A stretch of 64,000 nt of DNA from Gemmata massiliana (lineage in GTDB: Bacteria; Planctomycetota; Planctomycetia; Gemmatales; Gemmataceae): NCBI GenBank assembly GCA_000531095.1, contig HG799462.1, positions 1,039,932 to 1,103,931 of the forward strand, given 5' to 3'. Shown piece after piece: positions 1 through 64,000 of this stretch (positions are counted from its first letter, which is position 1; each line of letters begins with the position of its first letter). The notes below the pieces were generated by a model. That model was not told the origin of the DNA and did no database searches. It saw nothing but the letters and a program-made list of their open reading frames with translations. Position numbers and translations under genes: made by a program.

Positions 1-1398
1 GGCGTTCGCCCGGAGTTCCGCGTTGGCCGGGTTCCGTTGAACTTTCGCCGCGAGGTCGCGTGCGAGGTTGGAGCGCGAGAGGAACAGGATCGCGAAGGCG
101 GTGTCCACGTCCGTACCATGCCCGCTGCGCCCGACCCATGACCCGTCGCCGCGTTGGGTAGCGATCAGCGCATTGGCGCCGAAATCGTACCAGTCGACGT
201 CACCGATCTTGTCCACCCCATAGATGACGCCGACGCGCTCCAGGGACCAGAAGAAATATAGGTCGGCGTCGTTCCCGCGCCGGCCGCGCCCGCCGTTTGC
301 GAGTGCGGCTGCGAGGTTCGCCATGCCGAGTTTTACGGCCGCGTCACGGGGATCAACCGGCCCCTTATTCGGCTTTGGTGCGGCCGGATCCGCGGGCTTC
401 TTCGGCGGTGCCGGTTCGGGCATTTTGGGCGGATTGTAGAACGGGTCGTTCGGGTCTATATCGGCCGAGACGACGGGTTTAGTGGGTGCCGGCTTCGGCT
501 CTTTTGCTTCCGGCTTCCCGACGAGCGCGGCCTTCTGTTTCTTCTCCTCGCGCCGGGCGATCGCGGTCGCGAGACCGAGCAGCCCGGCGCACGTCATCGA
601 CGGGCTGCCGTCGGCGCCCCCCAGAAGTCCGCTGTAGGGCCACCCGCCGGATGCGGTCTGTTGCAAGAGGAATCGCTTCTCGATGAGGTCGAGGGCGGGT
701 TCGACTGGGACGCCGTGCTTGCGCGCGGTCCACACACCGAGCACACCGAACTGCGTGTTCGAGTTGTCGTCGGGCAGTCGGCCCCGGCCGGTCTCTGCCG
801 CGAGCAGCGCTTGACGGTACTTCTCCACGTCCGCGTGGAGCTTCCCGGTCGCACCGGGCTTGTCCGCGGGCTTCGGTGCGCCCAATTTGGTGGGTTCCGG
901 TTCCTTGCCACTCCCCGTCACGAGTGTGGTGTCGGAGAGCCTAGTACGAAGGAGGCGCTCGGTCGCGGGCGGAACGGCCGCGACGCACTCGTAGGTCCAG
1001 CCGCCGTTCATGTTTTGGCCCGCGAGGAGCCGCACACCGAGCATCTGGATCAGCGGCCGGTCGCCCGGTTCGCCGAGGCGGTCGAGGTACAAGAGGCAAA
1101 GGGTGATGTGGTACGTTTGGGTTTGCGTGTACGACGCATCGCGGACGACGGTGGTGATCTTCTTCACGGCAGCGTCATCGGCCGGCACACCGGCTTCGAG
1201 TAACGCGAGACCCACAAGTGCCGTCGCCCCAACGCGGTCGGGATCACGGATCGCCTTCCCGTTTTCGCCCCCGGATTTTTTGAGGTACGCGATTCCCTTC
1301 TGAACTGCCGCATCGATGTCTTTGGGCGCAGCCGCGCGCGCAGAATGCGGGACCGAAATCGCGAGTACAAGCGCCAATAGAAGACGCAAGAGCGCCAT
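1..1398 (-). CDS. Secreted alpha/alpha-toroid (prenyltransferase/squalene cyclase-like repeat) protein, C-terminus cut by the window edge
   Basis: The frame is open from an ATG at 1398 to base 1 (466 codons, no stop), so the 3' end lies outside the window. It begins MALLRLLLALVLAISVPHSARA, a clear signal peptide, followed by helical repeats with QW-like motifs (NGGWTYEC, GGWPYSG, GDGSWVGR) and the DDNSNTQF motif. The neighbouring gene at 1594-3498 is a paralogue with the same order of motifs, including RSNLARDL near the end of the toroid. I see no DxDD motif of true squalene-hopene cyclases, so a cyclase reaction is not supported. Proteins of this kind are common in planctomycetes and are usually annotated as prenyltransferase-like repeat proteins of unknown function. 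The middle holds a Pro/Lys-rich low-complexity linker. The protein is probably exported. Confidence 0.85.
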   Translation of the reverse strand, partial: MALLRLLLALVLAISVPHSARAAAPKDIDAAVQKGIAYLKKSGGENGKAIRDPDRVGATALVGLALLEAGVPADDAAVKKITTVVRDASYTQTQTYHITLCLLYLDRLGEPGDRPLIQMLGVRLLAGQNMNGGWTYECVAAVPPATERLLRTRLSDTTLVTGSGKEPEPTKLGAPKPADKPGATGKLHADVEKYRQALLAAETGRGRLPDDNSNTQFGVLGVWTARKHGVPVEPALDLIEKRFLLQQTASGGWPYSGLLGGADGSPSMTCAGLLGLATAIARREEKKQKAALVGKPEAKEPKPAPTKPVVSADIDPNDPFYNPPKMPEPAPPKKPADPAAPKPNKGPVDPRDAAVKLGMANLAAALANGGRGRRGNDADLYFFWSLERVGVIYGVDKIGDVDWYDFGANALIATQRGDGSWVGRSGHGTDVDTAFAILFLSRSNLARDLAAKVQRNPANAELRANA

Positions 1399-1500
1399 GC
1401 GTGGCCCTCGCTGGACGTGAACGACAGGAACGGGCGATCTGCGACTTGCTTCTCGATGCTACAACGCAGCCCGACCGGAAATGTTGGAGCAATAATGCTG

Positions 1501-1536
1501 GTGGGGCGGGTTGTGCTGACCCACAACCCGCCCCAC
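1501..1536 (-). terminator. Hairpin downstream of the toroid gene
   Basis: A 15-bp perfect stem (gtggggcgggttgtg with its complement) has a loop of 6 bases. It lies between the two tandem toroid genes, about 60 bases after the stop of the upstream gene (minus strand). No strong T-run follows, so it may be a hairpin-only terminator. Confidence 0.5.
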
Positions 1537-1593
1537 ACTCATCACCAATCCGTGGTCCTAATAGATAAACGGCTTTTCGGCACCGTCGAGACA

Positions 1594-3498
1594 CTATTTC
1601 TTTTGCTTCGTGTACCAATCTCGCCATGCGGCTGCGGCCGCGGCCTTTTGTGCCGCTGTTGCCCCGGAAACGGGGCCAAAGTCCTTTCCGGACAAACTCT
1701 TAAGGCCGGCTTTCGCGGCCCGAACCACGGAATCGTCCGCGTCGGCAATCAGGTCGATCAGGTCGGGGATGTGCTCCTTATCGTCCTTCATCGCACACGC
1801 GACCGCAGCCCCGCGGCGCAGTTCGGCCTCGCTCGCTTTCAGCATGGTGCGGAGCGAAGCCGGCGTCATGCGGCACAGGCGCTCGGCGAGGGCCTCTCGC
1901 GCGGCGGCCTTGCGGTCGCCGTCCGCGTGAGTCGCTGTCACCACCAGCGCGCGCGTGTGGGTCGGTCCCTTGGCGTCGCGGGATTCGGTGAGCAACTTGG
2001 TCCAGTCACTGCTCGACGATTTCAGCAACAGAGAGGCGCGCGTGATGGCCTCGTCGCCGGTCGGGTTCGGCAGATTGACGACCGGTATCGCGGCGCTCAC
2101 CGGCGTGGTCGGCCGGTTGGGGAGCAGGTCGGTCGCGGCCGGCCCGGTCCCGGCTTTCATTTCGGTGCTGGTGGGGTCTTTTTGCACCTTGTTGGACAGG
2201 TCGCGTGCGAGGTTCGAGCGGCAGAGGAAGAGGACCGCGAACGACGTGTTCACTTCGGCCCCGTAACTCCCGCCGATGCCCCACGAGCCGTCCGCCCCTT
2301 GCGAGCGCACAAGGGCCGTGGAACCGATGTCGTACCAGTCGATGTCGCCGATCTTTTCCAAACCGTAGGTGACGCCGACGCGCTCCAAGGACCAGAGGAA
2401 GTACAGGTCGCCGTGCCCGTGCCCCCCGCCGTTGGCGACGAGTAACCCCCTGCCGGCACGGATCTGGTCGATGATGGTCAGCCCCAACCCGGCAAAGGCG
2501 CGCTGGATGACGAGGTCGCGTGCGTCGGCGGGGCGGGCCTGCGGCTTCTTGGGCGGGTCCTTCCCGGCGGGCGGGTTGTAGAACGGGTCGTTGGGCTTAT
2601 TGGGTTTCGCGGGGTCCGGTTTCGGAGCCGGGTTATCGGTCTTCAGGCGCCGTTCCTCGCGCCGGGCCACACCGGTCGCCATCCCGAGCAACCCCGCGCA
2701 GTACATCGCGGGGCTCCCGGCGGGGGCGATGCCCGCGGGGCCTGTTCCCCCAGAGTACGGCCAGTTCCCGGTGCGCTGGTCCTGGGCGCCCATGAACCGC
2801 TTCTCGATGAGATCGAGGGCTTCTTCTACAGGGGCGCCGTGTTTGCGGGACATCCACACCGCCATCACCGCGAACTGCGTGTTCGAGTTGTCGTCTCCCC
2901 CTCCGATTCCCCCACCCTGGGCGCGAGCGGCAACCAGTGCCTGGCCGTATTTCTCAACGTCTGCGTTGAGTTTGGGTGGCTTTCCGTTTTCACCAGCGGT
3001 CAGGCGGACCTGTTGAAGACTGTTTTTGAGGTACGTCGCGGTTTCCGCGGAAACCGGCTGGATGCTCTGGTACGTCCAGCCGCCGTTGACCGACTGCCCG
3101 ACGATCAGGCGCGCCGCGAGCATCTGAATGATCGCGGCGTCGCTCGGGTCACCGAGGCGGTCGAGGTACATGATGGACAACGAGATCTGGTACGTTTGGT
3201 TCTGTGTGAACGAGGCGTCGCGGACGAGGGCGGTGATCGCTTTCACCGCGGGGTCGTCGACCGGTACGCCCGCTTCCAGAAGTGCCAGCCCGGAGAGGCA
3301 CGTCGGGCCGATGCCGTAGCTGGCCTCGTTGCCCCCGTTGAAACCTTGCCCCGGCTTCTGGTTGTAGCGCGCTTTGAGGTGCTCGGCCCCGGCTTTAATC
3401 GCGCGATCGATTTCTTTTGGTGTGGCTCCCGGCGCGGTCTGTCCCGCAGCCAGGACGATACTGCACAGCCCGGCGAGACGAACGAATTTTGAGATCAT
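1594..3498 (-). CDS. Secreted alpha/alpha-toroid protein with C-terminal HEAT-like repeats
   Basis: This 634-residue protein starts MISKFVRLAGLCSIVLAAGQTAPGA, a signal peptide. Residues of about 30-450 are toroid-type helical repeats with QW-like motifs (NGGWTYQ, GNWPYSG, DGSWGIGG) and DDNSNTQF. A Pro-rich linker (about 285-330) splits the toroid. From about residue 490 to the end, Ala-rich helical repeats resemble HEAT/PBS-lyase repeats. It is the paralogue of the gene at 1-1398 and lies just upstream of it on the same strand, so the pair looks like a tandem duplication. No DxDD cyclase motif is visible. Function is unknown; the fold suggests binding or enzymatic work on extracytoplasmic lipids or proteins, which is inference. 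Confidence 0.88.
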   Translation of the reverse strand: MISKFVRLAGLCSIVLAAGQTAPGATPKEIDRAIKAGAEHLKARYNQKPGQGFNGGNEASYGIGPTCLSGLALLEAGVPVDDPAVKAITALVRDASFTQNQTYQISLSIMYLDRLGDPSDAAIIQMLAARLIVGQSVNGGWTYQSIQPVSAETATYLKNSLQQVRLTAGENGKPPKLNADVEKYGQALVAARAQGGGIGGGDDNSNTQFAVMAVWMSRKHGAPVEEALDLIEKRFMGAQDQRTGNWPYSGGTGPAGIAPAGSPAMYCAGLLGMATGVARREERRLKTDNPAPKPDPAKPNKPNDPFYNPPAGKDPPKKPQARPADARDLVIQRAFAGLGLTIIDQIRAGRGLLVANGGGHGHGDLYFLWSLERVGVTYGLEKIGDIDWYDIGSTALVRSQGADGSWGIGGSYGAEVNTSFAVLFLCRSNLARDLSNKVQKDPTSTEMKAGTGPAATDLLPNRPTTPVSAAIPVVNLPNPTGDEAITRASLLLKSSSSDWTKLLTESRDAKGPTHTRALVVTATHADGDRKAAAREALAERLCRMTPASLRTMLKASEAELRRGAAVACAMKDDKEHIPDLIDLIADADDSVVRAAKAGLKSLSGKDFGPVSGATAAQKAAAAAAWRDWYTKQKK

Positions 3499-3665
3499 GA
3501 CTCAACCCTCGGCGACCGCGAGGACACGACGGTACAGCCTACCTTAACATTTAGTCGCACGCGAGGCGACCGCGAAATGTGCGTGTACCGGCGCGGCACG
3601 GGTGGTTGCGAACGCCCGCGGGACTAAAGTACCTGGGTCGTCCTCGTTTTTGGATCGGCCCATCA

Positions 3666-5099
3666 ATGTCGAAGTTCTTCAAGTACAAATCGGCCGCGGA
3701 ACTGGGAGCGGAGAACGCCCGGCTCGGGATCGATTTGCGGTTCTCCGAAGACCTCGCACCTCTGTTCCAGCCCCTTGTTGTGGGGCCGCGAACCATCGGT
3801 AATCGGTGGGGCATTCACCCAATGGAGGGGTGCGACGGCGAACCGGACGGCTCGCCGGGCGAACTCACGTTTCGTCGGTACCAGCGCTTCGGCGCGGGCG
3901 GGGCGAAACTCATTTGGGGCGAAGCGTGTGCCGTCACGCCCCAAGCGCGAGCCAACCCCCGGCAAATAGTACTCAACGAATCGACCAAGTCCGCGTTCAT
4001 GCGAATGGTCGCCGACTGTCGGAAGGCTCACTGCGACGCGAACGGAACAGATACCGACTTGCTCCTCGGACTGCAACTGACGCACTCCGGGCGCTACAGC
4101 CACCCGCATCCGATCATTGCTATCCACGACCCGATCCTCGATCCGCGCACGACCGCGAACCGGGCCACGGGTGCGCGCGTCACGGCCGACTACCCGCTCA
4201 TTACCGACGACGAACTGAAGCGCCTCGTCGATGACTACGTTCGCGCCGCGAAACTCGCGGTGGAAGTGGGCTTCGATTTCATCGACGTGAAGCAGTGCCA
4301 CCGTTATTTGCTGAATGAGTTGCTCGGCGCACGGAACCGCCCCGGTCCCTATGGTGGCAGTTATGAGAACCGCACCCGGTTCGCACGCGAAGTCTTCCAG
4401 GCCGTGCGCGCGGCGGTTCCCGCTTACGTCGTCCTCGCGACGCGGATGAACGTTTACGACGGCATCCCGTTTCACAAGTCGGCGAACGACGACGGTACCC
4501 CCGATACTCACGCGCTCCCACTCGTGAACGGCTGGGGGATGTCCGAGGGTGACCCCTTTACTGTGGATCTCACCGAACCGCTGCGCTGGATCGCGGAGAT
4601 GCGCGCGCTGGGGGTAACGCTCGTCAACGTGACGATGGGCAACCCATATGCGCAGCCGCACTACGGGCGCCCGTTCGAGTACGCGCCGCCGGACGGCTAC
4701 GAATCGCCCGAGCACCCGCTCACCGGCGTGGACCGGCACTTCCGCACGGTCGAAGCCATTCAGAAGACGTTCCCGGATCTCGCCCTCGTAGGGACGGGAT
4801 ACAGCTACTTGCAAGAGTTCCTGCCACAAGTGGCTGCGGCGAACGTCCGCGACGGGCGCGTGAGCATCGTGGGCGTCGGGCGCGGCACACTGTCCCAGCC
4901 GGACTGGGTGCGGCAGTTGCTCGATAGCGGCAAGCTTGATCGCAAGCGCGTCTGCCGCACGTTCAGTTATTGCACGGCGATTATGCGCGCGAAGCAGCAC
5001 CCGCTGGGTCAGTACGCGACCGGGTGCCCGCCCTTCGATAAAGAGGCCTACGGCGAAATTTGGAAGGAAGTGCAGCAGTTGAACGTGAAGAAATCGTAG
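3666..5099 (+). CDS. NADH:flavin oxidoreductase, Old Yellow Enzyme family
   Basis: This 477-residue FMN-dependent TIM-barrel oxidoreductase has the family signature near the middle: the HRYLLNELLGARNR stretch followed by GGSYENRTRF, matching the conserved H-x-YLL..L..NxR..YGGSxENRxRF of OYE-like enzymes. Near the N-terminus are HPMEGCDGEPDG and the RFGAGGAKLIWGEACAV segment, and LQLTHSGRYSHP follows. These enzymes reduce activated C=C bonds with NAD(P)H; the substrate here cannot be told. I chose the ATG at 3666 (MSKFFKYKSA) because the 29 residues read from an upstream ATG at 3579 do not look like the family. The gene stands alone between opposite-strand and unrelated neighbours. Confidence 0.9.
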   Translation: MSKFFKYKSAAELGAENARLGIDLRFSEDLAPLFQPLVVGPRTIGNRWGIHPMEGCDGEPDGSPGELTFRRYQRFGAGGAKLIWGEACAVTPQARANPRQIVLNESTKSAFMRMVADCRKAHCDANGTDTDLLLGLQLTHSGRYSHPHPIIAIHDPILDPRTTANRATGARVTADYPLITDDELKRLVDDYVRAAKLAVEVGFDFIDVKQCHRYLLNELLGARNRPGPYGGSYENRTRFAREVFQAVRAAVPAYVVLATRMNVYDGIPFHKSANDDGTPDTHALPLVNGWGMSEGDPFTVDLTEPLRWIAEMRALGVTLVNVTMGNPYAQPHYGRPFEYAPPDGYESPEHPLTGVDRHFRTVEAIQKTFPDLALVGTGYSYLQEFLPQVAAANVRDGRVSIVGVGRGTLSQPDWVRQLLDSGKLDRKRVCRTFSYCTAIMRAKQHPLGQYATGCPPFDKEAYGEIWKEVQQLNVKKS

Positions 5100-5216
5100 T
5101 CTGCGAGCGAATGATAGGTTGAGAGCAAACTCGAACGCTGGCTCGGCGCCCACTCGTGCTCATCACGAACGGAGTTCGTTAGGCGGGCCGGTTGCGCCAA
5201 AGAGAACAGGCCCGCC

Positions 5217-5579
5217 ATGTCCGCTCGTAGGTGGTTCATACTGCTCGGTTTCGTGCTCGTTTCGCTCGCGCTGTCGCTGGGGTGGTTCGTTTGGGCCGTG
5301 TTCAACGCGCCGCCCGGTCAGCGGATGGGCGCGGTGGGCATCACCGGTATCCTTCAGTTACTCGAGCTACCCCTCGCTTACGGCCTGCTGCGTTTCAGTG
5401 ACTACGCCCACACGTGGGCCGTGCGCCTGAACCTCGTGAAGATCGCGGGCGCGGTCGGCCTCACGGTCGCCGGTGCCATTAGTAACCAAACCGAGCTGGT
5501 CGCGGCCGGGATCGCGGCGTGCGGGCTCTTCGTCGCGTACACCCTGTTTCTTCGGCGCAACGCCGAGTTCTTCGATTGA
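5217..5579 (+). CDS. Small integral membrane protein of unknown function
   Basis: This 120-residue protein has about four hydrophobic segments (roughly residues 6-28, 40-60, 70-90 and 92-112) and a short polar tail RRNAEFFD. It begins MSARRWFILLGFVLV. I do not recognise a family. Its stop codon overlaps an in-frame ATG of the following aldolase gene (TGATG at 5577-5581), so the two may be co-transcribed and translationally coupled. Confidence 0.65.
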   Translation: MSARRWFILLGFVLVSLALSLGWFVWAVFNAPPGQRMGAVGITGILQLLELPLAYGLLRFSDYAHTWAVRLNLVKIAGAVGLTVAGAISNQTELVAAGIAACGLFVAYTLFLRRNAEFFD

Positions 5580-5623
5580 TGGGCGATACAACAGGTGCGT
5601 ACCCTCCTCCCCCGGAACGCTCC

Positions 5624-6418
5624 ATGCGCACTAACCCCATCAAGCAGCTCCTGAAGTCCGGTAAGCCCACGGTCGGCACGTGGCTCTCGCTCGGGAGCGT
5701 CACCGCGGCGCGGTTCCTCGCCCGCTCGGGCTTCGACTGGCTCACGGTCGACGTCGAGCACTCGCTGGTGAACGTCGAAACCACCACGCACATGATCGCG
5801 TCCATCGCGGACGCCGGGAGCGTGCCACTCGCGCGCGTGCCCTCCAACCGACACGATCACATCAAGCGCGTCCTCGATAACGGCGGGTTCGGCGTCGTGG
5901 TGCCGATGGTGAACACGCGCCAGGAGGCCCAGGACGCCGTGAGCGCGTGCCTGTACCCGCCGTTCGGTACGCGGAGCGTCGGCGGCAGCGTTCACGCGCT
6001 GAACTTCGCCGCGAACCCGGTGGACTACTACGCCCGGGCGAACGACGAGATCCTCATCGTGCTCCAGTGCGAGCACATTCAGGCCGTGCGGAACTTCGAG
6101 GAGGTGTACTCCGTGCCCGGCGTCGACGCGGTGTTCGTCGGTCCCAACGACCTCGCCGCGAGCATGCGCAGCGCCGACGACAAGCCGCCGCACCCGGACG
6201 TCTTCAAACAGGCGCTCGCGGACATCCTCGCCGCCGCGAAGCGGATCGGCGTCCCCGCCGGCATCCACACGTTCAGCATCGAGGAAGCGAAGTCGCGTAT
6301 TGCGGACGGCTGGCAGTTCATCGCGGTGAACAGCGAACTGAAGTTCCTGACCGACGGGGCGAAGCAGGTCGTCGATGGCTTGGGGCTGGGCAAAGGGGGT
6401 GACCTCGCGAAGTATTGA
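5624..6418 (+). CDS. HpcH/HpaI aldolase family protein (2-keto-3-deoxy acid aldolase type)
   Basis: This 264-residue class II pyruvate-dependent aldolase belongs to the HpcH/HpaI/RhmA superfamily. It shows GTWLSLGS at the N-terminus, DWLTVDVEHS, the RVPSN motif, GVVVPMVNTR, PPFGTRSVGG, the metal-site stretch LIVLQCEHIQAVRN, and FVGPNDLAASM. Family members cleave or form 4-hydroxy-2-keto acids with a divalent metal; the substrate is not predictable here. I chose the ATG at 5624 because MRTNPIKQLLKSG fits the family N-terminus. An in-frame ATG at 5579 overlapping the upstream stop would add 15 residues of low similarity. Confidence 0.9.
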   Translation: MRTNPIKQLLKSGKPTVGTWLSLGSVTAARFLARSGFDWLTVDVEHSLVNVETTTHMIASIADAGSVPLARVPSNRHDHIKRVLDNGGFGVVVPMVNTRQEAQDAVSACLYPPFGTRSVGGSVHALNFAANPVDYYARANDEILIVLQCEHIQAVRNFEEVYSVPGVDAVFVGPNDLAASMRSADDKPPHPDVFKQALADILAAAKRIGVPAGIHTFSIEEAKSRIADGWQFIAVNSELKFLTDGAKQVVDGLGLGKGGDLAKY

Positions 6419-6421
6419 ACA

Positions 6422-6551
6422 CCTGGGACCGCGGGCATCTTGCCCGCTGTGCGCGTGATGGAGAGGCGCCACGTGAATCACAAACCGCGCGCGTTTACCT
6501 GCTCTTCTCAAGTTCACAGCGAAGAGCGGGCAAGATGCCCGCGGTCCCAGG
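6422..6551. repeat. Large inverted repeat (27-bp perfect arms), REP/MITE-like
   Basis: The arms 6422-6448 and 6525-6551 are exact reverse complements (core gggaccgcgggcatcttgcc). Each arm is itself nearly palindromic (GCGGGCA/TGCCCGC). The 76-base spacer has no gene. It sits just after the aldolase stop. It could act as a transcription terminator or be a non-autonomous mobile palindrome. Confidence 0.75.
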
Positions 6552-6639
6552 AAACCGACTAAAAATCTCCGTTGACCCCCGTTCTCACCGAGGTTATGCA
6601 CGCGAGTGAAACCTTTAGAAACTCAAGGCGTGCGAACCG

Positions 6640-7506
6640 ATGCGGTGGGCGTGGGTACGTTCGGTAATTGTGATAGCATGCGCGACCGCTCCGAGCGGGT
6701 GCCTGACGCGCGCCGAACAGCCGTCGCTCGCGTCTGTGGCCCGGTCGCTCGCGCCGGTGCAACAGGTTGAAGGCATCCAACTCGAATCGATCATCCTCGA
6801 GCGCCCCATCGGTGACCGGTTCCTCGATCGCGAACTCTGGGACTCGACGCTGCCGGTCGGTTCGCCCGAAATGCAAGTACTCCTGAGCGAGAACGGGTTA
6901 CGGGCGGGCATCTTGGCCGGATCACTCCCACCGCGATTCCAGGCACTTCTCGAATCCGATGCCGAAGCGATCGCGGGGCGCGGGCTGACGTTCGCGAACC
7001 GCAAAGAAGAAGTGCTCCCGACCAGCGGGCCGAGCGATCTCTGTGAGTTCACCGTGCTCACGGATCTCGCCGGTAAGCGTGCCCCGGTCAGTCTCAAACA
7101 AGCCCGGGGCGGCATCCTCGTGCGGCCGGAAGCGACGAGTGACCGTCGCGTGCGGATCACGTGCGAACCGCAAATCCAGCACGGCGAGCGGCAACAGTAC
7201 TTGCGCCCGTCGGAGGACGTGACCGGGTGGGTGAAGCACGAAGAGGTACCGCTCGTCCGTTACCAGCCCCTCGCGTTCGATGTTCCGCTTGGCCGGAGCG
7301 AGTACCTGGTGATCGGGTGGCGCGCGGACCAGGACGACACGCTCGGGGCCGCGCTCTTCGGTGTGGAAGCGAACGCTCAGCCGCGGCAGCGGGTTCTCGT
7401 TATCCGCGCTCGCCAGGTGAACCCCAGTGCCACGCCCGATCTGCCGTCGCTCGGGTCGGGCGGGCGCCGGGCGTCCATCGCGGCCGAAGCCGGGCGCCCG
7501 CGCTAA
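6640..7506 (+). CDS. Putative lipoprotein of unknown function
   Basis: This 288-residue protein starts MRWAWVRSVIVIACATAPSGCLT, a basic/hydrophobic leader ending in a possible but weak lipobox (APSGC), so it is probably membrane-anchored outside the cytoplasm. The body is polar with repeated short beta-like stretches and no catalytic motif I recognise; the last 30 residues are Gly/Ser/Arg-rich. It stands alone between the inverted repeat at 6422-6551 and a convergent gene. Confidence 0.7.
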   Translation: MRWAWVRSVIVIACATAPSGCLTRAEQPSLASVARSLAPVQQVEGIQLESIILERPIGDRFLDRELWDSTLPVGSPEMQVLLSENGLRAGILAGSLPPRFQALLESDAEAIAGRGLTFANRKEEVLPTSGPSDLCEFTVLTDLAGKRAPVSLKQARGGILVRPEATSDRRVRITCEPQIQHGERQQYLRPSEDVTGWVKHEEVPLVRYQPLAFDVPLGRSEYLVIGWRADQDDTLGAALFGVEANAQPRQRVLVIRARQVNPSATPDLPSLGSGGRRASIAAEAGRPR

Positions 7507-7584
7507 TCTCGTTGTCAACTCTCCGTGAAGACGTTCGGGAGCCGCACGTTTCGCGCCCCCCGAAACGTCCGTTTCGCACCGAGA

Positions 7585-9048
7585 TCAGAACGACACCTTG
7601 TACTTCTCGGCGAGTTTGCGCTTCGCGTCGTAGATAGTCTTGTCGATCATCTCCCAGGTTTCGGCCCGGTGCTGCTTGTCGTCGGAGACCACCTTGGCCA
7701 TCTGCTCCCGGATTTTGGGGATGTTGGTGTCCACGAACACGGGGTTGCTGAATAGCGCCGCGCCGCCCCACCACCCGAACGACCGGCCGCCCCCGTACCC
7801 GTAGAAGTACTGCTGCTCGGCCAGGGCCTTCGTATCGATCGGCACCCCGCGCAGGCTTTGGCCGATGGCCCGCAGGCGCCGGGCCGACTGGTGCGCGGCA
7901 TCGATCGCGACCGGGTCCACGTTCCGGGGGCTGATGTGCAGGAGTTGGTCGGCCGCCTTATCGTGCCAGGTCGCGGTCTTATCGTAGTTCGGGCTGTCTT
8001 TCTTCTGGGCGATCTCACCCAGGATCGTGTTCACGGCCTGGAGGTAGCGCTTGGTCGCGCTCGCGGTCGGCGTGGCGCCGGTCGTTCCCGGCTCGGGTTC
8101 CGCGGCCGGGTTCGGGAACGCGAATAGGGACACGATGTGTTTCAGGTCCGCGGTCGTGAGGCTCCCGGACAGAGTGAACGTCGTGTCTTTGAACTCGGGC
8201 TTCCAACGCTCGAACCCCTCGATCGCGATCCCCTGGTCCTCGATCAGCTCGCGGACCAGGTCCGGCAGCGTGTTCCGGAACCGAGCCGGTTCAACGGCAA
8301 ACTCGATGGCGATGCTGGCGGTGATCTTGTCGGTCACCTTCGCCGAGAACGTCATCCCCTTCACCTGGGACAAGAAGCTCGCGAGCAGGTTCACGTCCGC
8401 GTTCTTGATCTTGGCCACCGCCGGACTGGTCGGCAGAGCCATTTTCAGGATGGTCTTGTCCACCGCGTCTTCGAGATCGACCGCGATGGTGACGGTGTTA
8501 TCCTTGGCACCCTCGGTCGCTTTCTTCAGGTACGGTGACAGCGTGCCGGTTTTGTTCGCGAGAGCGCTCTTCAGGTAGCGCGCGGTGAACTGGCGATCGG
8601 CCGGGTACACGGCCACAAGGGTCGTGCTCGGGAGCCACGTGAAGTAGACGTCGCGCGGGGACAGCGCGGCCACCTGCCCGACGATGTCGTCGCTGGAACC
8701 GCCCTCGCGTGTGGCCACGTCGCGCATGTTCGGGAGGCTGCCCACGGTGACCAGCCCGACTTGGCACCCTCGAACAAGCGTGTTCAGGTTCACGTCCGCG
8801 GCCACGACTACCGCTTCCGCGTCGGACGGGACGAACCCCAGCCCGCCGCGGTTCCCGGGTTGACCCTTCTCGCTCCACTTCTCGCTCTTGGCGAGCGGGC
8901 TGGCGTAAGCCCCTTTCGCGTCGACGAGCAGTAAGGTGTTGGTGCTCGTCGGCGTGTACTTCAGAAGCCCGTCATACGGCCCCGCCGCACTCGCTGGGGC
9001 GGCGAGCGCGAGGAGCAAACACCAGACGACCGGAGCGGAGCGCGGCAT
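7585..9048 (-). CDS. Secreted hypothetical planctomycete protein
   Basis: This 487-residue protein starts at the ATG at 9048 (MPRSAPVVWCLLLALAAPASA), with GAGGTG at ribosome-binding distance upstream, and carries a typical Sec signal peptide. The mature part has repeated alternation of beta-rich and charged stretches (TNTLLLVDAKGAY, SDAEAVVVAADVNL, VTIAVDLEDAVDKTI), of the sort seen in planctomycete proteins that compare or sum computed terms. A Gly/Tyr-rich patch (YFYGYGGGRSFGWWGG) lies near residue 435. No catalytic motif is recognised. It precedes the minus-strand frame end at 7585 and follows the M61 peptidase gene on the same strand at 135 bases' distance. Confidence 0.8.
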   Translation of the reverse strand: MPRSAPVVWCLLLALAAPASAAGPYDGLLKYTPTSTNTLLLVDAKGAYASPLAKSEKWSEKGQPGNRGGLGFVPSDAEAVVVAADVNLNTLVRGCQVGLVTVGSLPNMRDVATREGGSSDDIVGQVAALSPRDVYFTWLPSTTLVAVYPADRQFTARYLKSALANKTGTLSPYLKKATEGAKDNTVTIAVDLEDAVDKTILKMALPTSPAVAKIKNADVNLLASFLSQVKGMTFSAKVTDKITASIAIEFAVEPARFRNTLPDLVRELIEDQGIAIEGFERWKPEFKDTTFTLSGSLTTADLKHIVSLFAFPNPAAEPEPGTTGATPTASATKRYLQAVNTILGEIAQKKDSPNYDKTATWHDKAADQLLHISPRNVDPVAIDAAHQSARRLRAIGQSLRGVPIDTKALAEQQYFYGYGGGRSFGWWGGAALFSNPVFVDTNIPKIREQMAKVVSDDKQHRAETWEMIDKTIYDAKRKLAEKYKVSF

Positions 9049-9183
9049 GGGAGTCACCTCGGAGTGTGGCCGGAACGCACTCAATCTCGCGACCCGAGGG
9101 GGTGAAGTCAAGCGCCCGCCGCGCCGGAACGGTATCCCGATCGACAAAATTACGGGCACCCTAACACCTTTTCACGCCACCGC

Positions 9184-11052
9184 TTACTTCGTCTTCGATT
9201 TGACAACCTCGGCCAGAACGTCCGCTTTACCCTCGGCTTTCTCCAGGCGCGGGTAGCGGGCGCCGCCCTTGTAATCGAGCGCGTGCGTTTTGAAGAAGTC
9301 GCCGCTCTCGGCGAGTAGTTCGAGCTTCCCACCGGTCCTTGTTGCAGCGACGGCGGTCTTCAGGTTGTCTGTTGCGAACCGGCGCCCGTTGACCGCGATC
9401 AGTTTCATCCCTGGGGCCAGCCCCGCTTTCGCTGCGGGCGAGCTCGGCACGATGTCGCCCACGAGTCCCTCCCCGCTCACAGCGAAGCCGACCGAATCGG
9501 TCAGGTTGACGCCCTTCGCGAGTCCCTCCATCGTGGTGAACAGATCGGTGGGCTTCTCGGTGTAAGAGAGCTTCCAGCCGCCCTCGGTGATGCCTTCGAG
9601 CGGAGGCGTTTCCGCGGGCACTTCGACCCGGCGCGCGAAGTACGCTTTCCAGTCGCGTTCGGCGACCGCGTTGAGCGCGTCGATCACGTTTTCGAGGCTG
9701 TACCCGCGCACCACGGGTGTTCCGGTGCCGCTCCCGAAGAAGGCCGCGCAGAAGTCGTCGATCGACTTCGCGCCCTTCGTGTGCGTGCGGATGAGCACAT
9801 CAACTTCGAGCCACAGCAGCGTGCCCTCGTCGTAGAAGTCCACGGCCCGGCGCGCGGAGCGCCACGACCCGGTCGCGTCGAAGAGCGTGCTCGCCGCAGC
9901 CGCAGTGTCGTCCAGCGGGCGCCACCCGCGTGCCTTCACGTTCGTCATGCGCGCGGCCGTCATCGCGAGGTAGTCGCGTGCGTCTTCCGCGGTGAGTAAC
10001 CCGGAACGCGCCGCGAGCAGCCACCCGAGGTAGTTGGTCAGCCCCTCGTAGACCCATAGCAACCGCGTTTGTTGGGGTTTTTGGTAGTCGGGCATAATCA
10101 TGTCGGCCGGGCGCCGGAACTTGCCGTTCCACGAGTGAACGAACTCGTGCGGGAACAGCGTGGCCGCGGCCTTGCGCTCACCGACTTTGACCAGCGCGAG
10201 TTCGGCCAGCCGGTTGTCGCTCGACTGGTGGTGTTCGATCCCGGCACGCGGAATGTGGTTGCTCAGCCCGAGCAGGAACGTGTAGTCGCGGTACGGTTTC
10301 GCCGGGCCGAATAGAGCTGCGGCCTCTCCGGGCAATTTGTTCCACGCCTTGAGCGTCGCTTCGGGCACTTCGAGACCGTCCGGGCTATCGCACGCGAGCA
10401 CCACGCGGTGAAGTTGCCCCTCCTGGCCCGCACCGATGGGAACGATGCGCACATTTTCGCCCGCCAAAAGTGGCGAATCGATGAGCGTTTCCAGCGTGGC
10501 CTCTTTGAACGCGACCCGCCCGTCTTTCTCCTCGCGCGGAACCAGCGCGGTGCCGTACTTCCACTTCTCCGGCAACTTCACCGCGGCGTCGAACGTCAGG
10601 TCCAGCGGCTTCGCCAGTTTGGGGTACACGAGCACGTCGTTCCAGTTCATCGTCATGACCTTCGGCGACGCGACCGTCATAAACATCGCCCCGCCCTCGG
10701 CGCCGGCCGCGAGTAGCAGGTCGAAGGTCACCTCGATGGACGCGGCGCCGTCCGGCACCACGCAGTTGATCGTGAACGGGTCCGCGTCGTCGCGCTTCCA
10801 TTCGATCGCCTTCCCGCCGGCGCGCACGCGGAACTCGGTCACGTTCGCGATCTGGCCGACCGGCCGGTGCCGGCCCGGAATCCACTTCGGGTAGTGCAGC
10901 GCGATCGGTCCCGGTGCGGTCGGGATCACCTCGCGGACGTGGATAACCTTGCGCGACACCTCGGCCGCATCGACGGACAATTCGATGTTCTGCGCGAAGG
11001 TCAGCGGCGGGAACGCAGCGAGGGCGAACACAACGAGCGCGAAACGCAGCAT
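9184..11052 (-). CDS. M61 family (glycyl aminopeptidase-like) metallopeptidase with PDZ domain
   Basis: This 622-residue exported peptidase has a signal peptide (MLRFALVVFALAAFPPLTFA), an N-terminal beta domain (about 25-180) and a gluzincin catalytic domain. The zinc motif HEFVH is at residues 302-306, with the downstream glutamate in YEGLTNYLG (about 336) as likely third ligand. The GIEHHQSSD motif before it is typical of M61. A PDZ domain follows (about 500-590; GLVGDIVPSSPAAKAGLAPGM). Family members remove N-terminal Gly or Ala. The ATG at 11052 gives the signal peptide directly; a 35-residue upstream extension reads as non-coding. Location is periplasm or outside the cell. Confidence 0.93.
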   Translation of the reverse strand: MLRFALVVFALAAFPPLTFAQNIELSVDAAEVSRKVIHVREVIPTAPGPIALHYPKWIPGRHRPVGQIANVTEFRVRAGGKAIEWKRDDADPFTINCVVPDGAASIEVTFDLLLAAGAEGGAMFMTVASPKVMTMNWNDVLVYPKLAKPLDLTFDAAVKLPEKWKYGTALVPREEKDGRVAFKEATLETLIDSPLLAGENVRIVPIGAGQEGQLHRVVLACDSPDGLEVPEATLKAWNKLPGEAAALFGPAKPYRDYTFLLGLSNHIPRAGIEHHQSSDNRLAELALVKVGERKAAATLFPHEFVHSWNGKFRRPADMIMPDYQKPQQTRLLWVYEGLTNYLGWLLAARSGLLTAEDARDYLAMTAARMTNVKARGWRPLDDTAAAASTLFDATGSWRSARRAVDFYDEGTLLWLEVDVLIRTHTKGAKSIDDFCAAFFGSGTGTPVVRGYSLENVIDALNAVAERDWKAYFARRVEVPAETPPLEGITEGGWKLSYTEKPTDLFTTMEGLAKGVNLTDSVGFAVSGEGLVGDIVPSSPAAKAGLAPGMKLIAVNGRRFATDNLKTAVAATRTGGKLELLAESGDFFKTHALDYKGGARYPRLEKAEGKADVLAEVVKSKTK

Positions 11053-11606
11053 AGCGAGCCTCTCCGGTTGCAAACGGGAGCCGCCATGATACCCGGCGCC
11101 CGCGCGAAAGTGTACTCGCCGCGTCTGTCGGCGGTTCACGAGCCCCGAAGCTAGCAAACGCTAACGTTTTGGGATTGTGGGGCCGCCTTCTGGCTTGAAG
11201 AACGTGCCAACTCCGTACTGCTCTGAGAGTTCCGCATAGTTCCTTCACGCGAACACGATGCGACCAGATAACAATTGCTACAAACCATCCGGAATCCGCG
11301 ATTTCGTGCTAACATCGAACTGAAAATTCCCTCAAAATGAGCCGCTTTTAGGTGGCCAAGCTGAGTGAACGGCTGATGTCAGCCGTTCGGAGAGTAGTCC
11401 ACGAATGGGCTACTCTCCGAACATTGCGGATGCGATTTGCTGAATTATGTAGAATTGAACTAATGTTCACAAGTGATTAGCCCGAAATTTTCGGGCCGAA
11501 CTTCATCCAACGGAAACCGGATCACCTTGGGGCGGATGACCCCGTCACGGTACAATCGCGGTGAGGGCGAACACCGATGTGGCGCCGGGTTTCGTAAAGG
11601 GGACTC
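11053..11606. other. Intergenic region with two adjacent hairpins
   Basis: This 554-base divergent spacer separates the M61 peptidase and the helicase. Bases 11160-11500 are less GC-rich than the flanks. It holds a perfect palindrome at 11368-11387 (aacggctga, 2-base loop) and directly after it a 12-bp stem hairpin at 11386-11421 (ttcggagagtag). It probably carries both promoters. I see no credible gene. Confidence 0.6.
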
Positions 11607-14030
11607 ATGCTCCGCGAAGTGCAGATCGACATCCGCCGGCAGCGTGCGAAAGCGGTCAAGTTTCAGATCGAGAACCTGGGCAAGAACCGCGTGTTCTCCG
11701 ACTACCGAATCACAAACCCGGAGTCCGGCGGGCAGTACACGGTGTCCGTGAAAGGGTTCGAGGTCGGGGACAATTCCTGTACGTGTCCGGACTTCAAAGC
11801 GAACACGCTCGGCACCTGTAAACACATCGAGGCGGTGCTCGATCACCTCAAGGACGAACTCCCGCCGCACCTGCAAAAGAAGAAGGCCGCGGTCACTCGG
11901 CCGGAAATCTTCCTCCACTACGGCGAGCAACTTCAACTGGGCGCGCACATCCCGCCGCGCCACTCTGACAAGCTCGCGAAACTCGCGCACACGTACTTCG
12001 ACGAAAAGGGCTTGTGGTCGGGGCGCGGGAGGTACACCGATCTGATTCGTGATGTGGAGGCGGTGCCCGAAGAGGTCACCGTGATGTCCGACGCGCTGGA
12101 GTTCGTGGATCGCGAGATCGAGCGCGCGGAACTACTCGCCCGCGAACAGGTGTGGGTGAAGCAGCTCGAAGCCGGAACCCTCGACCTGAATCTGCTCTCG
12201 GCCCCGCTTTACGACTACCAGATGCGCGGGGCGCTTTTCCTCGCGTGCCGCGGGCGCAGCATCCTCGGCGACGACATGGGATTGGGCAAGACCGCTCAGA
12301 CGCTCGCCGCGGTCGAACTGCTCGCACGCGAGCGCGGTATCCAGCGGGCGCTCGTGGTGGCGCCCGCGTCGGTGAAGTACCAGTGGGAATCGGAGATCCG
12401 GAAGTTCACCTCGCGGCCGGTCCAGGTCATCGACGGCAGCCCGGAAGCGCGCCTCGATCAGTACGCGGAGCCGACGTTCTTCCGCCTCGTGAACTACGAG
12501 CAAGTCGTGCGCGACCGCGAGGCGATCAACGCCTGGAAGCCCGACGTGATCGTTCTCGACGAGGCCCAGCGCATCAAGAATTGGGAGGCGAAGACCAGCA
12601 AAGAGGTGAAGAAGCTCAAGAGCCGGTACGCGATCGTGCTGACGGGTACGCCGCTCGAAAACAAGCTCGAAGAACTGTACAGCATCGTGCAGTTCGTGGA
12701 CGAGCGGCGGTTCGGCCCCGCCTTCGAGTTCCTCTACGAACACCGCGTGCTCGACGAGGCCGGCAATCTGAAGGGGTACCGCAACCTCGACAAGATCCGC
12801 GAGAAACTCGCGCCGATCTTCCTGCGGCGCACACGCGGCGAGGTGCTCACGCAACTGCCGGCCCGTACCGACAACACAGTATTCGTGGAACTGGCAGCCG
12901 AACAGCGCACGCACTACGAGGAACAGCGCACCACGCTCGCGCGATTGCTGCAAAAGAACTACCTCACTGACCTCGATCGAAAGCGCATCCTTGCGTGTCT
13001 GGTCAACTTGCGCACTATCTGCGACAGCCTGTTCCTCTTCGACCGGCAGACGCGGATCTCACCAAAACTCGACGAGTTCGCAGAACTGGTGCCGGAACTG
13101 CTCAGTGATCCGACGTCCGCCGCGTCTGGTATTACTCCCCCTTCCTTTTTAGGGAAGGGGGTTGGGGGATTAGGTTGTGCCGATAACCCCTCCCCAACCC
13201 CTCCCCTAAACGGAGAGGGGCTTAAGACGGGGAGCAACGGTGCAATGGCTTCTGTTCCTATTTCTGCTACCGATCACAAGCTGGTCGTTTTCTCGCAGTG
13301 GGAAACGATGGCGATGGAAGCGGCGAAGGTATTGGACAAACTCGGCGTCGGGTACGTGCTGTTACACGGCGGGCTGCCGGGCAAGGAACGCAAGGCCGTA
13401 TTGGAACGGTTCCAAACAGACCCCGCGTGCAAGATCTTCCTTAGCACCGATGCGGGCGGCACGGGTCTGAATCTTCAAACCGCCGACACGGTGGTGAATC
13501 TCGAACTGCCGTGGAACCCGGCCGTGCTCGAACAGCGCATCGCCCGCGTTCACCGGATGGGTCAGAACCGCCCGGTGCGGGTGATCAATTTTGTCACACG
13601 CGGCACAATCGAAGAGAAGGTGCTGCGCACCGTTGAGGCCAAGCAGGGCTTGTTTACGGGACTGTTCGCGGGCGATGCGGACGAGCTCCCGTTCGAGGCG
13701 ATCAACACCGGCGGGTTTCTCGACACGATGCGCGAGCTGGTCGGCGACGAGTCCGGGGACAAGCCGCTGAGCGCTGGGGCCAAGAAACGCGAGCCGGGCA
13801 CCCGGAAACCGGGAGAGGGCGCGGCACTTGCGCCCCGCGAACCGTCTGATCGGTCGGGGCTTGCGGCTCCGGATTCGATGTGGAACGGGATCGCGCAGAT
13901 TATCGAAGGGGCGTGCGCGGTCGTCGCGAACCCGGACGCAGCGAAACAAATGCCGTCCGACGTCCGCGAACGTCTCGAAACGGCAATTCGGGCGCTCGCA
14001 AGCAATCTTCGGTCGGAATCCGCGAATTAG
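11607..14030 (+). CDS. SWIM zinc finger/SNF2-family DEAD-like helicase, with an inserted repeat-derived peptide
   Basis: This 807-residue ATPase has an N-terminal SWIM zinc finger (C58, C60, C71, H73 in CTCPDFKANTLGTCKH) and a SNF2 helicase core: Walker A GDDMGLGKT (221-229), DEAQ box (318-321), TGTPLENK motif III, and the C-terminal lobe with VFSQW, STDAGGTGLNLQ and RIARVHRMGQ. Such proteins translocate on duplex DNA and remodel protein-DNA complexes. Between the lobes, about residues 509-547 read ITPPSFLGKGVGGLG... and are encoded by a palindromic repeat found elsewhere in this window. It lies directly before motif IV (HKLVVFSQW) and keeps the frame. The C-terminal tail (from about 720) is Pro/Ala/Arg-rich. 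Confidence 0.93.
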   Translation: MLREVQIDIRRQRAKAVKFQIENLGKNRVFSDYRITNPESGGQYTVSVKGFEVGDNSCTCPDFKANTLGTCKHIEAVLDHLKDELPPHLQKKKAAVTRPEIFLHYGEQLQLGAHIPPRHSDKLAKLAHTYFDEKGLWSGRGRYTDLIRDVEAVPEEVTVMSDALEFVDREIERAELLAREQVWVKQLEAGTLDLNLLSAPLYDYQMRGALFLACRGRSILGDDMGLGKTAQTLAAVELLARERGIQRALVVAPASVKYQWESEIRKFTSRPVQVIDGSPEARLDQYAEPTFFRLVNYEQVVRDREAINAWKPDVIVLDEAQRIKNWEAKTSKEVKKLKSRYAIVLTGTPLENKLEELYSIVQFVDERRFGPAFEFLYEHRVLDEAGNLKGYRNLDKIREKLAPIFLRRTRGEVLTQLPARTDNTVFVELAAEQRTHYEEQRTTLARLLQKNYLTDLDRKRILACLVNLRTICDSLFLFDRQTRISPKLDEFAELVPELLSDPTSAASGITPPSFLGKGVGGLGCADNPSPTPPLNGEGLKTGSNGAMASVPISATDHKLVVFSQWETMAMEAAKVLDKLGVGYVLLHGGLPGKERKAVLERFQTDPACKIFLSTDAGGTGLNLQTADTVVNLELPWNPAVLEQRIARVHRMGQNRPVRVINFVTRGTIEEKVLRTVEAKQGLFTGLFAGDADELPFEAINTGGFLDTMRELVGDESGDKPLSAGAKKREPGTRKPGEGAALAPREPSDRSGLAAPDSMWNGIAQIIEGACAVVANPDAAKQMPSDVRERLETAIRALASNLRSESAN
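13133..13226. repeat. Palindromic GC-rich repeat inside the helicase gene
   Basis: There are two palindromic halves: 13135-13174 (cccccttcctttttaggg plus a G-rich tail) and 13185-13226 (cccctcccctaaacggagag, flanked by a further CCCC run). Both halves recur at 16301, 19731, 32621 and 35564. Here the element is translated in frame. Confidence 0.85.
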
Positions 14031-14156
14031 GGACGGCGAGCGATTCGGTTGGTACGAACCGTGCAAATTCACCCGGGCGTTACAGCGGCCCGGTGCGGAT
14101 CGCCGGGTCCAGATTCGTTTCCCACTTTGGTGGGGAGCCCACCCGGAGGATCTGCC

Positions 14157-14543
14157 ATGAAGACGAAGGCATTTGCACTAGCGGCGATGGTGGTCGCGGG
14201 CGTGCTGAGCACCGCGGGTTCTGCTGATGCCCAGTACCGGTACCGCGGCTCTCGCTCGTACACGTACACCAACCCGACCTACTACGCGCCGACTTACACG
14301 GCTCCGGTCTACACCGCACCGACTTACAACGGCGTCGTTGGAGTTGGCGCTTACACACCACTCGGCGGCACGAGCATGGTGGTGCCGAGCGGTTACTCGT
14401 CGTCCTATTACAGCCCGACGTACACCCCGACCTACACCTACCCGACGTACAGCTACAGTTATCCGACCTACGGGAGCTTCTACAGTGGGGGCGTTTACAC
14501 CTCGCCGGGCGGAGCGTGGTACGGTCGGGGCTGGCGTCGATAG
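14157..14543 (+). CDS. Tyr/Pro-rich exported protein
   Basis: This 128-residue protein starts MKTKAFALAAMVVAGVLSTAGSADA, a clean Sec signal peptide, with GGAGG at 14146-14150 placed 6 bases before the ATG. The mature part is dominated by repeats of the form (T/N)PTYx(A/T)PxYT: YTNPTYYAPTYTAPVYTAPTY, then YSPTYTPTYTYPTYSYSYPTY. It lacks cysteines and catalytic motifs. Small Tyr-rich exported proteins of this kind are frequent in Gemmata; a structural or surface role is plausible but not proven. A similar gene follows at 14667. Confidence 0.82.
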   Translation: MKTKAFALAAMVVAGVLSTAGSADAQYRYRGSRSYTYTNPTYYAPTYTAPVYTAPTYNGVVGVGAYTPLGGTSMVVPSGYSSSYYSPTYTPTYTYPTYSYSYPTYGSFYSGGVYTSPGGAWYGRGWRR

Positions 14544-14554
14544 TACGTTAATAG

Positions 14555-14576
14555 GCCGTAAAGCAGACTTTACGGC
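14555..14576 (+). terminator. Hairpin after the Tyr-rich exported protein
   Basis: A 9-bp perfect stem (gccgtaaag/ctttacggc) with a 4-base loop is followed by a T-rich stretch (ttgttac), directly after the stop of the upstream gene. This is a likely intrinsic terminator. Confidence 0.65.
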
Positions 14577-14666
14577 TTGTTACATTTCGCAGTGAAAGAG
14601 AAATCTCATTAGTCGGTACTATTTAACGTCACACGGCAACGTGGACTTCAACATAGGAGACACATC

Positions 14667-15023
14667 ATGAAACGCTTCGCTGTCGCGGCCGTTCTTGCTG
14701 CCGCCCTCGGTTTCGGGACCGCAACCACCGCCAACGCTCAGTACGTTCAGCGGTACACGACCATCACCCCGAACGGTGGTGTGGTCATCAACAACGGGTA
14801 CTCCAACTGGGGTGCGTACCAAACCAACAATACGTACATCTCACCGTTCGGCACCGTGAAACAGCGCTCGTACTACGGCGACGTGTTCGGTAACAGCTAC
14901 GGCGCCTCCACCGGCTACAACTTCTACAGCGGCTACGGCTACAACCGCGGGTTCTACCAACCCAGCCCGTTCGTGTACCCCTCTTACGGTTACCGCTACG
15001 GTTACTACGGTCGCCGCTGGTAA
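14667..15023 (+). CDS. Tyr/Gly-rich exported protein
   Basis: This 118-residue protein has the signal peptide MKRFAVAAVLAAALGFGTATTANA and an AGGAGA ribosome-binding site at 14656-14661. The mature part is Tyr/Gly/Asn-rich (YGASTGYNFYSGYGYNRGF, YPSYGYRYGYYGRRW). It resembles the preceding exported protein in size, leader and composition but not in its exact repeat, so the two may be functionally related rather than recent duplicates. No enzymatic motif is seen. Confidence 0.82.
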   Translation: MKRFAVAAVLAAALGFGTATTANAQYVQRYTTITPNGGVVINNGYSNWGAYQTNNTYISPFGTVKQRSYYGDVFGNSYGASTGYNFYSGYGYNRGFYQPSPFVYPSYGYRYGYYGRRW

Positions 15024-15047
15024 GCGGAGCGACGAAACTCAACATTC

Positions 15048-15077
15048 AACGGGCCGCGGACGAATCCGCGGCCCGTT
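15048..15077 (+). terminator. Intrinsic terminator
   Basis: A 13-bp perfect GC-rich stem (aacgggccgcgga and its complement) with a 4-base loop lies 24 bases after the stop of the Tyr/Gly-rich gene, followed by ggcgttt. Confidence 0.7.
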
Positions 15078-15172
15078 GGCGTTTCCGGCTCCCCATCTGT
15101 AAGCGTTGGGAGATCAAGTTCGACGTGGATCGAACCCTTACCGTGTTCGTTCCGTCGCGATAATGCTCGTAA

Positions 15173-15952
15173 TTATCTCACCTCGATCAGCCGGCACTCG
15201 GACAACATTTGTTCGTCGCCGTCCCCCACGAGCAGCAGCTTGCCCCCCACGCACCGCGTGGGGCCGTTGTCTGGGCACACATGGTCGGTGTCGGTGCCGA
15301 GCGCGAACTCTCCCTCCGTGCGGTACGAGACCGGGTACACGAGCGGCAGGTGAACGGGCATCGTCGTGCCGTCGCGTAGCGTGAGTGTCGCAGAGCGGTA
15401 GAGTTGGTCGAGCAGCGCCGCGGCCGGTGTAAGTTGCACTTTCCGGAGCGCCTCCCACGGCACCCACAGATACTCGCCCCCGCGGAACACTTCCAACACG
15501 GACGCGAACCGGTCGTCGGCGTCACGCAGCCCGTCGAACTCGACTCCGTTAATGAACCCGCAAACGTGTGGACTCGCGGCGTCGGCCGCGTCGATGGCCC
15601 GCATCGCGTTGTCCGGTTCCGCGTGCCGGAGGAACCTCACGGCTTTCCAGCGGCGGGTCGCGTGGTTCGGTGGCGGTTCGGGGAGAATGTTCGGTTCGCG
15701 CCCGCCCCCAGTGCGGAGCCGTTCGCTACGGAACAGTCGGTGGAACTCCCGTTCCACTTCCGGCCACTCGGGTTCGTCGATTTGGATTCGCGTGAGGTGT
15801 TCGAGGGCGTCGTCGAACCGCCCGGCGAACGCGAGCAGGTCGACGAGCAACCGCCGGGCGGCGGGATCGGTCGGCGCGGCGGCGACTGCGGTTTCTTGGT
15901 GTGTAACCGCGTCCGCCAGCCGCCCTTCGGCGAGCATATCGTGAACTGTCAT
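15173..15952 (-). CDS. ImpE/SciE (TagJ)-like protein
   Basis: This 259-residue protein opens with a TPR-like N-terminal half (residues 1-85: MLAEGRLADAVTHQETAVAAAPTDPAARRLLVDLLAFAGRFDDALEHL compresses the typical repeat). It continues with the ImpE/SciE signature: FRGGEYLWVPWEALRKVQL, LLDQLYRSATLTLRDG and HLPLVYPVSYR. In proteobacteria, ImpE/TagJ is an accessory of type VI secretion that binds the TssB sheath. No other type VI gene is seen here, so in this organism the role may differ. The neighbouring gene (15970-16845) lies 17 bases upstream on the same strand, implying one operon. Confidence 0.85.
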   Translation of the reverse strand: MTVHDMLAEGRLADAVTHQETAVAAAPTDPAARRLLVDLLAFAGRFDDALEHLTRIQIDEPEWPEVEREFHRLFRSERLRTGGGREPNILPEPPPNHATRRWKAVRFLRHAEPDNAMRAIDAADAASPHVCGFINGVEFDGLRDADDRFASVLEVFRGGEYLWVPWEALRKVQLTPAAALLDQLYRSATLTLRDGTTMPVHLPLVYPVSYRTEGEFALGTDTDHVCPDNGPTRCVGGKLLLVGDGDEQMLSECRLIEVR

Positions 15953-15969
15953 TCAAACATTTTATGCGA

Positions 15970-16845
15970 TTACGCGGCTCGCGCAACCGCCGTCGCGTTC
16001 GCGGGTACTGTGACCGGCACCGGGTGACCGCTCAGGCGCGACAAAACGTCCGTTACCTGGAACGGATTGAGCGTCTGAATGACTTCTGATTCGACTGACA
16101 TTTCGGGGAATCGAGGTTCCACATCCAACGCGGGTCGCACGGTCGCCGGCCCGACCAACACGACGCGCTCGCCCGCGACACGCGGAACAGCGGCGAGTGC
16201 CTGTGTCGGCCAGAGCCAGTGTTCGCCCCCGGCCAGTCCGACCGGTAACGTGCCATCGGCTAACAGGGCCGCGGGCTTGAACATCTGGAAGCCTAGCTTT
16301 TCTCCCCTTCCCTTTAGGGAGGGGGTTGGGGGGTAGGTCAGCCCCGTTTCCGCGAGCAGGCGGTGCAGTTGCGCGATTACGGCCGCTCCGCGAGCGTGCA
16401 GACGCACGCCCGCGCGCTCGTTTGGTGCAACGACGAGGAACACTTCGTCGTCCGGCACCGCGAGCAAGTCCGCGAGGTCGTTCGCGGCAGCGTTGTGGGG
16501 TTCCATCGCGAGCGCGGCGGCTTTAAGGCCGTCGAGTGCCCGCGCGAGCCGCCGGACTTCTACGTGAGCCAACAGCGTCGGCAGTTCGGTCGTGATGAGC
16601 GTCGTGAGTTCAGCGAAGCGGTCCGGTGCGGCGGTTCGCACGGCTTCGAGTTCGGCCTGGCGCTTCGCGTCGAAGAAGAACACAGCCGGCTCGTTCCATC
16701 GGGCCGGCCGGAGTTGCTTCGCGGCGCGTATCAGTGCCTCACGCAGAACGAGAAGGCGCGGGCGCGCGGCAAACGCCGGATCACCCGTGTCAGGCAACGC
16801 GACGGGGGGCACCCCCGCACGGTAGTCGGAGAGATTAGCGGACAT
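15970..16845 (-). CDS. Unknown protein with in-frame repeat-derived insertion
   Basis: This 291-residue protein starts at the ATG at 16845 (MSANLSDYRAGVPPV), with AAGGAGGA 8 bases before it. I do not recognise the family. It is acidic and Ala-rich with helical stretches in its first half (RLLVLREALIRAAKQLRP, LARALDGLKAAALAMEP) and a beta-rich C-terminal half (GERVVLVGPATVRPALDV). Within it, TYPPTPSLKGRGEK (about residues 191-204) is encoded by the dispersed palindromic repeat at 16301-16337. It is upstream of and close to the ImpE-like gene, so it may serve the same process. Confidence 0.7.
   Translation of the reverse strand: MSANLSDYRAGVPPVALPDTGDPAFAARPRLLVLREALIRAAKQLRPARWNEPAVFFFDAKRQAELEAVRTAAPDRFAELTTLITTELPTLLAHVEVRRLARALDGLKAAALAMEPHNAAANDLADLLAVPDDEVFLVVAPNERAGVRLHARGAAVIAQLHRLLAETGLTYPPTPSLKGRGEKLGFQMFKPAALLADGTLPVGLAGGEHWLWPTQALAAVPRVAGERVVLVGPATVRPALDVEPRFPEMSVESEVIQTLNPFQVTDVLSRLSGHPVPVTVPANATAVARAA
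16301..16337. repeat. Palindromic repeat, half-element in coding sequence
   Basis: ctccccttccctttaggg followed by a G-rich tail. It corresponds to the first half of the repeat at 13133-13226 and is translated in frame in the unknown gene. Confidence 0.8.
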
Positions 16846-16901
16846 ACGGCGCGTCCTCCTTGACGGGCGCGCCGCATTAAACGCGAGAGTCGGAAATGAT
16901 T

Positions 16902-17213
16902 TCAAGTGGAACCCGGGAAACGTCTAGCGCCCATCAAACGGAAGCGCCCGATGTGAACTTCCCATTTTGCGCGGTCCACCGCAAACACCACCCCGATTGG
17001 TCCGATAATAGCAACTCGCAACTCGCCCATGACCTTCAACGCACCTCGTGACTCGCCGAATTCGTCCGCGATCCAGGTGAGGCCGTCCAGAATCTTGCGG
17101 GCCGCGGCGAGTGCCTCGGTCCGCTGCCCGCGAGCGGCAGCACGAGCGACCACGTCACGCAATTGGTCCTTGACAGCTTCGGAGAGGAGCACGCGAAACT
17201 GAGGGGCGGACAT
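16902..17213 (-). CDS. Small protein, possibly RelE/ParE-like
   Basis: This 103-residue protein has helical N-terminal part (LLSEAVKDQLRDVVARAAARGQR, ARKILDGLTWIADEF) and a C-terminal beta hairpin segment (GELRVAIIGPIGVVFAVDRAKWEVHIGRF). That order resembles RelE/ParE toxins (helices, then LR...G..VVFxVD...V.I). I could not confirm catalytic residues, so this is a fold-level guess. The start codon overlaps the stop of the upstream gene (TGATG), so the two are co-translated. Confidence 0.6.
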   Translation of the reverse strand: MSAPQFRVLLSEAVKDQLRDVVARAAARGQRTEALAAARKILDGLTWIADEFGESRGALKVMGELRVAIIGPIGVVFAVDRAKWEVHIGRFRLMGARRFPGST

Positions 17214-17722
17214 CAGGGCGTCCCCTCGAACTCGCGTTCGATCTCCGTCAGCGCGTCGCGCATCGACAGCACGGGTTCTTGCGACCGAAGGGCGAGGAAG
17301 TAATCGTCCGTGAGGTCGTCGTTGGGGTGAAGGTGGTCGTAGAGTGCGAAGAACGCGCGCCGCAGGCGCGCGTGTTCGGCGGTGAGAGCGCGAATGGTCG
17401 CTCCCAGTGAACTCGCCTCTTCTTTAGTGCGAAGCGGGTGCGTGGGGGGTACGTTCCCGCCTCGCGCAAGAAGCGCGAGTACGGTTTGCCCCTCAGCTTC
17501 CATAATTTCGGGCGTTTGGCTGCGGATGTGTGCGGCAGTTGCTTCGTCCAGCACCCCGGCTGTGGCCGGGTCTTCAAGTATCGCGCGGCACCAGTGGCGC
17601 AGGTTCGAGCACCGCGCACGAAGTGCGACTGCTTCCCGCTCCAAACCGTCGGCAGAGTCGCTCGACTGCGGGGTGTAGCCGTTCGAGTCCGCGGGGGGCG
17701 TATTGGGAGCCGTGTCGTCCAT
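17213..17722 (-). CDS. Hypothetical protein upstream of the RelE-like gene
   Basis: This 169-residue soluble protein has a disordered N-terminus (MDDTAPNTPPADSNGYTPQSS) and predicted helices (EREAVALRARCSNLRHWCRAIL; ATIRALTAEHARLRRAFFALYDHL). No family is recognised. It overlaps the downstream 103-residue gene by the TGATG junction. If that gene is a toxin, this one would sit at the antitoxin position, but its length and lack of a DNA-binding motif argue against a standard antitoxin. Confidence 0.6.
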   Translation of the reverse strand: MDDTAPNTPPADSNGYTPQSSDSADGLEREAVALRARCSNLRHWCRAILEDPATAGVLDEATAAHIRSQTPEIMEAEGQTVLALLARGGNVPPTHPLRTKEEASSLGATIRALTAEHARLRRAFFALYDHLHPNDDLTDDYFLALRSQEPVLSMRDALTEIEREFEGTP

Positions 17723-17770
17723 TGCGATTCTCCGTGACGACTTCAGTTTAACGCCCCCGCGACGGTTATG

Positions 17771-19702
17771 TCAGCCGTTCAGTTCCACGGCCTCTTCCCA
17801 GTGCTGGTACAGGAGCGCGAGGGCGTTCTTCGATTTCTCCAGGTCGGCCATCGTGTCGCGGAGTCGCGTCGCGTCCTTGTACACGTCGGGCGTTTGCATC
17901 GCGGCTTCGAGGTCCGTGATCTTCTGTTCGGTCTTCGCGATGTCCGCTTCGAGGTCCGGTACTTTCCGGTACGGGAACTTCCGTTTGGGCTTTGCGGGTT
18001 TCGCGTCGCCTATTGGCGCTCGTGGGGCGCTCGCGGGTTCATTTCCGCTGGCCTTCCGACCGGAGCCAGCCTTTTCGTTCGCTTTGTCAGCCTGTTCGCG
18101 GGCCTGACGCAGCAACTCGTAGGTGTCGTAGTTGCCGTAAACGACTTCCGTAGTGCCGTCGGCGAAGACGATCATCAGGTCCGCGACGCGGTTCAGGAAG
18201 TAGCGGTCGTGGCTCACGACAATACACGTGCCCTCGTATTCTTTCAGCGCCTGTTCAAGCGAGTCGCAGGCCCAGATGTCGAGGTGGTTTGTCGGTTCGT
18301 CGAGGATGAGCAGGTTCGCGCCGTTCACCGTGAGCTTCGCGAGCGCGGCCCGCGACCGCTCGCCCCCGGAGAGTGATTTGATGGGGTGCTCGACGATCTC
18401 GCCGTGCAGCCCGAAGCTGCCGAGCAGGTCGCGCATCTTCTGCTCAGTCTGCTGCGGGTCGTCGTCGGGCCACACGGCCCGGATCACGCTCTTTTCAGGG
18501 TCGAGGATCGCGAGGTGCTGATCGAGGTAGCCCGGGAACACGAGGTGCCCGCGCTGCACGAGACCGCTCGTGGGTTCCTCTTCCCCGAGTAGGATCTTGA
18601 GCAGCGTCGTTTTGCCACAGCCGTTGGCGCCCATGATCCCGAGGCGCTTGCCGCGCGGGAGGTCGAAGTTCAGGTTCTCGAACAGCTTCTTCTCGCCGAA
18701 CCGCTTCGTTAGGTCTTCCGTGTGGAACACGACGTCGCCAGAGCGCGTGACTTCGCTGAACGCGATGTTCGGACCGCTCACCTTCGTGGGCTTTTCGATT
18801 CGGTCGATCCGGTCGAGCGCCTTCACACGCGACTGGGCCTGTTTCGCGAGCTGTCCGTAGTGCGCCCGGCGGATGTACTCTTCTTGCTTCTCGATGTATT
18901 CCCGCTGCGCCTCGAATTCCTTCAGCTCGCGCTCGAACTTCTCGTCGCGGAGCCGCACGTACTGTTTGAAGCTCCCGGGGTAACTCGTGATCTTCCGCTG
19001 GTGCAGCTCGAACGTCTTGTTCGTCACCTTGTCGAGGAAGTACCGGTCGTGGCTGACGACGAGCATGCCCTCGGGTTGCTGTGCGAGGTAGTTTTCGAGC
19101 CACCGCGTGGTGCTGATGTCGAGGTGGTTGCTCGGCTCGTCGAGGAGCATCACGTCGGGCGCGGAGAGGAGCAGCTTCGCGAGTAGCAGTCGGCGCTGCT
19201 GGCCGCCGGAGAACGTGTTCACGTCGCGGTCGAGGTCCGTGGCCTTGAACCCCAGGCCCGCGAGCACGCCCTCGACCTTGTGGTCGAGTTCAAATGCGTC
19301 GTGGTGGCGGAGCAGTTCGGTGAGGCGGTCGAACCGTGCGCTCAGTTGCTTGTGCTGGATCTCGTCGGTCGCCGCGGCGAGTTCTTCCGCCACGCGCTCG
19401 AACTCGCGCTGCGTTGCGAGCAACTCGTTGAACGCGCTCTTCGCTTCCTCGAACAGCGTGCGCCCGACGGGGAACTCGGCGACCTGCTGGAGCAACCCGA
19501 GGCGCGCGCCCGCGTGCAGTTGGACTTTCCCGGAATCGGGTTCGTCCAACCCCGCGAGGATGCGCAAGAGGGTCGTTTTGCCGGCCCCGTTTGGGCCGAC
19601 GAACCCGACCCGCTCGCCCGCGTGGATCTCGAACTCCACGTCTTCAAAGAGCGGGGTCGCGTCGTACCCGCGGGACACGTTCGTACAGGAAAGGAGCAGC
19701 AT
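17771..19702 (-). CDS. ABC-F family ATPase (Uup/EttA-like)
   Basis: This 643-residue protein has two tandem ATPase domains and no membrane segments. Domain 1 has Walker A GPNGAGKT (36-43), signature FSGGQQRR and LLDEPSNHLDI. Domain 2 has GANGCGKT, LSGGERSR and LILDEPTNHLDI. A charged interdomain linker (KFERELKEFEAQREYIEKQEEYI region) and a C-terminal coiled-coil arm (VPDLEADIAKTEQKITDLEAAM region) are typical of Uup. ABC-F proteins act at the ribosome or, for Uup, in genome stability. The 3' end is isolated from the next gene; repeats lie directly upstream of its start. Confidence 0.93.
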   Translation of the reverse strand: MLLLSCTNVSRGYDATPLFEDVEFEIHAGERVGFVGPNGAGKTTLLRILAGLDEPDSGKVQLHAGARLGLLQQVAEFPVGRTLFEEAKSAFNELLATQREFERVAEELAAATDEIQHKQLSARFDRLTELLRHHDAFELDHKVEGVLAGLGFKATDLDRDVNTFSGGQQRRLLLAKLLLSAPDVMLLDEPSNHLDISTTRWLENYLAQQPEGMLVVSHDRYFLDKVTNKTFELHQRKITSYPGSFKQYVRLRDEKFERELKEFEAQREYIEKQEEYIRRAHYGQLAKQAQSRVKALDRIDRIEKPTKVSGPNIAFSEVTRSGDVVFHTEDLTKRFGEKKLFENLNFDLPRGKRLGIMGANGCGKTTLLKILLGEEEPTSGLVQRGHLVFPGYLDQHLAILDPEKSVIRAVWPDDDPQQTEQKMRDLLGSFGLHGEIVEHPIKSLSGGERSRAALAKLTVNGANLLILDEPTNHLDIWACDSLEQALKEYEGTCIVVSHDRYFLNRVADLMIVFADGTTEVVYGNYDTYELLRQAREQADKANEKAGSGRKASGNEPASAPRAPIGDAKPAKPKRKFPYRKVPDLEADIAKTEQKITDLEAAMQTPDVYKDATRLRDTMADLEKSKNALALLYQHWEEAVELNG

Positions 19703-19730
19703 GCGTGAACCGTAAAGGGTACCGAAGAAC

Positions 19731-19948
19731 CTAACCCCCCGACCCCCTTCCCTGAAAAGGAAGGGGGAGAAAAGCAGAAGACAAAGCCAACTGCGTTCCA
19801 GTCACCAGTATTAAGCCCCTCTCCGTTTAGGGGAGGGTTTACAGCCCCCCCGACCCCCTTCCCTGAAAAGGAAGGGGGAAGAAAAGCAGAAGGCCGGACT
19901 TAGCCCCTCCCTTTTTAGGGGAGGGGTTGGGGAGAGGTCGTTTTTGAA
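19731..19948. repeat. Cluster of palindromic repeats between the ABC-F and IMPase genes
   Basis: At least four units lie in 218 bases. Two direct copies read ccccccgacccccttccct, then gaaaaggaaggggg (19736-19781 and 19845-19892), each followed by gaaaagcagaag. A ctctccgtttaggggag unit lies near 19819, and a ccctccctttttaggggagg unit at 19904-19927. Same family as at 13133, 16301, 32621 and 35564. Confidence 0.85.
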
Positions 19949-19960
19949 CCTCTCTCCACT

Positions 19961-20770
19961 TCAGCTTAACAGGATGCCGAGCAGTTCGGGGTGAACTCCG
20001 GGGTTCCCCGCGATGAGATCGGGCCGGTACGGGTCGAACGGCTTGCCGTCGGTGGTACTGAGCACGCCGCCGGCTTCGGCGATGAGGGCGGCGCCGGCCA
20101 TCACGTCCCACGGGTAGTTGTCGTAGGCCCAGTACCCGTCGAACCGCCCCGCGGCCACATACGCCATGCTGAGCGCTGTCGACCCGTTGCGCCGGAGCGA
20201 TTGGGCGTGCTCGGTGAGCTTCTTCCAGGCTTCCAGGTTGCGGAGTTGTTTTTGGTAGTTCGCCGGGAAACCGGTGCTAATCATGCCGTCGGTCACGCCC
20301 GGCACGGTGCTCACGCGGATCGGCTTGTCGTTCAGGAACGCTCCCATTCCGTCCGCGGCGCTGAAGAGTTCGTTCTGACGCGGGTCGAGGATCACGCCGA
20401 CGATAGCCTTCCCCGCGTGCCACAACCCAATGGACACGCAGTACGCCGGCACGTCGTGAACGTAGTTCGCGGTGCCGTCGAGCGGGTCCACGACCCACGC
20501 CGGCGGCGCATCGCTCGACGGGCGCACGTCTTCGGGCGATTTCCCGACGGAGTCCTCTTCACCGATGAAGACGTGATCGGGGAAGGCGCCGAGCAGAATA
20601 TCCTTCACGATCTTCTGCGACGCGGTGTCCGCGTCGGTGACGAGGTCCGCGCGGCTCTTTTCGCGGACGGAGAACTTGGTGCGCCAGCGCTCCAGTTCGG
20701 CGGCCCCGCGGCGCGCGGCCTCGATCGCAACGGACAGGTACTCGCGCAGGCGTGTGGGTTCTGTGCTCAT
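19961..20770 (-). CDS. Inositol monophosphatase family protein
   Basis: This 269-residue phosphatase starts at the ATG at 20770 (MSTEPTRLREYLSV). Family motifs are complete: IGEEDS (metal-binding Glu), WVVDPLDGTANYVH (the DPxDGT motif) and YPWDVMAGAALIAEAGG (WDxAxG motif). Such Mg-dependent enzymes hydrolyse inositol-1-phosphate or related sugar phosphates or nucleotides (SuhB, CysQ or HisN types); the sequence here does not distinguish them. An upstream extension to 20833 adds residues without similarity. Confidence 0.93.
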   Translation of the reverse strand: MSTEPTRLREYLSVAIEAARRGAAELERWRTKFSVREKSRADLVTDADTASQKIVKDILLGAFPDHVFIGEEDSVGKSPEDVRPSSDAPPAWVVDPLDGTANYVHDVPAYCVSIGLWHAGKAIVGVILDPRQNELFSAADGMGAFLNDKPIRVSTVPGVTDGMISTGFPANYQKQLRNLEAWKKLTEHAQSLRRNGSTALSMAYVAAGRFDGYWAYDNYPWDVMAGAALIAEAGGVLSTTDGKPFDPYRPDLIAGNPGVHPELLGILLS

Positions 20771-20861
20771 GCGGGAATGATACACCCGGACCCCGCGCCC
20801 GTCCCGAGAGCCGAACCTGCGGGGCGGCGTCACTTCACTCCGGGTGAACGGTTGTGGCTCG

Positions 20862-22055
20862 TTACACCGAACCCGCGGGAACCAGTGTAATGCGAACGGC
20901 CTGCGGGTTGCAGCGGATTCGCAGCGGTTCCTTCCCGCTCACGCCGCGGTTCACGACCATTGCGGTCCCACCCTCCTCGAACACACCGTAGTCGAAGCGC
21001 CGACCGTATACACTCGGAACGAAGATCGACCCGATTAGCGGAACGCGAATCCCGCCGCCGTGAACGTGCCCGCACAGCATCAGATTGATGTGGTGCGCGA
21101 TGCCCCAGTAGAAGTTGTCCGGCGTGTGGCTGAGACAGAGACGGAACGTGCCCGTCGGTGCGCTGGCTAAATCGGGTTCCGGCGTGAACCACGGCCCTTC
21201 GTGACCGACCGCCACACACGTTACCCCACGAACCGTGACCTCGCGCCAGCCGTTGCCGAGCACCGCGTACCCGGCCGCGGCCAGTTCCTCGCGGACGCGC
21301 TCGGGTTCGTGGTAATTGTCGTGGTTGCCGAGAATGGCGAGCTTCGCCTCGGTCGCATTCAGCCGCCCGAGCAACGGGCGAATCCATTCGCGGTGGGCGT
21401 CCGAGTCCACGAAGTCCCCTGCGAGACACACTACGTCGGGTGTCGGCCCCGCGGTCAGTTCGTCGAAGATGCGGTCGAAGTACACGCGGCTCGGCGTGCC
21501 GTGGAAGTGCAGATCGCTGACGAGCAGGATCGTGAGGCCGTCCCACGCGGGCGGCAGGTTCGGCAGTGCGAGCGTGAGGTTCGTGAGGTCGAACTTGAAG
21601 GCGCAGTTTCCGGGCACTCGTACCGCGCCCCGGTGCTTACCGTTGCCGACCAACTGCTTGCCGTATTCCGGCCACAGGTCGAGTGTGCGCGTGTCCTCTT
21701 TCACCAAGCACCGCGGCGGTTCTTGACGCGCACGCCGAACGGTGACGTACACGAACACGAGTGCGAAATAGCCGCACGCCATTACGTAGAGGTACGCGCC
21801 CGCGTGCAGCACTGCGCCTTCGTCCCAGGGGCGCGCAGAAGCATCATCGGGAGGTCCGAAGGTCGCGATGGGTCGGCTCGTCGCGAACCAGACCACGAGC
21901 GGGAACGCGAGGATGGCGACGCCAGTGAGCAGGCGCCACACCTTGAGTGGCTTTTTCGGGAGCGCCCGGCCGTACAGGTTGTTGAGCACCGCGGTCCAGA
22001 TGCTCGCGTGCCCGATCCACGCCACCGCCACGGCAAATACGAACAAAATCGACAT
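20862..22055 (-). CDS. Membrane-anchored metallophosphoesterase
   Basis: This 397-residue protein has hydrophobic segments in the first 110 residues (FVFAVAVAWIGHASIW; LLTGVAILAFPLVVWF; AYLYVMACGYFALVFVYV), then a calcineurin-like phosphoesterase domain. Metal-binding motifs appear in order: SDLHFH (Asp, His), AGDFVD, GNHDN, and GHVHGGG. It resembles YaeI/YkoQ-type membrane phosphoesterases that act on lipid or nucleotide substrates. The substrate is unknown. Confidence 0.9.
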   Translation of the reverse strand: MSILFVFAVAVAWIGHASIWTAVLNNLYGRALPKKPLKVWRLLTGVAILAFPLVVWFATSRPIATFGPPDDASARPWDEGAVLHAGAYLYVMACGYFALVFVYVTVRRARQEPPRCLVKEDTRTLDLWPEYGKQLVGNGKHRGAVRVPGNCAFKFDLTNLTLALPNLPPAWDGLTILLVSDLHFHGTPSRVYFDRIFDELTAGPTPDVVCLAGDFVDSDAHREWIRPLLGRLNATEAKLAILGNHDNYHEPERVREELAAAGYAVLGNGWREVTVRGVTCVAVGHEGPWFTPEPDLASAPTGTFRLCLSHTPDNFYWGIAHHINLMLCGHVHGGGIRVPLIGSIFVPSVYGRRFDYGVFEEGGTAMVVNRGVSGKEPLRIRCNPQAVRITLVPAGSV

Positions 22056-22217
22056 CCCAACATGCTACGGCCGACCGCGAACGGCGTCCGCGCGGGCGAA
22101 GACTCGCGTGCAGTGTGAATTTCGCGTGTAGCCCGGTCGCGGGCCGGAAGTGCTCTGCGTTTAACCCGTAACCGTTCACCGCCCACACCCACACTAAAAC
22201 TTGAGGCCAGTACCGTC

Positions 22218-22904
22218 ATGAGCGGCCCGCTCTTCCACCCCCACCGTCGTGCGTTCCTCGGCGCACTCGGCGCCTCCCTGTTCGCGTCGCCGACCCTGTT
22301 CGCGGAACAGTTGCTCCGCACGCCGCCCCTGACGGAAGGGCCGTTCTACCCGGACAAGATCCCGCTCGACACCGACAACGACCTCATCATCATCGGCAAG
22401 AACACCACCCCGGCCGTGGGCGAGATCACGCACCTCACGGGCAAGGTGTTCGACATCAACGGGGCGCCCGTGAAGAACGCGACCGTCGAAATCTGGCAGT
22501 GCGACGCGAACGAAGTGTACCTCCACTCGTCCGACAGCACCCCGAAGGCCAAGCAACAAGACAAGAACTTCCAGGGATTCGGCCGCTGCACCACCACGGA
22601 GAAGGGCGAGTACCGGTTCCGCACCATCAAGCCGGTTCCGTACCCCGGGCGCCCCGCGCCGCACATTCACTTCAAGGTGAAGAAGGGGAACCGCGAGCTG
22701 CTCACCAGCCAGTTCATGATCCGCGGACACGTGGGTAACGCGCGCGACGGGGTGTTCGGTGGCGTCCGCGACGTCATCGACCGCGAACTGATCCTGGTGG
22801 ACTTCAAGCCGGTCAAGGACTCGAAAATCGGCGAGTTGCAGGCGTACTTCGAGATCGTGCTCGGTCTCACGCCCGACGAGAAGGACATGAACCTGCGCCG
22901 GTAA
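22218..22904 (+). CDS. Intradiol ring-cleavage dioxygenase (protocatechuate dioxygenase-like)
   Basis: This 228-residue protein has a Tat-like leader (HPHRRAFLGALGASLFASP) and the intradiol dioxygenase fold: TEGPFYP near residue 40, VEIWQCDANEVYLH, NFQGFGR and PYPGRPAPHIHFKV. Likely non-heme iron(III) ligands are Y101, Y142, H149 and H151. Family members cleave catechol-type rings using O2. The tail ends about residue 228 with no extra domain. The loop between the second Tyr and the His pair is shorter than in classical protocatechuate dioxygenases, as in other small exported homologues. Confidence 0.9.
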   Translation: MSGPLFHPHRRAFLGALGASLFASPTLFAEQLLRTPPLTEGPFYPDKIPLDTDNDLIIIGKNTTPAVGEITHLTGKVFDINGAPVKNATVEIWQCDANEVYLHSSDSTPKAKQQDKNFQGFGRCTTTEKGEYRFRTIKPVPYPGRPAPHIHFKVKKGNRELLTSQFMIRGHVGNARDGVFGGVRDVIDRELILVDFKPVKDSKIGELQAYFEIVLGLTPDEKDMNLRR

Positions 22905-22954
22905 CCGCGCGGGTCGAATCGAAATACACCACATTCATTTTTGGAGACGCACAG

Positions 22955-23698
22955 ATGCGAATGGCAGCGCTGGCATTATTCGTGGGCGGATTGCTCGCGG
23001 TCGGTTCGTTCATCAACGCCCAGCCACCCGGGGGCGGGAAAGGTGGCAAGGGCGGTGACAAGGGAGCCAAGGGTGGCTTCGGCGGACCGGGTGGGGGTCG
23101 GGCCTCCAGCGCCGAAGAGATGGTGACGCGGCTCATGGCCTTCGACAAGAACAACGACGGCAAACTCTCCAAGGACGAGGTTACGGACGAGCGGCTGAAA
23201 CCGCTGTTCGACCGCGCCGACGCGAATAAGAAGGGCGTCCTCACGAAGGACGAGCTGACCGCGTTCTTCACGAAGGAAATGGCCGCTCTCGGTGCGGGCG
23301 GTCCCGGTGGTCCTGGTGGAGGCGGACCGGGCGGTGGGCGCCCGGGTGGTCCCGGGGGCGGATTCGGGATGGGCGGCGGGTTCGGTCCGCCTCCGCTCGG
23401 TCAGGTCATGCCGGTGTTCCTCCAGGACCAACTGAAGCTGACCGACGCTCAGAAGAAGCAACTCGAAGCGATCCAGAAGGACGTGGACACGAAGCTCGAA
23501 AAGCTCATGACCGAAGAACAGCGGAAGACGTTCAAGGCCATGAAGGAACGCGGCCCCGGTGGTCCGGGCGGTCCCGGTGGGTTCCCGGGTGGACCGGGCG
23601 GCTTCCCCGGCGGTCCCGGTGGGCCAGGTGGCCCCGGTGGGTTTCCGGGTGGTCCCGGTGGACCGGGCGGCAACCCACCCCCGCCTCCGGAACGGTAA
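22955..23698 (+). CDS. Secreted EF-hand/Gly-rich protein
   Basis: This 247-residue protein has a signal peptide (MRMAALALFVGGLLAVGSFINA), then a Gly/Lys-rich linker and a pair of EF-hands with DKNNDGKLSKDE and DANKKGVLTKDE. The second loop lacks the usual Asp/Gly at some positions and may not bind calcium. After a Gly-rich spacer, a helix of charged residues (LTDAQKKQLEAIQKDVDTKLEKL) resembles the LTxxQ helices of periplasmic CpxP-like proteins. The C-terminus is a long PGGPGGF repeat. It follows the dioxygenase gene by 50 bases and probably shares its transcript. Confidence 0.85.
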   Translation: MRMAALALFVGGLLAVGSFINAQPPGGGKGGKGGDKGAKGGFGGPGGGRASSAEEMVTRLMAFDKNNDGKLSKDEVTDERLKPLFDRADANKKGVLTKDELTAFFTKEMAALGAGGPGGPGGGGPGGGRPGGPGGGFGMGGGFGPPPLGQVMPVFLQDQLKLTDAQKKQLEAIQKDVDTKLEKLMTEEQRKTFKAMKERGPGGPGGPGGFPGGPGGFPGGPGGPGGPGGFPGGPGGPGGNPPPPPER

Positions 23699-23705
23699 AA
23701 ACGCC

Positions 23706-23735
23706 GAACCCCGCCCCTGATGAGGGGCGGGGTTC
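23706..23735 (+). terminator. Intrinsic terminator
   Basis: A 13-bp perfect stem (gaaccccgcccct) with a 4-base loop lies just after the EF-hand gene, followed by gatacttt. Confidence 0.75.
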
Positions 23736-23878
23736 GATACTTTGAGGCTTCACTTCGCAGCGATTTATATCGTTCTGTTGCCCATATGAGTGATCCGCAT
23801 ACCCTCTCTTCCCCTGATGTTGTGAGCGGGCTATAATCGCCAGGGTCTTCACGCCCACCTCCGGAGAAAGGCCGGCTC

Positions 23879-24211
23879 ATGGCTACGGCATCACCACTCC
23901 CGGAAGTTGCTCCCGAACAAGAGACTGAGACCAAGACGCGCCGGCAGCCGCCCTATGCGGTCATCCTGCACAACGATGATCTGAACACGATGGAGTTCGT
24001 CGTGAGCGTGCTCCGCAAGGTGTTCGGCTACACCGTCGAAAAGTGCGTGAAACTCATGCTCGACGCGCACCAGAACGGCAAAACGGCAGTATGGATCGGG
24101 GCGATGGAAGTGGCCGAACTGAAGGCCGACCAGATCCGTTCCTGCGGCTCCGACCCGTTCGTCAAACAGGGCGGGCACCCGCTCGGTGTGAGCATCGAAC
24201 CCGCAGCCTGA
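23879..24211 (+). CDS. clpS: ATP-dependent Clp protease adaptor ClpS
   Basis: This 110-residue protein has a disordered N-terminus and the ClpS core: PYAVILHNDDLNTMEFVVSVLRKVFGY, KLMLDAHQNGKTAVW and a final GxGPxxAE-like part (SDPFVKQGGHPLGVSIEP). ClpS binds the N-domain of ClpA or ClpC and delivers N-degron substrates. The substrate-binding Asn-Asp-Asp is present. No clpA or clpP is in the window. Confidence 0.93.
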   Translation: MATASPLPEVAPEQETETKTRRQPPYAVILHNDDLNTMEFVVSVLRKVFGYTVEKCVKLMLDAHQNGKTAVWIGAMEVAELKADQIRSCGSDPFVKQGGHPLGVSIEPAA

Positions 24212-25666
24212 CCTGAAGTTACACTTACGACGCCGCTGAAAAAGACCCGGACACATTCGCACTCGATTCCCCTCGTCCTTCAAAGTCCCTTTCCCGGTTC
24301 ACGACGACCGGCGAAGAAAAAGGGAAAGAAAATCGCAAAGCGCGCGAACCACCCCTCAGGAACCCGTGTCCGAGATGAGCAACCGCACCGGGGGTTCGCC
24401 CCGGTGTCCGGTCGTTGAATCTGAAAAATGGGAAAAATCGGCGAGAGTCGATTGCCAAGCGGCTTACGGCTAGTTACTGTTACTAGTCCGTGGCCGGGCG
24501 ATCCCGGCTCGCGTCGTTTTAACGTGTCCTCTAACCCTAATTTCCTCTAACCGTTCGCGATGACTTCTTAATTCATCATCTGACACGGCTCTCAACCGTG
24601 TCACAACGTCCGCGGAGGTGTGCGATGGCCCTGAACAACCTGAAGACCCTGACGATGAAGACCGCGATTGTGGCCAGCGTGAAGCTGACCGCGACGCCGG
24701 CCGATCGCCTTGGTCTGGGGTTCGCGGCTGGAGCCTATTCAGCGGACGACCTGTCCCAGGGGCAATTCCCGTTGCCCCACAATCCGGAACCTGAACAGGT
24801 CCGGGCACGACAGGAACAGTCCGCACCGCCAATGCGAAAGCAGACGCGGGTGGGCGTTCCGGACGCCGTGCCCCCGGCCGGTCGGGTCGGATGTCTTTCC
24901 CCTGGTTCCCGTGCCGTCGTCTCGTGGCCGTCCCTATCCGGTACAAGCCGGACAGAGATAGTCACAGATTCCCGGTGGGATCGCTTGACCCCAGTAAGCG
25001 TCGCCAGAAGCCGAATTAGCCGCGACTGCCAATCGCCGGCTCGGAATAGCGACAAACAAGGCTTACTGAGGAAAGTGACCCCGGCGATGACGGCCGGAAA
25101 GTGAGGTGACCACTGGCATAAACGCATCCCCGATTCGGATTGACCACGAGGGCCGGTACACCGGCTCAGATGAACAACCGTAGTCGTTGCGCGTTTACGC
25201 GATGGTCACAACCAGGACTTTTAACCTTTATCACGCTGGTCCCGGATTGGTGCGAGTGAGACCTCGTCGGGTCGCACGGTGCGCCGGTGCCACGAAGCAG
25301 ACGAAGGCCCCGGGCTTTCAGTCGCTTTGTGACAAGTGCCGCCGCATGTGACGTCCCACGAACGGGTCACCTCACCCCAACCCCTGGGCAAAAGCCGCCG
25401 CGGCTTTCCCGGTTCCGGTTCCCGACGATTGTTCGCGCCGATGTCCCTTTCTCAGCAGAGGGGCGCCCGGAGCGGTCGCGGTGCAGCCTATTCGCTGCAC
25501 GCACCGCAAGGGAAAGGTGCGAGTCGGTGAGCCGCTACCCAGAAGCCGCCCGGACGCGGGAACGAGCCGCCCCCTTCTCTGATCCGAGGAGGGCCGTGTT
25601 CCCGAACCGGTCGCGCGTCGCCAGCGCCGCAAAACACGGGACAAGGATCGGGACAGGAACCCAATC
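24212..25666. other. Gene-poor region of about 1.45 kb
   Basis: No convincing coding gene is seen between clpS and the sigma factor gene. One frame, 24625-25104 plus strand (MALNNLKTLTMKTAIVASVK...), is open for 159 codons and has GGAGG upstream, but its composition is odd (many Arg/Ser, no recognisable domain). I do not call it. A hairpin after clpS is at 24386-24406. The region may hold a regulatory RNA or promoter structures. Confidence 0.5.
24386..24406 (+). terminator. Candidate terminator after clpS
   Basis: An 8-bp perfect stem (caccgggg/ccccggtg) with a 5-base loop sits 175 bases after the clpS stop. It has no strong T-run. Confidence 0.45.
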
Positions 25667-26263
25667 ATGAGCTGGACCGAAATCACTGTGTTGGTTGAGC
25701 AGGCGAAGACGGGCGACCGCGAGGCTTACGGAGAACTGGTCGCCCGGTTCCAGAGCAGCGTTTACGCGATGGCGCTGAGCCGGGTGCGCGACCCGCTCGA
25801 GGCCCAGGAACTGGCCCAGGACGTGTTCGTCCACGCGATGCGAAAGCTGCCGCAGTTGCGCGACCCCCGGTGCTTCGCCGGGTGGTTGCGGCGGATCACC
25901 GCGCGGATGGCGATCAACCGGTTGACCCGGCGCGGCCCGCTCTTCGGGGCCGACACCGAGGTGCTCGACGCGGTCGAGGCCCGGACCCGGACCGCGGAGG
26001 AGCAGTTCGCGGTCGGCGAGGCCGTCGATCAGCTCAAGGAGGGGCTGGCCGAGTTGAAGCCGCTCGATCGGCAGACCCTGGAAGCGTTCTACATCCGGGG
26101 CCGGAGCCTCAAGCAGATCGCGCGGGAGTTCGCGGTCCCGACGGGGACCGTGAAGCGGCGGTTGCACGTCGCCCGGTTGCGGTTGAAGGAAGTTCTCGAG
26201 GGCATCGACCCGTCGCTGGCGGAGCGGTTCGCGACCGACGGGGCGGAACTGGCCGCCGTGTAA
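25667..26263 (+). CDS. ECF-type RNA polymerase sigma factor
   Basis: This 198-residue sigma-70 family factor has region 2 (residues of about 15-80: EAQELAQDVFVHAMRKLPQLRDPRCFAGWLRRI) and region 4 (about 115-180: LKPLDRQTLEAFYIRGRSLKQIAREFAVPTGTVKRRLHVARLRLKEVL), with no region 1.1 or 3, as expected for an ECF factor. A cognate anti-sigma factor is not seen next to it. It stands alone, bounded downstream by a strong terminator. The next gene downstream (LCCL protein) may belong to its regulon, but nothing in the sequence proves it. Confidence 0.92.
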   Translation: MSWTEITVLVEQAKTGDREAYGELVARFQSSVYAMALSRVRDPLEAQELAQDVFVHAMRKLPQLRDPRCFAGWLRRITARMAINRLTRRGPLFGADTEVLDAVEARTRTAEEQFAVGEAVDQLKEGLAELKPLDRQTLEAFYIRGRSLKQIAREFAVPTGTVKRRLHVARLRLKEVLEGIDPSLAERFATDGAELAAV

Positions 26264-26289
26264 CGTAAGTTGAGTCGGTAACTTTTTGG

Positions 26290-26315
26290 CGCCCCGGGGT
26301 TGGTACCCCGGGGCG
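26290..26315 (+). terminator. Intrinsic terminator of the sigma factor gene
   Basis: A perfect 11-bp stem (cgccccggggt) with a 4-base loop is followed by ttacatttta. Confidence 0.8.
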
Positions 26316-26542
26316 TTACATTTTAGTGCGCCGGTGTTGAAATCGAGAAAGGCGCTTTACGGCGCGAAACATTTCGCGGATGATCTTCATCATGAACGAA
26401 CGCGCGGGTCGGCGAATTGGGGTAGTAGTCACATTGTGATGTCGGTTAGCCTATCCCGGTCAACTTCCCGGCCCGCGCGCGGGGAAGCGGACACTTCCCG
26501 ATTGAACTGAGAGCGGCTCCTAACTTTTCGGAGGGCGACCCC

Positions 26543-27502
26543 ATGCCCGCGGTTCGCAAGGTGCTCTGGATCGTTCCCGTTGCGCTGTCGTTCGGCCTCA
26601 CTGCGCCACCGATCGTGGGCGGGCCGCAACCCACACAAACGTCCGAGGCGAGCAAGCCGCGCGCGACCGCCGACGTCGAGGTCAAGTACATCGACGACAG
26701 CACTATGAAGCTCAAGCTGCTCGACGAGAAGCTCGAACTGGTGACCAAGCACGGCACTCTGCGGATCGCCGTGGCCGACGTCCGGCGCATCGAGTTCGCG
26801 ACCCGGCTCCCGGCGGTCACCACGGAGAAGGCCGCTACCGCGATCTCCAAACTCAATCACTCGGATTTCAAGGTGCGCGAGGCCGCGACCGAGGAACTCA
26901 AGGCGCTCAAGGATCGCGCGTACCCGAGCCTTCTGAAGTCTCTCAAACACGAAGACCCCGAGATCGCGCGCCGGACCGAAGAGGTCGTGACGTTCATCCG
27001 CAGAAACGTGCCAGCGGCGAACCTGGAGCAGCGCGATCAGGACATCATCCACACCGAGGACTCCAAGATCGCCGGGAAGCTGACGGCCGAGTCGCTCCGC
27101 GTGGGCACGTTCCAGTTCGGTGAGCAGACCCTGAAGTTGACCGACGTGCGCCTGATCCGCACCGGCCCGGAGCCGACCGAACAATTGGTCAACGCGCAGC
27201 CCGCGCCGCCCAGCCTGTTCAACTACGCGAACCAGTTCGGCAAGGAGTTTGTGTTCCGTATCACCGGCGCCCAAGCTCAGGTGCAGAATGGGGCGATTTG
27301 GGGTAGCGGCATCTACACGCTCGATTCGAGTTTGCAGATGGCAGTGGTCCACGCGGGGTTCGCGAAGCCGGGTGAAACCGTCGTCGTGAAGGTGCGCATT
27401 CTTCCGCCGCCCCCGCAGTTCGCCGGTACGACTCAGAACGGTATCACATCGGCCCCGTTCGGCCCGTTCCCGGCGGGCGCGTTCGAGTTCCTCCCGAGGT
27501 GA
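26543..27502 (+). CDS. Exported protein with HEAT-like part and LCCL-like domain
   Basis: This 319-residue protein starts with a signal peptide (MPAVRKVLWIVPVALSFGLTAPPIVG). Residues 100-160 are helical, HEAT-like (HSDFKVREAATEELKALKDRAYPSLLKSLKHEDPEIARRTEEV). The C-terminal part matches the LCCL domain: a segment with AIWGSGIYTLDSSLQMAVVHAG, followed by the TTQNGITSAPFGPFPAGAF stretch, corresponding to VWGTxxYTxxSxxCxAAVHAG ... NGIxSxxWG...SF. The cysteines of animal LCCL domains are missing. LCCL domains are best known from eukaryotic secreted proteins; in planctomycetes they are seen in exported proteins of unknown role. Confidence 0.78.
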   Translation: MPAVRKVLWIVPVALSFGLTAPPIVGGPQPTQTSEASKPRATADVEVKYIDDSTMKLKLLDEKLELVTKHGTLRIAVADVRRIEFATRLPAVTTEKAATAISKLNHSDFKVREAATEELKALKDRAYPSLLKSLKHEDPEIARRTEEVVTFIRRNVPAANLEQRDQDIIHTEDSKIAGKLTAESLRVGTFQFGEQTLKLTDVRLIRTGPEPTEQLVNAQPAPPSLFNYANQFGKEFVFRITGAQAQVQNGAIWGSGIYTLDSSLQMAVVHAGFAKPGETVVVKVRILPPPPQFAGTTQNGITSAPFGPFPAGAFEFLPR

Positions 27503-27579
27503 GTCGGGGAAGTGAGATAGTTTCGAGGGGTAACCGCTCGCCGTCATTCGGCGAGCGGGTGAGGCTGTGGACTGGCACA

Positions 27580-28467
27580 CTACGGCAGTTCTGCGATCTC
27601 GCCCTGGGACCGTGTAGCGAGAGCGGGCAACATCCGATCGGCAGAGTACGGTGTGAATCGGACCGACCCGTCGCAAAAGGCGAAGTTGGCCCCGCCGGAG
27701 TGAAAGCTCCAGAAGTGGTGCGCGTCGCAGATGTCATCAACCTTCCCGCTCTGGAACGGGTAGGGACCATCCGGGCACCCCATTGTCGATAGCTCGTGAA
27801 AGTCCTTGTTGCTCCCCACTCCGAGTACCGCCTGCCCCGCTACGGGCGACGCCGACGGCGAATACCACCAACCGAAGAAGTAATCCGGGCTGGGGGGCCG
27901 TTCGCCAACAAGCAGTGTGTTCGATGCCCCGTCCCGGATCTCGTTAATCCGCACCTTTGAGCCTACGTAAAGCACCCCATTGGTGGGGTCGGTGCCGGCC
28001 CCGGCCACACCAAGGTAGTCGGTGAGGGCTACGAGCAGCCCGAAGCGGGTCCGGTGCGCCTCTGTCGTTCGGCTGTCGGCCGGACACATATACGTGCGAA
28101 CCGGTGTGCGCAACCCCGCGTGCGGCGGAGCGAGCTGGGTAATTGGCATACTCGCGCAGTCGGAAAGCGTTTGCTGCCAGACTGAATCCTGCTCAATGTA
28201 GGGCAGCAAGTGAGTGAGCCAGCTCAGCGTGGTGAGCGGCGAACTCTTGGGGGCATGGCCGGGCGGCAGCGCCCGAGTTGTCGCCTCATAGTTGAGCGCC
28301 GCCAGCGAGATTTGTTTCAGGTTGTTCGTGCAACGCACCCGCGCCGCCGCGTCCCGGACCTTCTGCACGGCGGGAAGGAGCAGACCGATCAGCACGGCGA
28401 TAATGGCGATAACAACCAGGAGTTCAATTAGTGTGAACCCCGAGCGCCGGTACGTCGTCTGAAGCAC
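27580..28467 (-). CDS. DUF1559 prepilin-like protein
   Basis: This 295-residue protein has a type IV pilin-like leader ([32 protein letters not shown], cleavage after Gly expected) and a DUF1559 body with [27 protein letters not shown] and FCDGSVRF. I chose the GTG at 28467, since AGGAGG lies 6 bases before it; an ATG-started extension at 28572 would place an unlikely segment before the leader. DUF1559 proteins are a large planctomycete family thought to be pseudopilins. It follows the gene at 28497-29486 by 29 bases, implying a transcriptional unit. Confidence 0.88.
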
Positions 28468-28496
28468 GGTATCCTCCTGCTCCACGGGAAGGCGAA

Positions 28497-29486
28497 TCAG
28501 CGCCGGGCCAGTCGCCGGAAAACGAGCATCAGGACGAAGCAGACCGCGCCGATCGCTGCCCAAAATTTCCAAGTGTAGTACACAGGAACCGGCAGCGCAT
28601 CGACATCACCCGGCTCCGGAATGCCGTAAGCCGGAAGGAAGAATTGATCGTCCGATACGGCTTCCTCTGGCACATCTGTGAAATCGAACTGATCTCGCTG
28701 CCTCACTTCTCCGGTCTTTATGTCCGTGAAGGTGAACTTGAGAGACTTGCAGCGGAGCGGCTCGGACGGGTCGCTCAGCACACGGGTGCATTGTTCCCGG
28801 TACTGGCCGCCGGTAAAGGTGAGCACTCTGTCGTATCCCACGATCACGTACCCGTGATTCGGGGAAAGCGTCAACGTTCCGCTGTGAGTGACCGGGTGCT
28901 TGTCATTGCCCGTTTTCACGTAGCAAACCACATCGACCAGACCGTCCGGACGAGCTTTGACAGAGTTAACCTGGAACGTTGGGTTGTTGAGGATATCGGT
29001 TAAGAGTTCCGAGATGTTATCCGCCGTGAGCGGGTGAAGGACCGTTCGTCGGCCACCCACCACCTGCCAAAAATCGGTCTCCCGGTTGGAGCGGCTGAAC
29101 TTCGTCAACGTCCAGGGCGATTCTGGTCGGTTCTTTCGGATCGCAAACATGTAGTCGTCGTTCAGAACGGCTTTGTCCTCGGACGTGGTCGGCGCGCCAC
29201 CTTTGCCAGAATCATACTTCTCGATGTGGATCGCGATCTTGTCCCCGGCTCGGGTCACCAGACACACTGAGTTCGTTTTTTCAATTGCCGTTTTACCTTT
29301 GGCTGTTCCGGATACGAATAGTTCCATCCGACAGCGGTAACTCACCGCGGCTTGCTCGGCAGCGGCCCATATTTTCAGCCCGTCGCGAAGGACTTTGACC
29401 GCCTCGTCTGGGGTTTTCGGGATATCGTTGGCCGCGCTTCCCGTTGCGAGTATCGCAGCGACTACGAGCGCGGAGGTTTCTCGCAT
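28497..29486 (-). CDS. Exported protein with C-terminal membrane anchor, partner of a pilin-like gene
   Basis: This protein of about 329 residues starts at 29486 ([19 protein letters not shown]; an ATG three bases earlier would add one Met). It has a signal peptide and one C-terminal transmembrane helix (residues of about 305-323: [21 protein letters not shown]) ending in RRLARR. The central part is beta-rich, rather like a lipoprotein-chaperone (LolA-like) barrel ([38 protein letters not shown]). That is a weak resemblance only. It is upstream of and close to the DUF1559 gene. Confidence 0.72.
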
Positions 29487-29733
29487 CATCGTTCCCCGGT
29501 TGAGCGGCGAACACTACGAGAGACTTCCGTCGCACGGACAAATCGCACGACGTACTTTCGCCCCGCGAGACGATCGCTACTGCCCATTCTTTAGCACAAT
29601 AACAGCAGAACGTTGCAAGGTATTTGCCAGATTGGGGCCGGGATGTGGAGGCGCGAAGGCGCCACTGAGTGACGTGATGAGGAAATCGTCCTCAAAGACG
29701 CAGTGAAACTGAAAAAATCGAACGGGTCACTGG

Positions 29734-30792
29734 TCACTGACGGAGCGCGTCGGCGACTTCGCGCGCGAACCGGGCCGTGAACTTGTCCGCGCCGCGCTTC
29801 AGGACGTGGTGGGAATCGTAAAAGTCTTCTTCGTCGAGCCACAGCCGCGCGTCAATGACAGGCGCGCCGTATTCGCGTGCGACGTCGGCGATGTATGCGT
29901 CGAACCGGGCCAGGCCGTCGGGGTTGTACCAACTCCGGAACGTCGGGCCTTCTGGCGCACGCAACAGCACGACGCGGGCACCGTGCTCGGTGATTTCGCG
30001 GATCGTGTCGCGAAACGCTCGGTCCGCTCCCGGGCGCACGACCATGCTCTGCACGAAGGGGCCGTTCCGTTCGAGCGCGAGTGCGGTGCGCTTCGCGCGC
30101 TCGGCCGGGGTGACGTCGGTTTCGATGATCTGGTGCCCGCCGCGCGGGTCGTGGATCTCGTACCCGGTGAACGGGTCCAGAACCCGCGCGAGGTCGGATG
30201 CGCGGGTGAGTCGGTGGCGCAGGAAGTAGTAGTCGAAGTCGAACGGCTTGTCCGCGTACCGGCGCGCCAGCGGCAGATCCGCGACCGCGAAGTGCCCGGA
30301 CACGAACCGGCTGTTCTCTTTGACGAAGTACGACGGCATGATTTCGAGCGCAACGACATCGGGCCGCACGCCGTCGCGCAGAAGTCGGTGCAGGATCACG
30401 CGGTTCAGCGTCGGCCCCGCGCCCACGTGCGCGCCGTTCACCCAATAAGTGCCGGTCGGTTCGGTCAACTGCTCGGGGCGGAACGCCCACACCGTGCGCG
30501 AACTCCCCAAAAGAACACCGAGCGGCCGGTCCGGGTGCTCGACCGCGGCGCTACGCATGAGCCGCAGCCGGGCGTGGTAGTCGGTATCGGTGATCTCGGG
30601 AACGACGGTTTCGGCGAGCGCCCAAACACCCAACAACGTCAGTACGAATGCGGGCGGGAACAGGGCCACCGCGTGCCGAGACAAAGTCCGGGCGCGCGAC
30701 GAATTCGGTGCGACAGCGCGAGCTTCTTGGGTCTGGCGCTGGAGTGGAATCTGAGACTCGTGCGACAAGAAGAAATACATGTTTCGGTACAC
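29734..30792 (-). CDS. SGNH/GDSL-like hydrolase superfamily protein, membrane-associated
   Basis: This protein of about 352 residues has a transmembrane segment at roughly residues 43-63 (LFPPAFVLTLLGVWALAETV). It then shows GSSRTVWAFRPEQL, in the place of the GxSR/GDSL nucleophile block, and the C-terminal DSHHVLKRGADKFT, which could supply the Asp-His pair. This resembles DUF1574/AlgX-like proteins that act on sugar acyl groups. The start is uncertain: 30792 and 30780 both carry ATG codons. Confidence 0.72.
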   Translation of the reverse strand: MYRNMYFFLSHESQIPLQRQTQEARAVAPNSSRARTLSRHAVALFPPAFVLTLLGVWALAETVVPEITDTDYHARLRLMRSAAVEHPDRPLGVLLGSSRTVWAFRPEQLTEPTGTYWVNGAHVGAGPTLNRVILHRLLRDGVRPDVVALEIMPSYFVKENSRFVSGHFAVADLPLARRYADKPFDFDYYFLRHRLTRASDLARVLDPFTGYEIHDPRGGHQIIETDVTPAERAKRTALALERNGPFVQSMVVRPGADRAFRDTIREITEHGARVVLLRAPEGPTFRSWYNPDGLARFDAYIADVAREYGAPVIDARLWLDEEDFYDSHHVLKRGADKFTARFAREVADALRQ

Positions 30793-30904
30793 CGGACCGC
30801 TGTTTCGTTGGGTATCGCCGTCGCGATCTTACCGCGAGGCGAGCGCCGGTCCGAACAGCGCCCGGCGGAGTGTATCACCGAGTGGCTCCGGGCATCAACA
30901 GCGG

Positions 30905-32578
30905 TTACGAGCCGGTCGGGGTCGCGTCCGGTTCCTTGTCGCGGAAGACCGGCAACTCGCGCACCGTTTCCTTCGCGGTGGCGTCCATTTCCGCCTCCGG
31001 TTCCGGGAGCAGTACCGGGGCTGCCCGGCGCCGGCCCAGCCACGCCGCGATGCGTTTCCCGCGAGCGAGCATGTCGTCCCAGATCGAGTACGCGACCGGC
31101 GTGACTAGCAGCGAGAGCAACAGCGAGAGCAACTGGCCGCCGAGGATGACCTTCGCCATACTCGCCCGCGCGCCCGCACCGGGGCCGCTCCCGGTCGCGA
31201 TCGGGATCATCGCGGCCACGAGCATCACCGTCGTCATCAGGATCGGTCGGAACCGGGCCTCGTTCGCTTTGAGAATGGCCTCATTACGGGGCAGCCCCTT
31301 CGCAATCAGCACGTTCGTGTAGTCCACCTGCAAGATCCCGTTCTTCTTCACGATGCCGAACAGCATGAACAGCCCGATCATCGCGTACACGTCGAGCGGG
31401 GTGCGGAGCAGCATGAGCGAGATCAGCGCGAACGGCAGCGTGAGTGGCACTGCCATAAGGATCGTAATGGGGTGGATGACACTCTCGAACTGTGCCGCGA
31501 GGATCATGTACATGAAGACGAACGCGAGCATGAACGCGAGCAGGAAGTTCGAGTTCGAGTCGGCCATGAGCTTCGCTTCGCCGAGGAACTCGTACCGGTA
31601 CTCGGGCGGCATGTCGAGTTCCTGCACGTAGGCCTGCACCTCCGGGAGCGCGTCGCCGAGGGCCACGCCCGGCGCGAAGTTGCACTGCACCCCGATCTGG
31701 CGCTGCCGGTTGTAGCGCTCGATGGTCGCCGGGCCTTTCTCGTCGGCCAGCTTCGCGAACGTGCGCAGTTCGATCAGTTCGCCCTTCGTGTCGGGTACCA
31801 TGAGGGCGTCGATCGCCGTGGACCGGTCGCGGCTCGGCAGTGCGGCGCGGAGCCACACGTCGTACTGGTCCGCACCCTCCTTGTACTTCGTCACTGGCTC
31901 ACCACCGACCAGCAGCCCCAGCGCGGTCGCGACCCCCTGCACGTTCACGCGCTGGTCGGCGGCGCGCTGGCGGTCGATGCGCACCTGGAGCTCGGGGTTA
32001 CGACCCGCGGCGTTCGTGTCCACGTCCGTGAACTTCGGGTTCGTTTTCATCTTCTTCATGATCTGCGCCGCGAATTCGTCGAGTTTCGCACCGTCCGGAC
32101 CGCGGATGCTCAGGTCGAGCTGCGCGTTCTTGAACGCACTGGAACTGATGAGTTTCACGTCTTGAACCGACGTGCGCAGGTCCGGGTAGTCTGCCATCAG
32201 CACGCGGGCGTCGGCCATCGCGTCGCGCTGGCCGAACTCGCGCTCGCGCAGGTCGGTCATGCGGCAGTAGATGTTCACCTGGGTCACGTCGCCCTGACCC
32301 TTCGGGGCGCGGCCGTCGGTCGGGCCGATCACGGTGAACACGTTCGTCACCCCGCGCACGGTCTTCAGCCGGGACTCGACCTCGGCGAGCTGCGTTTCGG
32401 CCGATTTGAGGGTCGTTCCTTCCTTCAGGATGATGGAGACCTCGAACTCGCTCTGGTCGTCCTTCGGGACGAAGTCCGTGCCCACGATCATGAATAATAC
32501 CGGGGTGCTGAGGAACGTGACGATCGTGGCGAGCACGACCACCCACCGGTGTCGCAGCGACCATGCGAGGATGCCCAC
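30905..32578 (-). pseudogene. RND efflux permease, C-terminal half (split gene)
   Basis: This 557-residue frame is the second half of an AcrB/HAE1-type transporter: it opens at the first helix of the second half (ILAWSLRHRWVVVLATIVTF), followed by the large periplasmic loop, then AFMLAFVFMYMILAAQFES and GIVKKNGILQVDY (charge of the proton path), and LVTPVAYSIW at the end. A GTG at 32578 is the annotated start, but coding similarity extends upstream in the same frame as TRAYVG, and no separate start is expected in an intact gene. It follows the N-terminal half through a palindromic repeat. If the break is real, it is either a pseudogene or a two-polypeptide transporter. Confidence 0.8.
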
Positions 32579-32615
32579 ATAAGCCCGCGTGAGTAGCCCG
32601 GACGAGTGGGGGTGT

Positions 32616-34166
32616 TCAGAACCACCGCCCGTCCCTCTTCCCTGAAAGGAAGGTTGGGGAGGGGTTCTTTAAAGGCTTCAGTACCCACGCGCAGAGCATC
32701 GGCGTGAGGGTGAAGCTGACGGCCATGCTCATCAGGATCGCGAACGCGACCACGAACCCGAAACTGTTGAAGAACCGCCCGACCTGTCCGGACATGAACG
32801 CGATCGGCGCGAAGATCACCACCAGCGAGAGCGTCGTCGCGATCACCGCGAGCGAGATTTCTTTGGTAGCTAGGCTCGCGGCCTCCCAACCGCTCGATCC
32901 TTCTTCTTCCATGTGCCGGAACACGTTCTCCAGCACCACCACCGCGTCGTCGATCACGATCCCGACCGCGAGGATGAGACCCAGAAGGGTCATGTTGTTG
33001 AGGCTGAAGCCCATCACGTCCATGAACGCGAACGTACCGACGATACTGGTCGGCACCGCGGTCGCGGCGATGAGCGTCGCGCGCCAGTCGCGCAGGAAGA
33101 TGAAGATGGTGCCGACCACAAGGAACGCCGCGAGCACGAGGTGAAATTTCACCTCCTCGATCGACCCCTTAATGAACTTCGACTGGTCGCGGATGATCTC
33201 GGTTTTGATGTCGGCCGGGAGCGTCGGTTGGATCTTCGCGAGTCGCGCTTTGACCGCGTCGGCCACGGCCACCGTGTTCCCGCCGGACTGTTTCTGAATG
33301 ATGAGGCTGACCGCAACGTTACCGTCCAGTCGCGACTTCCCGCGCGGCTCTTCCACGCTGTCGGTGACCGTGGCCACGTCCTTCACGCGGATCGAGTATT
33401 TCAGCCCGTCGGTCCCGGTGCGCGTTTCGATGATGACGTCTTCAAAGTCGGCGGGCTTCTGGATACGCCCGACGGTGCGCAGCCCGAACTCGGTTAGCCC
33501 ACTGTCGACCTTACCCCCGGGCAGTTCCAGGTTCTGTGCCGCGAGTGCCTTCCGCACGTCTTCGGCCGAGAGCTTGTGAGCGCGGAGCCGGTCCGGTTTG
33601 AGCACGACGTTCACCGCGCGCTGTTCGCCGCCCACGAGCACCACCGCGCCGACGCCGGTCACCGCTTCCAGGTCTTCTTTGATCTGCTTCTTGGCGATCT
33701 CAGTGACCTCGCGCAGTTTGCGCCCGGACCCACCGGAGACCACCACTGTGACCACCGGGGCCGCGTCGAGGTTGAACTTCTCGACTACGGGTGGGTCGGT
33801 GCCGAAGGGCAGCCGGGGCAAGAGCGTCGATACCTTGTCGCGCACGTCCTGCGCGGCGATGTCGCCGTTCCGCTCCAGCTTGAACCCGATCACGACGCTG
33901 GACACACCCTCGCGCGTGGTGCTGCGCAGTTCATCGATGCCGGAAACGGTGTTTACCGCCTCCTCGACCTGGCGCGTCACGCTCGATTCCATTTCCTCGA
34001 CGCCCGCGCCGCGCAGCGTGGTCGTCACCACGACCACGGGCACGTCCACGTTCGGGAACAGTTCGACGCCGAGCCGGGTGTACGACGCCAGACCGAGCAC
34101 CACCGGCCCGAGAACGAGCATGGTGGTGAACACCGGTCGGCGGATGCAGATGTCCCAGATGGTCAT
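32616..34166 (-). pseudogene. RND efflux permease, N-terminal half (split gene)
   Basis: This 516-residue frame starts at 34166 (MTIWDICIRRPVFTTMLVLGP, the usual HAE1-type start) and covers the first half of an RND pump: TRLGVELFPNVDVPVVVV, the periplasmic porter region, then TM2-TM6 with GIVIDDAVVVLENVFRHME (the paired Asp of the proton relay). It ends SFTLTPMLCAWVLKPL followed by NPSPTFLSGKRDGRWF, which is repeat sequence and ends at a stop. The other half is at 30905-32578. The natural protein is about 1,000-1,050 residues, so the combined halves have the expected length. Confidence 0.85.
32621..32674. repeat. Palindromic repeat splitting the RND gene
   Basis: gtccctcttccctgaaaggaagg followed by a G-rich part and ttctttaaag. 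It resembles the cccttccctgaaaaggaagggg copies at 19736 and 19845, with one A fewer and other differences. It lies exactly at the boundary between the two halves of the pump. Confidence 0.8.
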
Positions 34167-34196
34167 TGCAGATGTCTCATAAGAAGACACGGAATG

Positions 34197-34305
34197 GCCA
34201 CAAAAAAGCACAAAGGGCACAAAAGCAAACAAAAGAGAACAAGTACGTTCCGAAATTGTTCCGTTGGTTCTGTCTTCGTTTGCGCTCTTTGTGCTTTTTT
34301 GTGGC
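34197..34305. repeat. 109-bp palindromic MITE-like element
   Basis: Arms 34197-34230 and 34278-34305 are imperfect reverse complements sharing gccacaaaaaagcacaaag and gcaaac. The element is AT-rich compared with its surroundings and lies between the adaptor and pump genes. It reads like a small inverted-repeat transposable element, with no ORF. Confidence 0.75.
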
Positions 34306-34322
34306 TAATCAGTCTCCCGAAC

Positions 34323-35486
34323 TTAGCGAATGCGAATAGGTGTCCCGTCTACCAACTGCGACTGCCCGGTAACAACGACCTTGGCCCCCGCGGGCAGGCC
34401 GGTGACTTCGAGCCAGTCCTTGTCCCGCACGCCGAGGCCGACTTCGACGACTTTCGCCTTGTTGCCGTCCACGACGAACACTTTGTTGACCCCGGCGAAC
34501 TGCACGAGTGCTTCCGGCGGGATGGTCACAACGGTGTCGGACCGGACCACGATCTCGCCCGTCGCGAACCCACCGGCCTTCAACCGGCCGTCGCCGTTGC
34601 GCACGCCGATCACTACTCCGAACGTGCGGTTGCTCGTGTCCGTCGTCGGGCTGATGCGCGCCACGAACCCGGCGAAAGTCTGGTTCGGGTATGCCTCGAC
34701 CTTCAGTTCCACGTTCTGGCCGACAATGACTTCGGGCGCGTGCTTTTCGGGGATCGTGACGCCGAACTTTAGCGCGTGGTCGATCACGAGCCGGTAGCAA
34801 CTCGTCGCGGGCATCGACTCGACCGGCGAGCCGATCGACACCATCTTCTGCGCGATCGCGTACTTGAGCGGCGTGGTGGTCGGTCCGAGTTCCTTGAGCC
34901 ACGCGGACCACTCGGGCGGGTTCGGGGCATTCAACTTGGTGTCGTTGAGCTTGCGCTCCGCGTCGTCCAGCGCGGCCTTCAGGCGCCGGGCGTTCGCGAG
35001 CGTGACGCGGGCATCCGTCTCGGCGACCTGCACGCGGGTCTTCGCGACCGTGAGCCGGTTGCTCGCGGAATCCAGGATCTGCCGCGACCCGACGCCACTC
35101 GCCATCTCCCGCTCGGCGCGCTTCAGCTCGGACTCGGCGAGTTCCGCGTTGGCCTTGGCTTCGGCTACCGCGTCCACGCGCGGGAGCCACTGCTCAAACG
35201 CGGCGTCGGTCGCGGGGAGCGTCGTCAGTTTTAGTTTGCGGAGTTCGGCCTCGAACGCGGGCCGGGCCTGATCGACCGCGAGCCGGTATTCCGTGTCGTC
35301 GAGTTCGAGCAGCGGTTCGCCCGGCCCCACGCGGTCGCCCACGTCCTTGAACGCTCGGATCACGCGCCCGCCCACCTTTGGCGAGAGCGTCACGTCCTCG
35401 TAGGGGTACAGCGTGCCGACGACTGACACCGTTCGGCGCAGCGACATCGGCTTCGCGTCCGCTACAGTGACCGGCACGGTCTTCAC
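34323..35486 (-). CDS. RND efflux periplasmic adaptor (HlyD/MFP), start codon missing or displaced
   Basis: This protein has adaptor features: SVVGTLYPYEDVTLSPKVGGRVIRAF (lipoyl half-motif), then a coiled-coil hairpin (RVDAVAEAKANAELAESELKRAEREMASG), second lipoyl half and beta-barrel (VNKVFVVDGNKAKVVEVGLG). The annotated start is the GTG at 35486. Upstream in the same frame, 35487-35557 encodes LLFLLLLALPACAPKPG, a clear lipoprotein signal with Cys at 35523-35525. No ATG, GTG or TTG lies in this frame between there and a stop inside the repeat. So the original start seems to have been removed by the repeat at 35564. The pump gene is downstream. Confidence 0.85.
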   Translation of the reverse strand: MKTVPVTVADAKPMSLRRTVSVVGTLYPYEDVTLSPKVGGRVIRAFKDVGDRVGPGEPLLELDDTEYRLAVDQARPAFEAELRKLKLTTLPATDAAFEQWLPRVDAVAEAKANAELAESELKRAEREMASGVGSRQILDSASNRLTVAKTRVQVAETDARVTLANARRLKAALDDAERKLNDTKLNAPNPPEWSAWLKELGPTTTPLKYAIAQKMVSIGSPVESMPATSCYRLVIDHALKFGVTIPEKHAPEVIVGQNVELKVEAYPNQTFAGFVARISPTTDTSNRTFGVVIGVRNGDGRLKAGGFATGEIVVRSDTVVTIPPEALVQFAGVNKVFVVDGNKAKVVEVGLGVRDKDWLEVTGLPAGAKVVVTGQSQLVDGTPIRIR

Positions 35487-35563
35487 TTCCGCGTCGGCCG
35501 TGGACGTGCCGGGCTTGGGAGCGCACGCCGGGAGCGCGAGAAGGAGCAGGAAGAGAAGGGGAG

Positions 35564-35712
35564 AACCTAACCCCCTAACCCCCTTCCCTAAGAAGGAACC
35601 CGCAACAGAACCTGATCGAGGATTTAAAGCCCCTCTCCGTTTAGGGAAGGCGTTTGGGAGGGGTTGTTTTCTCCCCCCTTCCCTTCAGGGAGGGGGGACG
35701 GGGGGTAGGTTC
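35564..35712. repeat. Palindromic repeat between TetR and adaptor genes
   Basis: Three units in a row: aacctaaccccctaaccccc...aagaagg, then ctctccgtttagggaagg, then cccccttcccttcagggagg near 35682-35702. The first unit is read in frame with the adaptor signal peptide as FLGKGVRGLGSP, close to SFLGKGVGGLG in the helicase. Confidence 0.85.
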
Positions 35713-35720
35713 TTCGCGCC

Positions 35721-36374
35721 TCATTGCCTGTCCTCTTTCGCGCCCTTGTCCGACAAAAGGAGTCCGTTCAGAACGACGTCGAGCACGTCCTCGGCCTGCG
35801 CGACCGGGTCGCTGGGCCGGTTCGCCAACAGGTTCGTCAGAATGGTGCCGTACAGCAGGTCACCGATGACCGCGAAGAACCGCTCCTGCGGCACGGGGCG
35901 GATCACCCCGGATTCGACCAAACGGTTGAAGAATCGCTCGTGCTTGCACTCGATCTCGTCGTCTTTGGTGACGAAGTAGAGCGGGCGGTGGTGGTGCGGG
36001 AACGCGGCTCGCTCTTGGATAAAAAGCTCCGCCATTTCCGGCCGCCGGTGGAAGAACCCCAAATAGGTCCGCACCGCGGCGCGAATCAGTTCGACCCCGT
36101 CGTGCGGTTGCATCAGCACCGCGTCCATTTCCGCTTCGAGTTCCTTCAGCCCGCGCTCGACGGCGTTCAGGAACAGTTGTTCCTTCGTGGGGAAGTAGCG
36201 GTAAACGGTGCCGTTGCCGACGCCGACGTGGTTCGCGATCGTCTGCACTTGAGTGTTCGCGAATCCGTAAGTCGCGAACACGCGCGCAGCGGTATCGAGA
36301 ATTTGAGCTTTTCGGCGCGTTTCGAGATCGGGGTCTTTTGGGCGCCCCGGTCTCCGGTTCTCAGTGGCACTCAT
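35721..36374 (-). CDS. TetR family transcriptional regulator
   Basis: This 217-residue regulator has an N-terminal helix-turn-helix (residues of about 20-65: RRKAQILDTAARVFATYGFANTQVQTIANHVGVGNGTVYRYFPTKEQLF) and a helical ligand-binding C-terminal domain (TILTNLLANRPSDPVAQAEDVLDVVLNGLL at the end). It precedes the adaptor and pump genes in the same direction, as TetR regulators of RND pumps often do. A palindrome 31 bases upstream of its start (36405-36418) is a candidate operator. Confidence 0.92.
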   Translation of the reverse strand: MSATENRRPGRPKDPDLETRRKAQILDTAARVFATYGFANTQVQTIANHVGVGNGTVYRYFPTKEQLFLNAVERGLKELEAEMDAVLMQPHDGVELIRAAVRTYLGFFHRRPEMAELFIQERAAFPHHHRPLYFVTKDDEIECKHERFFNRLVESGVIRPVPQERFFAVIGDLLYGTILTNLLANRPSDPVAQAEDVLDVVLNGLLLSDKGAKEDRQ

Positions 36375-36716
36375 GTGTGCCCCGTGAGAGGAGGTGAATA
36401 GTTAACGGATTGGTCCGTCCGGAAAATAAGTATAACCTTTGTGACAAAGGCGACAATCCCAATTTCCCCGAATAACCCGGTTCGCCGCGTCTCGTTGAAA
36501 TCATGAGAGTTGCGCTAATGAGTGCGGTGTCGGGCACCCGAAATCCGTGTTTGAAGGTGCCCGAAGAAGGCGTTCGCGAGCGGGCTGCTGGTATTTTTGG
36601 ACGCCTCTGGCTTTCCGCTCGCACTGGCGCTCGTATGTGTGCAATCTGCGAAATTCCGTTTCCTTGAGGGGCAATCGGGTTACAATTCTCTATCCCGCCG
36701 ATTGGAACCTGATCTC
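36375..36716. other. Intergenic region between TetR and DHH phosphoesterase
   Basis: This 342-base divergent spacer carries the operator candidate at 36405-36418 and AT-richer stretches (gaaaataagtataac; ggttacaattctctat before the DHH gene) that could be -10-like sequences. I see no gene. Confidence 0.6.
36405..36418. promoter_or_regulatory. Candidate TetR operator
   Basis: Perfect 14-base palindromic element acgga-ttgg-tccgt, 31 bases before the TetR start. The position and symmetry fit autoregulation; there is no direct proof. Confidence 0.4.
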
Positions 36717-37691
36717 ATGCCGCTTGACTGGTCCCCGCTTGTAGAGTTTCTTCGCCGTTACGAACGCCCGTTGCTGATGACCCACATTCGCCCGGACGCG
36801 GACGGAATGGGATCGCAGCTCGCACTCTACGACGCCCTCGTCGCGATCGGGCGTCAACCGCGGGTAGCGATCGCGAGCAAGTTGCTGCCGCGTTACGAGT
36901 TCCTGGACCCGCAACGGCGCGTGATCGAGGACTTCAAGCCTTCTGCGTTCACGGACCGCGATTGTGTGGTGGTGCTCGATACCGGAACGTGGAACCAGTT
37001 GGGCGACTTCGGCGACTGGTTGAAGAAATCGCCGCTCCCGCGTGCTGTGGTCGATCACCACCGAACGCAGGACGATTTGGGCGGGTTGCAGTTGGTAGAC
37101 ATCACGGCCGAAGCGACCGGCCGGCTGGCGCACGAAATCATTCGCGCGCTGGATGCGCCGCTCTCGCAGCAGGCCGCCCACTGCCTGTTCATGGCGATCG
37201 CAACGGACACGGGGTGGTTCCGGCACCAGAACGCGACCCCGGCGACCTTCACCCTGTGCGGCGAACTGGTCGCGGCCGGGGCGAACCCGACGGTCCTGTA
37301 CGAGCAACTGTACGAGGCCGCGACGCTCGCCCGGTTCAAGCTCACGGCGGTCGCGCTGGACCGGCTCGCGGTGCGGGCGAACGGCAAAATCGGCTTCACC
37401 GAGATCTCGCTGGCCGACTACGAGAAGACGGGCGCGGTACCGGGCGACACGGAAGATCTGATTAACTACCCGCGCGGTGTGGAAGGTGTGGACCTCGCCC
37501 TCGTGTTCATCGAGCAACCCGGCGGCGGAACGAAGGTGAGCTTCCGGTCGCGCGCCGCGGACGTGTCGAAGTTGGCCGAACAGTTCGGCGGCGGCGGGCA
37601 CAAACTCGCGAGCGGTGCCCGCGTGAACAAGCCACTGGCGGAAGCCCGCGAAACCGTACTGGCCGCCGCAGTAGCCTTGTTGGGACAGTAG
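36717..37691 (+). CDS. DHH family phosphoesterase (NrnA-like)
   Basis: This 324-residue protein starts at the ATG at 36717 (MPLDWSPLVEFLRRYERPLL). It has the motifs of DHH/DHHA1 oligoribonuclease/pAp phosphatases: RPDADGMGSQ (DHH motif I), VLDTG, VDHHRTQDD (motif III), and DHHA1 domain near the end with the SFRSRAADVSKLAEQFGGGGHKLASGARV segment. NrnA-type enzymes degrade short RNA and/or 3'-phosphoadenosine-5'-phosphate with Mn. Its upstream frame extension to 36597 has no similarity. Confidence 0.92.
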   Translation: MPLDWSPLVEFLRRYERPLLMTHIRPDADGMGSQLALYDALVAIGRQPRVAIASKLLPRYEFLDPQRRVIEDFKPSAFTDRDCVVVLDTGTWNQLGDFGDWLKKSPLPRAVVDHHRTQDDLGGLQLVDITAEATGRLAHEIIRALDAPLSQQAAHCLFMAIATDTGWFRHQNATPATFTLCGELVAAGANPTVLYEQLYEAATLARFKLTAVALDRLAVRANGKIGFTEISLADYEKTGAVPGDTEDLINYPRGVEGVDLALVFIEQPGGGTKVSFRSRAADVSKLAEQFGGGGHKLASGARVNKPLAEARETVLAAAVALLGQ

Positions 37692-37823
37692 CCTCGACCC
37701 ACCCAAGTACACGGACCCGAACGGAGCCACGACCCCGACGAAGTGACCGACTGTCGCGAAACGGGACGGCTCCGCTTGGGTTCGCTTGTTGTTATTTGAA
37801 CTTCGCTCCGCAGAGGAGTTCCC

Positions 37824-39581
37824 ATGTCGTATACCCTTCGCGATTTGCCGCTGCCGGTAAAAGTGGTGGCGTCCGTGTTCCTGCTGGCGGTCGGCGCCGG
37901 GTACACCTCGGCGATGCTGCAACTTCACATTCAGGACTCGAAGTCCGGTAAGCCGATGCCCACGGTCGAGGACGTGGTGCTGAAGTTTACGGGGAAGAAG
38001 AAGGTCGATCCGAACGCGCCCCCGCCGCGCCCGGTGTCGCGCCTGGAGGCACTCATCACCTCGGAAACGGTTGTGATTAACGGCGCCTCGATGTCGGCCG
38101 CGTTCACTACTGAGGATCGCGCGAAAGGGGATCTGAAGTTCGCCAATGCAGTCAAAATCAGGGGAGCAGAAACCGTCAAGGCGGAGCGAAAGGGCGAGCA
38201 GGCCGTTTTTGCTCTGTGGATCAGCACTCCGGAAGAGCAGCGCAAGGCGACTTACGTGGCGGACAAGTTCGTGCCGCCAGTGGGCAAAATGCCGGCCGCA
38301 GTCACGCCCGGACTCAAGGACGGTGACGCGATCAAAATCAAAACGCTCATCGAGGCGCGCTGCGTGACGTGCCACTCGAAGGGCGGCGAAAAAGAGGACG
38401 TCCTGCTCGACACTCACGAAGGGCTGAAGCCGTTCATGACTGTGACCGCGGCCGCGCCCGCGGTCAACGGGTGGGTCAAGGTCGAGGAGCCGATCAGCAT
38501 CAGCAAACTCACACAATCGACGCACGCGCACCTGCTCAGCTTCGCCATGCTGTTCTCGCTCACCGGGGTGATCTTCGCGTTCAGCAGTTGGCCCGCGTGG
38601 ATGCGCGTGATTATCGGGCCGTCGGTGGTCATCGCGGTGTTCGCGGACGTGTCGCTGTGGTGGCTCGCGCGCCTGTGCGACGAGTGGGGGCCGTACTTCG
38701 CGATGGGGGTCATCGGCACCGGGTTCATCGCCGGCTGCGGGCTGTGCGCCCAAATCAGCCTGAGCCTGTTCAACATGTACGGGTGGAAGGGCAAGGCGGT
38801 CATCGCGCTGCTATTCGTGGTCGGGGCGCTCGCGGGTGGCGCGTTCGTGATGAAGTTGCTTGCGCCCGCGCTGCCGAAACCGAAGGTCGAAGAGAAGAAG
38901 CAGGAAGACAAGAAATCCGAAGATCCGCCCCCGCCACTCGCGAACGGTAGCAAGGGAGTGAGCGACGGTGTCGTAGTGGCGAGTAGCGCGATCACCGAAG
39001 CCGTAGCGAAGAAGCAAGCCTCTACCGCGCCGCGGAAACCGATGCACGCGCTGGACAAGTTGCTGACCAGGCCCGCGGTCGACGCCGAAGGGCAACCGGT
39101 CCCGGAGCCGGTGCCGTTCAACGGCGAGGGTACGATGGTCCCCGCGTTCTTCGAGAAAGACAAGGCGTTCAAGAAGATCGTAGATGGTTCGGCATCGCAA
39201 ATCGAGAAGGACCAACTCCGGACACAGCGCCAGGGCGATCTTGACGCGCTGCTCGCGTGGGTGCGCTCGCCCGAGAGTGCTCGTAAGGCCGCTTACCAGG
39301 CCGACAAGTTCGACTTCCCGGGGCTGAGCGACAAGCTCGTTTCGCCGGAGTTGCTCAAAGACAAGAAGGTGCGGATCAAATCGCTCATCGACGCCCGGTG
39401 CGTGACGTGCCACGGCCCGGAGGGGAAGCAGTCGGACTACTTGCTCGACAGCTACGAAGAGCTGTCGAAATACCTGAAGCCGTTCGATGCGCCGAAGGGG
39501 GAGGGCACAGGGGCGACACCGCAACCCGCGCCGGTCCCCACGAAGGTTACGGAACCGATCCCCGACGCGAAAGATGACTAA
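37824..39581 (+). CDS. Membrane-bound protein with two c-type cytochrome motifs
   Basis: This 585-residue protein has an N-terminal transmembrane helix (12-32), a first heme motif CVTCH (180-184), four more transmembrane helices (about 235-347), a Pro/Lys/Glu-rich linker (350-370), and a second heme motif CVTCH (526-530). The two heme regions resemble each other (IEARCVTCHSKGGEKEDVLLDTHEGLKP and IDARCVTCHGPEGKQSDYLLDSYEELSKYLKP), so the module is duplicated. With five helices both would sit on the same side, outside the cytoplasm. Planctomycete-type membrane cytochromes of this sort have no assigned function. GGAG lies 6 bases upstream of the ATG. Confidence 0.88.
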   Translation: MSYTLRDLPLPVKVVASVFLLAVGAGYTSAMLQLHIQDSKSGKPMPTVEDVVLKFTGKKKVDPNAPPPRPVSRLEALITSETVVINGASMSAAFTTEDRAKGDLKFANAVKIRGAETVKAERKGEQAVFALWISTPEEQRKATYVADKFVPPVGKMPAAVTPGLKDGDAIKIKTLIEARCVTCHSKGGEKEDVLLDTHEGLKPFMTVTAAAPAVNGWVKVEEPISISKLTQSTHAHLLSFAMLFSLTGVIFAFSSWPAWMRVIIGPSVVIAVFADVSLWWLARLCDEWGPYFAMGVIGTGFIAGCGLCAQISLSLFNMYGWKGKAVIALLFVVGALAGGAFVMKLLAPALPKPKVEEKKQEDKKSEDPPPPLANGSKGVSDGVVVASSAITEAVAKKQASTAPRKPMHALDKLLTRPAVDAEGQPVPEPVPFNGEGTMVPAFFEKDKAFKKIVDGSASQIEKDQLRTQRQGDLDALLAWVRSPESARKAAYQADKFDFPGLSDKLVSPELLKDKKVRIKSLIDARCVTCHGPEGKQSDYLLDSYEELSKYLKPFDAPKGEGTGATPQPAPVPTKVTEPIPDAKDD

Positions 39582-39610
39582 CGTCAGTTCGATTCGATTT
39601 CGGTCTGTTA

Positions 39611-39664
39611 CCGGCCGCTGTGTAACGGGGAGCCAAACCATGTGCTTCCCTTTACAGCGGCCGG
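39611..39664 (+). terminator. Intrinsic terminator of the cytochrome gene
   Basis: An 11-bp GC-rich stem (ccggccgctgt and its complement) has a 32-base loop and is followed by ttcatttttcattt. Confidence 0.75.
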
Positions 39665-39831
39665 TTCATTTTTCATTTATTTGTGAGGTCGGGCGCCCTC
39701 GGTACCGCAACGTACCCGACACGCGGCACGCGGTTTTATGAGAATTAGAACTCCTTTCGAGTTTCTTGTTGTGTGCACCGATATTTCTGGTTACAGTCAA
39801 ATACGGCTCATAAATTCTCCATGAATTTTAA

Positions 39832-40215
39832 ATGCTCTCCCATTCTCCAATTCACCGCCTCGGGTGGATGGTTGCGGTCATCGCACTCATCTATCTGTCC
39901 CCCAGCCAAGCTTCAGCGGGGTGCGGTGGGTACTTATGGGGGAATTTCGCACTACTTGAACCGGACTCGTCCGCCCCTCTCGCCGAACGGCCCTCTACGC
40001 TGCCCCCGTGTCGGGGATTGAATTGTTCCAGCGCGCCGGTCAAAGAGCCGCTATCGGAACCCGTCTCGTCTGTACCAGCTTCGGTGAAAGACCGAGTGCG
40101 GACCGGTGCCGCCCTCGGTGACAATACACGATCCCCGTTCTTCGCCCGCGGTTCCGCGCCCGTGCGCCCGACGCATTGGGTGCCTTTTGTCTTCCATCCC
40201 CCGCGCCTCGGTTGA
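39832..40215 (+). CDS. Small exported Cys-containing protein
   Basis: This 127-residue protein has a signal peptide (MVAVIALIYLSPSQASA, after a short N-terminal part) and a mature part starting GCGGYL. It carries a PPCRGLNCSSAP motif, which resembles a C-GPxC-S motif seen in small exported proteins of this group. No domain is recognised. The end is rich in Pro and Ser. The DNA is less GC-rich upstream than in neighbours. The start is the second of two in-frame options. Confidence 0.6.
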   Translation: MLSHSPIHRLGWMVAVIALIYLSPSQASAGCGGYLWGNFALLEPDSSAPLAERPSTLPPCRGLNCSSAPVKEPLSEPVSSVPASVKDRVRTGAALGDNTRSPFFARGSAPVRPTHWVPFVFHPPRLG

Positions 40216-40413
40216 GAAATTGATCGCTTTTGCGTTTTGCTCACGGACTTATTTGGTGCTAGTGTATTGTTGGCTTATTTTGATTCATTTGCATCGATCG
40301 ATGGTTTCCTGTTAGTCCGAGTCGCAAGTTCCAGGTCGTTCCCGTTTGTGTCGTTGGGATCGTGTTTTTGCTGCAAGTTTTTATTCATTTTCTCCAGTGT
40401 TGGGTCTCAAGTT

Positions 40414-41313
40414 ATGATGCGCTCATCTGTCCGAAAATCGGCGTTCACGCTCATCGAGCTGCTCGTCGTGATCGCGATCATCGCGATCCTCATCGGGCTC
40501 CTGCTCCCGGCGGTCCAGAAGGTCCGCGAGGCCGCGGCCCGCATGACCAGCAGCAACAACCTCAAACAAATGTCGCTCGCGTGCCACAGCCTCAGCGACA
40601 CCCGGAACGGGATGCTGCCCCCGGTGTACACCGAGTCGTGGGTCAACACCGGCCCGCCGGACAACCACCTCGGGCCGACCGCGTACTCGCGCGAGCACGG
40701 GACCGGGTTCTTCTTCCTCCTCCCGTTCATCGAGCAAGACAACCTGTACAAGCTGGGCACCACGAACAACGGCGGCAGTGTCTACAACACGAACGTCCAC
40801 ACCAACATGGTGAAGCCGTTCCAGTCCCCGACCGACCCGACGAGCAACGAGAAGACCCACGGCTGGGGCGTGAGCAGCTACGCGATGAACTACCAAGTGT
40901 TCGGTCGCCCCGGGCACCCGTGGGGGTGGGCGTGGGGGTGCATGGGGAACACGCGCTTGGCGAGCATGCAGGACGGGACCTCGAACACGGTCCTGTTCGC
41001 GGAGAAGCGCGCCGCGTGCCGCGGGGGCCCCAGCGGGAGCAACGGGAACCTCTGGTGCCACGGGTGGTGGAACGCCGACTGGATGCCGATGTTCGGCAAC
41101 ACCGACATCTACGGCTCCAACGCTTGGCTCGTTCCCCAGGTGCAACCGACCAACGCCACCTGCAACCCGTTCCAGGCGACCGCGTTCTCGGCGGGCGGGT
41201 GCCAAGTCGGTATGGGCGACGGCAGCGTCCGCACCGTGAATTCCGCGATCGCCCAGAACCAGTGGAGCGCGGCGATGACCCCGAACGGGGGCGAGACCCT
41301 GGGGCTCAACTAG
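40414..41313 (+). CDS. DUF1559 prepilin-like protein
   Basis: This 299-residue protein has a canonical leader ([37 protein letters not shown]) and the DUF1559 body with [22 protein letters not shown] and [13 protein letters not shown]. The start is the ATG at 40414 or the next at 40417. It is followed by a small lipoprotein and a frameshifted lipoprotein, the common order for these clusters. The upstream 200 bases are AT-rich. Confidence 0.9.
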
Positions 41314-41450
41314 CGCCGCTCGTTTCGCGCGGGGCGCCGCGGTCCGGAGGCGCCCCGATCACGTGGGCTCCCGGACAACTGCACCATTTCTTACCCCGAC
41401 CGCGCCCATCGCGGTCGGGTTTCATCTTTGTCCCAACCATCGCCACTTTC

Positions 41451-42023
41451 ATGAAACTTTCGATTCGTGTAGCTCTTTTGGCCCCGCTGCTCGCGCTCCT
41501 CGCGGGGTGCGGGGCGAGCGACAAGCGCGCCACAGTGTCCGGCAAGGTGACCGTCGCGGGTAAGGCCGGGCTGCCGGGCGGAATCATTCGCTTCGTTTCG
41601 GCAGAAAACCCAAGCCGAATCGGGGGCGGGACAATCAAGCCCGACGGCACCTATGAGGTCACCGACGCCCCCGTTGGCGAGTGCAAAGTCATCATCGACA
41701 ATTCGCACCTCGATCCGAGTGCCAACAAGTCCAACGCCCCGGGGATGCCGGGTACGGGCAGTGGTATGCCGGGCATGAAGGGCATGCCCGGTGGTAAACA
41801 ATTCGGGCCGGGTGCCGGGGGGCCAAAGGACGCCGACAAAGAGAAAATGACCGGCGCGCCGAAGGGGGCCGAGGTTCCGAGTGAGATGGGCATGGGGAAA
41901 ACGGATCACGCCGGCGAGAAGTACGTCCGGATCGACGGAGCGTACTTCAAGTTGGACACGACGACGCTCAAGGCTACCGTTAGTGACAGCGGCTCCAACG
42001 CGCTCAACTTTGAAGTCAAGTAG
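41451..42023 (+). CDS. Lipoprotein with transthyretin-like domain, partner of the DUF1559 protein
   Basis: This 190-residue protein has a lipoprotein signal (ALLAPLLALLAGCGAS, lipobox LAGC). Residues of about 25-90 form a beta fold (TVSGKVTVAGKAGLPGGIIRFVSAEN; GTYEVTDAPVGECKVIIDN) of the carboxypeptidase-regulatory/transthyretin-like type. A Gly/Met/Pro-rich region (PGMPGTGSGMPGMKGMPGG) follows. Such genes commonly sit next to DUF1559 genes in planctomycetes. Confidence 0.85.
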   Translation: MKLSIRVALLAPLLALLAGCGASDKRATVSGKVTVAGKAGLPGGIIRFVSAENPSRIGGGTIKPDGTYEVTDAPVGECKVIIDNSHLDPSANKSNAPGMPGTGSGMPGMKGMPGGKQFGPGAGGPKDADKEKMTGAPKGAEVPSEMGMGKTDHAGEKYVRIDGAYFKLDTTTLKATVSDSGSNALNFEVK

Positions 42024-42042
42024 CCCCGGAACTCGCGGTGGG

Positions 42043-42482
42043 CTACGGGGGCAGTACCGTAGCCCGTTTCGCCCCCCGGAACTCGTCCGGCGTCATCGCC
42101 CGCGCTGTACCGTCGGCCATCAGCACCGGGACCGCTCCGGCCGCTTCCGGGGCGGACGCGATGACGACTAGACGTGCGTCCGCGTCCCGGCACAATGCCC
42201 CCATCCCCGCGCCCCACGTTATTTCAAACCGCATCAACCCGGGGGGAGGGGGCGGCTCAGGTCCAGTGAGTGCGACGCCAACTCCCCGTAGGACTTCGGC
42301 GGGCGCCCGCGTGCGTCCTGGAAACTGCGATAGAGTTCCCCCAACGTCTTCAATCCCTCGATTCCCCCTCCCGGAACCTCTGCCGGTTTGCCCCGGTCGG
42401 TGGTCTGCTGGGGTGCTTGCGTTGCCGTGTTCGGTCCGCAACCGGTGAGCCCCACGAACCCGCATAGAAAGAGCACTCGCAC
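42043..42482 (-). pseudogene. Small lipoprotein gene with a frameshift
   Basis: The first frame (82 codons from 42482) reads MRVLFLCGFVGLTGCGPN (lipobox TGC) and ends at SRPLPPG. The following frame continues with LMRFEITWGAGMGALCRDADARLVVIAS and VLMADGTARAMTPDEFRGA to the stop at 42043. One base added at the poly-C/poly-G run near 42236-42246 would join the two into a 146-residue protein. The protein looks like a lipoprotein that follows DUF1559 clusters in this group. Homopolymer error is the simplest cause; true decay is possible. Confidence 0.7.
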
Positions 42483-42572
42483 CTCACACCTCCCGGTACG
42501 TCGGGCGCAACAGTTCTGATTCGCGTTCGCTCCGCCGGGTGAACCTCTTACCCGCGGTACTGTCCTTCATGC

Positions 42573-42656
42573 GGAGGGACTAGCCGACCGGCGACGGCAC
42601 CCGTCTCGAAAACGGGCGAGCGACGAGCCTTGGGGGTTCAACTCCCCCTCCTTCCG
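42573..42656 (+). tRNA. tRNA-Ser (anticodon CGA)
   Basis: The 7-bp acceptor stem (GGAGGGA with TCCTTCC) contains one G-U pair. The anticodon stem-loop is CCCGT-CTCGAAA-ACGGG, giving anticodon CGA (codon UCG). The long variable arm and discriminator G fit tRNA-Ser. No CCA is encoded. Confidence 0.9.
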
Positions 42657-42661
42657 CTCAC

Positions 42662-42734
42662 GGCCCCGTGGTCCAACGGCTTACGACACCCGGATCACAA
42701 CCAGGAAATGGGGGTTCGATTCCCTCCGGGGCCA
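42662..42734 (+). tRNA. tRNA-Val (anticodon CAC), with a mismatch in the anticodon stem
   Basis: The acceptor stem GGCCCCG/CGGGGCC is perfect, the discriminator is A, and the T-arm is GGGGGTTCGATTCCCTC. The anticodon loop is ATCACAA, which gives CAC. The anticodon stem CCCGG/CCAGG has one mismatch and position 32 is A, so the identity call is less sure. It starts six bases after the tRNA-Ser. Confidence 0.75.
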
Positions 42735-42860
42735 CTGTTTTATTGCGAATGGCCTTTTGCATTAGCGCGTGCCATCGGAACCGCACTATTACCGTTGGGC
42801 TAAGTAAGAGCCGGGTGAACACTTCTGACCGCCGAATCTGATGTAACAAAAGAGCAAATA

Positions 42861-42899
42861 AGCACCATCGGCCGCCAAAATTTGGCGGCCGATGGTGCT
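42861..42899 (-). terminator. Long palindromic terminator
   Basis: A 19-bp perfect stem (agcaccatcggccgccaaa) with a one-base loop lies 25 bases after the stop of the FG-GAP gene on the minus strand, next to AT-rich DNA (atttgctcttttg on the minus strand). Confidence 0.75.
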
Positions 42900-42924
42900 C
42901 TTGAAACTAATCCGGGAGCCACAA

Positions 42925-44127
42925 TCAAGGCCCATTGAAACCGGCCGCGGAGTTCAAACCGGCGAAGAAGATGCGGGGCTGTTGCGTGAACGCACCGTCG
43001 CCGGTCACCATCACCAGGTCTTGTAACTGGAACAAGGGATTGCCGTTGATAAATGTGTCGTCATCAGACGGATTGTAGGCGCCGCTGAACCGCGCGACGG
43101 TCATGTTCACGACGCGCGTGTAGCCCGAGGGGAAGGCCGTAAACTCGCCCAACACCGAGCCCGTTTGCCCGTTGAAGACGCGCACCAGAGAGCCGTTGTT
43201 CGCCGAGACGTAGAGTTCCGCGCCGCGGTTCCCGTCCGTGGGGCCGGCCGCGACCGTGACCCCGACCCGGTTGGCCGGGATCGAGGGGTCGAACGCGAAG
43301 AACGACTGGATCTCGGTCTGCCCGCCCTGCCACACGCTGAACACCTTCACGTGCGGGACGTTCGTTGCGGCCCCGACGATGATCTCGTCGTAGGCGTTCG
43401 TATCGACCCCGGTGCCGGCGTATGCGTTGCTTCGCGTCGTGTCGACACTACCGGCCGCCACCGTCACCCCGCCCCGGTACCCCAAATCGAACGCGAGGAA
43501 GCTCCGCAGCACGGTGCCCGAGCCGTCGGTCGCGAGCACGTGCGGGGAGCCGCCCGCCGCGGCGCCGATGATAATCTCTTGCTTGAAGTTGCCGCTGGTC
43601 GTACCGCCGCTGAACCCGCCACCCGCGATCCCGCCGAGCACGTTCCCGACCGCGATGTTGAGCCCGCCCAGGAAGCCCGTGTCGAACGCGAAGAACGTGC
43701 TGAGCAACTGGCCGCTGGCGTTGAACACTTTTACCTGTGGCGGCCCGTTGGCGGCGACCGCCACAATGATCTCGTTGGCACTGTCCCCGGTAACGTCACC
43801 GACCGCGACGTTGATGCCACCCTTGAACCCGGGGAACGGGTTGAAGCTCTCCCGCAAGACCCCGGTATCGGACCACACGCGGACGAGCGCGTCCGTACCG
43901 GGGCCAGTACCAGTAACGTACTCGTTCCGGACCGAACTAGCGGTGTCCCCCAGATCCGAAAGCAGGTTCCCGGCTGCGAGGCTCAGGCCACCGGTCGGTC
44001 GGTTCGCGTCGTTGATGTTGATGGAGCCATTGGCGGGGGTGAGGAACGTGGGGGTCGTGCGGTCCTCCAGGCACTCGAACGCAAGCCGCGCCGGACGCCC
44101 CGTCGTTGGAGTGGGCGATTGCGACAT
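42925..44127 (-). CDS. Secreted FG-GAP repeat protein with LEDRTTP motif
   Basis: This 400-residue protein starts at the ATG at 44127 (MSQSPTPTTG; GGAGG lies 7 bases before it). Near the N-terminus is the CLEDRTTPTF motif. After it, six or so repeats contain GDVTGDSANEIIVAVA, FKQEIIIGAAAGG, AYDEIIVGAATN: an integrin-like FG-GAP/VCBS beta-propeller. The N-terminal motif is shared with the subtilase at 44565 and seems to mark a planctomycete export or surface class. The two genes are divergently transcribed from a 437-base spacer. Confidence 0.88.
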   Translation of the reverse strand: MSQSPTPTTGRPARLAFECLEDRTTPTFLTPANGSININDANRPTGGLSLAAGNLLSDLGDTASSVRNEYVTGTGPGTDALVRVWSDTGVLRESFNPFPGFKGGINVAVGDVTGDSANEIIVAVAANGPPQVKVFNASGQLLSTFFAFDTGFLGGLNIAVGNVLGGIAGGGFSGGTTSGNFKQEIIIGAAAGGSPHVLATDGSGTVLRSFLAFDLGYRGGVTVAAGSVDTTRSNAYAGTGVDTNAYDEIIVGAATNVPHVKVFSVWQGGQTEIQSFFAFDPSIPANRVGVTVAAGPTDGNRGAELYVSANNGSLVRVFNGQTGSVLGEFTAFPSGYTRVVNMTVARFSGAYNPSDDDTFINGNPLFQLQDLVMVTGDGAFTQQPRIFFAGLNSAAGFNGP

Positions 44128-44564
44128 AGATCCCTCCAAAATATAAAGCGGGCGGAGCGGACTTGATGGTGAATCGTAACGGTATTCAACGTTAAGATAG
44201 CCGCTGATCCCGGGATGTTAATGGAGAAACGGCGCAATCCCGGGCGCGCGTCGGGCTTCGCGCCCGCCCAAACAGCAGCGTTGGAGGTGCGAGCAGGATC
44301 GCAGCGCGCCATTTTGTGCGCGCAACCGCGCAAGCAAGCAAAGTCGAACCTTTCGGCGCACGTCCGGTGGCGCGGAACAACGAACATATATATACCCGCG
44401 CGAATCTGCCGAAAACGCTCGTTGATCCGCGCGACGGCCGACAGTTTTTCGCAAATCGCCCTAGCACTCGCCCTTGTGCGACTGTACACTTCTAATCAAT
44501 TCGGGTACGACTTACCCAAATTCGTCTGCTTAACACAACACCGTCGTTTCGACAAAGGTTCAGC
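44128..44564. other. Divergent intergenic region between two secreted-protein genes
   Basis: This 437-base spacer separates the two LEDRTTP genes. It contains AT-rich stretches (aatataaag at 44140; catatatatac near 44390). Probably it holds both promoters; no gene or repeat is seen. Confidence 0.55.
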
Positions 44565-46682
44565 ATGGGTGCTCCGCGTGGCCCGCGCTTTGGCCGTTCG
44601 TTCCTCCAGGTCGAGCACCTCGAGGACCGCACAACCCCCTCGTACAACCCCGCGCTCCCGTTGAACCAGCAGATCGCTGCCGGCGATGTCGCGGGCGACC
44701 GCATCATTGTCGTCGCGAACTCGGGCGCGGCGCTGTCATCGGCCCCGTTCGTCAGCAGCGTTCACGCGCTGGGGAACAACACGTACAGCGTGCGACTAAA
44801 CGCCGGCACGGACGTGGGCGGGGCGCTCGCGTACTACGGGGGCGTGTCCGGGGTCGCGTGGGCCGAGCCGGACGTGATCCTCCGCGCCGCTGTGGTCCCC
44901 AACGACCCGTCCTACGGCTCGATGTACGGGCCGGCCAAGATCGGCGCCGAGGCCGCGTGGAACATAACTACGGGGAACTCGAACTTCGTGGTCGGGGTGA
45001 TCGACAGTGGCGTGGACTACACGCACCCCGACCTCGCGGCGAACATGTGGCGGAACCCCGGCGAGATCCCGGGCAACAACACCGACGACGACGGCAACGG
45101 GTACGTCGACGATGTTTACGGGTGGGACTTCATCAACGGCGACAACGATCCAATGGACGACAACGGGCACGGAACCCACGTGTCCGGCACCATCGGCGCG
45201 GTGGGCAACAACAACGTTGGCGTCACGGGCATCAACTGGAACGTCAAGATCATGGGCCTCAAGTTCCTCGGGGCCAACAACAGCGGCCCCATTAGCGCCG
45301 CCATCGAAGCGGTGAATTACTCGGCCAAGATGGGGGTGAAGGTCACGAACAACAGTTGGGGCGGCGGGGGCTACAGCCAGGCTCTGGCCCGGTCCATCGC
45401 GCTCGCGCAGAGCGCGGGGCAGATTTTCGTAGTGGCCGCCGGCAACAGCGGCCAGGACAATGACGTCACGGCCGCGCAGCCGGCCAACTACTCCACGTCG
45501 TTCGATAACGTCATCACCGTCGCGGCGACCGACGACAGCGATGAACTGGCCGATTTTTCGCAATACGGTGCCCGGACGGTCACGCTCGCCGCTCCCGGTG
45601 TGGGGATTTTGAGCACCACACCGGGCGACAGCTACGGGCTCCTCGACGGCACCTCAATGGCGTCGCCGCACGTGGCCGGGGCCATCGCTCTGTACTGGGG
45701 CGCGAACCCGACCCTCAGTTACACGCAGGTCGTCAACAAGCTCAAGAACTCGGTGGACAAGCTCAGCAACCTGACCGGCAAGGTTTCCACCGGCGGGCGC
45801 CTGAACGTCGCCAAGATGTTCAACCTGACCGACATCCCCCCCATCGTGGTGGACGCACCGGCCGGGTCGGAAATCGTCCGCGTGCTGGGCACGGGCGGCG
45901 AAACGAAGCTCGCGCTGGACCCGTACCGCGGGTTCCTGGGCGGGGTCGTGGCCGCTGCGGGCGACCTGAACGGGGACGGCGTGGCCGACGTGGTGACCGC
46001 CGCCACACTGGGCGGGCACGTGAAAGTGTTCGACGGTGCCACCGGGCAGGAGCTCCGGAGCTTCTTCGGGTTCGCGGGGTACAAGGGGCCGATCAACCTG
46101 GCCATTGGTGACGTTAACGGGGACGGGGTCGGCGACATTATTATCGCGGCCAATCTGAACGGGCACGTGAAGGTGTTCGACGGGGCCACCGGGGCGCTAA
46201 CGTTCAGCTCGTTCGTGTACCAGGGGTACCAGGGATCGATCGCGGTGTCCGTGGCCGACACCGACGGCGACGGGAACAACGACCTCGTCACCGCGGCCGA
46301 CGGCGGGGCCGGGGTCCACGTAAAGGCGTTCGCTCAGGGAACCTTGTCGGCCCACGATTCGTTCTTCGCGACCGGTCCCGGGGACTGGTCCAACTTCAGC
46401 ATCTCGACCGCCGACTTGGACCTCGACGGCACCCCGGAGTTGATGGTTTCGCAAGGGCCGCGCGTGCGCGTCCTCAACTTGCAAACCAAGGCCGCACGAG
46501 CTGACTTCCTCGCGTTCGACCCGCTCTCCAAGGACCGCATCACGGTGCAAGCGGCCCGCTACACCGGTGACCCGAGCGCGGAGCTGGTGGTGATCCGCGA
46601 AACGCAGGGGCGCTCGCAGGTGCGCGTCTTCGACGGACCGAACTACACGCTCGAAGACTCGTTCTTCGCCGACGTTCGCTAA
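44565..46682 (+). CDS. Subtilisin-like serine protease (S8) with FG-GAP repeats
   Basis: This 705-residue protein has an N-terminal EHLEDRTTPSYN motif, a short propeptide-like segment, then a peptidase S8 domain. The catalytic triad is D147 (VIDSGVDYTHPDL), H202 (NGHGTHVSG) and S364 (DGTSMASPHVAGA), with oxyanion Asn N294 (VVAAGNSG). From about residue 420, four or more FG-GAP-like repeats (GDLNGDGVADVVTAA, GDVNGDGVGDIIIAA) follow. Likely a secreted protease that is held on the surface by a beta-propeller. It is divergent from another LEDRTTP protein. Confidence 0.92.
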   Translation: MGAPRGPRFGRSFLQVEHLEDRTTPSYNPALPLNQQIAAGDVAGDRIIVVANSGAALSSAPFVSSVHALGNNTYSVRLNAGTDVGGALAYYGGVSGVAWAEPDVILRAAVVPNDPSYGSMYGPAKIGAEAAWNITTGNSNFVVGVIDSGVDYTHPDLAANMWRNPGEIPGNNTDDDGNGYVDDVYGWDFINGDNDPMDDNGHGTHVSGTIGAVGNNNVGVTGINWNVKIMGLKFLGANNSGPISAAIEAVNYSAKMGVKVTNNSWGGGGYSQALARSIALAQSAGQIFVVAAGNSGQDNDVTAAQPANYSTSFDNVITVAATDDSDELADFSQYGARTVTLAAPGVGILSTTPGDSYGLLDGTSMASPHVAGAIALYWGANPTLSYTQVVNKLKNSVDKLSNLTGKVSTGGRLNVAKMFNLTDIPPIVVDAPAGSEIVRVLGTGGETKLALDPYRGFLGGVVAAAGDLNGDGVADVVTAATLGGHVKVFDGATGQELRSFFGFAGYKGPINLAIGDVNGDGVGDIIIAANLNGHVKVFDGATGALTFSSFVYQGYQGSIAVSVADTDGDGNNDLVTAADGGAGVHVKAFAQGTLSAHDSFFATGPGDWSNFSISTADLDLDGTPELMVSQGPRVRVLNLQTKAARADFLAFDPLSKDRITVQAARYTGDPSAELVVIRETQGRSQVRVFDGPNYTLEDSFFADVR

Positions 46683-46697
46683 TAGCAGCGTGAAGTA

Positions 46698-46740
46698 ACG
46701 ACGCGGCGGGCGCCCAATTGATGAGCGCCCGCCGCGTCGT
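46698..46740 (+). terminator. Intrinsic terminator of the protease gene
   Basis: A 16-bp perfect stem (acgacgcggcgggcgc) with an 11-base loop is followed by tgttgttgca. Confidence 0.75.
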
Positions 46741-46909
46741 TGTTGTTGCAGTGATTTGGTCGGTGCTGTCGCGCGTTCTTGGGAATCGCAAACGCTTTGG
46801 TGAGAACCACCGGCCGTTCGCCCGGTACAGCAGATCGCACGCGCCCTGGACTTTTCTTGATCTTGGCGATCCTGTTAATCCCGTCAAGAAATTCTTCGAG
46901 TTGCCCGTG

Positions 46910-47578
46910 TCACTTCGCTACGTCGCACACGAGGGTCGCGTAGTTGCGGACCTCGTCGTACTTCTTGCCCGCGTGCTCGCCGGCCTTCGCCTCGACCTGC
47001 TTCGCGTACACGCCGTAGCGCCCGGCCGCGTCGAACACCGGGGTGTAGCCGTCCTTGTCGGTCGTCACGGCCTTTTTCCCACCGGCCGGGAGCATGACGG
47101 TTACTTCCGAGTTCGCGAGCGGCTTGCCCGCGGCCAGCACCTGGAACCGCAGCGCCCCGGCCTTCCCCTCGGCGACCACCTCCAGCGCGATCTTCTCCCC
47201 GAGCGGCTTCGCGGCCGCGGTACCGAGGACCGCTTTCGGGAAGTACGTGAGCTTGAACGGTTTCGCGTCGCCCTTCTGGAGCACGCCGTAGTCGGTCACC
47301 CCGAACAGCACGCGGTCGCCACTTCCGGGCACGTTCACCGCATAGAAGCCGTCCTCCTTCTTCCACTCTACGGGCGCGTCCTTTCCGGCCGCGTCGCGCA
47401 GCGTGAGCTTGGTGTCCGCGAGTTTTTCGATGTTCACGGCCGTGTCCGGCTCCAGGTTGTCGCTGAACACGACCTTCGCCGTTTCACCCTTTGCGTCCGG
47501 CACGATGAACGGAAAGTGTGCGTGCGCTCCTGCCGCGGCGACCAGTCCGACGATCGCCGCTCCGATCATGCGATGCAT
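46910..47578 (-). CDS. DUF4198-type exported protein
   Basis: This 222-residue protein has a signal peptide (MHRMIGAAIVGLVAAAGAHA) directly followed by HFPFIVPDAKGETAKVVFSD, the usual start of the DUF4198 family. A second beta domain (GALRFQVLAAGKPLANSEVTVMLPAGGKKAVTTDKDGYTPVFDAAGRYGVYAKQ region) follows. Some DUF4198 proteins are found next to nickel or cobalt transporters; here none is close, so a metal role is only a family hint. It ends VCDVAK. Confidence 0.85.
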   Translation of the reverse strand: MHRMIGAAIVGLVAAAGAHAHFPFIVPDAKGETAKVVFSDNLEPDTAVNIEKLADTKLTLRDAAGKDAPVEWKKEDGFYAVNVPGSGDRVLFGVTDYGVLQKGDAKPFKLTYFPKAVLGTAAAKPLGEKIALEVVAEGKAGALRFQVLAAGKPLANSEVTVMLPAGGKKAVTTDKDGYTPVFDAAGRYGVYAKQVEAKAGEHAGKKYDEVRNYATLVCDVAK

Positions 47579-47736
47579 GTGTTTCTCCTTGAAAATGCGC
47601 GCCGGTAGGGAACGTGCCGGCTGGGGTATTTATATGGGAGTGGAGCGGCGGAATACTGCCCCGGCCTTATTCGTAGGCGTAGAAGGATGAGCCGCGGATA
47701 GTGCGGATAACGCAGATCAAACCAGAGGTGACTTTT

Positions 47737-47793
47737 TAGCCCCGGATGGGGCGGCAGCGAGTAGCCAGGGGTGAAGCGCAGCACAACCCCTGG
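47737..47793. repeat. Double-hairpin repeat element
   Basis: Two small palindromes in a row: gcccc-ggat-ggggc (47739-47752) and ccaggggt-...-acccctgg (47765-47793). The segment agtagccaggggtgaagcgc reads like a dispersed repeat known from planctomycete genomes, though I could not search. It lies upstream of a stop of the ABC ATPase gene. Confidence 0.55.
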
Positions 47794-47815
47794 CGGACTT
47801 GACGAGCCGCAACCG

Positions 47816-48835
47816 CTACGCCACTTCGGGCGGGTCCGCGTCGGCGATCGGCCATAGGTGAGGCTCGAGCGCACCCACGGCCACCGGATCACCGGCCCAC
47901 ACACTTGCAGTAGCGCGCGAACGAATGCGGAGGGGGAGGCCGTTGTCGCACGTCACATCGACGAGCCGGTCCGCGCCGAGGAACGTCACGCCGGTGACGC
48001 GACCGGACCACGTCCACCGCCCGCCTTCGGGATTCAGTACGCAGTGTTCCGGGCGAATCATGACGAACTCGGCCGAACTCCCGACCACTTTGCCGGGAAG
48101 CAGATTCGCAGCTCCGAGGAACTTTGCAACAAATGGTGTGCGCGGGCGGTCGTAGACATCCGCCGGCGCGCCCACCTGAAGCAAGCGCCCCGCGGCCATC
48201 ACGCCGATCAGGTCCGACACCGCGAGCGCTTCTTCCTGGTCGTGCGTCACGAGGACCGCGGTCACGCCAGTTTGTCGTTGCAGCGTGCGCAACTCGGTGC
48301 GGAGTTGGTCGCGGAGGTGGCGATCGAGGTTCGCGAGCGGCTCGTCGAGAAGCAGTACGTCCGGTTCGATAACCAGTGCTCGGGCGAGCGCGACGCGCTG
48401 CTGTTGCCCGCCGGAGAGCCGGACCGGTTTGCGGTCGCGCTCCTCCGCGGACAGTCCGACGCGGGCGAGCATGTCATCGACTCGCTGGTCGCGCACGGCT
48501 TGGGCCACGCGCCGCACTTCAAGCCCGAACGCGACATTCTGCCGGGCCGTGAGGTGCGGGAAGAGGGCGTAATTCTGAAAGACCGTGCCCGCGTTCCGAG
48601 CTTCCGGGGGCAACGCGGTCACGTCGCGCCCGCGCAGAAACACGCGCCCCACGCTTGGTGCGAGGTAACCGCCGAGTAGTTTCAGCAGCGTAGTTTTACC
48701 GCACCCGGAGGGGCCAAGGAGTGCGAGGAGTTTGCCCGCCGGAAGTGCTAGCGAGACGTCCCGAACGACGGTTGTCGGGCCGTATCCGAAGGTGACAGCG
48801 TCGAGACGCACGCCGTCGTTTGTGGGCGGGTTCAT
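47816..48835 (-). CDS. ABC transporter ATP-binding protein (PotA/FbpC-type with TOBE-like tail)
   Basis: This 339-residue protein starts at the ATG at 48835 (MNPPTNDGVRLDAVTFGYG). It has Walker A GPSGCGKT, Q-loop FQNYALFPHL, signature LSGGQQQRVALARALV, Walker B DVLLLDEPLANLD and H-loop VTHDQEEALAVSD. A C-terminal beta domain (about 240-339) resembles the TOBE regulatory domain of PotA, FbpC and ModC importers. No permease or substrate-binding gene lies next to it, so the substrate is unknown. It follows the EF-hand gene by 43 bases. Confidence 0.9.
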   Translation of the reverse strand: MNPPTNDGVRLDAVTFGYGPTTVVRDVSLALPAGKLLALLGPSGCGKTTLLKLLGGYLAPSVGRVFLRGRDVTALPPEARNAGTVFQNYALFPHLTARQNVAFGLEVRRVAQAVRDQRVDDMLARVGLSAEERDRKPVRLSGGQQQRVALARALVIEPDVLLLDEPLANLDRHLRDQLRTELRTLQRQTGVTAVLVTHDQEEALAVSDLIGVMAAGRLLQVGAPADVYDRPRTPFVAKFLGAANLLPGKVVGSSAEFVMIRPEHCVLNPEGGRWTWSGRVTGVTFLGADRLVDVTCDNGLPLRIRSRATASVWAGDPVAVGALEPHLWPIADADPPEVA

Positions 48836-48878
48836 GCCGAGCGCTCGGTGCTCGCTGCGTGAGAAACAAACGTGCGAT

Positions 48879-49972
48879 TCAAGGCTTCGCAACCTTTTCC
48901 GCTTCTTCGGCACTCAGGAGGCCGTCGCCGTCACGGTCCAGTTTACGGAACTGCTCCGGCGTGCCGAGGAACTCGCGGACCGAAACGAACCCGTCGCCGT
49001 TCCGGTCCATCGCGCGGAACCATTGCGGCCCTGCCTCGCGCGTGAATGTGCGGATGAGCGGAACGGCGGGCGGTTTCGCGATGCCCGGGACGATCACGAG
49101 CGATACGCCGGTGTCGGTGGGCACAGCGTCTGCGAGTGCGGTTTTCGCGCGCCGCAGTTCTGCCACACTAAGAAGTGCGGTTTTTTCGCGCGCCGCAGTT
49201 CTGCCACACTAAGTTGCCCGTCGCGATCGGCGTCGAGCAGATCAAACAGCCCGACCGGTCCCGGCACCGCGGTGAGCGACACAACTCTGGGAGCGATCTT
49301 CTCGAACGCGGTTTTGGCCTCTTCGCGCCCGGCGGCGAGCAGTGCTTTGGGCACAGTCGGCTTCTCGGTGGGCAGGCCGGGGCGCGCGTGGATTTCCACC
49401 CACGTTCCGGCGATCTTCCCGCGCCAGTGCGAATCCCCGCGCCCGAGTTCCACCGCTTGCTCGATGTCGGCTTTGCCTTCCACCGGAACAACGGTCACTC
49501 GCACCGTTCTCGGCGTCGGTCGCTTTTCGGGGACGACCGTTTGCAGATCAGGCACCAGTTCGAGCGGCGAAATACATTCGTCGTCGTCCAGGTCGAACTT
49601 GCCGAGCAGCACTTTCTCCGCGTGCGCGAGTTCGTCGGCGGAGAGCTTCCCGTCTTTGTCTTTATCGAGCGCCCGGAAGATCGTGTTGGAAAGCGCGGCG
49701 GGATGCGGAGCGGCTGCGGTCAGTACCTCGGCGCGAAGCAGCGAGCCCTCCGGCATGAGGTTGTCCAGCGCGCTTGCGCCGGGCTTGCCTTTCAGAGCTT
49801 CCCGGGTGCCTTTCGCATCGGTATCGAGCTTCGCGAGTGGCGAACCGCCGAGTTCGATTTTCAGCCGCACGCGGACGGCCGGCGTGCTGCCGACTTCGAG
49901 CAGAACGTCGTGGGCGGGCGCGGGATCAGCCCCTGGAAGAAGGGCCATGAGCACGAGCGCAGCCGGGGTCAC
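48879..49972 (-). pseudogene. EF-hand protein gene broken by a tandem duplication
   Basis: The start is a GTG at 49972 that overlaps the stop of the DUF1501 gene (GTGA). The protein has a hydrophobic leader (VTPAALVLMALLPGADPAPA) and EF-hand segments DKDKDGKLSADE, DLDDDECISPLE, DADRDGQLSVAE, then after the break DRNGDGFVSVRE and DRDGDGLLSAEE. Two near-copies of about 40 bases (containing ctgcggcgcgcgaaaa, ending ccgcact) lie in tandem at about 49146-49210; the first copy has six A, the second four. With four A the unit would be 39 bases, in frame. As written the frame is lost. Confidence 0.8.
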
Positions 49973-51300
49973 GAGAGCACCTCCGTCAGCGGTTTCGCGG
50001 ACTTGTCGACGATGCGAATGGGGCGCCCGATGTTCGAGAGGTGCTGCTTCTCGAAATCGACGCCGACCGCCTTGCAGATCGTCGCGAGCAAGTCGGGCAC
50101 GTCGGCCGGGCGCTCCTCGACCGTCGAGCCGTCCTTGCTCGTCCGGCCGATCACCTGACCGCACTTGATCCCGCCGCCGCCCAGCACCACGTTCCAGGCG
50201 TTCGGGTAGTGGTCGCGGCCCAGGTTCCCGTTGATGCGAGGGGTGCGCCCGAATTCGCCCATCCACACGATCGTGGTCGTGTCCAGTAGCCCGCGGCCCT
50301 TGAGATCGGCCACGAGCGCGGCCCAGGCCGGGTCGAGGATGTCGCAGAGCGTTTTCACGCGATCGAAGTTTCGGGCGTGCGTGTCCCAACTGCCCATGAA
50401 CCTGCCGCTGAGCGTCACTTCGACGAACGGCACGCCGCGTTCGACCAAGCGCCGTGCGATGAGGCACCCCTGGCCGAACGGGTTCTTGCCGTAAGTGGAT
50501 CGCAGCTTCTCCGGTTCGTCGTCGAGGTGGAACGCGGCGCTCGCGGAACCGTTCACGAGTCGCAGCCCGCGCTCGTAGGCGGACTGGATGCTCGCGGTGG
50601 CCGTCCCCTCGCGCCCGGGCGCGAAGTCCGCGTTCAACCCTTCGAGCAACTTCACGCGATCGTTCGCGCGGCTACTCTCGACGGCGGGCTTGATGTCGGC
50701 CACTGCCAAGTCGCGCAACCCCGGGCGCCGCGTGTACGGAGCGTCCGGGCTGTCACCAACCAAGAGCGGGGCGTAGTCCGGCCCCAGGTAGCCCGAACTG
50801 TACCCGCCGTCACTCAGTCCGCGGCGCCCGCCGACGCTGATGTAGTTCGGCAACTCGGCCTTCGCGTCACCGAGTTCCTTCGAGACGAGCGAACCGAGCG
50901 TCGGGTACTGGAGCGGCTCTTGCGGCAAGCGCCCGGTGCGGAGCAGGTACGCGGCGCGCCCGTGGTCGCCCTCTTTCGTGGACATCGAGCGCACGACCGC
51001 GAGGTGCTTCATCTGCTTCGCGACGAGCGGCAGGTGCTCCGCGATCCGGATACCCGGCACCGCGGTTTCGATGGCTTTGAACGGTCCGCCCGTTTCTTCG
51101 CCCGGCTTGGGGTCGAAGGTGTCGATCTGCGACGGACCGCCGGGCATCCACAACAGAATGCACGAGCGCTTCCGCTTCGGGTCCGCGGCCGCGGCTTCGG
51201 CGAACCGGTTGAACCACCCGCCCTGTGCCCCGACCGCGACGCCAGCGGCCGCGAGTTGCATCAGCCGGCGCCGATCGAGAGAATCGCGGAGTGAAGACAC
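49969..51300 (-). CDS. DUF1501 family protein (sulfatase-like fold)
   Basis: This 443-residue protein begins with a Tat-type leader (DRRRLMQLAAAGVAVGAQGGW) and has the planctomycete DUF1501 signature: CILLWMPGGPSQIDTFDPKPG, NYISVGGRRGLSDGGYSSGYLGPDYAP, FVEVTLSGRFMGSWDTHARNF and WMGEFGRTPRINGNLGRDHYPNAW. DUF1501 is related in fold to alkaline phosphatase/sulfatase enzymes and is usually paired with a DUF1549/DUF1553 cytochrome-type protein, as here. The cellular role is unknown. It overlaps the EF-hand gene and lies 88 bases downstream of the DUF1549 gene. Confidence 0.93.
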   Translation of the reverse strand: MSSLRDSLDRRRLMQLAAAGVAVGAQGGWFNRFAEAAAADPKRKRSCILLWMPGGPSQIDTFDPKPGEETGGPFKAIETAVPGIRIAEHLPLVAKQMKHLAVVRSMSTKEGDHGRAAYLLRTGRLPQEPLQYPTLGSLVSKELGDAKAELPNYISVGGRRGLSDGGYSSGYLGPDYAPLLVGDSPDAPYTRRPGLRDLAVADIKPAVESSRANDRVKLLEGLNADFAPGREGTATASIQSAYERGLRLVNGSASAAFHLDDEPEKLRSTYGKNPFGQGCLIARRLVERGVPFVEVTLSGRFMGSWDTHARNFDRVKTLCDILDPAWAALVADLKGRGLLDTTTIVWMGEFGRTPRINGNLGRDHYPNAWNVVLGGGGIKCGQVIGRTSKDGSTVEERPADVPDLLATICKAVGVDFEKQHLSNIGRPIRIVDKSAKPLTEVLS

Positions 51301-51388
51301 GACACACCCGGTGTTAGAGAAGGTGAGAAAGCGAAGGTGATTTCGGTTCGTATTCCGCGTTCCGAATTCCGCGCTCCCCGTTCCTGCG

Positions 51389-52972
51389 TTAGTGATTCAG
51401 CAGGAACTCTTGGCTGTTCACGAGCGCCCAGAGGACGTCCGCGAGTTGAGCCTTGCGCCCCACGTCGCCGTCGCGCGTGAGGTGCGCGAGGAGCTTCTCG
51501 CTCTCCGCAGCGGTCGGTCGGCGGGCGTATGTCGCGAGAAACAGCACTTCAATTCGCTCCGCGTCAGTGAGGAACGGCGCGCTCGCGACCGCAACAAGCG
51601 TCTCGCCCTTCTCGGGATCAGTTTGACGCGCGAGCCACGTGCCGTTCATGAGTGCCAGCGCCTGAAGGATCGACGTCTGGGCGTCGGTACGCTGACCGCC
51701 TCCGGCAAACTTCGCAAGGAACTGTCCGCGTGGGGATTCCGCGGTCACGCCGAACGCGACACGCGACGCGGCCGGGATCTCTTCGCGGTAACCGGTCGCC
51801 TGGGCGAGACTGTCGAAGAGTTGCTCCGGCGAAAGCCCCTTCACGTTCATTCGGGCGAACAACCGCGGGTCGTTCTGCGTCTTCGTCGTTCCTTTGCTAC
51901 TGCGCTGGTACGCGGCGGATCGGCCGATCGCTTTCACGAGGACGGTCGTGTCGAAATCGGCAGCCACCAGTGCCGTGGCCAGGTCGTCGAGCAGTTCTGG
52001 GTGGCTCGGCGGATTCTGCGGGTTGAAGTCGTCCACAGGATCAACGATCCCGATGCCGAAGAACTGTGCCCAGATGCGGTTCGCGGTCGCGCGAGCGAAG
52101 AACGGGTTCTTTTTCGCCGTGGCCCACTCCGCGAACTGCTGTCGCGTATCGGTCACACCCTTCCAGTTCGGGTCGGCGCCGTCAATGAACTTCGGCGTCG
52201 CCTCGGTCTTGGTGTCGTTGACCTGGACCGTCTTGCGCAGGAGCAGTTGCGTGGCCGGGATCACCTTCTCTTCCGGTCCCTGCGGCGGCACCGGGGCGAA
52301 GAACGCAGCCGTTTCCCAGAACTGCTGCTGCGTCCATTTGTCGAACGGGTGATTGTGGCACTGGGCGCACTCGATCTTCACCCCGAGCAGCACCCGTGCG
52401 GCGCTGGACGCGACCGTTTCCGCCTTGAGATCGTTCGCTTGGTAGAAGGCGAGCGCCGACGGACCGGGAACCGGGCGCGGGCGCCCGTCCGCTTCGCGGT
52501 CGAGGTAGTCGAGCGGTGCCGTGAGGAGGTCGCGCACCAGTTCGTCGGCCTTCCGTCCGGCCCGGAGCCGGTTGCGAACCCACGCTTCGAGGGTGATGTT
52601 GAGGAACTGGACCCGCGGGTTGACCGCGGATTGCGGCACGAACGCGAGGCGCCAGACGGCCGCGGCGTGGTTGATCGCGCTGGGGCTGGCGAGCAACTTG
52701 TCGATGAGCTTCGCGCGCTTGTCGGCTGATTTGTCGTCGAGGAACGCGCGAGCTTCGGCCACGGTGGGGACGCGCCCCACGATGTCGAGCGACGCGCGGC
52801 GCAGGAACTCCGCGTCGGTCGCGGGCGCTGCGGGTTTCACGCCGTGCGCGCTCAATTTCACATCGATCCGGGCGTCGATTTGCGCCGCGAGTTGGGTCGG
52901 GTCCGGTGCGGCACCGATCGCGCCGCTGATCCCGAGAGCGGTGGCGAACAGCGCGAGCGCGAAGCGAATCAT
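51389..52972 (-). CDS. DUF1549/DUF1553 domain protein
   Basis: This 527-residue protein starts at the ATG at 52972 (MIRFALALFATALGISGAIGA, signal peptide). DUF1549 covers roughly residues 30-235, with EFLRRASLDIVGRVPTVAEARAFL and the CxxCH-like ECAQCHNHPFDKW, a possible heme site. DUF1553 follows (about 270-520) with FARATANRIWAQFFGIGIVDPVDDFN and LFARMNVKGLSPEQLFDSL. This pair with DUF1501 is a hallmark of planctomycetes; catalytic role is unknown. It lies in an operon with a pilin-like gene upstream. Confidence 0.93.
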   Translation of the reverse strand: MIRFALALFATALGISGAIGAAPDPTQLAAQIDARIDVKLSAHGVKPAAPATDAEFLRRASLDIVGRVPTVAEARAFLDDKSADKRAKLIDKLLASPSAINHAAAVWRLAFVPQSAVNPRVQFLNITLEAWVRNRLRAGRKADELVRDLLTAPLDYLDREADGRPRPVPGPSALAFYQANDLKAETVASSAARVLLGVKIECAQCHNHPFDKWTQQQFWETAAFFAPVPPQGPEEKVIPATQLLLRKTVQVNDTKTEATPKFIDGADPNWKGVTDTRQQFAEWATAKKNPFFARATANRIWAQFFGIGIVDPVDDFNPQNPPSHPELLDDLATALVAADFDTTVLVKAIGRSAAYQRSSKGTTKTQNDPRLFARMNVKGLSPEQLFDSLAQATGYREEIPAASRVAFGVTAESPRGQFLAKFAGGGQRTDAQTSILQALALMNGTWLARQTDPEKGETLVAVASAPFLTDAERIEVLFLATYARRPTAAESEKLLAHLTRDGDVGRKAQLADVLWALVNSQEFLLNH

Positions 52973-53012
52973 GCGCGATGGTCCTGACGGGAACGGTGCG
53001 GGCCGCACGCGG

Positions 53013-53891
53013 TCATTCGAGATCGAACACGTCGCCGGCCGTGGGCGAAATGGCGGCCGCGACGGTCCGATTCGGTGTGGAGTAGGGCAACTTCCGGACG
53101 TGCCCGTCGCAGAAGAGGAACCACACACCGTTGGGGTCGGGCGCCCCCCAATTGTCCGAAACGGTTTCGATGAGCTTCGGGGCGTCGCGGAGCAGTTTGT
53201 CGCCCTTGCGCCCGGTCCCGCCGCTCCCTCCGAAGATGATCGGCTCGTCCCAGTACCAGACACCGGCCTTGATCGCGTCGGTGTCCATCGCTTTCTCGGC
53301 GATTAGAGCGGTTTCGGCGAGACCGTCTTTCACTTGCTCCGGTTTCATCATGTTACCGTTACCACCGCGGACCACCTGATCGTTGGCGGCGTAGTCCGTG
53401 CGGCCCCACGGCCCCAACCCCGCGTCCTGGTACGTCCACTTCGCGTAGATCGGATCGACCTTCGGCACCTGTTGGGCTTCGGCCGGACGCCGGGTGCCGA
53501 TGTAGTAGGTCGGAACCGCTCGCGTGTGGTCTTGCTTGCGGAACGCTTCTTCTTCACCGATGTACGGCAGGATGCTGTACGCCCAGCACCCGGTTTGGAG
53601 CCGCCCCGCGCGCTTGGGGTCGCCGTAGCCCCAGCAGAACGTCTCACTGTCCGGGAATCCTGTTCGACAGTCGGGCGTGGTGACCGCTTCGGCCGGCGGC
53701 CCGCCGTTTCCCGGGAAGAAGCCGTAGGTCGTGGTGAACGACTGCATCCCCTGGCCGATCGTGCGCAGGTTCTCCTTCGACCGCGACGCGGCGTTCGCGG
53801 CCCGCGCCTTGGCGATCGCCGGGAGCAGTAGCCCCGCGACGATTGCGACGAGCGCGGTCCCGAACGCGATGTTAGCGACTCGCCGAATCAC
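53013..53891 (-). CDS. DUF1559-like protein without the canonical prepilin motif
   Basis: This 292-residue protein starts MIRRVANIAFGTALVAIVAGLLLPAIAKARAANAASRSKENL. It matches the DUF1559 layout ([59 protein letters not shown]) and is similar to the gene at 54335-55294, but the usual GFTLIE cleavage site is replaced. It therefore may not be processed by prepilin peptidase. It is likely a membrane-anchored relative. The neighbours are a lipoprotein and the canonical protein. Confidence 0.85.
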   Translation of the reverse strand: MIRRVANIAFGTALVAIVAGLLLPAIAKARAANAASRSKENLRTIGQGMQSFTTTYGFFPGNGGPPAEAVTTPDCRTGFPDSETFCWGYGDPKRAGRLQTGCWAYSILPYIGEEEAFRKQDHTRAVPTYYIGTRRPAEAQQVPKVDPIYAKWTYQDAGLGPWGRTDYAANDQVVRGGNGNMMKPEQVKDGLAETALIAEKAMDTDAIKAGVWYWDEPIIFGGSGGTGRKGDKLLRDAPKLIETVSDNWGAPDPNGVWFLFCDGHVRKLPYSTPNRTVAAAISPTAGDVFDLE

Positions 53892-53919
53892 GTGCGGCCT
53901 CTCTTGTGGGCGAGGGCGG

Positions 53920-54306
53920 TCACTTGACCTCGAACGTGTGATCCTTGACGCCCTCGTCGGGCACTTTGAGGGACCACGGCGTTTTGTTGCGATCGGCGTA
54001 GTCCGGGCGCTTGATGCGACCGGCGAGGGCGGGCGACAGGGTCACCTTCCAGTCCCCCGGTGGCACACCCTCTCCGTGCGGGTAGGTGCTTATTGTGAAC
54101 CCGCCGTCCAACTGGAGCTGCGAGGTGGGCGGCTCGCCGGCCCAGGTGTTGCCAGCGGCCGGGTAAAAATACACGACCCCGGCCGATAGCCCCGTTCCTT
54201 GCTGAGTCACCTTACCAGTGACCGGCGCGAGTTTCGGAGCACCCTTACCCCCGCACCCGACAAGGGCCGTGGCGACGAACGCCACGGCCAGGAACAAACA
54301 ACGCAT
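53920..54306 (-). CDS. Small lipoprotein of the pilin-like cluster
   Basis: This 128-residue protein has a lipobox (ATALVGCGG) and a beta fold (PVTGKVTQQGTGLSAGVVYFYPAAG; GGFTISTYPHGEGVPPGDWKVTLSP), of the transthyretin-like kind found beside DUF1559 genes. It lies 28 bases from each neighbour, so it is a member of the same operon. Confidence 0.85.
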   Translation of the reverse strand: MRCLFLAVAFVATALVGCGGKGAPKLAPVTGKVTQQGTGLSAGVVYFYPAAGNTWAGEPPTSQLQLDGGFTISTYPHGEGVPPGDWKVTLSPALAGRIKRPDYADRNKTPWSLKVPDEGVKDHTFEVK

Positions 54307-54334
54307 TATAAAATGCCTCGGTGAGATTGCGCAA

Positions 54335-55294
54335 TCAGTATTGGGGGATGACTTGACCGTCGGCCTGACGAATCAACAACCGCAGGACGGCGTTCGTGAT
54401 ACTGTAATTAACCGTGCGAACGCTCCCGTCGCCGAACACGAATTGTGCCCCCGCCGGACTGGGCGAGCCCCACGTCCCTCCGCCGCAATACTCGGAGCCC
54501 TCCGTCCAGCCCCGCTCTTCCGGCCGGGTCGGGAAGTTAATCAGCGTCTGGTCCTGATAGATACCGTCCCCGCAGCGCCCGGTGCCACCGGTACCGCCCA
54601 TGACGTAAGGCTCGTCCCAATACCAAGTGCCGGCGTTGTAGGATTGCGGATTCATCGCCTTCTCGCCGATGAACAACGTGTTCGACAGCCCGTCGGTGAC
54701 GCTCGCCACGGTCGAGACCTTGCCCCAATTCGTTCCGTAGGTCGTACAGAACACCTGGTCGTTGGCCGCGTAGTCCGACCGCGCGCTGGCTCCCAGACCG
54801 GCGTCGTAGTACGTGTACCCGATGTTGACCGAGTCCGTTGCAGGCACCGTTTGGGCCGTCGGAGCGCGACGCGAGGGCATGTAGTAGGTCTTCACGGGCG
54901 TTCGGTAGCACGCCAGCGGATCTTTGAACAGCGCATCTTGCTCGACATACGGCAGGAGCGAGTAGAACGCGGAGCCGAGTTGGTACTTACCGGCCCGGTT
55001 CGGCTTGCCCCAACGCGGGACGTAGCTGGACCCACCGGGGAAGCCGGTGGAGCAGAGCGGGTCGGTGTTATTGGTGTTCGGGTTATCGTACCCGCCCCCG
55101 TTGGGGTAGTGGTTGTACGAGCTCTCGTAGTTCGCGAACGCCAGTCCGAGTTGTTTCAGGTTGTTCTGGCTGCTCATGCGTGCGGCAGCCTCTCGCACTT
55201 TTTGGACCGCGGGGAGGAGCAGTCCGATGAGAATCGCGATGATCGCGATCACGACGAGCAATTCAATGAGCGTAAACCCGCGATGACGGGTCAT
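54335..55294 (-). CDS. DUF1559 prepilin-like protein
   Basis: This 319-residue protein starts at the ATG at 55294 ([25 protein letters not shown] lies just upstream) with the full prepilin motif and a DUF1559 body ([53 protein letters not shown]). It is the first gene of the operon that runs to about 47816. The family is thought to be pseudopilins. Confidence 0.92.
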
Positions 55295-55420
55295 GGGATC
55301 TCCCGGGTGAAGAGCAAGCTGGCGGAAAAACATTTATGTATGCCGTAGAATCACTATGTTGCGGAGACTACCACTCCGAGTCAACGACCTTTCAGGAAAT
55401 TCACGACACCTGCCCTGATG

Positions 55421-56032
55421 TTACTTCGTCACGCGAAAGGTCTCGACCGCTGACGCGATGCGCGTCGCGGTGGTGAGCCAGCACATTCCGCCGAAGATCC
55501 ACGCGAACCACGCGAACAGGTCCGGAAACAGGCACACGAGTACGAACACCGCGATCGTCTCTGCGCCTTCGGTGAGCCCGCCGAGGTAGTAAATCGCCTT
55601 CTTCCCGCGTGCTTCGGTGGTGATGCCGCGTTTGGCTGCAATTGCGGCGAACGCCAGGAATGAACTGCCAGTGCCCACGAAACTGAGCACGAGAAAGCAC
55701 GCTGCCAGCGCGAATTCCGGTCGGCCGACGGCAAAGAAAAACGGCACGCCCGAATAGAACAGGAAATCCAGTGTGATATCGAGGTAGCCGCCGAGATCGG
55801 TCGGGCCGAGGCGCCGGGCTAGTGCGCCGTCGAGTCCGTCCGCCACGCGGTTCAATGCGATCAGTGCGAGTGCCGCTTCGTACTGGCAAAACGCCAGCGC
55901 CGCACACGCCGCTGCGCCGAACGCGAACCCCGTCACGGTCACAACGTTCGCACTCAGCCTGCACCGGGCCATCACCGCGGCCAATCGGTCCAGGGGATCA
56001 TCAATCAACCGGCGCAGTCGGGCGTCGAACAT
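55421..56032 (-). CDS. CDP-alcohol phosphatidyltransferase
   Basis: This 203-residue integral membrane enzyme has the family motif DGALARRLGPTDLGGYLDITLD (D-G-x2-A-R-x8-G-x3-D-x3-D; the second and third Asp are catalytic) and about five hydrophobic segments. These enzymes move a phosphoalcohol from a CDP-alcohol to another alcohol in phospholipid synthesis. The product cannot be told. It stands alone. Confidence 0.9.
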   Translation of the reverse strand: MFDARLRRLIDDPLDRLAAVMARCRLSANVVTVTGFAFGAAACAALAFCQYEAALALIALNRVADGLDGALARRLGPTDLGGYLDITLDFLFYSGVPFFFAVGRPEFALAACFLVLSFVGTGSSFLAFAAIAAKRGITTEARGKKAIYYLGGLTEGAETIAVFVLVCLFPDLFAWFAWIFGGMCWLTTATRIASAVETFRVTK

Positions 56033-56044
56033 TCGCTCTCTCGT

Positions 56045-56902
56045 GTGTGGCCCGCGCTTGGGGCGCTCGTCGGTATCCAGTGGGGGAGGTATGCTGTCTC
56101 TTCGCCGCGAGTGAGGTGCTGCGTGCCGTTCCCGCTATTCGCCCCGACCGTGTTCATCGGAGAGCCGTGTCCCCGCGAGAACCGCGTTCCGCTCGCGGGG
56201 GTGGACCACGGCCCGTTCGACGCGCTCCTCGCCAAGTTCGTGGATAGCAACGGGCGCGTGGCCTACGCGGACTGGAAGGCGAGCGACGCGGACTTGCGCG
56301 CACTCCACGATTACCTTACCGCGGTCGGTCGGGCCGACATCGACGGCCCCGCTCCGCACGAGTCCGCCCTCGCGTTCTGGATCAACGTCTACAACGCACT
56401 CACGCTCGCGGGCGTTCTCCGCGTGTACCCGACCACGAGCATCCGGAACCACACCGGCCGCGTGTTCGGGTTCAACATCTGGAAGAACCTCCGGCTGCAC
56501 ATCGGCGACCGCACGTTTTCGCTCTCCGAAATCGAGCACGGCGTTCTGCGACTGCTGAGCGACCCGCGGGTTCACTTCGCGCTCGTGTGTGCGTCCAACA
56601 GTTGCCCGGCCCTGCGCCCGCGGGCCTTCACCGGCGACACCGTTCAGCACGAGCTGGAAGCGAGTGCCCGCGAGTTCTTCGCGCGCCCGGACGCCGTTCG
56701 TATCGATTCCGAAAAGCAGGTGGTTTCGCTCTCCAAGTTGTTCAAGTGGTACGGACCCGACTTCACCTCCGCGTCCGCTGATCTCCTGACCGCGATACGG
56801 AAGTTCCTCCCCGACGCGGCCCGCGATCAGATTGACCCAGCGCAAACCCGAGTGGAGTTTTTGCCCTACGACTGGAAGCTGAACGACCAGCAGAGCGAAT
56901 AG
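56045..56902 (+). CDS. DUF547 domain protein
   Basis: This protein of about 285 residues contains the DUF547 core: VDHGPFDALLAKFVDSNGRVAYADWK, ESALAFWINVYNALTLAGVLRVYP, LSEIEHGVLR, FALVCASNSCPALRPRAFTGDTVQHELEASAREFFA. The family is of unknown function, with a Cys-containing stretch (CASNSCP). The true start is uncertain: 56045 gives a hydrophobic N-terminus and a start near 56121 (GTG) would also fit. Confidence 0.82.
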   Translation: MWPALGALVGIQWGRYAVSSPRVRCCVPFPLFAPTVFIGEPCPRENRVPLAGVDHGPFDALLAKFVDSNGRVAYADWKASDADLRALHDYLTAVGRADIDGPAPHESALAFWINVYNALTLAGVLRVYPTTSIRNHTGRVFGFNIWKNLRLHIGDRTFSLSEIEHGVLRLLSDPRVHFALVCASNSCPALRPRAFTGDTVQHELEASAREFFARPDAVRIDSEKQVVSLSKLFKWYGPDFTSASADLLTAIRKFLPDAARDQIDPAQTRVEFLPYDWKLNDQQSE

Positions 56903-56909
56903 CCCGCGC

Positions 56910-57905
56910 TCACATCCGCGCGATGGGCTCTTCGGCCACGCCGACCTTCTTCAGCCGTTCGAGGTGGTCCGCATATGCTTTCTGGCGGTTCACGAAGAAC
57001 AGCCCGCCCTTTCCGCCGCGCATCCGGATGCGCCAGTACGTTACCCAGGCGAGGGCCTTCTCCGGCCAGCGCACGAACCGCCGTCCGCCGCCGTACTCGC
57101 CCTGGAAGTACTGCCCCTTCTCGATGGCCGGGCGCACCACGGCCTCGGCCCCGCCGTCTTTTTTGACCGCGTACACGTCGTCGGCCCAGTGGCCGGTAAT
57201 CAGGTTTGCGGCGGGGTACGGTGCGGAGTTGCCCCACAGCACCTTCCCCTTCGGGCCGTTCGCGTTGCAGAACCACGGGAAGATCGTTCGCAGGCAGCAC
57301 ACGAAGTAGGCGTAGTCGCGCGGGCGGTACTCGCGGTTGCGGAACAGGATCAGCACTTCCCGGCGCTCTTCGCGCACGAAGCGGTAGATCTCGCGCTTGA
57401 ACTTTTTGTCGCTGAAAAAGGAAATCGCGTCCGGGAAGTCCGTGAAAATGAGCTGGCCGCTGTTGTAATGACTGGTGCCGTGGATGTAACTAATGCCGTG
57501 CGGCATCCGGCGCCGCGGACCGATCGGGAGTTCTTCCGAACCTGTCGACAGCCCCACGCGGTACGCGAGGAACTGCCCCGTTTTCGTGACGACGAAGTCG
57601 TCGATTGGAAGCCCGTCTTCGTTCGGGCCGCGCGGCGAGCGGAAGATGACGTTATCGTGCCAGATGTACTGCCCGGTGGCCGGGTTGATGCCGGTTACCC
57701 ACGGGTGATCGGGACCGACGAGCCCGTGCTTCATCGGGCGGAGTTGGGTGATATCGAGGACGCGCACGATACCCAGACCGTTGTGCCCCATCTGGTAGAG
57801 CCAACGGAACGGGATGCCGAACCAGTACCCGATGCCGTCGCGGTGCCGGCGGGCGGGAACCGTAGTGGGTTCGGCACGGCCGAGTTGCGGCCGGTTCGCG
57901 GTCAT
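56910..57905 (-). CDS. Hypothetical protein
   Basis: This 331-residue protein has no recognised domain. It is basic and aromatic-rich (GIGYWFGIPFRWLYQMGHNGLG, FPWFCNANGPKGKVLWGNSAP, GEYGGGRRFVRWPEKALAWVTYWRI). There is no signal peptide. Its start overlaps the stop of the ArsI-like gene (ATGA), so the two are co-transcribed. Confidence 0.7.
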   Translation of the reverse strand: MTANRPQLGRAEPTTVPARRHRDGIGYWFGIPFRWLYQMGHNGLGIVRVLDITQLRPMKHGLVGPDHPWVTGINPATGQYIWHDNVIFRSPRGPNEDGLPIDDFVVTKTGQFLAYRVGLSTGSEELPIGPRRRMPHGISYIHGTSHYNSGQLIFTDFPDAISFFSDKKFKREIYRFVREERREVLILFRNREYRPRDYAYFVCCLRTIFPWFCNANGPKGKVLWGNSAPYPAANLITGHWADDVYAVKKDGGAEAVVRPAIEKGQYFQGEYGGGRRFVRWPEKALAWVTYWRIRMRGGKGGLFFVNRQKAYADHLERLKKVGVAEEPIARM

Positions 57906-58534
57906 TTGGCGGCGACGCTCGTGCAGGCGTCCGCGCTTACAGGGGTAGGGGCCGTGACCGGTTCGGCGTGTTCGGCGATCGAAGCCGCGCCGTCAGCGGC
58001 GGATGCCTTCCGGCCGAACTTGTTGTTCCACCCGCGGCGGATCGAGCCCCACAGCCCGAGCGCCTTGAACGGCGGGACGAGGAGCTTGAGCTTCTTGTCC
58101 TTTTCGCCCCAATTCGGCACGTCGTCGTGCAGCACGTACACTTCCCACATCGTCTGATCCGGGTCCGTCACCCAGATCTTCGTCTGGTGCGCGTAGCAGC
58201 ACTTCACGTCGTCCTGCTGGCCCATCTGTGCCCCGACCGCCTTCAACCGCTCCTGAATCGCCCGCAGTTGTTCGACGGTGACCACGCGGAGCCCGAGGTG
58301 GTTGAGCGGCCCGCCGACACACGCCCGCTTGGGCTTCAGCGACAGCACGAGCGGCGGAACGTCGACCTCGAATTTGACGTAATCCGCGTACACCTTCACT
58401 GGGCCTGCACCGAACAGTGCGGTGTAGAACTCGACCGACCGCGCGAGATCGGAGACGTTCAGCGACGCATGAAACTTGACGACGGCAGTAGCCGATTCCG
58501 GGGTGCGGTTCGCGGCCGGGGGGGTAGCGCTCAT
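57902..58534 (-). CDS. ArsI/CadI-type glyoxalase/dioxygenase family protein
   Basis: This 210-residue protein starts at the ATG at 58534. The VOC-fold region matches ArsI: FHASLNVSDLARSVEFYTALFGAGPVKVYADYVKFEVDVPPLVLSL and HLGLRV, KCCYAHQTKIWVTDPDQTMWEVYV. In ArsI the Cys pair at CC binds arsenic in C-As bond cleavage; here both Cys are present. CadI homologues respond to cadmium. No arsenic or ars-regulator gene is adjacent. A C-terminal tail (about 150-210) is basic and Ala-rich. Confidence 0.82.
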   Translation of the reverse strand: MSATPPAANRTPESATAVVKFHASLNVSDLARSVEFYTALFGAGPVKVYADYVKFEVDVPPLVLSLKPKRACVGGPLNHLGLRVVTVEQLRAIQERLKAVGAQMGQQDDVKCCYAHQTKIWVTDPDQTMWEVYVLHDDVPNWGEKDKKLKLLVPPFKALGLWGSIRRGWNNKFGRKASAADGAASIAEHAEPVTAPTPVSADACTSVAAK

Positions 58535-58821
58535 GGGAACTCCGCGTGCGGTTCGGACGTGCGTCGGGATCGGTGAGCGGTTCGGCTCTATTAAGGCGTG
58601 CCTTGGTGTTAAGATATTACCCACCCCCGACCCGACAACAAGCAGTATTCCCCGCTCCCCTCGGCGCGCTTACAAGCACATGAGGGACACAGGATGTCGT
58701 GTACATACAAGGCGGGAACCCTGTGGGTGGCCACATGCGCACGGGATCGTGCTGATTCGCCATTTCCACTCGTCCCCCGATGTGCGATGCTGGATGCGTT
58801 CTAGCGCTGCCCTTCCAAACG

Positions 58822-60267
58822 ATGAGGCTTCCGTTCATGCGTCGCCTTGCTCTATTCCTTCCACTCATCCTCTCCTCTCTTTTTGTCGCCTCTCCCACTA
58901 TCTCGGCCCCGCCCGCTGCGGTCGAGATCCCAGCCGCACACAAGCCCGAAGCCAAGGACGTCGTCCGCTACGGCGACGGTTACCGCTACCCGCAAGCCGG
59001 GTGGGTGGTGCTGCACGTCGAGGGCGAGCCGTACACCCGCGGGTACCAACAGGGCCGCTTGCTCTCGAAAGAGATCGCCGCGTTCATTCGGATGATCGCG
59101 ACCGATCGAAGCGCGAAGGCCCCCGCCGACGGGTGGAAGGCCGCCCGCCAACTCGCGAACGCGCTGTTTCTCCGCAAGATCGACCGCGAGGTGCTCGAAG
59201 AGATGAAGGGGATCGCGGAGGGCGCAACCGACGCCGGAGCGAGCTACGATGAGCGCGACATCGATCTGCTCGATATTGTCGTGCTGAATTCCTGGATGGA
59301 ACTCGAATCGCTCGATTCCGCACTCAACACGATGCCCACCGGTCTGGAAGACAAAGTGTTCCCGCGCCCGGGATTGCCGAAAGCCCCCGCGCCACGGCCG
59401 ACGAAAAAGGACCACTGCTCGGCGTTCATCGCGACCGGTCCGGCAACTGCTGATGGGAAGATCGTGTTCGGGCATATCACGATGTCGGGTCTTAACAGTG
59501 CCCCGTTCGTCAACGTGTGGATCGACGTGGTGCCGAAGAAGGGGCACCGGTTCGTGATGCAGGCGTTCCCGGGTGGCGTGTGGTCGAGCCAGGACTACTA
59601 CATCAACGACGCTGGCATCGTGCTGTGCGAAACGACGATCAGCCAGTCCCCGTTTGACGCGACGGGCATGGCCCTGACGAGTCGGGCGCGCAAGGCGATC
59701 CAGTACGGCGACAGCATCGACGCGGTCGTGAAGGCGCTCTCCGAGAAGAACAACGGGCTGTACGCGAACGAGTGGCTCATCGGCGATCTGAAGACGAACG
59801 AGATCGCGATGTTTGAACTCGGTACGAAGGCCACGAAGTTGTGGCGCAGTTCCAAAGAGGAGTGGTTCGGAGAGACGAAGGGCTTCTATTGGGGCAACAA
59901 CAACGCGAAGGATCTGGCCGTGCGCCTCGAAGCACTTCCCGCAGAAGCAGACGAGCGCCCCGAACGGACCGAGTGGGAACCCGATGACCGCGATAAGGCG
60001 TGGTTGAAGTTCTATAAGGAGTTCGCGGGGAAGATCGACGCGGCCGCGGCGAAGGTCGCGTTCACAAACGAAACGCTGGCCCAAGACTCGTCACTGGACG
60101 CGAAGTACGCCACTGCGGACATGGCGAAGAAACTGGCCACGCACGCGATGTACGGCCCGCCGCACGGCAAACCGTGGAAGCCGACCGACGAGCAGAAGCG
60201 CGATCACCCGGAAATCATGACGCTCGAACCGCACCCGTGGACCGTGCTCACCGCCGGCAAACCTTAA
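58822..60267 (+). CDS. C45-type peptidase/acyl-transferase-like (Ntn hydrolase) protein
   Basis: This protein of about 480 residues has a hydrophobic leader (LALFLPLILSSLFVASPTISA). The C45 family features are GEPYTRGYQQGRLL near residue 75, and KKDHCSAFIATGP, whose Cys is the expected N-terminal nucleophile after self-cleavage. VFGHITMSGLNSAPFVNVWIDVVP and YINDAGIVLCETTI follow. Related enzymes cleave amides such as acyl-homoserine lactone, acyl-peptides or phospholipid-like substrates; the substrate here is unknown. The start is uncertain (58822 or 58837). A convergent DUF1508 gene follows. Confidence 0.82.
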   Translation: MRLPFMRRLALFLPLILSSLFVASPTISAPPAAVEIPAAHKPEAKDVVRYGDGYRYPQAGWVVLHVEGEPYTRGYQQGRLLSKEIAAFIRMIATDRSAKAPADGWKAARQLANALFLRKIDREVLEEMKGIAEGATDAGASYDERDIDLLDIVVLNSWMELESLDSALNTMPTGLEDKVFPRPGLPKAPAPRPTKKDHCSAFIATGPATADGKIVFGHITMSGLNSAPFVNVWIDVVPKKGHRFVMQAFPGGVWSSQDYYINDAGIVLCETTISQSPFDATGMALTSRARKAIQYGDSIDAVVKALSEKNNGLYANEWLIGDLKTNEIAMFELGTKATKLWRSSKEEWFGETKGFYWGNNNAKDLAVRLEALPAEADERPERTEWEPDDRDKAWLKFYKEFAGKIDAAAAKVAFTNETLAQDSSLDAKYATADMAKKLATHAMYGPPHGKPWKPTDEQKRDHPEIMTLEPHPWTVLTAGKP

Positions 60268-60282
60268 TGGTTTGCGCCGGAA

Positions 60283-60362
60283 GGTCATAAAGTTACAGGC
60301 CGTAAGGTCAAGGATATCCTTAATTTGGTGTCCTTGACCTTACGGCCTGTGACTTTATGACC
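60283..60362. terminator. Large hairpin between convergent genes
   Basis: Arms 60283-60314 and 60331-60362 are complementary in 31 of 32 positions (ggtcataaag..acaggccgtaaggtcaagga), with a 16-base loop. It lies between the C45 and DUF1508 genes, both of which end here. It could terminate both. Confidence 0.7.
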
Positions 60363-60374
60363 CCGTGAAGCGGG

Positions 60375-60668
60375 TTACTTCTTCTCGTCCTTGATCTCGA
60401 CCACCTTACCTTTAGCGAACGTCGCTTTAAGGAACTCGACTTCCTTCAGCGCCTCTTCCTTCTTCTCGTAGCCGACGGTACCGATCGCGACCGACTTGCC
60501 CTCGGTATTCTTGATGCGGAACCGCCAGCCGTCCTTCGCCTTGTAAACCTCGATCGTGCCGACCTCCTCGGCCTTCTTCTGAAGGGCCGGCGCGGGAGAT
60601 GACCCGGTCGACGCGATCAACGCCGCGACGACGGCAAACAGGGCGAACGAACGCAACGCGGTGCGCAT
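60375..60668 (-). CDS. Exported DUF1508 (YegP-like) protein
   Basis: This 97-residue protein has a signal peptide (MRTALRSFALFAVVAALIASTG) and a DUF1508-type motif (GTIEVYKAKDGWRFRIKNTEGKSVAIGTVGYEKKEEALKEVEFLK). The family is short beta/alpha domains of unknown role. It ends with a Lys-rich tail. Confidence 0.82.
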   Translation of the reverse strand: MRTALRSFALFAVVAALIASTGSSPAPALQKKAEEVGTIEVYKAKDGWRFRIKNTEGKSVAIGTVGYEKKEEALKEVEFLKATFAKGKVVEIKDEKK

Positions 60669-60760
60669 GGGAGGACTCGCAGTGTGAGTGGCGCGGGGGC
60701 AGATCCCCGGCGCAGAAGGATTATCGCACGCGAGAAAGTGAGAGACAACTCACCCAAGCG

Positions 60761-61357
60761 TCATACGGGCAGGAGATCGCCCACAAGCACAGCGAAACCT
60801 GGGATGACGGGAAGTGCGGTCAGGGTGTCGGTCGTCGTGAAGACAACGGGCGCTTGGCCCGGTTGGTGGGCCGTCACGGTGCGGGCGCCCGGATCAGCGA
60901 CCCACACGAGGAGTACCCCGGCAGCCAGATAATCGTTGACCTTCTCGTCGATTTCCGGCTGCGTGTCGTTTTTGCTGCGTACTTCAACGACCAGTTCCGG
61001 GATCGTGACCAGGTACCCTTCCGGAGAGGTTTGAGGCGGAAGTTGCGCAGTAGTCAGGAAGGCCGCGTTCGGTGCGCGAAGATGATCCGGGTACCGGCGG
61101 AGCACGATTCCAACAGTGCCGTACACCTCGCCGTACCCGCGCTGTTCGCCGTGAACGGATAAATGTGCCAGAAAGCGCGCCAGCCCGCGCGCTTGGCTGG
61201 AATTGAAGGGAGCTGTGACGATCAGTTCCCCGTTGTGAAGCTCATAGTCCACATCACCGGATGGCAGGTGACGTGGAAGCGCCGCGACATCGGCGAGAGT
61301 CAGCAATCGCGCGCCGTTACGCACGAGACTCGAACTGAGAGGCGCCGTGGTACTCAC
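60761..61357 (-). CDS. Uma2 family (DUF820) putative endonuclease
   Basis: This 198-residue protein has the Uma2 pattern: DYELHNGELIV, PNAAFLTTAQL, IPELVVEVRSKNDT and INEKVNDYLAAGVLLVWVADPGARTVTAH. The family has a restriction-endonuclease-like fold with the Asp/Glu-x-Lys motif near VEVRSK. In planctomycetes many copies occur and their function is unknown. Confidence 0.85.
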   Translation of the reverse strand: MSTTAPLSSSLVRNGARLLTLADVAALPRHLPSGDVDYELHNGELIVTAPFNSSQARGLARFLAHLSVHGEQRGYGEVYGTVGIVLRRYPDHLRAPNAAFLTTAQLPPQTSPEGYLVTIPELVVEVRSKNDTQPEIDEKVNDYLAAGVLLVWVADPGARTVTAHQPGQAPVVFTTTDTLTALPVIPGFAVLVGDLLPV

Positions 61358-61366
61358 GACGCGATT

Positions 61367-62830
61367 CTACACCTTCGGGCGCTTCGTATGCCAGTCGGTT
61401 GCGGCCTCGTACATGCGCGCGATGCGGAGCAGCTTTTCTTCCGCGAACGGGGCGCCGAGCAGTTGCAAACCGATGGGGAGCCCCGTCTTGGTGAAGCCGC
61501 AGGGCATGCTCAGGCCGGGAATCCCCGCGAGGTTACAAGACACGGTGTAAACGTCCGATAGGTACAGCGCGAGCGGGTCGTCCGACTTCTCGCCCGCCTT
61601 GAACGCGGCCGTCGGGGTGGTCGGCCCCATCACCACGTCGCACGACGCGAACGCCTCGTCGAAGTCCTTCTTCACGAGCCGCCGCACCTTCAGCGCCTTC
61701 ACGTAGTAAGCGTCCTTGTACCCGCTGCTCAGCACGTAGGTGCCGAGGATGATGCGGCGCTGCACTTCCGGGCCAAAACCCTCGCCGCGCGACTTCGAGT
61801 ACGTCGCGATGAGGTCGCCCTTCTTCGCGGTGCGGTGCCCATAGTGCATCCCGTCGAAGCGCGCGAGGTTGCTCGACGCTTCCGCCGGCGCCACGATGTA
61901 ATACGCGGCCAGCGCGTAGGGGCTGTGCGGCAGCGACACGTCCACGAGTGTTGCGCCCAGTTTCTTGTACTCGTCGAGCGCGGCCCGCACGGAGGCTTCG
62001 ATCTCCGGGTCCAAGCCCTGGCCGAAGAATTCTTTCGGGACGCCGATGCGCAACCCCTTCACCGGGTCGTTGACGGTCTTCGTGTACGCGGGCACCGGCT
62101 CGTTCACGCTCGTGCTGTCGCGCCCGTCGTGGCCCGCGATCGCTTCCATCATCAGCGCGCAGTCGGTCACGTCGTGCGTGAACGGCCCGACTTGGTCGAG
62201 TGAACTCGCGAACGCGATCAGTCCGTAGCGCGACACGCGGCCGTAGGTCGGCTTCATCCCGACGATGCCGCACAGCGCTGCGGGCTGCCGGATCGATCCG
62301 CCGGTGTCGGTCCCGAGCGACACCGGCGCCTGGCACCCGGCGACGCACGCCGCACTGCCCCCGGACGACCCACCAGGAATGCGGTCGGTGTCCCACGGGT
62401 TCCGGGTCACCTGGTAGGCGCTGTTTTCCGTGGACGAACCCATCGCGAACTCGTCCATGTTCGTCTTGCCGAAGACGATCGCGTCTTCGGCGTGCAGGCG
62501 CTCAACGGTGTGCGCGTCATAGGGCGGAACGAAGTGTTCCAGGATCTTGCTCGAACAGGTGGTGCGAACGCCCTTCGTGCAGAGCACGTCTTTGACCGCC
62601 ACGGGCACACCGGCGAGCTTGCCCAGCGGGGCCTTCGCCGCGCGCTTCGCGTCGATGGCCTTGGCGTGGGTGCGCACCGCGTCCGGGTCGGGCGGGAGCA
62701 TGAACGACTTGAGTTTCGGCTCGCGCACGGCGGACGCGGCGAGGAACGCATCTGCGATTTCCAGCGCGCTTGCCTGCCCCGCGTTCTGAAGGGCAACGAG
62801 TTCGGCCGCGGTCTTCTCAATGAGACTCAT
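61367..62830 (-). CDS. gatA: Glutamyl-tRNA(Gln)/aspartyl-tRNA(Asn) amidotransferase subunit A
   Basis: This 487-residue amidase has the Ser-cisSer-Lys triad: K80 (VAVKDVLC), S155 (GGSSGGSAA) and S179 ([11 protein letters not shown]). GatA releases ammonia from glutamine for GatB in tRNA-dependent Gln or Asn synthesis. The start at 62830 ([11 protein letters not shown]) fits. The gatC gene is upstream at 62916 on the same strand; gatB is not in the window. Confidence 0.97.
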
Positions 62831-62915
62831 GATGTGTCCTGGCGAGCGGCCGGGATGAGCCGGCCGGTGAAGCATTGGTTCGGTGAGTTCGGGCTGCGTG
62901 CGGCGGAACGACCGC

Positions 62916-63224
62916 TTAGTGGCTCACGGGTTCGTCGGTGTCGAAGACCGCCGGGACGCCGAAGTATTCGCCGACCTTGCTCGGCGCGTTTTGGAGCGCG
63001 GCCTCGACGGGGAGTGACGGGACCGGTTCGTCGGGGCGGAACACGTTCTGCACCGGCAGCGGGTGCGCGAGCGGTTCGACGCCGTCGGTATTCAGTTGGT
63101 TCAGTTGGTCGACGTAATCGAGGATCGCGGAGAGTTGCTTTTGCATCCGCAGGAGGTCCGCTTCGGACATTTCGAGGCGCGCCAGCTTCGCGACCTTCGC
63201 AACCTGTTCAATCGAAAGCGACAT
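62916..63224 (-). CDS. gatC: Glutamyl-tRNA(Gln)/aspartyl-tRNA(Asn) amidotransferase subunit C
   Basis: This 102-residue protein [46 protein letters not shown] is a typical GatC start; [16 protein letters not shown] near the middle and a short tail complete it. It stabilises GatA-GatB. It lies 85 bases upstream of gatA. Confidence 0.97.
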
Positions 63225-63447
63225 TGCTTCGCCCCAGTGTGCGCCAAGATGTCGTGATTATAGGTGAATGGCACCAGAATGGACGGTCAACCCCGCTCGC
63301 GAGTTCGGGGCTTGTAGGTGAATCCCGCCCGCAAGTGAAATCTAACTGCAAGGGTGGGGTCGTTAGCGCTGGGATCAAGGTCGCGGGGGTTCAGTACAGC
63401 CTATTTGCGACACGCTACCGGGCGCACTCACTGACCCGAGTTATGCT

Positions 63448-64000
63448 TTACGCGCCCAGGAGTGACACATTGTTCCAGGTCTGGAAGTTGTGGGCCAACA
63501 GAGTCGCCAGTTTCTCTCGATGTTTGGTCGGCAGATCCGCGAGGCACCCGTCGATGGCACTCTGGAACCTCTTGAAGTCCTGATGGTGCCGACTGTTGAG
63601 CACGTCCTTCTTCACGAACTTCCACAGGCGCTCGATCAAGTTCAGGTTCGGCGAGTACGACGGCAGGAACAGCAGCTCGATCCCCAACTGCTTGGCCGCG
63701 TCCTGCACCAACACGCACCGCTGATACGGGGCGTTGTCCGGCACCAACGTGACGGGCACCGAGCCCGCCCGGCGCGCGCTCGTGTGAAGCGACGCGCACA
63801 CCGACGTGGCGGTGATGTACGTCGTGTTGATCTCCGTCACCAGTTCGTGCGTGACCGTAATAACTTCGTATAGGCATACATTATACGAAGTTATACGAGA
63901 CGAGCGCTGTGTTCCGCACGAAGCACCACACCCAACCCAGGAACGACGCCAATACGAAGTGCGACGCATCCACGAAGTACACCGACCGCTTACCGCTCCG
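63448..64000 (-). pseudogene. IS630-type transposase, interrupted by a linker sequence and running off the window
   Basis: The 3' part (from the linker to the stop at 63448) encodes VTHELVTEINTTYITATSV and VPDNAPYQRCVLVQDAAKQ, FLPSYSPNLNLIERLWKFVKKDVL: the second Asp and the Glu of a DDE transposase of IS630 type. The 5' side, 63899-64000 on the minus strand, encodes SGKRSVYFVDASHFVLASFL and WVWCFVRNTALV, with the first Asp. Between them is a 43-base foreign sequence and a missing piece of about 20 residues. The frames on either side do not match. Confidence 0.85.
63856..63898. other. loxP-containing linker sequence (likely 454 paired-end library artefact)
   Basis: Two perfect 13-base loxP arms ataacttcgtata (63860-63872) and tatacgaagttat (63882-63894) flank a 9-base spacer ggcatacat (loxP has 8, gcatacat). 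Flanking cgta and acga extend it to the 42-base linker used in 454 Titanium paired-end libraries, with one extra G. It lies in a transposase gene. Confidence 0.92.

Follow-up and report, generated by a model that had tools for sequence, protein, structure and literature searches.

A mate-pair linker, almost certainly of laboratory origin, in the draft assembly of Gemmata massiliana

The stretch analysed here, referred to as the window, comprises 64,000 nucleotides of the Gemmata massiliana assembly (C1:1039932-1103931), which holds 9,269,192 bases in 22 contigs. At its right-hand end an IS630-type transposase gene lies in two parts, and the parts are separated by a 43-nt string built around two lox arms and by a short stub. 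The features of this region are as follows.

63448..63855, minus strand: C-terminal part of an IS630-type (DDE_3) transposase in its true frame, assigned by homology (PF13358)
63448..63969, minus strand: chimeric ORF of 173 aa, made up of out-of-frame residues, the stub, the translated linker ITSYNVCLYEVIT and the true C-terminal part
63856..63898, plus strand: mate-pair (Cre/loxP) linker, a 42-mer with one extra G, assigned from the sequence, the arms and a printed 42-mer
63899..63913, no strand: 15-nt stub between the linker and native IS DNA, matching nothing in the intact copy
63914..64000, minus strand: upstream part of the same transposase gene, 100% identical over 87 nt to the C2 copy

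The C-terminal part of the transposase (63448-63855) is 99% identical in DNA to three other copies in the genome and 97% identical in protein to two of those three. To the right of the linker, 87 of 102 nt match the intact copy on C2 at 100%; that copy has an open frame of 324 aa. In the window the upstream frame, whose residues RSGKRSVYFVDASHF... are the same as those of the relative P0001, reaches a stop inside the linker and ends at 63881. The chimeric ORF begins out of frame, reads through the linker and then enters the true C-terminal frame. It scores 77.9 bits as DDE_3 (PF13358; cut-off 28.6), and P0001 scores 90.2 bits. The linker peptide was found in none of the 120 protein relatives listed (7961 were matched in the protein database).

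The distance between the shared anchors is 60 nt in the C2 copy, 61 nt in the C13 copy and 58 nt in the window, where it is filled by the 43-nt linker and the 15-nt stub. These lengths rule out a simple insertion of the linker at this site: native DNA was replaced here by a stretch nearly as long. The first-pass annotation, made from the letters of the window, had described a broken IS630 transposase with about 20 residues missing between its parts and an ITSYNVC-type peptide on the minus strand. The break is borne out by the matches of both flanking parts to other genome copies, the missing residues by the 60-61 nt that 58 nt have replaced, and the peptide was found in the 173-aa ORF. Its warning that nearby genes may be artefacts holds for the IS630 copy; the two neighbouring frames, presumably gatA (502 aa) and gatC (102 aa), are open.

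An exact search of the whole assembly for the 15-nt stub gave its own site alone. When up to 2 edits were allowed, in ten loci around IS630 copies (L009, which contains the window's site, L033 and L151-L158), the search recovered the stub's own site, in L009 and L158, and one further near match, at position 11621 of L033, with one substitution and one insertion. Relative to the IS copy of that locus, the near match is on the opposite side from where the mate would be expected. The stub may be the stump of the other mate. The IS630 copy in the window also has four substitutions within 64 bp near the linker (63728, 63740, 63779 and 63791) that are absent in two other copies; a third copy covers three of these places and lacks the substitutions there too. 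They may be read errors or genuine divergence. Further IS630 copies, at C11:120117 (L033 7854) and C2:416154 (L169), are found beside linker copies or within about 150 bp of them; repeats may attract such misassemblies.

The string at 63856-63898 begins with cgta and a 13-nt lox arm; a 9-nt spacer, the second arm in inverted orientation and acga follow. Both arms are perfect, at 63860-63872 on the plus strand and 63882-63894 on the minus strand, and are the sole matches in the 64,000-nt window even at 2 mismatches, where 0.19 would be expected. The tails, cgta at 63856-63859 and acga at 63895-63898, lie where the first-pass annotation had placed them around the arms. The available text of one report prints the two strands of a mate-pair adapter, and one of them equals the window string minus the extra spacer G (PMC5199103); that G (GGCATACAT here, GCATACAT printed) is the single difference from the 42-mer. 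The comparison of the 43-base string with the linker, which the annotation had proposed, has thus given a match to a printed 42-mer, bar one G. Another report, in its accessible part, gives the 42-mer as the adapter used for a 2-kb Cre/loxP mate-pair library sequenced on HiSeq (PMC5710592). The 43-letter string is almost certainly a laboratory leftover, DNA foreign to the bacterium, and the site is a technical artefact without biology.

The assembly contains 31 complete lox cores; the same pattern read backwards, as a control, gave 0. Among 95 genomes of the family the pattern is present in one, the G. massiliana assembly, and in 0 of the other 94. Single arms number 96, with 62 in the complete cores and 34 beyond them. 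Remnants with an alignment to the linker of 20 nt or more account for 31 of the 34 extra arms, and the other three align over 18 or 19 nt; at L188 the alignment took the neighbouring complete copy, and the 37-nt remnant proper to that locus is present. Together, 31 cores and 31 partial or altered remnants occupy 62 places. An N run occurs within the surrounding 120 nt for 8 of the 34 partial copies, and 10 consist of precisely linker bases 1-37, beyond which comes other DNA or N.

Among the 31 cores the spacer is exact in 24 and the whole 42-mer in 9. The right tail is acga in 26 (27 when L020, which has a palindromic spacer, is turned), and the left tail is cgta in 15. In the remaining 16 the left tail is different, and 9 of these end in GC (L008, L011, L013, L021, L023, L025, L029, L032 and L033 at 5001); GC-ending left tails also occur in some Sediminibacterium, Actinobacillus and Sedimentitalea assemblies. 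The partial copies that stop at linker base 37 are L169, L173, L178, L180, L184, L185, L186, L188, L190 and L191. Perhaps the GC tails and the base-37 stops reflect a second adapter form or a trimming rule.

The cores cluster at gaps. Twelve of the 31 lie within 200 bp of an N run, defined as at least 5 N, compared with 276 of 22086 background positions sampled in the same loci (binomial P 1.6e-15). The window's site is 106 bp from an N run, and no N run falls within the window itself: a 33-nt run starts directly after it, at L009 5142-5174, equivalent to window positions 64001-64033. The site thus lies at a contig end within a scaffold. The 14 nt closest to the linker on either side vary from site to site, and longer flanks, of up to 300 nt, match another of the 30 loci at few sites only (L012-L018, L013-L025, L014-L020, L024-L032, L009-L033, and L027, a flank of which holds a second linker).

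In a circularised mate-pair library, Cre recombination links both fragment ends by way of the linker. The prediction for a linker left in a consensus is that the DNA on its left recurs downstream and the DNA on its right upstream, on the same strand and at the span of the library. The 31 sites were searched for exact copies of at least 14 nt, starting 2-8 nt from the core, at distances of 400-5000 bp. The predicted arrangement was found at 6 of 31 sites, and each of six control arrangements, with the wrong side or strand, at 0 of 31. The offsets of the six are about 1.2-4.0 kb. Left-flank copies are present at L005 (63 nt exact, 93 nt at 98.9%) and L022 (35 nt), and right-flank copies at L026 (123 nt), L031 (76 nt), L027 (77 nt, in a repetitive stretch) and L024 (16 nt only); four of the six are strong. 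The copy continues from the linker for 123 nt at L026 and for 76 nt at L031, and at both sites the sequence then changes abruptly to other DNA, as expected of a mate stump in the consensus.

Several copies were left out of this count. Those at L015, L018 (right flank) and L030 have the predicted direction and are weaker or not flush with the linker; an inverted 32-nt match is found at L014, many matches lie in the repetitive L027, and at L020 a 145-nt stretch stands on both sides of the linker. The 41 nt that directly adjoin the L018 linker on its left recur near L012, on another contig and not 3 kb away. At the window's own site a flush flank copy was looked for at 400-5000 bp and none was found. 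Sites without a flush copy number 25 of 31; if the model holds, their stumps would be short, in gaps or further away. In the comparison of L026 with genomes of the same genus, positions 4631-4791 gave at least 40-49 matches in each of five genomes and swamped the result; this segment translates to a prepilin-type N-terminus, which we take to be of the DUF1559 type common in planctomycetes.

The first-pass annotation had concluded that a mate-pair linker was left in the assembly. That conclusion is upheld by the 42-mer match, the 31 dispersed cores and their absence from the 94 relatives, and the clustering at N runs (12 of 31) and the mate-pair flank copies (6 of 31) bear it out further. It is as good as certain that the string is the loxP mate-pair linker with an extra G, most likely brought in by an untrimmed read of a circularised 3-kb fragment. 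As described in the available text of PMC3253782, a Roche 454 paired-end kit uses Cre-LoxP, and the linker marks the junction. A read would run from one fragment end, across the linker and into the DNA of the other end, and the assembler would take it as one ordinary read. In that way the linker and the mate stump could be built into the consensus wherever coverage is low, as at repeats and contig ends; coverage was presumably thin at the window's site. The source would be a 454 Titanium read, and the extra G could have arisen in sequencing or in PCR.

We take the 42-mer to be the 454 GS FLX Titanium paired-end linker. In the literature searched, a printing of the 42-mer under the 454 name was not found, and the label "454 Titanium" rests on a likely project match (PMC4672568) and the kit description (PMC3253782), both from the accessible parts of these papers. 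The accessible part of the genome report for G. massiliana IIL30 gives 454 Titanium sequencing of 3-kb paired-end and XL+ shotgun libraries, assembly with Newbler 2.8, and 22 scaffolds, 417 contigs and 9,249,437 bp (PMC4672568). The assembly analysed here also has 22 scaffolds and is 19,755 bp longer; it is probably that published draft project. The linker might instead come from another Cre/loxP mate-pair protocol with the same adapter, for example on Illumina, which we consider unlikely. In its favour, the same 42-mer was used in mate-pair libraries that the available texts describe without 454 (PMC5199103; PMC5710592, on HiSeq). The errors in the linker copies bear on the same point. The annotation had read the extra G as a typical homopolymer overcall; the one extra spacer G stands and an overcall is possible, but homopolymer indels are found in five linker copies (L009, in the window, L019, L163, L172 and L194), and at least 10 have a substituted base (L007, L015, L017, L020, L162, L164, L166, L181, L189 and L195), a balance atypical of 454 errors. 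The substitutions are mostly A to G or T to C, a pattern that looks more like PCR error, and they may come from the 17 PCR cycles given for the library in the available part of the published account. That account describes a 454-only project with the same number of scaffolds, roughly the same size and an agreeing library span, which argues against another protocol.

Two readings would place the string in the DNA of the organism itself. It could be proposed that the string is native, either the loxP-like site of a P1-type phage or plasmid or a member of a lox family spread by a Cre-like recombinase, on the grounds that the core is that of P1 loxP apart from the extra G and that the assembly has three distant Cre matches at 27-30% identity. 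No match closer than these was found in the assembly, so a close Cre homologue is lacking, and 2 of 18 genomes of the same genus also have distant Cre matches, yet without the lox core. The core is absent from the 94 other genomes of the family, its flanks are the synthetic tails, unlike those of P1 (CCTA and ATTA in X03453), and neither mate-pair flank copies nor clustering at N runs would be expected of a native site. A native lox site or Cre system is rejected on the non-P1 flanks, the lack of a close Cre and the 0 of 94 relatives with the core, and we regard it as wholly improbable. The sequenced strain might, by the other reading, have been engineered with a loxP cassette or transposon. 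Engineered strains do keep loxP scars, and a translated scar with ITSYNVCYTKLL is printed for yeast constructs in the available text of PMC4704724. A cassette is hard to reconcile with nearest 14 nt that differ between sites, and with flanks of up to 300 nt that match another locus at few of them; the cgta and acga tails belong to the mate-pair linker, and G. massiliana is described, in the part of the source available, as an isolate from a water network. Engineering of the strain is scarcely credible.

The linker is found in other public records as well. A scan for the lox core with one genome per species gave at least 98 stretches from at least 19 assemblies. Among the matches listed, 125 cores were read, of which 95 had the exact 42-mer and 113 at least one linker tail; two Escherichia records among the matches listed have flanks resembling those of P1. 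The exact 42-mer also occurs in four viral contigs. Fourteen phage records gave a match: the linker with a tail is in Lactococcus phage Q33, entered twice, and P1 is among the other 12, which are presumably P1 and mostly P1-like phages. In Q33 (JX564242.1 / NC_049809.1) the linker lies at 17544-17584 (L150 1501-1541), and where its relative BM13 has 37 nt, Q33 has these 41; the adjoining DNA on either side is identical in the two phages. A contig of Aeromicrobium sp. PE09-221 (L112) and plasmid unnamed3 of Alicyclobacillus fastidiosus (L117) have 1257 bp in common at 99.8%, and this stretch holds the lox core and what look like tandem repeats; it is perhaps a shared laboratory construct or contaminant.

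A linker-free copy could be compared at four sites. Overwriting fits two of them, the window (58 nt for 60) and Q33 (41 for 37). The other two, L014 and L020, were compared with each other, being related repeats that are 84-93% alike. A 148-nt stretch of L014 occurs twice in L020, around the linker. The interval between matches at L014 is about 50 nt as against about 265 nt in L020, and beyond it the sequence is disturbed again. That untrimmed mate-pair linkers often overwrite, the linker and stump replacing nearly equal native length, is a reasonable conjecture that we lean slightly against. As a general rule it is contradicted by the duplication or larger change at L014 and L020; overwriting is one outcome, not the rule. 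Where it did apply, gene length and neighbourhood would look normal and length-based checks would miss the linker, and each such linker in a public genome, including the sixty or so in this one, would point to a false coding island, with displaced DNA of up to about 120 nt.

The significance of these observations is that of a warning rather than a discovery. About sixty pieces of almost certainly kit DNA stand in this assembly, some with displaced native DNA, and each can give rise to a spurious break, ORF or lox site. The lox core with its cgta and acga tails provides a simple screening string for public assemblies, phage records included.

Set beside known systems, the window string agrees most fully with the Cre/loxP mate-pair linker, having all 42 bases in order, both tails and the orientation of the spacer in common with it; the linker has no extra spacer G and the window copy has one. 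Phage P1 loxP (X03453) shares both 13-nt arms and the 8-nt spacer, bar the same G, and has CCTA and ATTA as flanks where the window has cgta and acga. In the IS630-type transposase (DDE_3, PF13358) on C2 the frame is open, whereas in the window copy 60 nt have been replaced and the frame is broken. The linker in Lactococcus phage Q33 replaces native DNA in the same manner as that in the window; unlike the latter it is without the extra G, and it lies at the end of the portal gene, where it supplies the end of the annotated frame.
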